The notes under the pieces: generated by a model
The model's input: the letters and a program-made list of their open reading frames with translations, nothing else
Told to the model about the DNA's origin: nothing
Databases searched by the model: none
Shown: positions 1-22,086 of the stretch, piece by piece
Position numbering within the stretch: position 1 is the first letter of the stretch
Layout of the letters: each line of letters opens with the position of its first letter
IMG/VR virus record: IMGVR_UViG_3300027896_000250
Location: 1 to 22,086 of that record
Strand: one strand, 5' to 3'
Source of the DNA: a virus
DNA length: 22,086 nucleotides
Translations under genes and position numbers: made by a program

Positions 1-3
1 GTT

Positions 4-519
4 ATGAACAGTGGAAAACATCAATTAGGGAAGTTCACTTACAAGAATGAGGACTACTTTCTCGTCTGCAACAAGAACGATGACGACCCTGCATACACCA
101 GTTATGCCCTATATGTTACAAGGGGCACTTGGCAAGTCGCACAGCCAGAGATAATTGCATCTGCTATGGGTAACACGGCAGACAAGCCCTACAATCCTGA
201 TGCCAATGTTTATTTCAATAAACTGATGGTGGAGATTAACCAGCAGCTAATAACCTACTTCACCCCTAAACCTGACCCTGACCCGTGGGTGAACACTTTA
301 GTTAATGACATAACCGACCTCATCTTTGTTGGAGGCACAACACTACAGGTCAAGGAGAGGAACTATGGGGCTAACCCTGAGTTTAATAAATGGGTGTCGT
401 GGGTGACTGGATTTACAGGAGACTTCGGGACTCCTGAACATGAATGGGCAGCTTTCGCAGCAAAGTACAATGTGGACTCTGTAAAGCTCCTGGCTTTGTT
501 TAACAGCTTTCTGAAATAA
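4..519 (+). CDS. Hypothetical late-region phage protein
   Basis: The reading frame codes for 171 residues and opens three bases into the window, so its ribosome binding site is outside and the true start could lie further upstream. I recognise no domain. The N-terminal third is strand-like and rich in Tyr and Asn, the middle has a Pro/Asp run (PKPDPDPW, about residues 88-95), and the C-terminal part looks helical and ends with a hydrophobic stretch. There is no signal peptide or membrane segment. It is followed after 19 bases by a small membrane protein with a good ribosome binding site, then by lysis genes, so it belongs to the end of the late operon. A tail-associated or accessory role is a guess from position only. 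Confidence 0.6.
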   Translation: MNSGKHQLGKFTYKNEDYFLVCNKNDDDPAYTSYALYVTRGTWQVAQPEIIASAMGNTADKPYNPDANVYFNKLMVEINQQLITYFTPKPDPDPWVNTLVNDITDLIFVGGTTLQVKERNYGANPEFNKWVSWVTGFTGDFGTPEHEWAAFAAKYNVDSVKLLALFNSFLK

Positions 520-538
520 AAAGAAGGGAGATCGACTT

Positions 539-772
539 ATGGGACTCACGCTCGGCGACGGATTGACCATTATGTCCATTACCGGATTCGTTCTCGCGGT
601 CTTCTGGCGTCTTTTGCCTATGAGAAACGCGAAAAACAAAGATTCAACCCCAGACTCTATGCCTGTTCCTCTTTGCTGGGAGCATTCTGGAGTCTGTAAG
701 GCTATCGAGAATATTGAGAGCTGGCTCGAAAGCATCAGCACAGATGTAAAGCATTTACTGGAAAGGCAATAA
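539..772 (+). CDS. Small single-helix membrane protein of the lysis region
   Basis: This 77-residue protein has a Shine-Dalgarno sequence (AAGGGAG) about 9 bases before its ATG. Residues 8-26 form one hydrophobic helix (start GLTIMSITGFVLAVFW), followed by a basic patch (RNAKNK) that should stay in the cytoplasm. The C-terminal 25 residues (from about IENIESWLE) look like an amphipathic helix. It sits directly before the spanin pair and a three-helix holin candidate. One-helix membrane proteins with a helical tail are common in lysis cassettes as holin accessories or antiholins, but no family signature is visible, so the role is inferred from position alone. Confidence 0.55.
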   Translation: MGLTLGDGLTIMSITGFVLAVFWRLLPMRNAKNKDSTPDSMPVPLCWEHSGVCKAIENIESWLESISTDVKHLLERQ

Positions 773-773
773 C

Positions 774-893
774 ATGGAAACGAAATACCATCAGATCATG
801 GCGATCATGGCGATCAGGGGATGCAACGATCCCCCACGTTCCGCCAGGGGCTTAAAGGAGGTTAAAAGATGTGGACATGGATTATGGGTTTAG
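774..893 (+). CDS. Possible 39-residue mini-gene upstream of Rz
   Basis: An ATG lies two bases after the preceding stop, with GGAAAGG seven bases upstream as a plausible ribosome binding site. The frame codes for 39 residues (METKYHQIMAIMAIRG...) and overlaps the start of the Rz-like gene by 25 bases. Its N-terminal part holds a tandem DNA repeat (ATCATGGCG twice plus part of a third copy), giving IMAIMAI. No domain is recognised. It could be a short real gene, a translated leader coupled to Rz, or chance. The ribosome binding site argues mildly for translation. Confidence 0.3.
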   Translation: METKYHQIMAIMAIRGCNDPPRSARGLKEVKRCGHGLWV

Positions 894-1312
894 ACATTAA
901 AAATATGATCATCATTGCCTTGGTCAGCCTCATTCTCGGCTGCGGCATCTACATAGGGATTCAGAAGATAGAGATTTCTCATAAGACGGCCACGATCATA
1001 AGCCAGGAGGCCTCTATCAAAAGTTTGGAGCGGGCCAACGACATTATGAATCAGAATGCCGTGGCTGCCCGGAAAGCCCAGGATGAAATGCAGAAGGTAG
1101 TGGCAGCCGCAGTCGGACTGAAAACGATTATAAAGGGAATACCCGACGAGGTAAGGAGGGGTTTGAAAAATGAAACGCTGGAAAAAGTTAATCATTGTAT
1201 TGGTCAGTTTTTCCGTGATGGGATGCTGTCCGTCGATTGTAGCGCCAGTGGAGCCGTTCTGCCCAAGGCCGTTAGTGCCGGCATGGCAGGAGGGGGCGGA
1301 AAATCTCCCTGA
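869..1312 (+). CDS. Rz-like inner-membrane spanin (i-spanin)
   Basis: This 147-residue protein should act in the last step of lysis: together with the outer-membrane lipoprotein encoded inside it, it bridges the periplasm and fuses or disrupts the outer membrane. Visible features are a strong ribosome binding site (AAAGGAGG, 7 bases before ATG), an N-terminal signal-anchor helix at about residues 12-32 (starts MIIIALVSLILG), then a long charged, Ala-rich coiled-coil-like region (about 38-110) facing the periplasm. Length and layout match Rz-type proteins. The Rz1-like gene starts within it in the +1 frame and ends beyond it, the classic overlapping arrangement. Assignment rests on topology and gene architecture, since spanins have little sequence conservation. 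Confidence 0.8.
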   Translation: MWTWIMGLDIKNMIIIALVSLILGCGIYIGIQKIEISHKTATIISQEASIKSLERANDIMNQNAVAARKAQDEMQKVVAAAVGLKTIIKGIPDEVRRGLKNETLEKVNHCIGQFFRDGMLSVDCSASGAVLPKAVSAGMAGGGGKSP

Positions 1313-1406
1313 TAATTGTGCCGAAGCCGTGGTCTACACAAAGCAGATCGAGAAGACGGTTAAGTGCTATGAGGCCACGTTCATGAAAAAGGGGAATAAA
1401 AAATGA
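1170..1406 (+). CDS. Rz1-like outer-membrane lipoprotein spanin (o-spanin)
   Basis: This 78-residue protein starts inside the Rz-like gene in the +1 frame and extends past its stop. It has a lipoprotein signal: basic start (MKRWKK), hydrophobic stretch (LIIVLVSFSV) and a lipobox-like VMGC with the lipid-accepting cysteine at about residue 19. The mature part begins CPSIVAPVEPFCPRPLVP, a Pro-rich segment typical of Rz1 proteins, followed by a short helical tail with two further cysteines. The ribosome binding site (AAGGAGGGG, upstream of the ATG) lies within the Rz reading frame. Its partner is the i-spanin at 869-1312. The final four bases overlap the next gene (ATGA), suggesting translational coupling to the holin candidate. 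Confidence 0.82.
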   Translation: MKRWKKLIIVLVSFSVMGCCPSIVAPVEPFCPRPLVPAWQEGAENLPDNCAEAVVYTKQIEKTVKCYEATFMKKGNKK

Positions 1407-1684
1407 AGGAGCTCAGAAAGTACCTTGAGCGATTCGGCCTCGTCCTCTTGGTCGCTGTATTGATCATCCTCTTTGTGATGGGGAAGAATAACGTCGAAAC
1501 GATGTTTTACAAAATTTGCCTTGTCACGGTTGGATGGGGCGTGGCAGATCTGCTTTGGCTGGTATTTTTCAAGCGCTGGCTGGGAAGGATGGAGGATCTC
1601 GCTAAAGATGATCGGCAAGCTATTTTTATTTTTCGTGGCATTCTTTACGCTGCTACTATCGTGGCCCTCACCCTCGGCCTCTGA
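1403..1684 (+). CDS. Candidate holin, three membrane helices
   Basis: This 93-residue protein overlaps the o-spanin stop by ATGA. Three hydrophobic segments are visible: about residues 11-27 (FGLVLLVAVLIILFVMG), 37-55 (begins ICLVTVGWGVADLLW) and 74-93 (ends ATIVALTLGL), separated by charged loops (KRWLGRMEDLAKDDRQ). Size, helix count and position between spanins and the muralytic enzyme fit a class I-like holin, which would form lesions in the inner membrane to trigger lysis. Holins share little sequence, so this is a call by topology and neighbourhood. Its 3' end overlaps the transglycosylase start by about 77 bases in another frame. Confidence 0.6.
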   Translation: MKELRKYLERFGLVLLVAVLIILFVMGKNNVETMFYKICLVTVGWGVADLLWLVFFKRWLGRMEDLAKDDRQAIFIFRGILYAATIVALTLGL

Positions 1685-2225
1685 TACCCTTATCAACAGG
1701 TGTCTCAAGTATTATCCGCAAGTCATACGCGAGGCCAGGTATCAGATCGGCCTCCAGGCGCCTTCTCATTACTTCATGGGACAGATCGAGCAGGAAAGCA
1801 GATGTGATCAAGGCATAACCGCTTTTGATGGCGGCATGGGCCTGGGTCAGTTCATGCCCGGGACCGCGGAATGGATTCAAAAAAAAGAGGCCGCGCTCAG
1901 GGATATCTCCATACAGCCGAATCCCTATGACCCGCGGTGGTCAATCCGCGCTCTGGTCCTCTATGATAATTGGCTGTATAAGCAGGCGGCCTGCCCTGGC
2001 TGGTATTTTGCCTTTCGCGGTTATAATGGCGGTATCGGGCTTCTTAACCGCGAGATCCGGAAGGCCGGCACATGCGACCAAGCTGCCGTAGAAAAATGTT
2101 GCAGCCGGAAGATCCTGCATTTGAAGAAGCGGGACCTCAATATGTGCAACGACGTCAATATCCCCTATCCAGGCTTAATTTTTAATAAGGCAAAGAAATA
2201 TGAAGGACGTGCAGCAGGACAATGA
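1608..2225 (+). CDS. Secreted SLT-type lytic transglycosylase (endolysin)
   Basis: This is the phage muralytic enzyme, cleaving the MurNAc-GlcNAc bond of peptidoglycan. I start it at the ATG giving MIGKLFLFF..., because this creates a clear signal sequence (residues 1-25, ending PSPSAS before D26). An upstream in-frame start would add 29 residues that only shadow the holin gene. GGAGG lies 12 bases before the chosen ATG, a slightly long spacing. The lysozyme-like fold is shown by the catalytic Glu in EQES (E63 of 205), the GLGQFMPGTA motif (78-87) and GYNGG (138-142), the standard order for SLT transglycosylases. Several cysteines in the C-terminal third may form periplasmic disulfides. Sec export would make its release less dependent on a large-hole holin. 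It overlaps the holin candidate and the next gene. Confidence 0.82.
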   Translation: MIGKLFLFFVAFFTLLLSWPSPSASDTLINRCLKYYPQVIREARYQIGLQAPSHYFMGQIEQESRCDQGITAFDGGMGLGQFMPGTAEWIQKKEAALRDISIQPNPYDPRWSIRALVLYDNWLYKQAACPGWYFAFRGYNGGIGLLNREIRKAGTCDQAAVEKCCSRKILHLKKRDLNMCNDVNIPYPGLIFNKAKKYEGRAAGQ

Positions 2226-2385
2226 GCTGTTTATGATGGGGGCTGCGCTGTGCGACCTATGCTCAGACGTTCATGTTTTTGTGGGGAACATAGAGGGTAA
2301 AGAGAAAGTCATTGACGCCTGCAGGAAGTGGCTAAAGATAAATTGTGGCGAAGCGCGGAATGTCAAGGTTCACTATATAGAATAG
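2200..2385 (+). CDS. Small hypothetical protein, last gene of the lysis operon
   Basis: This 61-residue acidic protein (MKDVQQDNELFMM...) starts 26 bases before the transglycosylase stop, in another frame. It looks like a small mixed alpha/beta protein: a strand (DVHVFVGNI), a helix (KVIDACRKWLKI) and a strand (NVKVHYIE), with three cysteines. No family is recognised. Its stop lies 13 bases inside the 3' end of the convergent integrase gene, so it is the last rightward gene before the strand switch. Confidence 0.5.
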   Translation: MKDVQQDNELFMMGAALCDLCSDVHVFVGNIEGKEKVIDACRKWLKINCGEARNVKVHYIE

Positions 2386-3449
2386 CCTCGGCTTATGTGC
2401 GGATCACTGTGCGGTTTTATGTTTTTTTGTGTAAAATTTCCCTCCAAAGCCTTTGTTGCCGCCCTCAAATCTTCGTCAATGGAGTGGAGGTAAATCTCCG
2501 TCGTCCGTTCTTCCGTATGACCCAAGAGGTCCTTGAGCGCTTTGGTCGCAATCTTCTTCTTCTTATTCTTCAAATAGCTGGATATGAAATGCCGGATGGC
2601 GTGAAATCCGTACTGAGAAACGCCAGCCCTTTTGCAGAGGCCCTTCATCAGCTTTGGCCGGTGATAGTATCGATCGCTGGTCTTTTCGTTATAGAAGACC
2701 CATTTATCCTGTTTCCTATTCTGCCAGCGCCGCCAGAGGATATCATACAATTCCTGGTTCATGGGCACAGGGATGGCGGTGTAAGCTCCCCCCTTCCTTT
2801 TCCGGGTCCATTTTGTGAGGACCCGGGTATCGAAGTTCGCGTCCTCCCAGGCGAGCCTCAAGACTTCATCTATCCGTGCCAGCGAGTGAGTGAGCGTCAA
2901 TATTAGGTCTTGTTCGTCCTTCCCGGGATCCGCAGCGAGGATGATCTTTAAGAAATCTTCTTCTGCCGGCACTTCCTTCTTCCTGGCAGTGTGCGGCATC
3001 TTGTCAATGTCGCGGCAAGGGTTCTGAATGGGTAGTTTAAGCTGCCTTATTCCCCAAGTGAAGAGCGCCGAGAGGTCTTTGCGGTGGGCATTGTAGTTGT
3101 AATTGCTTGGCCGGGTATCAAGATATTGATGAATTTCGTCGGGTGTTAAAGTGAGGACGTCCGGATCTCCATGGAACCGGATGAAAGATTGGTAAACAAA
3201 TTTCTTGTAGTCGTAGGTTTTAGGGACAAACCTTCTTTCCGCGTAGGTTAGATACTGATCGGCTAACAGCGAAAAGGCCATGTCGGTCGTCTTCCGCTGT
3301 TTGTTTTCTTGCCTGAGTTTCCGGCGCCGATCTTCCCGGGCCGCCGACGCCTCGCGCCTGGTTTCGTAGCCGCTGCTTGTGTAGGTCTGTCGGAGGTATT
3401 GAAAGCTGTAGCGCCACGTTTTGAGTGCCTTGTCTTTCCATATACTCAT
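2373..3449 (-). CDS. int: Phage tyrosine-type integrase
   Basis: Site-specific recombinase that integrates and excises the phage at attP/attB. I start it at the ATG giving MSIWKDKALKTWRYSF (358 residues), because GGGAGG lies six bases upstream; a longer in-frame version has no such site. An N-terminal arm-binding-like segment (about 1-60, rich in Arg/Lys) is followed by a core-binding SAM-like domain (about 70-145) and the catalytic domain. The catalytic residues are visible: Arg in SLARIDEVLRL (about R192), HAIR (H283, R286), LLGH (H311) and the nucleophile in TTEIYLH (about Y320). It is the last gene of the leftward early operon, directly after an excisionase-like gene whose frame runs 230 bases into it. 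Its 3' end overlaps the convergent rightward gene by 13 bases. Confidence 0.93.
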   Translation of the reverse strand: MSIWKDKALKTWRYSFQYLRQTYTSSGYETRREASAAREDRRRKLRQENKQRKTTDMAFSLLADQYLTYAERRFVPKTYDYKKFVYQSFIRFHGDPDVLTLTPDEIHQYLDTRPSNYNYNAHRKDLSALFTWGIRQLKLPIQNPCRDIDKMPHTARKKEVPAEEDFLKIILAADPGKDEQDLILTLTHSLARIDEVLRLAWEDANFDTRVLTKWTRKRKGGAYTAIPVPMNQELYDILWRRWQNRKQDKWVFYNEKTSDRYYHRPKLMKGLCKRAGVSQYGFHAIRHFISSYLKNKKKKIATKALKDLLGHTEERTTEIYLHSIDEDLRAATKALEGNFTQKNIKPHSDPHISRGYSI

Positions 3450-3612
3450 CGATATCCTCCCGATGAAAACGTAGCGCCCGGATGCCAGGAAGAAAGAACC
3501 CGCCCAGCTCGAAAGCGTGATCATACACCGTCCGAGGGGAAATATTCAAGATATTTGCAACGTCTTTTACTGTGAGTAGCGGGGTCATATTATTTCCACG
3601 GTAGATCGTCAT
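3220..3612 (-). CDS. Excisionase-like HTH protein overlapping integrase
   Basis: The first about 60 residues form a compact helix-turn-helix domain of the excisionase/MerR-like type: PLLTVKDVANILNISPRTVY, followed by a wing and RFHREDIDEYMER. Such proteins bind DNA and often steer integrase toward excision. The start is uncertain: the first ATG overlaps the upstream stop as ATGA, while a second ATG at 3588 (MTPLLTVKDV...) is where the domain itself begins and has a weak GTGGA site. The frame has no stop where the domain ends (about 3432), just after the integrase start (3449), and continues about 70 residues antagonistically read from integrase codons. That C-terminal tail is Arg/Gly-rich and probably not a folded domain. 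The genes are translationally entangled and likely co-regulated. Confidence 0.7.
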   Translation of the reverse strand: MTIYRGNNMTPLLTVKDVANILNISPRTVYDHAFELGGFFLPGIRALRFHREDIDEYMERQGTQNVALQLSIPPTDLHKQRLRNQARGVGGPGRSAPETQARKQTAEDDRHGLFAVSRSVSNLRGKKVCP

Positions 3613-3977
3613 GCGCCCGATTCTTTTTTCGGATTGAACATTCCCCTTGTTGTACCGTTCCTCTCGCTCTCCCCTTTGACCTTGTAGAAGGCAAAAGGTA
3701 GCTTGGCTTCATGCTTTACATTTACATCAGCAATCCCTTTTAGAATTGCCGAGCAATCCCAATAATGATGTGGGCTACATCCTTTTGGGTAAGCCAATCC
3801 ATGACCGCATGGGCAAAGTGCAGTTGCAGAGTATCTCAATTCTTCATCTGTAAAGATTGGATTGTCTGTCAGTCGTTTCTGGAAAGCGGCATCCTTTTCT
3901 TTGTAATAGGAAGTTATAACCTCCTTCGCTTCCTTCTCTTGTTCAAGTGCCTTTTTGTACTGTTTTTCGGTAATCAT
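3609..3977 (-). CDS. Hypothetical protein with Cys/His zinc-binding-like cluster
   Basis: A 122-residue protein started at the ATG giving MITEKQYKKALEQ, with AAAGGAG five bases upstream; an upstream in-frame ATG lacks such a site. The N-terminal 55 residues are charged and helical (coiled-coil-like, EQEKEAKEVITSYYKEKD). The middle holds CPCGHG...GCSPHHYWDC, a Cys/His cluster able to bind zinc. The C-terminal tail is basic. No family is recognised. It overlaps the upstream Gp37/Gp68-like gene by ATGA and the downstream excisionase-like gene by ATGA, so it is part of the same leftward mRNA. Confidence 0.6.
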   Translation of the reverse strand: MITEKQYKKALEQEKEAKEVITSYYKEKDAAFQKRLTDNPIFTDEELRYSATALCPCGHGLAYPKGCSPHHYWDCSAILKGIADVNVKHEAKLPFAFYKVKGESERNGTTRGMFNPKKESGA

Positions 3978-4888
3978 AAATTCTCCTTTTGTTTCCACGG
4001 AAGTTCGTTGTGTTCTTTGCCATCGAGAAGGCGGCTATGCTTAACGCCGCTGTCCATCCATTCATTGACTACATTTCCATTATCATCCTTTGTCCAATTC
4101 AATCCCCACCTGCCCCAGCCCTTAAAGAAGAAGGGCACGCCCGCTGCCTGGCACTGATCCCTGACCGACCTTACCCAATCAGGATGCATCGGTCTTGCGC
4201 CTGAGCCTGTCTCCCCGCCGAGGATGACGGCATCGATGTGAGAACGATTATGCGGAGTAGAAATGGCCGGAAAATATTGACCGTTCAATGCGTTCCGTAG
4301 GGATGAAGGATGGATTCCCGGCTCTTGAATATTCCTTAAATCAATCGCCCCCAGCATCGGCTCTATACTCAGGAACTTCTTGCCCGGCACCTGCAGGAAG
4401 ATGGGGATTTTCTCATCGGCCTCTTGCTGGTTGCAGATCGTGAGGCCGTGGTAGATGTGATCGCGTAGGAATTTATGGCGGCCAACGTCGGGAAATTCAT
4501 AAATTGGTGAGTCAAAGTAATTAAGTAATCTCTCGTGTCGCTTCGTTAAGATCAGATAGGTATGCCACTCAGCCTTGTTCATTGTGTAGAAAGCCTTATC
4601 TATAAACTTTAGTGGCACGTCCTCATGGAATAAATCATTCCACACCGCCCACACGGTCGGCTTCTTGCGCTTGAGGGGAATGTCGAGGCGGTCAGGACGG
4701 GGATAGATATGGCCACAGAATTTTATCAGCCCATTTGAATCTTTATATGTCATACACTCGCCGCCGATATTAAAGCGGTTTGTCATTGCCGCACTCCAAC
4801 AATTTTGACACCCTGGTGAACAGGGAGTGCAGCCGTCGATGAGGCTCCACGGCTTATCCCAATACCTGCCCTTTGATATGTCGATCAT
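3974..4888 (-). CDS. Gp37/Gp68-family phage protein (DUF5131), radical SAM-like
   Basis: A 304-residue protein of the widespread phage Gp37/Gp68 family. The N-terminus has CTPCSPGCQNCW (residues 20-31), which contains CxxxCxxC, the spacing used by radical SAM enzymes to hold a 4Fe-4S cluster. Further family-like segments are PTVWAVWNDLFHEDVP (about 77-92), LILTKRHERL, LTICNQQEAD, FLSIEPMLGAIDL and the C-terminal VILGGETGSGARPMHPDWVRS and FFFKGWG. The enzymatic substrate of this family is not known to me; its members are common in temperate phages and plasmids. AAGGAAGG lies four bases before the ATG. It is intact, in contrast to the broken radical SAM gene 430 bases upstream in the same operon. 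Confidence 0.85.
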   Translation of the reverse strand: MIDISKGRYWDKPWSLIDGCTPCSPGCQNCWSAAMTNRFNIGGECMTYKDSNGLIKFCGHIYPRPDRLDIPLKRKKPTVWAVWNDLFHEDVPLKFIDKAFYTMNKAEWHTYLILTKRHERLLNYFDSPIYEFPDVGRHKFLRDHIYHGLTICNQQEADEKIPIFLQVPGKKFLSIEPMLGAIDLRNIQEPGIHPSSLRNALNGQYFPAISTPHNRSHIDAVILGGETGSGARPMHPDWVRSVRDQCQAAGVPFFFKGWGRWGLNWTKDDNGNVVNEWMDSGVKHSRLLDGKEHNELPWKQKENL

Positions 4889-4904
4889 GTTTCCTTCCTT
4901 TCCC

Positions 4905-5063
4905 TCATAGTTTAGGTGGGTGAATAAAAGCCTCGAAGATTTTAGGCTGCCCCCTGTAGGGTATAGGCTCTTTGAAGATTACTGGATGCTCGAAAACGAA
5001 ACCGAAAGGCCCGAAAAACCAGCGGGAACCGTGACACTTGACACAATCAACCATATCGACCAT
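4905..5063 (-). CDS. Small hypothetical protein with one CxxC motif
   Basis: I place the start at the ATG giving MVDMVDCVKCHGSRW (52 residues), six bases after the upstream stop; GGAGG lies 12 bases before it. A longer version from 5102 would overlap the upstream gene by 34 bases. The protein has a single CVKCHG motif near the N-terminus, then an aromatic-rich stretch (RWFFGPFGFVFEHPVIF) and a Pro-rich tail. It resembles a half zinc ribbon, but there is no second cysteine pair. It lies 17 bases upstream of the Gp37/Gp68-like gene. Function unknown. Confidence 0.5.
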   Translation of the reverse strand: MVDMVDCVKCHGSRWFFGPFGFVFEHPVIFKEPIPYRGQPKIFEAFIHPPKL

Positions 5064-5068
5064 GCCGA

Positions 5069-5323
5069 TTATGCTGCCTCCACTATCGAGTAATAAACCC
5101 ATCTATTCCCCAAGACCCGCCTGTGCCTGATCGTGTAGCCGAGCGGTTTCAGCAGTTCCTCGAGATCTGTTATGCGGCGCCGGTACTCCGGAAGGAACGC
5201 CTTAAGGAAGTCCCGCCCTGATATCTCCCCATGCTCCAGCATCATTTGATAGACCCTCCACGTTTGGGTCCCGTAGCTCGCGGGGTTTTTTGGATATTCA
5301 AACTGGAGGGCGAGCTGGGTCAT
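5069..5323 (-). CDS. Winged-helix-like small phage protein
   Basis: This 84-residue protein overlaps the upstream radical SAM remnant's stop by ATGA. The pattern TQTWRVYQMMLEHGEISGRDFLKAF...EYRRRITDLEELLKPLGYTIRHRR...NRWVYYSIVEA reads as helix, turn, recognition helix and a beta wing, a fold common in small phage regulators and DNA-binding accessory proteins. The segment RRRITDLEELLKPLGYTI would be the recognition helix and first wing strand. No specific family or target is recognised. That it survives intact beside a deleted gene suggests it is under selection. Confidence 0.6.
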   Translation of the reverse strand: MTQLALQFEYPKNPASYGTQTWRVYQMMLEHGEISGRDFLKAFLPEYRRRITDLEELLKPLGYTIRHRRVLGNRWVYYSIVEAA

Positions 5324-5768
5324 ATATCAAAGCATCCCTGTTGTTTATCGTATTTCCAATGCTCAAAATCTTTATAATCAATGTGTTCATACCATCTGAG
5401 TCTTGAGTAATAGTTAACCATGTTACGAAGCTCTCTCTCGGTCCACCCGCCTGCTTCATAAACATAGCCGTTCTTTTCAAGGGCATCCAGCGGTTGAAAG
5501 CGCATGGGGTTAGGCCTGATATCCCATGACCGCACCAATTCAAGCCGATATAGGGCATCTTCCGGCGTGTCGTTGTATCCGATCAGGACATAGACCCCTA
5601 TATCTTTCGTCGTTTCCTGCCGGCAAAGGTCAATGGCATCCTTCACAGATCCTTCATCGTTCACATGATCAAAAGCAAATCTCACCTTACAATGAGGCAA
5701 GAAACCAAGGGCGAAGGCTGCTGCAGGTAGGAGTTTTTGAGATAATCCTTAATCTCTTCGGCGGTCAT
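5320..5768 (-). pseudogene. Remnant of a phage radical SAM gene, iron-sulfur core missing
   Basis: The C-terminal 126 residues (5320-5700) look like the C-terminal half of a phage radical SAM protein: RFAFDHVNDEGSVKDAI, VYVLIGYNDTPEDALYRLE, IRPNPMRFQPLDAL and a conserved helical end. The CxxxCxxC cluster motif and N-terminal barrel strands are absent. Upstream, a proper ATG (5768) overlaps the helicase stop by ATGA but yields only 28 residues (MTAEEIKDYLKNSYLQQPSP...) before a TGA at 5682-5684, in a frame different from the C-terminal part. The simplest reading is an original gene starting at 5768 that lost an internal segment and shifted frame. The C-terminal fragment could still be made from a TTG at 5700, but without the cluster it cannot do radical SAM chemistry. 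Confidence 0.65.
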
Positions 5769-7510
5769 AAAGCCTCCGCTATAAATCTGCTTCGCGGGCT
5801 CTCGAAAAGCCGCCCGTGCTTTTCTTCCTTCTCCGGACGTACTGTTAAGATAAGCTGGTCTTTCGCCCTGGTCATGGCGACGTACATCAATCTTCGCTCT
5901 GCCTCGAGATCTCCATTATTTAATGCTTGCTTACTCGGCAGAATGCCCTCATTGCAGCCGGCGACGATCACAACCGGCCATTCTAGACCTTTTGCGGCGT
6001 GGATTGTCATGAGGGTTATGCCCTCGGCTTCCTCGGCCTTGATTTCATCCTGGATATCGTATGTGGCCAGCCAATCGAGGTAAGAACATAATGCGGGAGT
6101 TTTCATGTCCGCTTCGTTCTCCCACCCATTGATGAATTTAAGAATAGCTGCTATTTCAAATGGCCACTTAAATCCTGCTGAAAGATTCAGGATCATTTCA
6201 TCAAATGTCCATTCATCGGCGGTATCAAAAAAAGCCCAATAATCGGTGTTGTTGTCAACGGCCATCCACGCCTGGAAATGGCTTATCCCATCCTGGGCGG
6301 CCTTGTAGCGGATCTCCGAGTATTGCTCCCGCGTCAGCCCGATAAGCTCCCTTATAAGTAGGAAGGCGAAGTTGTCATAGGGATTAACCAGGAGCTTTAA
6401 GAACGCATGGAATCTCCGGAAGGCTTCGCTATTCGTCAACGCGGCTTCCTTGCCGATGTAGATATGCGGGATTTCTAAGGTTGTGAGTTCAGAAGATAGC
6501 TTCTCAAGCAGGGCGTGGATACGAGACAAAACAACAATTTTTTCTTCATTTAAGAAGTTGAGGTATTGGGCAATTTCATGGCTGTCTGCATTCATCATGG
6601 GTCTTTTTGCCACTAGCTCCATCTCTTCCCTTGCCGCCTTCATCGTCTTCGGTATCCGATCTACATTGTGATTGATCAGCTTATTGGAGGCCTCCACGAT
6701 CTCCGGGACGCTGCGGTAGTTTGTCTCAAGGCGGTAGACCTCGAAGAACATCTGATTATCTACAAGGTACTTCGGCGCTGCCCCCCTCCATTCATAAATC
6801 GATTGGTCAATATCCCCTACTACATACAGCGAGGCCTTAAACAGCTCTTCCATTTGCAGGATAATCTGCCATTGGAGCATGTCAATGTCCTGTACTTCAT
6901 CAACGAGGATATGCTTGACGTGGAGATACTTCGCCATGGATTCAATCAGGAGCTTCATGCCTATGAGCAGACCGCCATAGGTGAGACTGTTATTCTCTTT
7001 GCACCGCTGGATGAAGGCTATGAAAAGACCGCGCCTGGGGTCGTCCTCTTCCGGCTCTTTTCCCTTCTGGTAGTAGTTATCAAATATTGCGTCTATATCT
7101 TTCTTCGGTATCTTCCAGGTCTTGCCTTTCAATATGCCCATATCGGCAGCGACCTCGCGGAGTAGAAAGGATTCTTCCCACTCCCCGTAGACCGTGACGT
7201 TAGTTTTGCGGAGTCCGATGAGATCCCCGAAACGGTGAATCATTCGCAGTGCCAGGGCGTGTATAGTGCCGACGTGGACGTGATAAGCCTGCTTGCCGAT
7301 GCGTTCCTCAAGGCGGGTTTTGAGCTCGCCAGCGGCCTTCCTGGTGAAGCAAAAGGCCATACATTCATACGGACTGACCCGCCTTTTTTCTACCAGGTAA
7401 GCAATCCTCTCTATGAGGGTCTTGGTTTTCCCGCTGCCGGCCCCGGCTAGGACCAGGGCACGGCGGGACGTGGTTTCTACGGCCGCTTTCTGCTGAAGAT
7501 CTAATTCCAT
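5765..7510 (-). CDS. UvrD/PcrA-like superfamily 1A DNA helicase
   Basis: A 581-residue ATP-dependent 3'-5' helicase by family. All superfamily 1 motifs are visible in order: Q motif (DLQQKAAV), Walker A GAGSGKT (23-29), Ia (FCFTRKAAGEL), Ib (VGTIHALALRM), Walker B ILVDEVQD (201-208), III GDIDQSIYEWRGA (232-244), IV LETNYRS (261-267), V GITLMTIHAAKGLEWPVV (about 493-510) and VI RRLMYVAMTRAKDQL (about 540-555). It is shorter than typical UvrD (about 720 residues), mainly by trimmed 2B and C-terminal regions. AGAGGA lies seven bases before the ATG. Its neighbours, a Rad50-like ATPase and a possible annealing protein, place it in a phage recombination/repair or replication-support module. The sequence appears intact. 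Confidence 0.93.
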   Translation of the reverse strand: MELDLQQKAAVETTSRRALVLAGAGSGKTKTLIERIAYLVEKRRVSPYECMAFCFTRKAAGELKTRLEERIGKQAYHVHVGTIHALALRMIHRFGDLIGLRKTNVTVYGEWEESFLLREVAADMGILKGKTWKIPKKDIDAIFDNYYQKGKEPEEDDPRRGLFIAFIQRCKENNSLTYGGLLIGMKLLIESMAKYLHVKHILVDEVQDIDMLQWQIILQMEELFKASLYVVGDIDQSIYEWRGAAPKYLVDNQMFFEVYRLETNYRSVPEIVEASNKLINHNVDRIPKTMKAAREEMELVAKRPMMNADSHEIAQYLNFLNEEKIVVLSRIHALLEKLSSELTTLEIPHIYIGKEAALTNSEAFRRFHAFLKLLVNPYDNFAFLLIRELIGLTREQYSEIRYKAAQDGISHFQAWMAVDNNTDYWAFFDTADEWTFDEMILNLSAGFKWPFEIAAILKFINGWENEADMKTPALCSYLDWLATYDIQDEIKAEEAEGITLMTIHAAKGLEWPVVIVAGCNEGILPSKQALNNGDLEAERRLMYVAMTRAKDQLILTVRPEKEEKHGRLFESPRSRFIAEAL

Positions 7511-7513
7511 ATC

Positions 7514-8239
7514 TCATTCCTCTCGATAACCAATACACAGTGATGGCTGGAACGGATTATCTATCTTTGCCTGCTTTTTCATGTTGTCGATGCCCCAGAG
7601 TGGTTGTAGATTTTTCAACGCCCAACATCTTTTGAAGTCGATATCCTCCGGCTTCTCGAAATTAAAGGCAGCGATAGGGATTTTATGATCTATATGCCAT
7701 TCACCCATGTTGTCCCAGGACATGCCGGGAAGAAATTGCTTTTCAAGGTGACGCTTGAGCTGATCTATGGTGTATCCGACGAGAGCTTCCCAGTGGCGGC
7801 CGGCCTTGCCTTCCTTATTCCTGCGGCTAAGCGAAAACCTTATGAGGCGGGCTACGGTAAGGTTAAGGTGCCCTCTGGGGGTGCTTTTTAACTTCTCTCG
7901 CTCTTTCCGATGACCCCCTCTTCTTTTTTCTGGATTTTTTGCTGCCCAGTTCTTTTTATATGCCTTCCCCTCTTCTGACTCCCGCCATTTTTTTGTTGCT
8001 TCCAAATTTAACGTACGATACTTCTTGTTAGATGCCCTTATTTTATCGGGGTGCCGTTTTCGATAGGTTCTGCTTATCTTCCTCGTTATTTCCGGATGCA
8101 TTGCCCTGTATTTATCGTTGCGTATTTTCACACATAGCTTACAAACGGAATCAAGGCCATATTTGCCATTCTTGGCTTTATAAAATTCGCCCTCGTTTCC
8201 GCATTTTGTGCATATTTTTTTTGTCAAAAGAAACACCAT
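7514..8239 (-). CDS. HNH endonuclease with N-terminal zinc finger (homing-type)
   Basis: A 241-residue protein started at ATG 8239; in-frame TTG codons upstream (8257) and just downstream are possible, and no start has a good ribosome binding site. A zinc-finger-like module leads (C10xxC13...C33xxC36), followed by a long Lys/Arg-rich helical spacer (about 40-120) of the kind seen in free-standing phage HNH endonucleases. The C-terminal HNH domain has WHIDHKIPIAAF, CWALKNLQPLWG and NMKKQAK. Such enzymes nick or cut DNA and are often selfish elements between core phage genes, which fits its place between the Rad50-like and helicase genes. A functional nuclease in recombination cannot be excluded. 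Confidence 0.82.
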   Translation of the reverse strand: MVFLLTKKICTKCGNEGEFYKAKNGKYGLDSVCKLCVKIRNDKYRAMHPEITRKISRTYRKRHPDKIRASNKKYRTLNLEATKKWRESEEGKAYKKNWAAKNPEKRRGGHRKEREKLKSTPRGHLNLTVARLIRFSLSRRNKEGKAGRHWEALVGYTIDQLKRHLEKQFLPGMSWDNMGEWHIDHKIPIAAFNFEKPEDIDFKRCWALKNLQPLWGIDNMKKQAKIDNPFQPSLCIGYREE

Positions 8240-8243
8240 TGCG

Positions 8244-8789
8244 CTACAACTCAACAATATTCCAATCTTTAGGTAAGGTTTCAGGGCGATGACAGCTCAT
8301 ACCTAATACCTGAACACTTCCATCAAATAGCTCTAAAGTTTTAGTTAAATTCTTGGCATCCAGTTCAGCAAATTCAGCGATGAGTACGCTTGCCCCCAAG
8401 GCCAGCGTCAATGCTGTGTCAAACGACACCCTCTCACCACCAGAAAGCCCAGCATAAGACACGTTCGCCTTCCCGTTATGCCAGCCTATGAAAACATCGC
8501 CGTCATGGGATTCGAGTACCGCTTTTCCCGCTGGAAGAACCGCATTCATCCTATCCATGATCAATTTCAGGGACTCGGCCACGGTGGCATTCTTCTTAGC
8601 CATGAGCCGCTCAAAGACGTCCTTGAGCTTCTTTGCTTCTTCTCTATTGCCCTCCGCTTCCTTCTGAAACTTGGCAACTTGTTCATCGAGCCCCTTGGCC
8701 TTGTCAAATAGTGATTTATCTTTTCTCAGGCCTACGAGCTTTGCCTTGAGGCCGGTAATCTGATCGTTTAGTATTTTTATGTCGGACAT
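8244..8789 (-). CDS. C-terminal half of a split Rad50/SbcC-like ATPase
   Basis: A 181-residue protein started at the ATG giving MSDIKILNDQ, with GGAGGG about seven bases upstream and the stop of the N-terminal half gene two bases before the ATG. Residues 1-75 form a coiled coil (heptad-like, KLVGLRKDKSLFDKAKGLDEQ...). Then comes the C-terminal ATPase lobe: signature motif LSGGER (115-120), a Walker B-like LIAEFAELD (136-144) and an H-loop-like SCHRPE (H167). The usual Walker B Asp is Ala here (AE instead of DE). It supplies the signature and D-loop surfaces missing from the adjacent gene product, so the two should assemble into one ATPase head. Confidence 0.78.
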   Translation of the reverse strand: MSDIKILNDQITGLKAKLVGLRKDKSLFDKAKGLDEQVAKFQKEAEGNREEAKKLKDVFERLMAKKNATVAESLKLIMDRMNAVLPAGKAVLESHDGDVFIGWHNGKANVSYAGLSGGERVSFDTALTLALGASVLIAEFAELDAKNLTKTLELFDGSVQVLGMSCHRPETLPKDWNIVEL

Positions 8790-8790
8790 G

Positions 8791-9855
8791 TCAGCCCTCC
8801 TTCCTGTACTTCTTGAACTCGCGTAAAACAACAAGGCGAGCCATGCAAGAGCCGCAATCGGCTTCGTTAAAGGCCTCTAAAACGAATTTGAAGGAGCCGA
8901 GAACGGCATCGCGCTCCACAAAATTCTCAAGTTCTCGCACTGTCATAGTGCCTTTTGCTCGTTCTTCGCCTTTTTCGGCTACTGACGTTTGCCCAGGTTC
9001 AACTGGAGCGACGGGCTGCAAGGGAAGCTCCGGGGCTTTTTCGAGCTGTTTCGCCTTTTCTTCATGCGCCTTTATTGTTTCCGCCTGCTTTTTTGCCGCA
9101 TCGTCAGTTTTCTTTTTCGCTTCCGCTGCAGCGGCCTTTGCTTTCTCTTCCGCCTTGGCCGTAGCCTCCGTTGCGGCTGCTGCTGCTGCCTGTTCTTGAT
9201 TGGCCTTGTTCAAGTTCTCCTGGGCGAGCTCGAGCTGCGCCTCCGCGTGAATAATTGCGCCGGCACAATCGGCGAGCGTTCCGGGCGGGAGATTAAGGGC
9301 GGCCTTCGATACTAAGAGCTCCGCTGCTGCCGCTTCTTTCGCCCTGGCCTTGTCTTCAAAGTCAAGGATCTTCGCCCTGCCCTTCGTCGCAGCATCGATG
9401 ATGCCGGTCAGGTCTTCCTTGGGAGGGTAGAGCTCTAAAAGCATATCAATTTTTTTCTGATCGGAAAGCTCCATGAACGCGCCGACATCAACGGCCTTGA
9501 TGCCGCCGGATTTGCCGAGTGTTTCATAGTAGAATTCCTTTGCAGACTTGGCCTTGTTGACCTTGTAGCCCTGCTTGACAGAATCGCCCTGCTTGACAAA
9601 GCCCCGCTCAAATTCGTAGCCGCCGTCCGTCTTGAAGCCGACGACCATCTTTTCCTTTGAGGAAGAGAAGGCCGCGAAGATCTCGGGATTAGTTTTTTTG
9701 GCGGACCCGGGAATATATCCCATGAGCGCCAGCAGCAGGGCGTCTCTTCTTACCGACTTGCCGGCGCCGTTAGGACCGAGTATTAATGTGAGGCGGCCTA
9801 ACGGCTGTTCGAAAGTCAGTCCCTTTATATTTTCACCTTTGACTGACGTAATCAT
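8791..9855 (-). CDS. N-terminal half of a split Rad50/SbcC-like ATPase
   Basis: A 354-residue protein started at the ATG giving MITSVKGENIKGL, with GGAGGG about eight bases upstream. The N-terminal ATPase lobe has Walker A GPNGAGKS (27-34) and the strand/loop pattern of SMC-like ATPases (LRLTLILGPNG-type beta-loop-helix). From about residue 170 to 290 there is a long Ala/Lys/Glu-rich coiled coil, then a Pro-rich break (PELPLQPVAPVEPG). Near the C-terminus, CGSC (C334 and C337) resembles a zinc-hook CxxC. The protein stops shortly after this motif; Walker B and the signature motif are in the next gene. Both halves have good ribosome binding sites, which favours a true two-gene arrangement over a sequencing frameshift. 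Confidence 0.8.
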   Translation of the reverse strand: MITSVKGENIKGLTFEQPLGRLTLILGPNGAGKSVRRDALLLALMGYIPGSAKKTNPEIFAAFSSSKEKMVVGFKTDGGYEFERGFVKQGDSVKQGYKVNKAKSAKEFYYETLGKSGGIKAVDVGAFMELSDQKKIDMLLELYPPKEDLTGIIDAATKGRAKILDFEDKARAKEAAAAELLVSKAALNLPPGTLADCAGAIIHAEAQLELAQENLNKANQEQAAAAAATEATAKAEEKAKAAAAEAKKKTDDAAKKQAETIKAHEEKAKQLEKAPELPLQPVAPVEPGQTSVAEKGEERAKGTMTVRELENFVERDAVLGSFKFVLEAFNEADCGSCMARLVVLREFKKYRKEG

Positions 9856-9859
9856 AGGC

Positions 9860-11056
9860 CTATCCCTCCATCTGCACCGTGATGTGCTCCATGATCTTCT
9901 TAGCAGTATCAACTTCATACTGGTCTGCTTCGAGCGATTTCAGCTCGAGAGCAAAACAGGCCTTTGCAAATTCTTCCGGCATGCTCTTGATTACTGCACG
10001 AAGCTGGTTGATGATCTTTTGTTCTTCCTTCGGTCTGGCTTTCTTTTTCCCTGCAGCCTCGGGAGCCTTCTTTTCTTCTGTCTCATCAACCTCGCTGGCC
10101 TGGGCGGCTGCAAGGTCTTCCTCGTCCAGCGTGTCCACTCCGGACGTAAGCTCAATCTGCTTAAATTCCGATCTGTCACCGGAAACCATGGCGCTGATTT
10201 TTGTCTGGAGGTTCTTGTAGGTCGTCGGGTCCCACTTGATGATGCTGCCGCCAACAGGCCTCCACGCAATAACAGGTATATCCCACACACCCGTTGAGTC
10301 TGGGGCCTTCTGGAGCCCACTCAGGTGCTTCAAGGCATTCCGGGCGGCGTGTGTTTGGGCAAGCTGGAGGGAATTCTTTATCATCTGACTGATATCAGAA
10401 TACCAATCAAGAGCCTCGGTGTGGCTGGCATTCACCCACAGGGAGCTTGATTTGTCGAATTCATACTCAATCCATGAAGCGTTGTCTTCCGGAGGCTCTG
10501 TGCCTTTGGCGAGGATTCTGAATGCCTGTTGATACTTCTTTGCTTTTGCCAGGAATTCAATGTTTCTTCGGTTGTTAATGTCAAAGATAACCGTCCGGTC
10601 TGATACGATCGGGAGCCCCATGGACGACAGACGGAACGCGGCTGCCCTAATTGCCCAACCCGTCCACTCACCTTTTTCATCAGTAAGCGACGCCGGGTTT
10701 GCCATTGGCTTTCCGTAGACCATGACCTCGACGGGGAATATGACGCTGGCTGCCGCTTTCTCCGCCCACATTTGATAACCCTGTGCGGAAACAATATTGA
10801 CGCCGCCGCCTACGGGGAGCTTCACGAGCCCGCCGTTCATCAGAGATAGGCGGCAAATCTGCTTGAATGCGCGGATCTCGCCGTCCTTGTCTCGAAGTGC
10901 AAACACCTCGTCTGTCCCCAGGGCGAGGATATTGTTTTGAACGACCGCCAGCAGGAGCTTTGCTTCCGCTGGGAAGTCCTTCTCGATTTTCTTTACTGCG
11001 TCTGCCGGCGTTAACTGAACCCCCGGAAGGGTTTTCGCTGTTGATTCTTTTGCCAT
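9860..11056 (-). CDS. Putative phage recombination protein (possibly RecT-like annealing)
   Basis: A 398-residue protein with a strong ribosome binding site (AAGGAGG, about eight bases before ATG). The core (about 30-270) is mixed alpha/beta and includes NGGLVKLPVGGGVNIVSAQGYQ, a region around GEWTGWAIRAAAF and a helical QMIKNSLQLAQTHAARNALK that recalls the Arg-rich helix near the end of phage single-strand annealing cores. A low-complexity linker follows (about 305-335: acidic, then Lys/Ala/Pro-rich), then a C-terminal helical domain. The gene immediately precedes the Rad50-like pair. I do not see an unambiguous RecT signature; the annealing role is inferred from context and general layout. 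It could equally be another single-strand DNA-binding or replication accessory protein. Confidence 0.45.
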   Translation of the reverse strand: MAKESTAKTLPGVQLTPADAVKKIEKDFPAEAKLLLAVVQNNILALGTDEVFALRDKDGEIRAFKQICRLSLMNGGLVKLPVGGGVNIVSAQGYQMWAEKAAASVIFPVEVMVYGKPMANPASLTDEKGEWTGWAIRAAAFRLSSMGLPIVSDRTVIFDINNRRNIEFLAKAKKYQQAFRILAKGTEPPEDNASWIEYEFDKSSSLWVNASHTEALDWYSDISQMIKNSLQLAQTHAARNALKHLSGLQKAPDSTGVWDIPVIAWRPVGGSIIKWDPTTYKNLQTKISAMVSGDRSEFKQIELTSGVDTLDEEDLAAAQASEVDETEEKKAPEAAGKKKARPKEEQKIINQLRAVIKSMPEEFAKACFALELKSLEADQYEVDTAKKIMEHITVQMEG

Positions 11057-11082
11057 TCCTATGACCTCCTTATAAATAGTGG

Positions 11083-11574
11083 TTATGCTGGAGCTGGTCC
11101 TGCTGTTTCCTCTGTGCGAGATTCGGCGGGCTCATCCTTCCCCTTCTCCGCCAATTCAAGAGAAGCTTGGCGGTCGGTGTCGGAGAGCGGCATTTCGCGC
11201 ACAATAAAAGCAAGTTCCTCAATCTGCATATCTAACCGCACGAGAGTCTTTTTATTGTCCCGGAAATTCAAAATCCACTCGCATGCGACGTTTCGATGCT
11301 CGTAGCCGCTATTGATCTTCCTTGACAACGCCCCCATGGTCGCCTCTTTCTTTTTAATATCAGCGGTCAGGTCGGCCATGATCTGTTTCTTCCGATCTTC
11401 GAGCTCGATGAGATCCTGATACGTCCGTGCCTGCTCCTGGCTCATTTCAATGATTTCTTCCTGCGTAAATCTACAGGGAAGATACTCGACGCACTTCCTG
11501 ACCTGGATCTGCGGGTCCTGGATGGCATCAACAATCTCATCCGCGTTTAGTTTATCGGCCTTCTTCTTCGTCAC
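11083..11574 (-). CDS. Conserved-looking phage coiled-coil protein
   Basis: A 163-residue protein. I chose the GTG start (VTKKKADKLNADEIVD) because GGAGG lies eight bases before it; ATG codons further upstream are in-frame but lack such a site and overlap the neighbour heavily. Residues 55-100 form a helical, coiled-coil-like region (DLIELEDRKKQIMADLTADIKKKEATMG). Then comes KINSGYEHRNVACEWILNFRDNKKTLVRLDM and MPLSDTDRQASLEL, a pattern I associate with small proteins lying next to recombination genes in many temperate phages. Their activity is not known to me. The Pro/Ala/Glu-rich C-terminus is probably disordered. Confidence 0.6.
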   Translation of the reverse strand: MTKKKADKLNADEIVDAIQDPQIQVRKCVEYLPCRFTQEEIIEMSQEQARTYQDLIELEDRKKQIMADLTADIKKKEATMGALSRKINSGYEHRNVACEWILNFRDNKKTLVRLDMQIEELAFIVREMPLSDTDRQASLELAEKGKDEPAESRTEETAGPAPA

Positions 11575-11719
11575 TTTGTTTTTCCTCCTTTGGCCAGAGA
11601 ACATCTTTCTTGGCCTCATGATCTGATGCTTGTCTATACATGCTGGCCTCATGCGAAAGGCCGAGAGCCCTTTCCACTGCCGCCATACCGACGACCTGCG
11701 CTTTGAATAGGTTGCTCAT
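11552..11719 (-). CDS. Small hypothetical charged protein
   Basis: A 55-residue protein from the ATG that overlaps the upstream gene's stop (ATGA). Sequence begins MSNLFKAQVVGMAAVERALG and ends in an acidic, Lys/Glu-rich tail (KEEKQSDEEEGR). It looks helical and has no cysteines or membrane segment. Its 3' end overlaps the following gene's start by 23 bases. Function unknown; the coupled overlaps support real translation. Confidence 0.5.
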   Translation of the reverse strand: MSNLFKAQVVGMAAVERALGLSHEASMYRQASDHEAKKDVLWPKEEKQSDEEEGR

Positions 11720-11925
11720 AATAGATTCGCCACTTTCCGCACAATTACCACAATAGCGCAATCATCGACCTGCTCCTTGTCCTCATTAAAGCCCCGAATC
11801 CACCACTTACATTTCTCGTTCGCGCACATGGCGAACAGGTGAGGCGCTGGGTGCAACGTCCCTGGTGCAATCGCGCCCATGTTGAATATAAAGCTCATCG
11901 GGCATATCTTTTTTTCTTCCACCAT
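11716..11925 (-). CDS. Small Cys-rich phage protein (putative zinc knuckle)
   Basis: A 69-residue protein with an AAGGAAGAG ribosome binding site just before the ATG. It holds ICPMSF near the start and then CANEKCKWWIRGFNE...DDCAIV, giving four well-spaced cysteines. Small phage proteins with a C-P-x-S-F start and a C-x4-C-x-WW...C-A core are common in early operons, and probably bind zinc. No biochemical role is known to me. It overlaps the downstream gene by ATGA. Confidence 0.65.
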   Translation of the reverse strand: MVEEKKICPMSFIFNMGAIAPGTLHPAPHLFAMCANEKCKWWIRGFNEDKEQVDDCAIVVIVRKVANLL

Positions 11926-11948
11926 AACTCTTCCTTTCTAATGAATGC

Positions 11949-11975
11949 CCCGGCGCCGATTCCTTCAACGCCGGG
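11949..11975 (-). other. Intergenic GC-rich hairpin without U-tract
   Basis: CCCGGCG at 11949-11955 pairs perfectly with CGCCGGG at 11969-11975 across a 13-base loop. On the minus strand it is followed by GCATTCATTAGAAAGG, not a run of T, so it is not a standard intrinsic terminator. It precedes the Cys-rich gene at 11925 and could be a processing or stability element. The 11926-12013 gap holds nothing else I can identify. Confidence 0.4.
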
Positions 11976-12013
11976 AGCATCTACAGATATAATTGCCAAT
12001 GGGCTCCGCTGCT

Positions 12014-12259
12014 TTATTGCCTTTGTTCTTCTCCCTTCTCCCGGAGAAGCATACCGGGTTTTAATATCCCTCTTTCGATCTGCCGCCGCCTACGGGCTTT
12101 CTCTCGCTCGCCTTGGTGCGGCGAATGTACTGAAAATCTAATCTTCTTCGATCGCTCCAGATAACGGCTATGCTTCTTATAAAATGGCTGCCCCGGCATG
12201 AATGCCGCCATGAGGGCGGCCAGCATCGACGCCTTGTTTACTGACGGGTCTTTCATCAT
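12014..12259 (-). CDS. Small basic hypothetical protein
   Basis: An 81-residue, strongly basic protein. AAGGCAGG precedes the first of two adjacent ATG codons. The N-terminal part (MLAALMAAFMPGQPFYKKHSRYL) is a Met/Ala-rich helix, and the C-terminal half is Arg/Lys-rich (GEREKARRRRQIERG), consistent with nucleic-acid binding, although no domain is recognised. The gene overlaps the upstream Cys-rich gene by 83 bases, so either a later internal Met (12226 or 12199) is the true start or the overlap is real. Confidence 0.5.
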   Translation of the reverse strand: MMKDPSVNKASMLAALMAAFMPGQPFYKKHSRYLERSKKIRFSVHSPHQGEREKARRRRQIERGILKPGMLLREKGEEQRQ

Positions 12260-12401
12260 CCTGCCTTTCTGTCGGAAGTTCTAAAATGTAGTCGTTACAG
12301 TCTTCCGGCCTCTTGATGGTTCTATTAAATGACGACAGCCGCCTGTTATCGATGTTGCAGCGATCATCCTTACGGCAATTTGTGCAGTACGCGCATGGCA
12401 T
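12177..12401 (-). CDS. Small Cys-rich protein, putative zinc binder
   Basis: A 74-residue frame started at the ATG giving MPCAYCTNCRKDDRCN, with GGGAGG about 11 bases upstream. Four cysteines in the first 15 residues (CxxCxxC...C) plus a fifth in PEDCNDY look like a small metal-binding cluster. The C-terminal part, which overlaps the next gene, is Gly/His-rich and may be an unselected tail. A longer frame from 12578 exists, but its first 59 residues shadow the membrane-protein gene at 12410-12565. No family is recognised. Confidence 0.5.
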   Translation of the reverse strand: MPCAYCTNCRKDDRCNIDNRRLSSFNRTIKRPEDCNDYILELPTERQDDERPVSKQGVDAGRPHGGIHAGAAIL

Positions 12402-12409
12402 GGCATGGC

Positions 12410-12565
12410 CTACCTCCCGCCGAAGCAAATGATTAAATAAAAGGCGATACCCACGCCCGCGACAAACAGCCAATAGGCGAGCTTCCTGGTCCACGGATGC
12501 AAATTTTCTTCTTTCATGTCTTCTAGGGGAATGTACCAGCCGCCTACTTTTAACCAGTGCTTCAC
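12410..12565 (-). CDS. Short single-helix membrane protein (GTG start)
   Basis: A 51-residue protein. The GTG start overlaps the upstream stop as GTGA, with GGGAGG four to five bases before it. A charged N-terminal half (KHWLKVGGWYIPLEDMKEENLH) is followed by one membrane helix (residues 31-47, starts YWLFVAGVGIAFYLI) and a tiny tail. An internal ATG at residue 17 would give a 35-residue form but has no ribosome binding site. It sits among other small early membrane proteins. Roles in superinfection exclusion or host-membrane changes are possible, but nothing here proves them. Confidence 0.55.
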   Translation of the reverse strand: MKHWLKVGGWYIPLEDMKEENLHPWTRKLAYWLFVAGVGIAFYLIICFGGR

Positions 12566-13125
12566 TTTCCCTCCCCAACCTTTAACAACTCAATCCCGTA
12601 TCTTGGTATCTTCTCTTGCATGGCTGCCCATGCTGCCTCTGCTGCTGCCCCTGCTGCCCCTGCTGCCCCTGCTGCTGCCTCTGCTGCTGCCCATGCTGCT
12701 GCCCCTGCTGCCCATGCTGCTGCCCCTGCTGCCCCTGCTGCCCCTGCTGCCCCTGCTGCCCCTGCTGCTGCCCATGCTGCCTCTGCTGCTGCCTTTGCTG
12801 CCCATGCCGCCTCTTTATTTTTTACAGAGGGATTTTTGATGCAGGCTTTGGCAGCATCTATCGCCTGTCGTGGGCGTTTATCACCGGGATACTTTTTCTC
12901 GTATATATCAATCACCTGTTCAGCGGCATACACGGCATAAGAAACATACTGCTTATAGGTCATGTGTCTTACTATAAGCCAGTTGCCCCATGCGTGTTTT
13001 TTAATTTTAATGCAGCGTTCAAGGACTTTAATCAGGTCAGGTTCGCAGCCTTCTTTCTCCCATTGTTCTACGGCTTCTTTACAGGCGTTGTTCTTAATCA
13101 ACCATTCCTTAGTCAGTTTTTTCAT
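12562..13125 (-). CDS. Ala-rich repeat protein with Imm5-like N-terminal region
   Basis: A 187-residue protein overlapping the upstream stop as ATGA. Residues 45-100 (WLIVRHMTYKQYVSYAVYAAEQVIDIYEKKYPGDKRPRQAIDAAKA, read in parts) resemble the 'putative immunity protein' (Imm5-like) helical family found in phages and toxin loci, where the signature is a Y-P-x-D-x-R-P-R-x-A-I/L-x-A-A segment followed by Ala-rich repeats. Residues 106-168 are almost pure Ala/Gly with periodic Trp and Glu. The underlying DNA is a short-period GCAGCA/GGGGCA repeat, so copy number may vary. The last 18 residues return to ordinary sequence. True function in phages is unknown. Confidence 0.6.
   Translation of the reverse strand: MKKLTKEWLIKNNACKEAVEQWEKEGCEPDLIKVLERCIKIKKHAWGNWLIVRHMTYKQYVSYAVYAAEQVIDIYEKKYPGDKRPRQAIDAAKACIKNPSVKNKEAAWAAKAAAEAAWAAAGAAGAAGAAGAAGAAAWAAGAAAWAAAEAAAGAAGAAGAAAEAAWAAMQEKIPRYGIELLKVGEGK
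12623..12812. repeat. Short-period tandem repeat encoding poly-Ala/Gly
   Basis: About 190 bases built from CTGCTGCCC and CTGCCCCTG-type triplet units (plus strand), with occasional CATG or CTCTG interruptions. It encodes the Ala/Gly tract of the minus-strand gene at 12562-13125. All units keep the reading frame, so gain or loss of copies changes length without frameshift. Both strands remain open in several frames purely because of the repeat. Confidence 0.9.
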
Positions 13126-13391
13126 TTCCCCTCCTCGGCTACCTTCTTGCCGTTCTTCTTTGTTTCAAATGAAAGGTGCTTAATCAGGGCCACTTTGGCC
13201 TTCTTGATCTTCTTGCTGATATGTCCCGATCTCATGCGCCTTTCAAAATAACGGCTAATGATCTTCATGCCGACCTGAGCGCATTTCGCGGCATAGAAAC
13301 CGGATAGGATAAGACAGGCCAGGACAAAGAATGTGTAGATGCCGCAGAATAAAATTGCGGTGTAGAGTTTGAGATAGTTTTCTATGGTCAT
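13122..13391 (-). CDS. Small membrane protein with basic cytoplasmic tail
   Basis: An 89-residue protein from the ATG giving MTIENYLKLYTAILF, with GGAGG 11 bases upstream. It has one long hydrophobic helix (residues 8-29, AILFCGIYTFFVLACLILSG-like) and then a strongly basic tail (SRYFERRMRSGHISKKIKKAK...). An in-frame extension to 13490 would only shadow the 55-residue gene upstream. It overlaps the Ala-rich gene by ATGA. No family is recognised. Confidence 0.55.
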   Translation of the reverse strand: MTIENYLKLYTAILFCGIYTFFVLACLILSGFYAAKCAQVGMKIISRYFERRMRSGHISKKIKKAKVALIKHLSFETKKNGKKVAEEGK

Positions 13392-13393
13392 GG

Positions 13394-13561
13394 CTACTCT
13401 ACCTCCACTAAATACATGCGGGTGTTTCTCGAATACCTCACCACCTTGCCCTTCGGCGGGCACATTCCTTCCGCCACCTTGCCAAACCAATACCGCTTGG
13501 TCGGCTCCAGCTTCCCCTTCATGTCCGGAAAGTGAGTCCAGTATGGTAATCCGAATTTCAT
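13394..13561 (-). CDS. Small hypothetical early protein (55 residues)
   Basis: An ATG at 13561 with AAGGAG eight bases upstream opens a frame coding for MKFGLPYWTHFPDMKGKLEP... and ending LVEVE. It has a balanced composition with beta-like segments (KRYWFGKVAEGM, GKVVRYSRNTRMYLVEVE), ends two bases before the start of the next gene, and is preceded by a UUCG hairpin. Its size puts it below usual gene-finder limits, but spacing and ribosome binding site support it. Function unknown. Confidence 0.6.
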   Translation of the reverse strand: MKFGLPYWTHFPDMKGKLEPTKRYWFGKVAEGMCPPKGKVVRYSRNTRMYLVEVE

Positions 13562-13578
13562 TTTCATTTCTCCTTCCC

Positions 13579-13600
13579 GGCCGGAGCCGAAGCCCCGGCC
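13579..13600 (-). other. UUCG-tetraloop hairpin before an early gene
   Basis: On the minus strand, GGCCGGGGC, loop TTCG, GCTCCGGCC form a nine-pair stem with one G-U pair, closed by C(UUCG)G, the most stable RNA tetraloop. It lies just upstream of the ribosome binding site of the gene starting at 13561. There is no U-tract, so it is not a standard terminator. It may protect or punctuate the early leftward transcript. Confidence 0.55.
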
Positions 13601-13619
13601 ATGGTCAAAAGGTGGAACC

Positions 13620-13775
13620 CTACCTCCGCAAAGCCGCCTGCTGGGCTCTTACGGGTTCGCCCTCATCCAACCCGCCATGCCGTTCCCCTTTCCCCCAGGG
13701 GCCCATCACGATGGACAAGCCAAGCAACGAGCGAGGCAGGAAAGATTTTTGTGAGATGGCTATTTTCGGGTTCAT
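13620..13775 (-). CDS. Possible first gene of the leftward operon (51 residues)
   Basis: The frame begins at ATG 13775 (MNPKIAISQKSFLPRSLLG...) and ends LRR at 13620. It has no ribosome binding site, but the inferred leftward promoter would start RNA only about two bases before this ATG, so it could be translated from a leaderless transcript. The sequence is Gly/Arg-rich with a short amphipathic start. No domain is recognised, and the frame could be chance in a leader region. Confidence 0.35.
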   Translation of the reverse strand: MNPKIAISQKSFLPRSLLGLSIVMGPWGKGERHGGLDEGEPVRAQQAALRR

Positions 13776-13783
13776 GGTAACGT

Positions 13784-13812
13784 ATTCTTGCATAAGTGCA
13801 AGATGATGTCAA
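13784..13812 (-). promoter_or_regulatory. Leftward early promoter (PL-like)
   Basis: On the minus strand, TTGACA (13812-13807), a 17-base spacer and AAGAAT (13789-13784) match sigma70 -35 and -10 elements; the -35 is perfect and the -10 has four of six. The predicted start is near 13777. A perfect inverted repeat (13787-13802) lies between and over the boxes, as expected for repressor control. It would drive the whole 13.8-to-2.4 kb leftward operon. Confidence 0.6.
13787..13802. promoter_or_regulatory. Operator-like site 1, perfect inverted repeat
   Basis: CTTGCATAAGTGCAAG has six-base arms (CTTGCA/TGCAAG) around a four-base centre. It overlaps the leftward promoter spacer and -10. Read on the minus strand (CTTGCACTTATGCAAG) it aligns with two further sites at 13820-13835 and 14099-14114. 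Confidence 0.6.
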
Positions 13813-13819
13813 GGATTAT

Positions 13820-13835
13820 TTTGCAGTAGTGTAAG
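13820..13835. promoter_or_regulatory. Operator-like site 2
   Basis: On the minus strand this reads CTTACACTACTGCAAA, matching site 3 (14099-14114) at 13 of 16 positions and sharing the CTTnCACT..TG(C/T)AA pattern with site 1. It lies just upstream of the leftward -35 box, suitable for cooperative repressor binding with site 1. Confidence 0.5.
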
Positions 13836-13866
13836 TTTCATTTTTGAGGGGTAGGATTTTAGGCAA

Positions 13867-13887
13867 TAAAAAACCCGCCGGAGCGGG
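13867..13887 (-). terminator. Intrinsic terminator, leftward
   Basis: On the minus strand CCCGC, loop TCCG, GCGGG is followed at once by TTTTTT. It stops leftward transcripts coming from the small frame at 13915-14034 (or readthrough from further right) before they enter the operator region and leftward promoter, insulating the switch. Confidence 0.75.
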
Positions 13888-13914
13888 ATTAGGTGGACAG
13901 GCTCTATGATGCTC

Positions 13915-14034
13915 TTAGGGGGCGTGTTTATTTAATACCTTGAAAAATTCATCGAGCGCTGCCAAACCCATCATATCGGCCGCGTATTCGATCTCCGACG
14001 TGCTTATGTTGATTAACTTGAGCTTGCAAGCCAT
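13915..14034 (-). CDS. Possible small protein in the switch region
   Basis: From ATG 14034 the frame gives 39 residues (MACKLKLINISTSEIEYAAD...), ending before a leftward terminator. The open frame continues upstream with plausible sequence (ECYFVPGATYHDDY) to 14157 and the listed upper bound there would overlap the repressor promoter, but no ATG with a ribosome binding site is visible. The protein-like composition and the terminator suggest it is or was expressed. It could be an N-terminally eroded regulator. No family is recognised. Confidence 0.35.
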   Translation of the reverse strand: MACKLKLINISTSEIEYAADMMGLAALDEFFKVLNKHAP

Positions 14035-14087
14035 ATAATCATCATGGTACGTCGCGCCTGGCACAAAATAACATTCGTAATTTCTGC

Positions 14088-14116
14088 TTGACTTTTTTCT
14101 TTCACTACTGTAAGAT
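14088..14116 (+). promoter_or_regulatory. Rightward promoter of the repressor/early operon
   Basis: TTGACT (14088-14093), a 17-base spacer and TAAGAT (14111-14116) resemble a sigma70 promoter. The expected start is about 14123, two bases before the ATG of the HTH gene, which has no ribosome binding site; so the transcript is probably leaderless. Operator-like site 3 covers the spacer and the first part of the -10, implying autoregulation. Confidence 0.6.
14099..14114. promoter_or_regulatory. Operator-like site 3
   Basis: CTTTCACTACTGTAAG is an imperfect inverted repeat (arms CTTTCA/TGTAAG) and matches site 2 read on the opposite strand at 13 of 16 positions. It overlaps the -10 region of the rightward promoter. 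Confidence 0.5.
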
Positions 14117-14124
14117 TCCTTCCT

Positions 14125-14355
14125 ATGAATACATTGCAGCAATATTTGCAGGATCAAAAAATGTCGGTGACTGACTTTTCCAAGGTGGTCAATTTGCCCG
14201 TTTCAACAATCTGGCGATACGTTAATGGAAAATTTAAGCCGTCCGCCGACAATGCCCTCAAGATCGAAGAAGCCACGAAGGGCGTTATAACGATCAAAGA
14301 CCTGCTTTACCCTGCTGACGCAAAAGAGGGCAGGGGCATAGAATCTCAGACGTAG
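14125..14355 (+). CDS. Cro/YdaS-like HTH repressor
   Basis: A 76-residue DNA-binding protein. The helix-turn-helix is VTDFSKVVNLPVSTIWRYVNG (read in parts, residues about 15-35): first helix, turn at N-L-P, recognition helix VSTIWRYVNG, followed by KPSADNALKIEEATKGVITIKDLL. This matches Cro-type or YdaS-like regulators, and the size fits a single-domain protein without a cleavable C-terminal domain. No ribosome binding site precedes the ATG, and the promoter predicts a start only about two bases upstream, as for leaderless lambda cI mRNA. It likely binds the three operator-like sites and controls both divergent promoters. Whether it is the maintenance repressor or a Cro analogue cannot be decided here. 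Confidence 0.78.
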   Translation: MNTLQQYLQDQKMSVTDFSKVVNLPVSTIWRYVNGKFKPSADNALKIEEATKGVITIKDLLYPADAKEGRGIESQT

Positions 14356-14391
14356 CTTCCCAGGGCTCGTTTCCTTCTGTGTCCTTGTCCT

Positions 14392-14419
14392 TTGTACCAT
14401 ATTTTTCTTTTTCTATAAA
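14392..14419 (+). promoter_or_regulatory. Weak candidate promoter before the 63-residue gene
   Basis: TTGTAC (14392-14397), 16 bases and TATAAA (14414-14419) could act as a sigma70 promoter. The -10 is good, the -35 poor, and the region is T-rich, so this may be chance. Confidence 0.25.
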
Positions 14420-14442
14420 CAATCTTTTTCATAGGAGTCGCC

Positions 14443-14634
14443 ATGCCTGAGATTGAAGAAATGGACAAATGCACTGAAGTCTTTTCAATTAAAATTCCCG
14501 AGGTCACTAAAATCAAAATCGACAAATTGCCGTCTTCTCTAAAAAAGAGACTGAGGGATGAAATTCTTTTGACCATGGCGCATATCCTTCACGATGCTGA
14601 ATTTAACCCAAGTCTATATCTTAAGTCTGATTGA
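14443..14634 (+). CDS. Small hypothetical protein
   Basis: A 63-residue protein with AGGAG seven bases or so before the ATG. It starts acidic (MPEIEEMDKC), has a beta-like VFSIKIPEVTKIKIDKLP and ends with a helix (KKRLRDEILLTMAHILHDAEF). It follows the repressor after an 87-base gap containing a TATAAA box. No family is recognised; perhaps an early regulator or accessory protein. Confidence 0.5.
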   Translation: MPEIEEMDKCTEVFSIKIPEVTKIKIDKLPSSLKKRLRDEILLTMAHILHDAEFNPSLYLKSD

Positions 14635-14648
14635 CGCAAGGTATACAA

Positions 14649-14666
14649 AGTCTAATTTGGTAGACT
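14649..14666. other. Inverted repeat in the gap before the ninG remnant
   Basis: AGTCTA and TAGACT form perfect six-base arms around ATTTGG. The site lies in a 62-base AT-rich gap between the small gene ending at 14634 and the NinG-like frame. It could be a small hairpin or a protein-binding site. Confidence 0.35.
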
Positions 14667-14696
14667 ACTTAGAATTACAGGGGTTTTTATAGATAG

Positions 14697-14945
14697 ATGG
14701 ATGCTGGTCATTATGTTCCCCGAAGCAAAGGCAATGCCCTCTATTTTGATGAGCGTAATGTTAATACACAATGTACCTCTTGCAATCGGTTTAAGCATGG
14801 GAACTTGGCGATTTACGCATTAAAGTTGGAAGAACGATACGGCACGGGCATTATCCAAGAACTCTTTAAAAAAGGTGAGGAAGTTTTTAGGCCAAACCAT
14901 GAATGGTATGAAGAAAAGATAGCGTATTACAAAGAAACACTATGA
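14697..14945 (+). pseudogene. N-terminally truncated NinG-like HNH protein
   Basis: The 82-residue frame matches the C-terminal HNH-like part of phage NinG (Rap-type recombination protein): DAGHYVPRSKGNALYFDERNV, then TQCTSCNRFKHGN and LEERYGTGIIQEL. In the family this block is preceded by a domain with a CxxC pair that completes the zinc site. Here the frame starts exactly at MDAGHY, an in-frame TAG lies immediately before, and no ribosome binding site is present (AGGGG is 13 or more bases away). The N-terminal half therefore seems lost. NinG acts on branched DNA in recombination; this version is probably inactive, though a short peptide may still be made. The gene downstream overlaps its stop by ATGA. 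Confidence 0.6.
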
Positions 14946-15187
14946 AAACCATCGCCACCTACACAGCCGTTGTATTATTAGCCTTGATAGCCGCCTTCCT
15001 GATGCTTGCCCTTATCTTTAATGTAATGGACAAGGAACAACGGCATATCGCCACCGACTATGAGAGGGATTTGCTGGCTTACCACGGCAGGAACTCTACT
15101 ATCTACGAGCAGGGCGGGATTTATTTTTTGGTAAGAGGCGGGAAAACAATCAAATTAAAAAGTGAGAAAGTGGGGGACAAGCCATGA
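14942..15187 (+). CDS. Small membrane-anchored protein
   Basis: An 81-residue protein overlapping the upstream stop by ATGA. Residues 6-27 form a membrane helix (YTAVVLLALIAAFLMLALIF), followed by a soluble domain with a short strand-turn-strand pattern (TIYEQGGIYFLVRGGKTIKL). It likely sits in the inner membrane. No family is recognised. It overlaps the ASCH gene by ATGA, so the cluster is translationally coupled. Confidence 0.6.
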   Translation: MKTIATYTAVVLLALIAAFLMLALIFNVMDKEQRHIATDYERDLLAYHGRNSTIYEQGGIYFLVRGGKTIKLKSEKVGDKP

Positions 15188-15744
15188 GAGAAAGACCGAT
15201 TATTTTTAGTTCCGCAATGGTCAGGGGAATCCTCGAAGGCAGAAAGACGATAACGAGAAGAGTCATAAAGCCGCAACCATCCGATAACCAGAGAGTAGAT
15301 TTTATTGATTGCGAGACATGGGCTTTTTTTGATGCTGACAATCCTGTCCCGCAATATATGACTTCACGACATTACGGCATCCCCGGCGATAGGCTCTGGG
15401 TGCGAGAGGCATGGGCTACTCCTGTTGACGATCCAGGCACAAAAAAAACTGGCCTTGTTTCCTTCCCTGCAACGGAAGCTCTTTTGACTGGTCATTGGAA
15501 GATAATGCCCTCTATCTTTATGCCTCGCTGGGCATCACGCATCACGCTTGAGATTATCAATGTCAGGGTCGAGAGGTTGCAGGAGATAACGGACAGAGAT
15601 TGTATTGCGGAAGGGATATTGGATGTTCAAAATCCATATTATGCTTTTCAATCTTTGTGGGATTCTATCAACGGCAAGAAATATCCGTGGGAATCTAACC
15701 CGTGGGTTTTTGTAATTTCATTTAAAAAACTTGACAAATCCTAA
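15184..15744 (+). CDS. Phage ASCH-domain protein
   Basis: A 186-residue protein of the ASCH-like phage family. Typical features are the opening RERPIIFSSAMVRGILEGRK followed by TITRRVIKPQ, then YGIPGDRLWVREAWATP, FMPRWASRITLEIINVRVERLQEI, EGILD and the closing FQSLWDSINGKKYPW...NPWVFVISFKKL. ASCH domains are PUA-like beta-barrels thought to bind RNA or modified nucleic acids; the exact role in phages is not established. It overlaps the upstream gene by ATGA and appears complete. Confidence 0.85.
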   Translation: MRERPIIFSSAMVRGILEGRKTITRRVIKPQPSDNQRVDFIDCETWAFFDADNPVPQYMTSRHYGIPGDRLWVREAWATPVDDPGTKKTGLVSFPATEALLTGHWKIMPSIFMPRWASRITLEIINVRVERLQEITDRDCIAEGILDVQNPYYAFQSLWDSINGKKYPWESNPWVFVISFKKLDKS

Positions 15745-15759
15745 GGTAAGGGGTGAGCC

Positions 15760-15945
15760 ATGACCTGCGACTTCTGCAAAGGGGAAATAGAGGGCGGAAG
15801 ATACCAACTCCCCGACTACACTAATGCCTGTACTTGGTGCTTCGACAGGTTTCTGAAGGGTACGAGGGCGGTGGATGCGGAGGTTGCCATTATACTACAT
15901 CAGTTTAGGAGAGAACACGAAACCAGAAAGCGAGGTACTACATGA
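15760..15945 (+). CDS. Small zinc-ribbon-like protein
   Basis: A 61-residue protein with AAGGGG a few bases before the ATG. Two CxxC pairs (CDFC near residue 3, CTWC near residue 24) make a compact zinc ribbon, followed by a helix (AVDAEVAIILHQFRREHE). Role unknown; perhaps nucleic-acid binding. Its stop overlaps the next start by ATGA. Confidence 0.6.
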   Translation: MTCDFCKGEIEGGRYQLPDYTNACTWCFDRFLKGTRAVDAEVAIILHQFRREHETRKRGTT

Positions 15946-16163
15946 GACACGCTTGTTGCAAAGGAGTTAGAGAGTGCCAGGCTGCTATTACCGAGCAGAA
16001 CGAAGATAGCAAAATCCGCACCGTGGGAGATAAGCAGCTTGTGGACTGTCACCATCCACAGATTATCTGCCAGTATCAATATCAGTGGTACGGTTTCACT
16101 CGCTTCTGCAACTGCCAGACGCACGAACTTTTACAGAAGTTGAAGGAGGACAACAATGGATAG
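15942..16163 (+). CDS. Small Cys/His-rich hypothetical protein
   Basis: A 73-residue protein with many cysteines (CC at 5-6, C12, C36, C43, CNC near 56-58) and His residues (CHHP), able to bind metal. It is coupled to the zinc-ribbon gene by ATGA and overlaps the next small gene by eight bases. No family is recognised. Confidence 0.5.
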   Translation: MRHACCKGVRECQAAITEQNEDSKIRTVGDKQLVDCHHPQIICQYQYQWYGFTRFCNCQTHELLQKLKEDNNG

Positions 16164-16323
16164 GATTGAGGAATTAAAGAAAAAGAATGAATGGCATCCT
16201 CTATCAGAGGGAGAGGTTGATGAATTGTTTGCCGAGATTGCCCGCCTTCGTAAGCTCGTTGCGGAAGATGAGGCAAGGCTGAGTCATGCGGAGAAGGAGA
16301 TGGAGGGGCAGGAAGCCACATGA
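16156..16323 (+). CDS. Small coiled-coil protein (55 residues)
   Basis: AAGGAGG lies six bases before the ATG. The protein (MDRIEELKKKNEWHPLSEGE...) is very charged; residues 20-50 form a heptad-like helix (VDELFAEIARLRKLVAEDEARL). It overlaps the next gene by ATGA. Function unknown, perhaps a dimeric adaptor. Confidence 0.6.
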   Translation: MDRIEELKKKNEWHPLSEGEVDELFAEIARLRKLVAEDEARLSHAEKEMEGQEAT

Positions 16324-16508
16324 TCAAGAACTACACCAGCCAACAAGAAGTCTCCCGCAGCATTGAATCGATTGAAAGGCGCCTTGCACGATTCGGAGCC
16401 CAGGACGTCATTAAGAGCTATGGAGGGGACGGTACGATCGAGTCCGTCAGCTTCACGATGAAGGTCGATGGCGGGCGACAGATCTCTTCTGCCAGCCGGA
16501 GATTATAA
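16320..16508 (+). CDS. Small hypothetical protein, possibly shortened
   Basis: A 62-residue protein overlapping the upstream stop by ATGA. It begins MIKNYTSQQEVSRSIESIERRLARFGA and continues with VIKSYGGDGTIESVSFTMKVDG, a helix-then-strands layout resembling small phage proteins with a K-N-Y-T-S start. The last nine residues (ISSASRRL region) do not look like the strand expected next, so a late frameshift is possible. Function unknown. Confidence 0.5.
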   Translation: MIKNYTSQQEVSRSIESIERRLARFGAQDVIKSYGGDGTIESVSFTMKVDGGRQISSASRRL

Positions 16509-16523
16509 AAAGGAGAGCCCAGG

Positions 16524-17723
16524 ATGGCCACAGATAAACCGTCATACGCGCAGGTCAATAGGAAGGTCTGGAATACCTGTCAGTTTCGGGCGTTGTCACG
16601 CGAGGCCCGGGAGTTGTTTTTCTACCTCACGACGTGCCCACATGGGAACATGCTTGGCATCTTTGTTCTTCGTCCGGGGTATGTCATGGATGATCTCCAG
16701 TGGGGTGAGGACAGGGAACGGTTTCGCAAACCATTCGATGAACTATTAGACAAACAGTTATTCAAATACGACCCCCAGGCGGAGGTCATTCTCGACATGG
16801 AACAGCTCCAAAAGCATCCACCTATCAACCATAACCAGGTCACGGCTACCATTAAAATTGTCAACTCGCTCCCTAAAACCCCATTGTTTCATGACCTTAA
16901 ATTATTGGCCGAATCATTGGACAAATCATTAGCTAAATCATCAGACAAACAATTACTCGAACCATTAATTAAACGATTAGGGGAACGGTTCGCCTACTCA
17001 GTAACAGTAACAGTAACAGAATCAGTAACAGAAACAGCAAGCCCAACTCCAATCATTCAATCAACCATTACCGATGAAAAGCCTGAACCAAAAAGCAAAA
17101 TCCGCCTGGTCGAAAAGAAGCTCGAAGAACCCTCGTCCTTTCCCCAGGACTTCGCAGATCGTATAGTCAAAATCCGTGAGAAATACCAGGACCCCCAAAT
17201 CGAAGCCTCTGTACTCCTGTTCGTCAATGCTCATTCAAAGAACGCTCACCCCGACGATATGATCTATTGTCTTGATGAATTCATTCAGTACGGTGGCAGT
17301 GTAGAATCCCTCAAGATTAAAATATACCTTGAACAGATATTACTCCGAATCGCCTGCAACAGAAACGAGGCAGAGTTTATCAGCAAGGCTACCGAGGACA
17401 AGGGGACCCGAGAGGGTGACAAGAAAGCCCTTGAAAACCTCGGAGACATACTCAATAAGGTCCTGCCCGTCATTCCAGCCGAGAAGCCAAAGCCTCCAGC
17501 GCACAAACCTGCTGCCCCCGAAATACCCAGGGAGAAATGTATTAAATGCAAAGACGCCTATATCCCACAGCTCCTTGTTGATGGCCTGTGTATCTTCTGC
17601 AATGAGCGGATTGTAACGGTCAAGTGCCCAGGCTGCACAAGAACCGTCGGGAAGAATATTCTCAACAAAGAAAGCGGCCTATGCCATCACTGCCAGCCGA
17701 AGGAACATGATGGCCGAATTTAG
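16524..17723 (+). CDS. Phage replication initiator-like protein with zinc ribbons
   Basis: A 399-residue protein with AAGGAG eight bases before the ATG. The N-terminal about 110 residues (KVWNTCQFRALSREARELFFYLT, FVLRPGYVMDDLQW, FDELLDKQLFKYD, ILDMEQLQKHPPINHNQV) have the pattern of a winged-helix replication-initiator or replisome-organiser domain. Residues 126-157 are a four-residue protein repeat (ESLD KSLA KSSD KQLL EPLI KRLG...) encoded by 12-bp DNA repeats. A Ser/Thr/Val linker follows, then a helical domain (about 195-300). The C-terminus has several CxxC pairs (CIKC, CIFC, CPGC, CHHC), two probable zinc ribbons. In lambda, gene O similarly carries its origin inside the initiator gene. 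The assignment as initiator rests on the N-terminal pattern, repeats and position. Confidence 0.65.
   Translation: MATDKPSYAQVNRKVWNTCQFRALSREARELFFYLTTCPHGNMLGIFVLRPGYVMDDLQWGEDRERFRKPFDELLDKQLFKYDPQAEVILDMEQLQKHPPINHNQVTATIKIVNSLPKTPLFHDLKLLAESLDKSLAKSSDKQLLEPLIKRLGERFAYSVTVTVTESVTETASPTPIIQSTITDEKPEPKSKIRLVEKKLEEPSSFPQDFADRIVKIREKYQDPQIEASVLLFVNAHSKNAHPDDMIYCLDEFIQYGGSVESLKIKIYLEQILLRIACNRNEAEFISKATEDKGTREGDKKALENLGDILNKVLPVIPAEKPKPPAHKPAAPEIPREKCIKCKDAYIPQLLVDGLCIFCNERIVTVKCPGCTRTVGKNILNKESGLCHHCQPKEHDGRI
16716..16763 (+). repeat. Iteron-like 12-bp repeats, cluster 1 (4 copies)
   Basis: Four consecutive 12-bp units, GAACGGTTTCGC, AAACCATTCGAT, GAACTATTAGAC and AAACAGTTATTC, share an RAAC..TT pattern with cluster 2. 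They lie in frame inside the replication gene and encode ERFR KPFD ELLD KQLF. Divergence is higher than in cluster 2. Confidence 0.45.
16899..16994 (+). repeat. Iteron-like 12-bp repeats, cluster 2 (8 copies); candidate origin
   Basis: Eight back-to-back 12-bp units: AAATTATTGGCC, GAATCATTGGAC, AAATCATTAGCT, AAATCATCAGAC, AAACAATTACTC, GAACCATTAATT, AAACGATTAGGG, GAACGGTTCGCC. Positions 2-3 are always AA and ATT recurs in the centre. The array lies inside the initiator gene, is AT-rich, and may be the phage replication origin bound by the encoded protein. Confidence 0.6.
17001..17036 (+). repeat. GTAACA hexamer repeat
   Basis: Six hexamers, GTAACA x3, GAATCA, GTAACA, GAAACA, directly follow the 12-bp array and encode a Val-Thr-rich linker (VTVTVTESVTET). 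It may be part of an origin unwinding region or a simple linker expansion. Confidence 0.7.
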
Positions 17724-18129
17724 AGAATCCCAGGAGCTTCACGATATAGCTCTTAAACTTATCAACCGAATTGACCGAGTGGGGCATATCAATGTCAAAG
17801 AAATTCTCTTCCTCGATGAACTCGAAACCCAACCAAAGGCGCTCGCACGTTGTTTCATCTTCGGCGATCATCCTATTACCTTCTACACCGGCAAAGCATA
17901 CTGCATTGTTCGGTATCGAGCGAACTGCGATTATCTTTCTCCGAAGCAACTTACGATTCTTGTACTACATGAACTGATGCACGTTCCCTTAGAGGGTGTG
18001 AGGGTTATTGACCATGACATAAAAGACTTTGCAGCACTGATGCGGATCAATCCTGACTGGTCAAAAGAAGGCGCAGAAGTACCGGATATACTAGGTGATT
18101 ATGACAAGCGAATTGACGACGAAAAGTGA
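17707..18129 (+). CDS. Putative phage metallopeptidase
   Basis: A 140-residue protein with a zinc-peptidase motif HELMH (residues 88-92, LVLHELMHVP). Earlier segments (ESQELHDIALKLI, VKEILFLDELETQPKALARC, YCIVRYRANCDYLSP) match the layout of the phage metallopeptidase family often found before the terminase genes. A third zinc ligand could be H103 in VIDHDIKDF. Substrate is unknown. It overlaps the replication gene end by 17 bases (AAGGA precedes the ATG) and the next gene by 29 bases. Confidence 0.75.
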   Translation: MMAEFRESQELHDIALKLINRIDRVGHINVKEILFLDELETQPKALARCFIFGDHPITFYTGKAYCIVRYRANCDYLSPKQLTILVLHELMHVPLEGVRVIDHDIKDFAALMRINPDWSKEGAEVPDILGDYDKRIDDEK

Positions 18130-18667
18130 AGCCGAAAAGAGCAAGGCGTACACCCCAACTAGGTGTGGTCGGAAGCTCTTGGAAGTATTGTTAAATCCAG
18201 AGCATAGATTTAAAAGCAAAGGTGAGATTTGTGCATTGGCAAAAATAAGCCCTCGCCGGTACTACGATCTACACCACGATAAAGATTTTATGTGCCATTA
18301 CACGCGTGAATCTCAGAAACTCGTGAGGATGGCCCAGGGTCCCATGGTAAACGCCCTGGTGAAGTCTGCTATCCGTGGCAATCCACAAACCCTCAAAATA
18401 GGTTTGACCATGGCGGATCTCTACAAAGAAAAGACCGGCTTAGTGATCAACCCTGACGCAGACGGGCAGCCACGGCCGATACGTTTCCAGACAGACTTAG
18501 AGATCGCGGTCAAGCTCGCCCGAATTCTCTTTGGCAATAAACAGGTCGTCGAGTACGTGATGGCCAAGATGAAAGGCACCAATGGACCAGAACCAGACCC
18601 CGCAGCCGAACGTGGGCTCAGTGATGGAGCTGGCGACGATACTATCGTTCCTCAGCCCGGAAGATAA
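18101..18667 (+). CDS. Terminase small subunit-like protein
   Basis: A 188-residue protein from the ATG giving MTSELTTKSEAEKS; a GTG two codons earlier is also possible. The central part (GRKLLEVLLNPEHRFKSKGEICALAKISPRRYYDLHHDKDFM) is a helix-turn-helix of the kind in phBC6A51-type small terminases, followed by a helical region (MVNALVKSAIRGNPQTLKIGLTMADLYKEK) likely used for oligomer formation. The small subunit recognises phage DNA for packaging. Position directly before the large subunit supports this. The 3' end overlaps the large terminase start by 86 bases. Confidence 0.72.
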   Translation: MTSELTTKSEAEKSKAYTPTRCGRKLLEVLLNPEHRFKSKGEICALAKISPRRYYDLHHDKDFMCHYTRESQKLVRMAQGPMVNALVKSAIRGNPQTLKIGLTMADLYKEKTGLVINPDADGQPRPIRFQTDLEIAVKLARILFGNKQVVEYVMAKMKGTNGPEPDPAAERGLSDGAGDDTIVPQPGR

Positions 18668-20180
18668 GGCCACCGTTCAACAGGTAGTTAATGACATAAT
18701 CCCCGATTGGGCACCACTACCAGGACAGCAGACGTTGGCTTATGAGTCCGAGGCTGATGAACTTTTCTACGGCGGCGCGGCGGGGGGTGCGAAGTCTGAC
18801 CTGCTTCTCGGCCTGGGTCTGACAAAGCATATCCAGGGCATCGTCTACCGGCGTGAATCAACACAGCTCGAGGGGCTCACCCGGCGCCTAATTTACGATA
18901 TCCTAGGAAACAACAAAGGCTGGAACGACACGAAACATATGCTTCGAAGGGGTGGGAAGATCCTCGAATTCGGTTCATGTAAAGATGCCGGTGATGAGAT
19001 TTCTTACCAAGGCCGACCTCACGACTTTGTTGGCTTCGATGAGATTACGCATTTCCTTGAATCACAATACCGCTTCTTGATCGGCTGGAATCGTACGACA
19101 CGCCCAGGGCAGCGTTGTAGAGTGGTTTGCACGGGCAACCCGCCCACGGAAGCCGAGGGCCGCTGGGTTATCCAGTATTGGGCACCATGGCTTGACCCGC
19201 AACATCCAAACCCCGCGCAGCCTGGCGAGCTTCGATGGTTTACAACGATTGACGGCAAGGACAAGGAGCTACCGAATAGCGATCCGGTTTTGGTCGAGGG
19301 TGTCATGGTTCAGCCCAAATCCCGCACATTCATACCGTCCAAGGTCACTGACAACCCCTTCCTGATGGCCACTGGCTATATGTCTACCCTCCAGGCTTTA
19401 CCTGAACCGCTCAGATCGCAGATGCTCAAGGGCGATTTTCAGGCGGGGATATCCGACGACCTTTGGCAAATCATTCCGACTTCATGGGTAGACGCTGCCA
19501 TGAAACGCTGGACGATTGAAGGCAAGCGAGGATTCATGACCTCTTCCGGCGTGGACGTGGCCAGGGGCGGGACTGCTGAAACAATAGTCTCTACGCGGTA
19601 TGGCACCTGGTTTGATGAATTGAGGTGTTTCCCGGGATCCGAGACGCCGAATGGTCCGATAACCGCCGGCTTGGTCATTTCCGTTGTGCGTGATGGCGCT
19701 CCCGTTCATATCGATGTTGTGGGCGTAGGCGGGTCTCCATACGATCACCTTATCGAGAACAATGTCCAGGCCGTGCCCATAAGCAGCGCGTCGACCGAGA
19801 ACCTTGATGGCCAGGTAGACAAGGCCTCCGGGAGATTGACCTTCCGGAACTGGCGCTCGCTCATGTGGTGGCGGTTCAGGGAAGCTCTTGACCCGATGTT
19901 CAATGCAAACGTAGATCCCCGGGCCCCCGACTATCAGGCGCCCCTCGCTCTTCCTCCGGACCCGAAGCTCAAAGCCGACTTGTGTGCGCCAAGATGGAAA
20001 CCAACGGCAAGCGGCATTCTGGTAGAGCCGAAGGAAGACATTGTTAAGCGGCTGCATCGATCACCGGACCGAGGCGACGCCGTAGTTTATTGCTGGGTGA
20101 ACACGCCGAAGATCACGCCGAAGCATGCAGGCAGTGATTGGCGGAAGCGTAAGCCGAAGGGTTCATGGAGGACGACGTGA
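18582..20180 (+). CDS. terL: Terminase large subunit (packaging ATPase/nuclease)
   Basis: A 532-residue motor protein that translocates DNA into the prohead and cuts it. N-terminal ATPase: variant Walker A YGGAAGGAKSD (63-73), Walker B FVGFDE (149-154, catalytic Glu last), and coupling motif CTGNPP (183-188). C-terminal RNase H-like nuclease: GVDVARGG (D325), a central VVGVGGSPYD (about 387-396) and the closing RGDAVVYC (about 503-510) provide acidic metal ligands. Full length and intact. AAAGG lies five bases before the ATG; an internal Met at 18624 is a weaker alternative. It is translated through an 86-base overlap with the small subunit. Confidence 0.93.
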   Translation: MDQNQTPQPNVGSVMELATILSFLSPEDKATVQQVVNDIIPDWAPLPGQQTLAYESEADELFYGGAAGGAKSDLLLGLGLTKHIQGIVYRRESTQLEGLTRRLIYDILGNNKGWNDTKHMLRRGGKILEFGSCKDAGDEISYQGRPHDFVGFDEITHFLESQYRFLIGWNRTTRPGQRCRVVCTGNPPTEAEGRWVIQYWAPWLDPQHPNPAQPGELRWFTTIDGKDKELPNSDPVLVEGVMVQPKSRTFIPSKVTDNPFLMATGYMSTLQALPEPLRSQMLKGDFQAGISDDLWQIIPTSWVDAAMKRWTIEGKRGFMTSSGVDVARGGTAETIVSTRYGTWFDELRCFPGSETPNGPITAGLVISVVRDGAPVHIDVVGVGGSPYDHLIENNVQAVPISSASTENLDGQVDKASGRLTFRNWRSLMWWRFREALDPMFNANVDPRAPDYQAPLALPPDPKLKADLCAPRWKPTASGILVEPKEDIVKRLHRSPDRGDAVVYCWVNTPKITPKHAGSDWRKRKPKGSWRTT

Positions 20181-20281
20181 AGCCCGACCGAGATTACTCA
20201 GAGCACAAGGTATTGGAGATCTGCTACTGCGTCTGGTTGATTATTCTTTTATTGCTGTCGTGGTTTGTGAGTAGGTGTTGA
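20177..20281 (+). CDS. Tiny membrane protein (34 residues, GTG start)
   Basis: The GTG overlaps the terminase stop as GTGA, with GGAGG five bases upstream. The protein (VKPDRDYSEHKVLEICYC...) has one membrane helix (starts VWLIILLLLSWFV). The next gene starts directly after its stop. Strong translation signals support it in spite of its size. Function unknown. Confidence 0.55.
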   Translation: MKPDRDYSEHKVLEICYCVWLIILLLLSWFVSRC

Positions 20282-20506
20282 ATGAAAGCTGACGCGACAT
20301 GCAAATACTGTGGTGCGAAGCTCTTCCTGGGGAAGAGTAAAGACATTACCCCGAACCTCCGGAGAAGTGCGCTTTATCTGTTTGAGAAGGGGCATTCGAA
20401 GTGTGTCGAAGGTGTGCAGTTTTTCGTTTGGCCGGTAAAGAAGATCACCCTGGAAGAAGCCAGGGAATTATATCCAAAGAAGGAAGAAGAAGGAGGTTCA
20501 GGATGA
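20282..20506 (+). CDS. Small protein with CxxC zinc-knuckle-like start
   Basis: A 74-residue protein. CKYCGAKLF (residues 7-15) and a further cysteine in HSKCVEG suggest metal binding, followed by a beta segment (VQFFVWPVKKITL) and an acidic-basic tail (KKEEEGGSG). It starts immediately after the tiny membrane protein's stop and overlaps the next gene by ATGA. Function unknown. Confidence 0.55.
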   Translation: MKADATCKYCGAKLFLGKSKDITPNLRRSALYLFEKGHSKCVEGVQFFVWPVKKITLEEARELYPKKEEEGGSG

Positions 20507-21144
20507 TCTACCAGCTTGGAGCATTGAAAAAAGAGTTTCATCATATCGCCAACCGCGACGCTGAGCCCGTGGTCTACGAGCCGACAATGGTCATTCTCAA
20601 CGAACGGCTGAAAGGCCGCAGCTTCCATATCCCGCAAGATGCGCTCTGGAAGTACATCGAGCCAGCAGACAATGAGAACGCAGCCGAGGCGGACAAAGCA
20701 GATTTTGCAGAGATGCTGAAAGCTATCGATGAACGGCGCGTCAATGTCAAGGCTCGCATGCGGCTTACCCCACTGAGCAATGCCCTTGAATGGGACAAGA
20801 TACTCTTGGAGCAATGGCAGATTCAGATTTCCATAAAGGCAGTGACATTCGCTATGCAGGCCGCGAGGCGAAGCAAAATGCTATTGTGCTTGGTCTTTAA
20901 TCTATCCCTCTGCCTGCAAATATTCGAGATAGCCGTTTCCGGTGAATCCATGGCCCAGCTTCTAATGTTCATCCAGGACGGCCTTGACGAGCTTAAGAAT
21001 ATGGCGCCGGCGGAAGAAGAGAAGGGCGAAGTGGTCGGCGAGGTCACGCTGTACGATGGCGGGACGAAGATCGGCAGCGCTCCGGTGACTGTTACAGAAA
21101 CGCAGATCCTCACGGAGCACAGCGAGACAGAAGGCGAGGCATAA
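20503..21144 (+). CDS. Hypothetical phage protein between terminase and portal
   Basis: A 213-residue protein from the ATG giving MIYQLGALKKEFHHI, with AGGAGG about six bases upstream; a longer frame from 20401 overlaps the previous gene and lacks such a site. Residues 45-90 are helical and acidic; a hydrophobic patch follows (LLCLVFNLSLCLQIFEIAV, about 127-145), possibly a buried helix or short membrane segment. The C-terminus is acidic and beta-like (VTLYDGGTKIGSAPVTVTET). Not recognised; genes in this place often encode packaging or head accessory factors. Confidence 0.5.
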   Translation: MIYQLGALKKEFHHIANRDAEPVVYEPTMVILNERLKGRSFHIPQDALWKYIEPADNENAAEADKADFAEMLKAIDERRVNVKARMRLTPLSNALEWDKILLEQWQIQISIKAVTFAMQAARRSKMLLCLVFNLSLCLQIFEIAVSGESMAQLLMFIQDGLDELKNMAPAEEEKGEVVGEVTLYDGGTKIGSAPVTVTETQILTEHSETEGEA

Positions 21145-21344
21145 TGAAAAATCTTGCGCCGGAAGGCCGCGAAATGGTTAATGGATTGACGCAGCTTTTA
21201 TACAAAGAAAAAATTTTTGTTGACATTCATACCCGAGCTGGTGTAAAAAGCATTCCAATAGAAGACTGTTTCAATGGCCGCGTGGTTATATTCTTTCATC
21301 AAGGCGGCTATGCTGGGTCTGAAAAGCATGTGAAAATAAAATAA
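21144..21344 (+). CDS. Small hypothetical protein
   Basis: A 66-residue protein whose ATG overlaps the upstream stop (TAATG), suggesting coupled translation. It has a helix (EGREMVNGLTQLLYKEK) and two strands (IFVDIHTRAG, GRVVIFFHQGG). No family is recognised. It is the last gene before a terminator-like hairpin. Confidence 0.5.
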   Translation: MKNLAPEGREMVNGLTQLLYKEKIFVDIHTRAGVKSIPIEDCFNGRVVIFFHQGGYAGSEKHVKIK

Positions 21345-21386
21345 TCTCCATATAGGACAGCGAACACGCTCCCCGCCGGAAAACGG

Positions 21387-21435
21387 ACGCTCCTATCTTT
21401 TGTGGCAGAGATGCCACGGGTAGGGGCGTTTTTTT
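21387..21435 (+). terminator. Terminator-like hairpin overlapping the portal ribosome binding site
   Basis: An outer stem ACGCTCCTA (21387-21395) pairs with TAGGGGCGT (21421-21429, one G-T pair) and encloses an inner perfect hairpin GTGGCA/TGCCAC (21402-21407/21412-21417). Seven T residues follow (21429-21435), as in an intrinsic terminator. The ATG of the portal gene comes immediately after, and AGGGG in the 3' arm is the only ribosome binding site in range, so the structure may control both transcription and translation. Confidence 0.6.
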
Positions 21436-22086
21436 ATGTCTTCAACTCTGGACGATGTATCAACCTCCCGGAGCGGTATTCCACACGCCCGACGCAAGAG
21501 CAAAGGCCAGTACGTCTTCGAAGATTCCAAAGACCCGAAAAATCCCCTCGATCAAGAAGACGCGCAAGAACGGCTCCGCAAGCTCATGCAGTGGCGGCGC
21601 CAGGCCCGTATAGCCCAGGCCGACAACCGCATGGAGATGGCCACCGATGAGGATTTCTACGATGGCATCCAGTACACGCCGGAAGATCTCAACGTCCTTC
21701 TTGCCCGCAATCAAGCCCCTCTCGTCTACAACGTCACCAAGAATACCGTCAACTGGATACTCGGTACTGAACGCAAGTCTCGCATAGATTATCGCGTACT
21801 GCCCCGCAAGAAAAAGGGTGCACAGTCCGCGAAGATCAAGACGAAGATGTTCAAATACCTCAATGACGTCAACAGCGGCGAGTATATGCGCTCGCTGGCT
21901 TTTGAAGATTGCGTCAAGGCTGGCCTCGGCTGGATAGAAGTAGGCGCCCGCAACATCAAATGGGATGAGTCTATCTTCATTCGTCGTGAATCGTGGCGTA
22001 ATATGTGGTTCGACCACCTATGCCGCGAGCCTAACGGTATAGACCAGCGTTATCTCTTCCGTGAAAAGTGGACTGACCTTGATGTG
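21436..22086 (+). CDS. Portal protein, N-terminal part (cut by window end)
   Basis: The frame from ATG 21436 stays open for 217 codons to the end of the window. Features typical of P22-like portal proteins are DEDFYDGIQYTPEDLN, RNQAPLVYNVTKNTVNWILGTERKSRIDYRVLP (read in parts), KTKMFKYLNDVNSGEYMRSLAFEDCVKAGLGWIEVG and RRESWRNMWFDHLCREPNG. The portal forms the dodecameric entry ring through which the terminase pumps DNA. It directly follows the terminase genes as expected. AGGGG nine bases upstream is the likely ribosome binding site and lies in a hairpin stem. Confidence 0.82.
   Translation, partial: MSSTLDDVSTSRSGIPHARRKSKGQYVFEDSKDPKNPLDQEDAQERLRKLMQWRRQARIAQADNRMEMATDEDFYDGIQYTPEDLNVLLARNQAPLVYNVTKNTVNWILGTERKSRIDYRVLPRKKKGAQSAKIKTKMFKYLNDVNSGEYMRSLAFEDCVKAGLGWIEVGARNIKWDESIFIRRESWRNMWFDHLCREPNGIDQRYLFREKWTDLDV

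Follow-up and report, generated by a model that had tools for sequence, protein, structure and literature searches.

The virus record IMGVR_UViG_3300027896_000250 raises the question of whether a Rad50/SbcC-like ATPase found there in two pieces is a broken copy of an ordinary gene or an enzyme naturally built from two subunits. In models of SMC and Rad50 proteins, the two head lobes are tied to each other via one coiled-coil arm, and ATP-driven head movement is passed along this arm to the hook or hinge. The stretch that we analysed (22,086 bases of the record, hereafter the window) contains the following features:

9860..11056, minus strand: upstream partner, phrog_32428; 398 aa, predicted core weakly RAD52/RecT-like
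8791..9855, minus strand: N-half of the Rad50/SbcC-like ATPase; 354 aa, with Walker A lobe, coiled-coil helix, Pro-rich linker and C-terminal CxxC hairpin
9754..9777, minus strand: Walker A GPNGAGKS; N-half residues 27-34
8845..8856, minus strand: CGSC, hook-like CxxC; N-half residues 334-337, 17 residues ahead of the chain end
8795..8802, minus strand: Shine-Dalgarno-like AAGGAGGG for the C-half, within the end of the N-half gene; read directly
8244..8789, minus strand: C-half of the ATPase; 181 aa, with coiled-coil helix, signature, Walker B / D-loop and H-loop lobe
8433..8447, minus strand: LSGGE signature (LSGGER in the sequence); C-half residues 115-119
8358..8387, minus strand: Walker B / D-loop VLIAEFAELD; C-half residues 135-144
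7514..8257, minus strand: endonuclease-VII-like/HNH gene between C-half and helicase; likely start ATG 8239
5765..7510, minus strand: UvrD-like helicase, the module's conserved last member

The two ends of a Rad50/SbcC-like ATPase are encoded by adjacent genes

On the minus strand, the order of transcription is 398-aa gene, N-half, C-half, endonuclease-VII-like gene and UvrD-like helicase. Reading the ORFs bore out the motifs listed by a first-pass annotation of this DNA: both ORFs lie on the minus strand, the N-half has GPNGAGKS and CGSC, and the C-half has LSGGER, VLIAEFAELD and, at the H-loop position, CH. The genes are separate, as had been claimed, and the C-half start is preceded by a strong ribosome-binding site of its own, AAGGAGGG (8802-8795), 5 nt upstream of the ATG; the gap between the N-half stop (TGA, 8793-8791) and the C-half ATG (8789) is 1 base, not two. 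In family searches, the N-half matched phrog_77 (SbcC-like subunit) at 321-456 and the C-half matched it at 733-878, so that the halves represent the two ends of one family. The N-half also matched Pfam AAA_23 (2.3e-08). These family matches, together with the relatives described below, agreed with the proposal of a two-chain ATPase of the Rad50/SbcC/SMC type, cut beside a CxxC at a chain end.

The split is conserved among divergent relatives

The first-pass annotation had named two outcomes that would make the split an artefact, a base error near 8790 joining both frames and homologues that are always single chains, and had called for a search for homologues. In the first relative (L002, ~30-39% identity), both halves were again present, separated by a 67-aa ORF. 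A profile scan with the upstream protein gave 39 loci, a set whose selection was independent of the ATPase being split, as it was found via the neighbouring annealing-like protein. The halves were separate ORFs wherever both lay inside the contig, which agrees with the earlier proposal that the head has to be assembled from two polypeptides. Six loci came from assemblies labelled Deltaproteobacteria, Desulfobacteraceae, Syntrophaceae or Solidesulfovibrio alcoholivorans DSM 5433, and later scans added more split members, the diverged L091-L096 among them. Altogether, about 40 divergent relatives from phage contigs and Desulfobacterota-type prophages were all in two genes, at identities down to ~21-25% (pairwise minimum 21% for the N-half and 23% for the C-half). 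The junction was not conserved: spacing between the halves ranged from -23 (an overlap) to +1153 nt, and an intact gene lay between them in L012 (234 aa) and L047 (211 aa).

Both halves are under purifying selection, with dN/dS values of 0.17-0.33 for the N-half and 0.13-0.39 for the C-half in the pairs tested. Since these values are far below 1 and divergent relatives are split as well, two functional genes have been maintained, and we conclude from these comparisons that the split is old and not a sequencing error. It is thus highly improbable that the window holds an ordinary single-chain SbcC gene that was broken by a one-off frameshift or assembly error or is decaying as a pseudogene. Single-chain relatives do exist (L103, L108 and L100-L109), and just one in-frame stop separates the halves in L015, L046 and L028, as such an error would predict; about 40 relatives are split, in differing frames and some with genes between the halves, which excludes a base error near 8790, and neither the low dN/dS of both halves nor the C-half's strong ribosome-binding site fits a decaying gene. 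This copy is not the only one broken, and the split relatives ruled out a frameshift or sequencing error.

Programmed frameshifting or stop read-through was also considered and rejected, as junction frames and stop codons vary between relatives. No match came up among 50,697 annotated phage genomes when the window halves, or the halves and upstream protein of L011, were used as single-protein queries, and the C-half likewise detected nothing when run as a single protein against viral contigs; profiles were needed to recover the relatives. C-half matches were present in 8 of 348 genomes of the class of Solidesulfovibrio, three of them weak.

The halves are predicted to form one composite head

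We ran AlphaFold2, with 56 aligned rows, on a computational fusion of the halves in which the junction TGAC was read as one residue, purely as an aid to folding. The model of this single fused chain (mean pLDDT 86.4, pTM 0.66) showed one SMC/Rad50-type head, and its weakest region was the Pro-rich linker at residues 249-305. As modelled, the N-half and C-half fold together into one composite ABC-type head via the lobes and two short helices. These helices, of ~70 and ~83 residues, do not amount to the "long coiled coil" that had been described.

Residues 1-536 of the model aligned best to SMC heads (5xei, Z 18.1; 4i99_A, Z 17.9, rmsd 4.1 over 253), followed by the RecN head 4aby_A (Z 16.9) and Rad50 4ncj_A (Z 16.4, rmsd 4.6 over 254). 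While SMC heads (SMC, Smc2/4, Smc1/3) are the top structural matches by Z, the phage ATPase differs from them in having no hinge domain, two chains, a short coil and a recombination neighbourhood. With Rad50/SbcC (phage T4 gp46, E. coli SbcC; phrog_77) it shares Walker A, signature, D-loop and H-loop around a coiled coil, a CxxC and, in the model, the head fold; unlike Rad50/SbcC, it consists of two chains, its coil is only ~70-80 residues, and its CxxC lies near a chain end after a disordered linker. The closest precedent for a two-polypeptide head is the engineered Rad50 catalytic domain (PDB 1f2t/1f2u, 1ii8, 1us8, 3qkr), and the C-half profile matched Rad50 C-terminal fragments solved as separate chains (3qkr_B, 1.6e-06; 1ii8_B, 2.7e-06; 1f2t_B, 8.8e-04). 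That split was made in the laboratory with coil and hook removed, whereas the phages carry a natural split that retains a hook-like end. Neither half had a Pfam match to the C-terminal Toprim nuclease domain of OLD / Gabija GajA; the ATPase lobes and coil take up both.

The Walker B catalytic pair is missing throughout the family

A further difference from Rad50/SbcC is the loss of the Asp-Glu pair of Walker B, which was found in none of 43 C-halves of split relatives. All 43 instead carry E-x-[AGS]-E-x-[DG] after a hydrophobic strand, in which both Glu residues (Glu139 and Glu142 here) are invariant; EAAE(L/V)D is common to L103 and L108, the two nearest single-chain relatives. The Walker A, signature, D-loop and H-loop motifs are otherwise as in Rad50/SbcC, with the H-loop His substituted in a few relatives.

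The motif can be read in two registers. The first Glu may be the catalytic residue, with the Asp lost, as the first-pass annotation had it. We lean modestly towards the other register, in which the first Glu would replace the Asp and the catalytic Glu would be lost. In profile alignments, the invariant Glu falls on the Asp with Rad50 and on the catalytic Glu with one SMC head. In the model, the strand terminates at Glu139, and L108 and L109 align gap-free from the signature with the Glu on the Asp position. Ala in place of the Asp is one of two registers, and what it describes is a family-wide trait rather than a defect of this copy. As both registers leave the whole family without the usual dyad, the motif suggests slow or altered ATP hydrolysis by the split ATPase.

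The ATPase belongs to a conserved recombination module

The halves are part of a conserved module consisting of a probable single-strand annealing protein, the N-half, the C-half and then the UvrD helicase, which lies 3' of the C-half in almost every relative. The upstream protein matched only phrog_32428, a family of unknown function, in 29 of 29 members; these members had no relevant Pfam match, and PF03837 (RecT) gave none at E <= 1. RecT-, RAD52- and ERF-named viral proteins were among its weak matches, and its model (pLDDT 78.6) gave weak fold matches to RAD52 (Z 5.7 over 111) and RecT (Z 4.0 over 116), consistent with its probable assignment as a single-strand annealing protein.

No Mre11/SbcD-type metallophosphoesterase (PF00149) was found in 25 phage records, some of them fragments, which further separates the system from Rad50/SbcC; all 14 control genomes were positive. 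The same 25 records, fragments included, had no PDDEXK_1 (PF12705) or YqaJ (PF09588) nuclease. In jumbo phages, the occurrence of SbcC together with SbcD is almost universal (PMC7824862).

With no nuclease of its own and a predicted slow turnover that would suit a static clamp, the complex might coat or clamp phage DNA ends against host exonucleases, as an anti-defence or end-protection device with no role in recombination. UvrD and ABC-ATPase pairs do occur in phage-host conflict systems, e.g. Gabija. An OLD-UvrD pairing is described in PMC7049728. We regard end protection as quite improbable, given that the constant pairing with an annealing-like protein and the NinB-like neighbours seen by inspection in some relatives both point to recombination.

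The endonuclease-VII-like/HNH gene at 7514..8257 is not conserved, and relatives carry GIY-YIG-like or other genes there; in the window it is probably a mobile insertion. Differing endonuclease-like genes (HNH/endonuclease VII-like or GIY-YIG-like, assigned partly by inspection) were seen at several positions of the module (window 7514-8257, L002 8501-8860, L012 10726-11346, L024 9246-9797), a scatter that looks as if the module were a repeated target of mobile endonucleases. The UvrD gene of L008 (4463-7120, 885 aa) reads through an intein-like insertion in the conserved GDxDQ-SIY region, which starts CQPEGTMV and ends HTYVADGLCTCN ahead of SIYSFRG.

Other observations concern the surrounding DNA. 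Of a phage radical SAM family, the fragment at window 5320-5700 covers just the C-terminal third (193-298 of 305); a 292-aa ORF just ahead of UvrD in L009 (1272-2150) looks like the full-length version, and the window copy may be truncated. L002 contains a diversity-generating-retroelement-like region (49-651 and 1066-2388), in which a reverse transcriptase ORF follows an Asn-rich template-like repeat and an ORF ends in a matching variable-repeat-like sequence (GGTWNSGSKAGVWIS...). At window 12562-13125, a protein with a long low-complexity stretch of Ala and Gly (GAAGAAGAA...), which other frames also read as repeats, matches phrog_38757 (1e-33), of unknown function, and has weak Imm5-like matches.

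Single-chain relatives suggest one origin of the split

The distant relatives are single-chain ATPases (phrog_32642) of 567 aa (L103), 718 aa (L108) and 713-731 aa (L100-L102, L105, L106 and L109). They resemble the split ATPase in lying beside the same kind of annealing-like upstream protein, the match to which was not seen in L105, and nearly all have a UvrD gene nearby. In a head-lobe tree of 49 rows, one change explained the split with moderate support (92/73, 91% of bootstraps), and L103 was the sister of the split clade (100/99). As the root of this tree was not inferred, one split rather than several fusions is the simplest reading and no proof; on that reading, the split would have happened a single time, in a short single-chain ATPase to which the annealing protein and UvrD were already linked. 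In the single chains L101, L102, L105, L106, L107 and L109, Walker B has Asp-Asn in place of Asp-Glu, which L100 retains. In this gene neighbourhood, it is a second deviation from the catalytic pair and looks independent of the first.

The single chains also bear on the CxxC. A C(x2-3)C motif was present near the C-terminus in 40 of 41 complete N-halves (the exception being L008), but was absent from L103 and L108 and from most other single chains; it may therefore have been gained together with the split. The model places the motif in a predicted helix-turn-helix behind the disordered Pro-rich linker, between helices 306-331 and 338-350, next to where the N-half chain stops and the C-half helix begins. 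The CxxC does sit at a chain end, as had been reported, but its likeness to a zinc hook amid a coiled coil is one of resemblance only, with a disordered linker before it and no counterpart in the two nearest single-chain relatives. By analogy with the Rad50 hook, we infer that it may bind zinc or dimerise.

The position of the motif also helps in weighing a RecF/RecO-like mediator, in which the ATPase would be the phage counterpart of RecF (an ABC head clamping DNA junctions), the upstream protein its annealing or loading partner, and the CxxC a local structural or partner-binding element with no hook tethering. The short coil, the annealing-like neighbour and the failure to find a nuclease would all fit, as would the RecN match (4aby_A) and SMC heads scoring as well as or better than Rad50. 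A CxxC near the chain end in nearly every N-half is what a metal-mediated dimer would be expected to show, and the C-half profile matches Rad50 fragments; we therefore consider such a mediator unlikely, if less so than end protection.

A probable two-subunit clamp in phage recombination

We think it likely that, within a phage module for homologous recombination, the halves form a conserved SMC/Rad50-like ATPase that is obligately made of two subunits, clamps DNA, turns over ATP slowly or in an altered way and has no nuclease of its own. The N-half and C-half would assemble into one ABC-type head, as modelled from the fused chain, and ATP would close heads onto each other. CxxC helical hairpins at the N-half end would probably join two heterodimers via a shared metal ion, as in the Rad50 hook. 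The complex probably clamps DNA in an ATP-dependent manner and probably hands DNA opened by UvrD to the neighbouring annealing protein; in place of its own nuclease, a host nuclease, e.g. host SbcD, may serve. More tentatively, and with less confidence than in the clamp itself, the complex could be a nuclease-free, ATP-gated loader or tether for the annealing protein: a two-subunit clamp without the canonical hydrolysis dyad, with a metal hook at the chain end and noncovalently joined lobes, which would make it a distinct class of recombination mediator.

Rad50-type ATPases and laboratory-split heads were already known, as were Mre11-Rad50 fusions (PMC3175470). No natural, conserved split of Rad50/SbcC was found in the literature that we searched. 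The split seen here lies in a recombination module of uncultured phages that did not turn up in the annotated phage collection searched, and the small two-chain proteins (354 + 181 aa) are suited to biochemistry. With a cut at the hook end that is natural and has long been maintained, the assumption that the arm must connect the lobes becomes testable: the connection may be dispensable, or it may be replaced by the CxxC joint and head packing. If the mediator reading is true, noncovalent assembly would stand in for chain connectivity between the head lobes.
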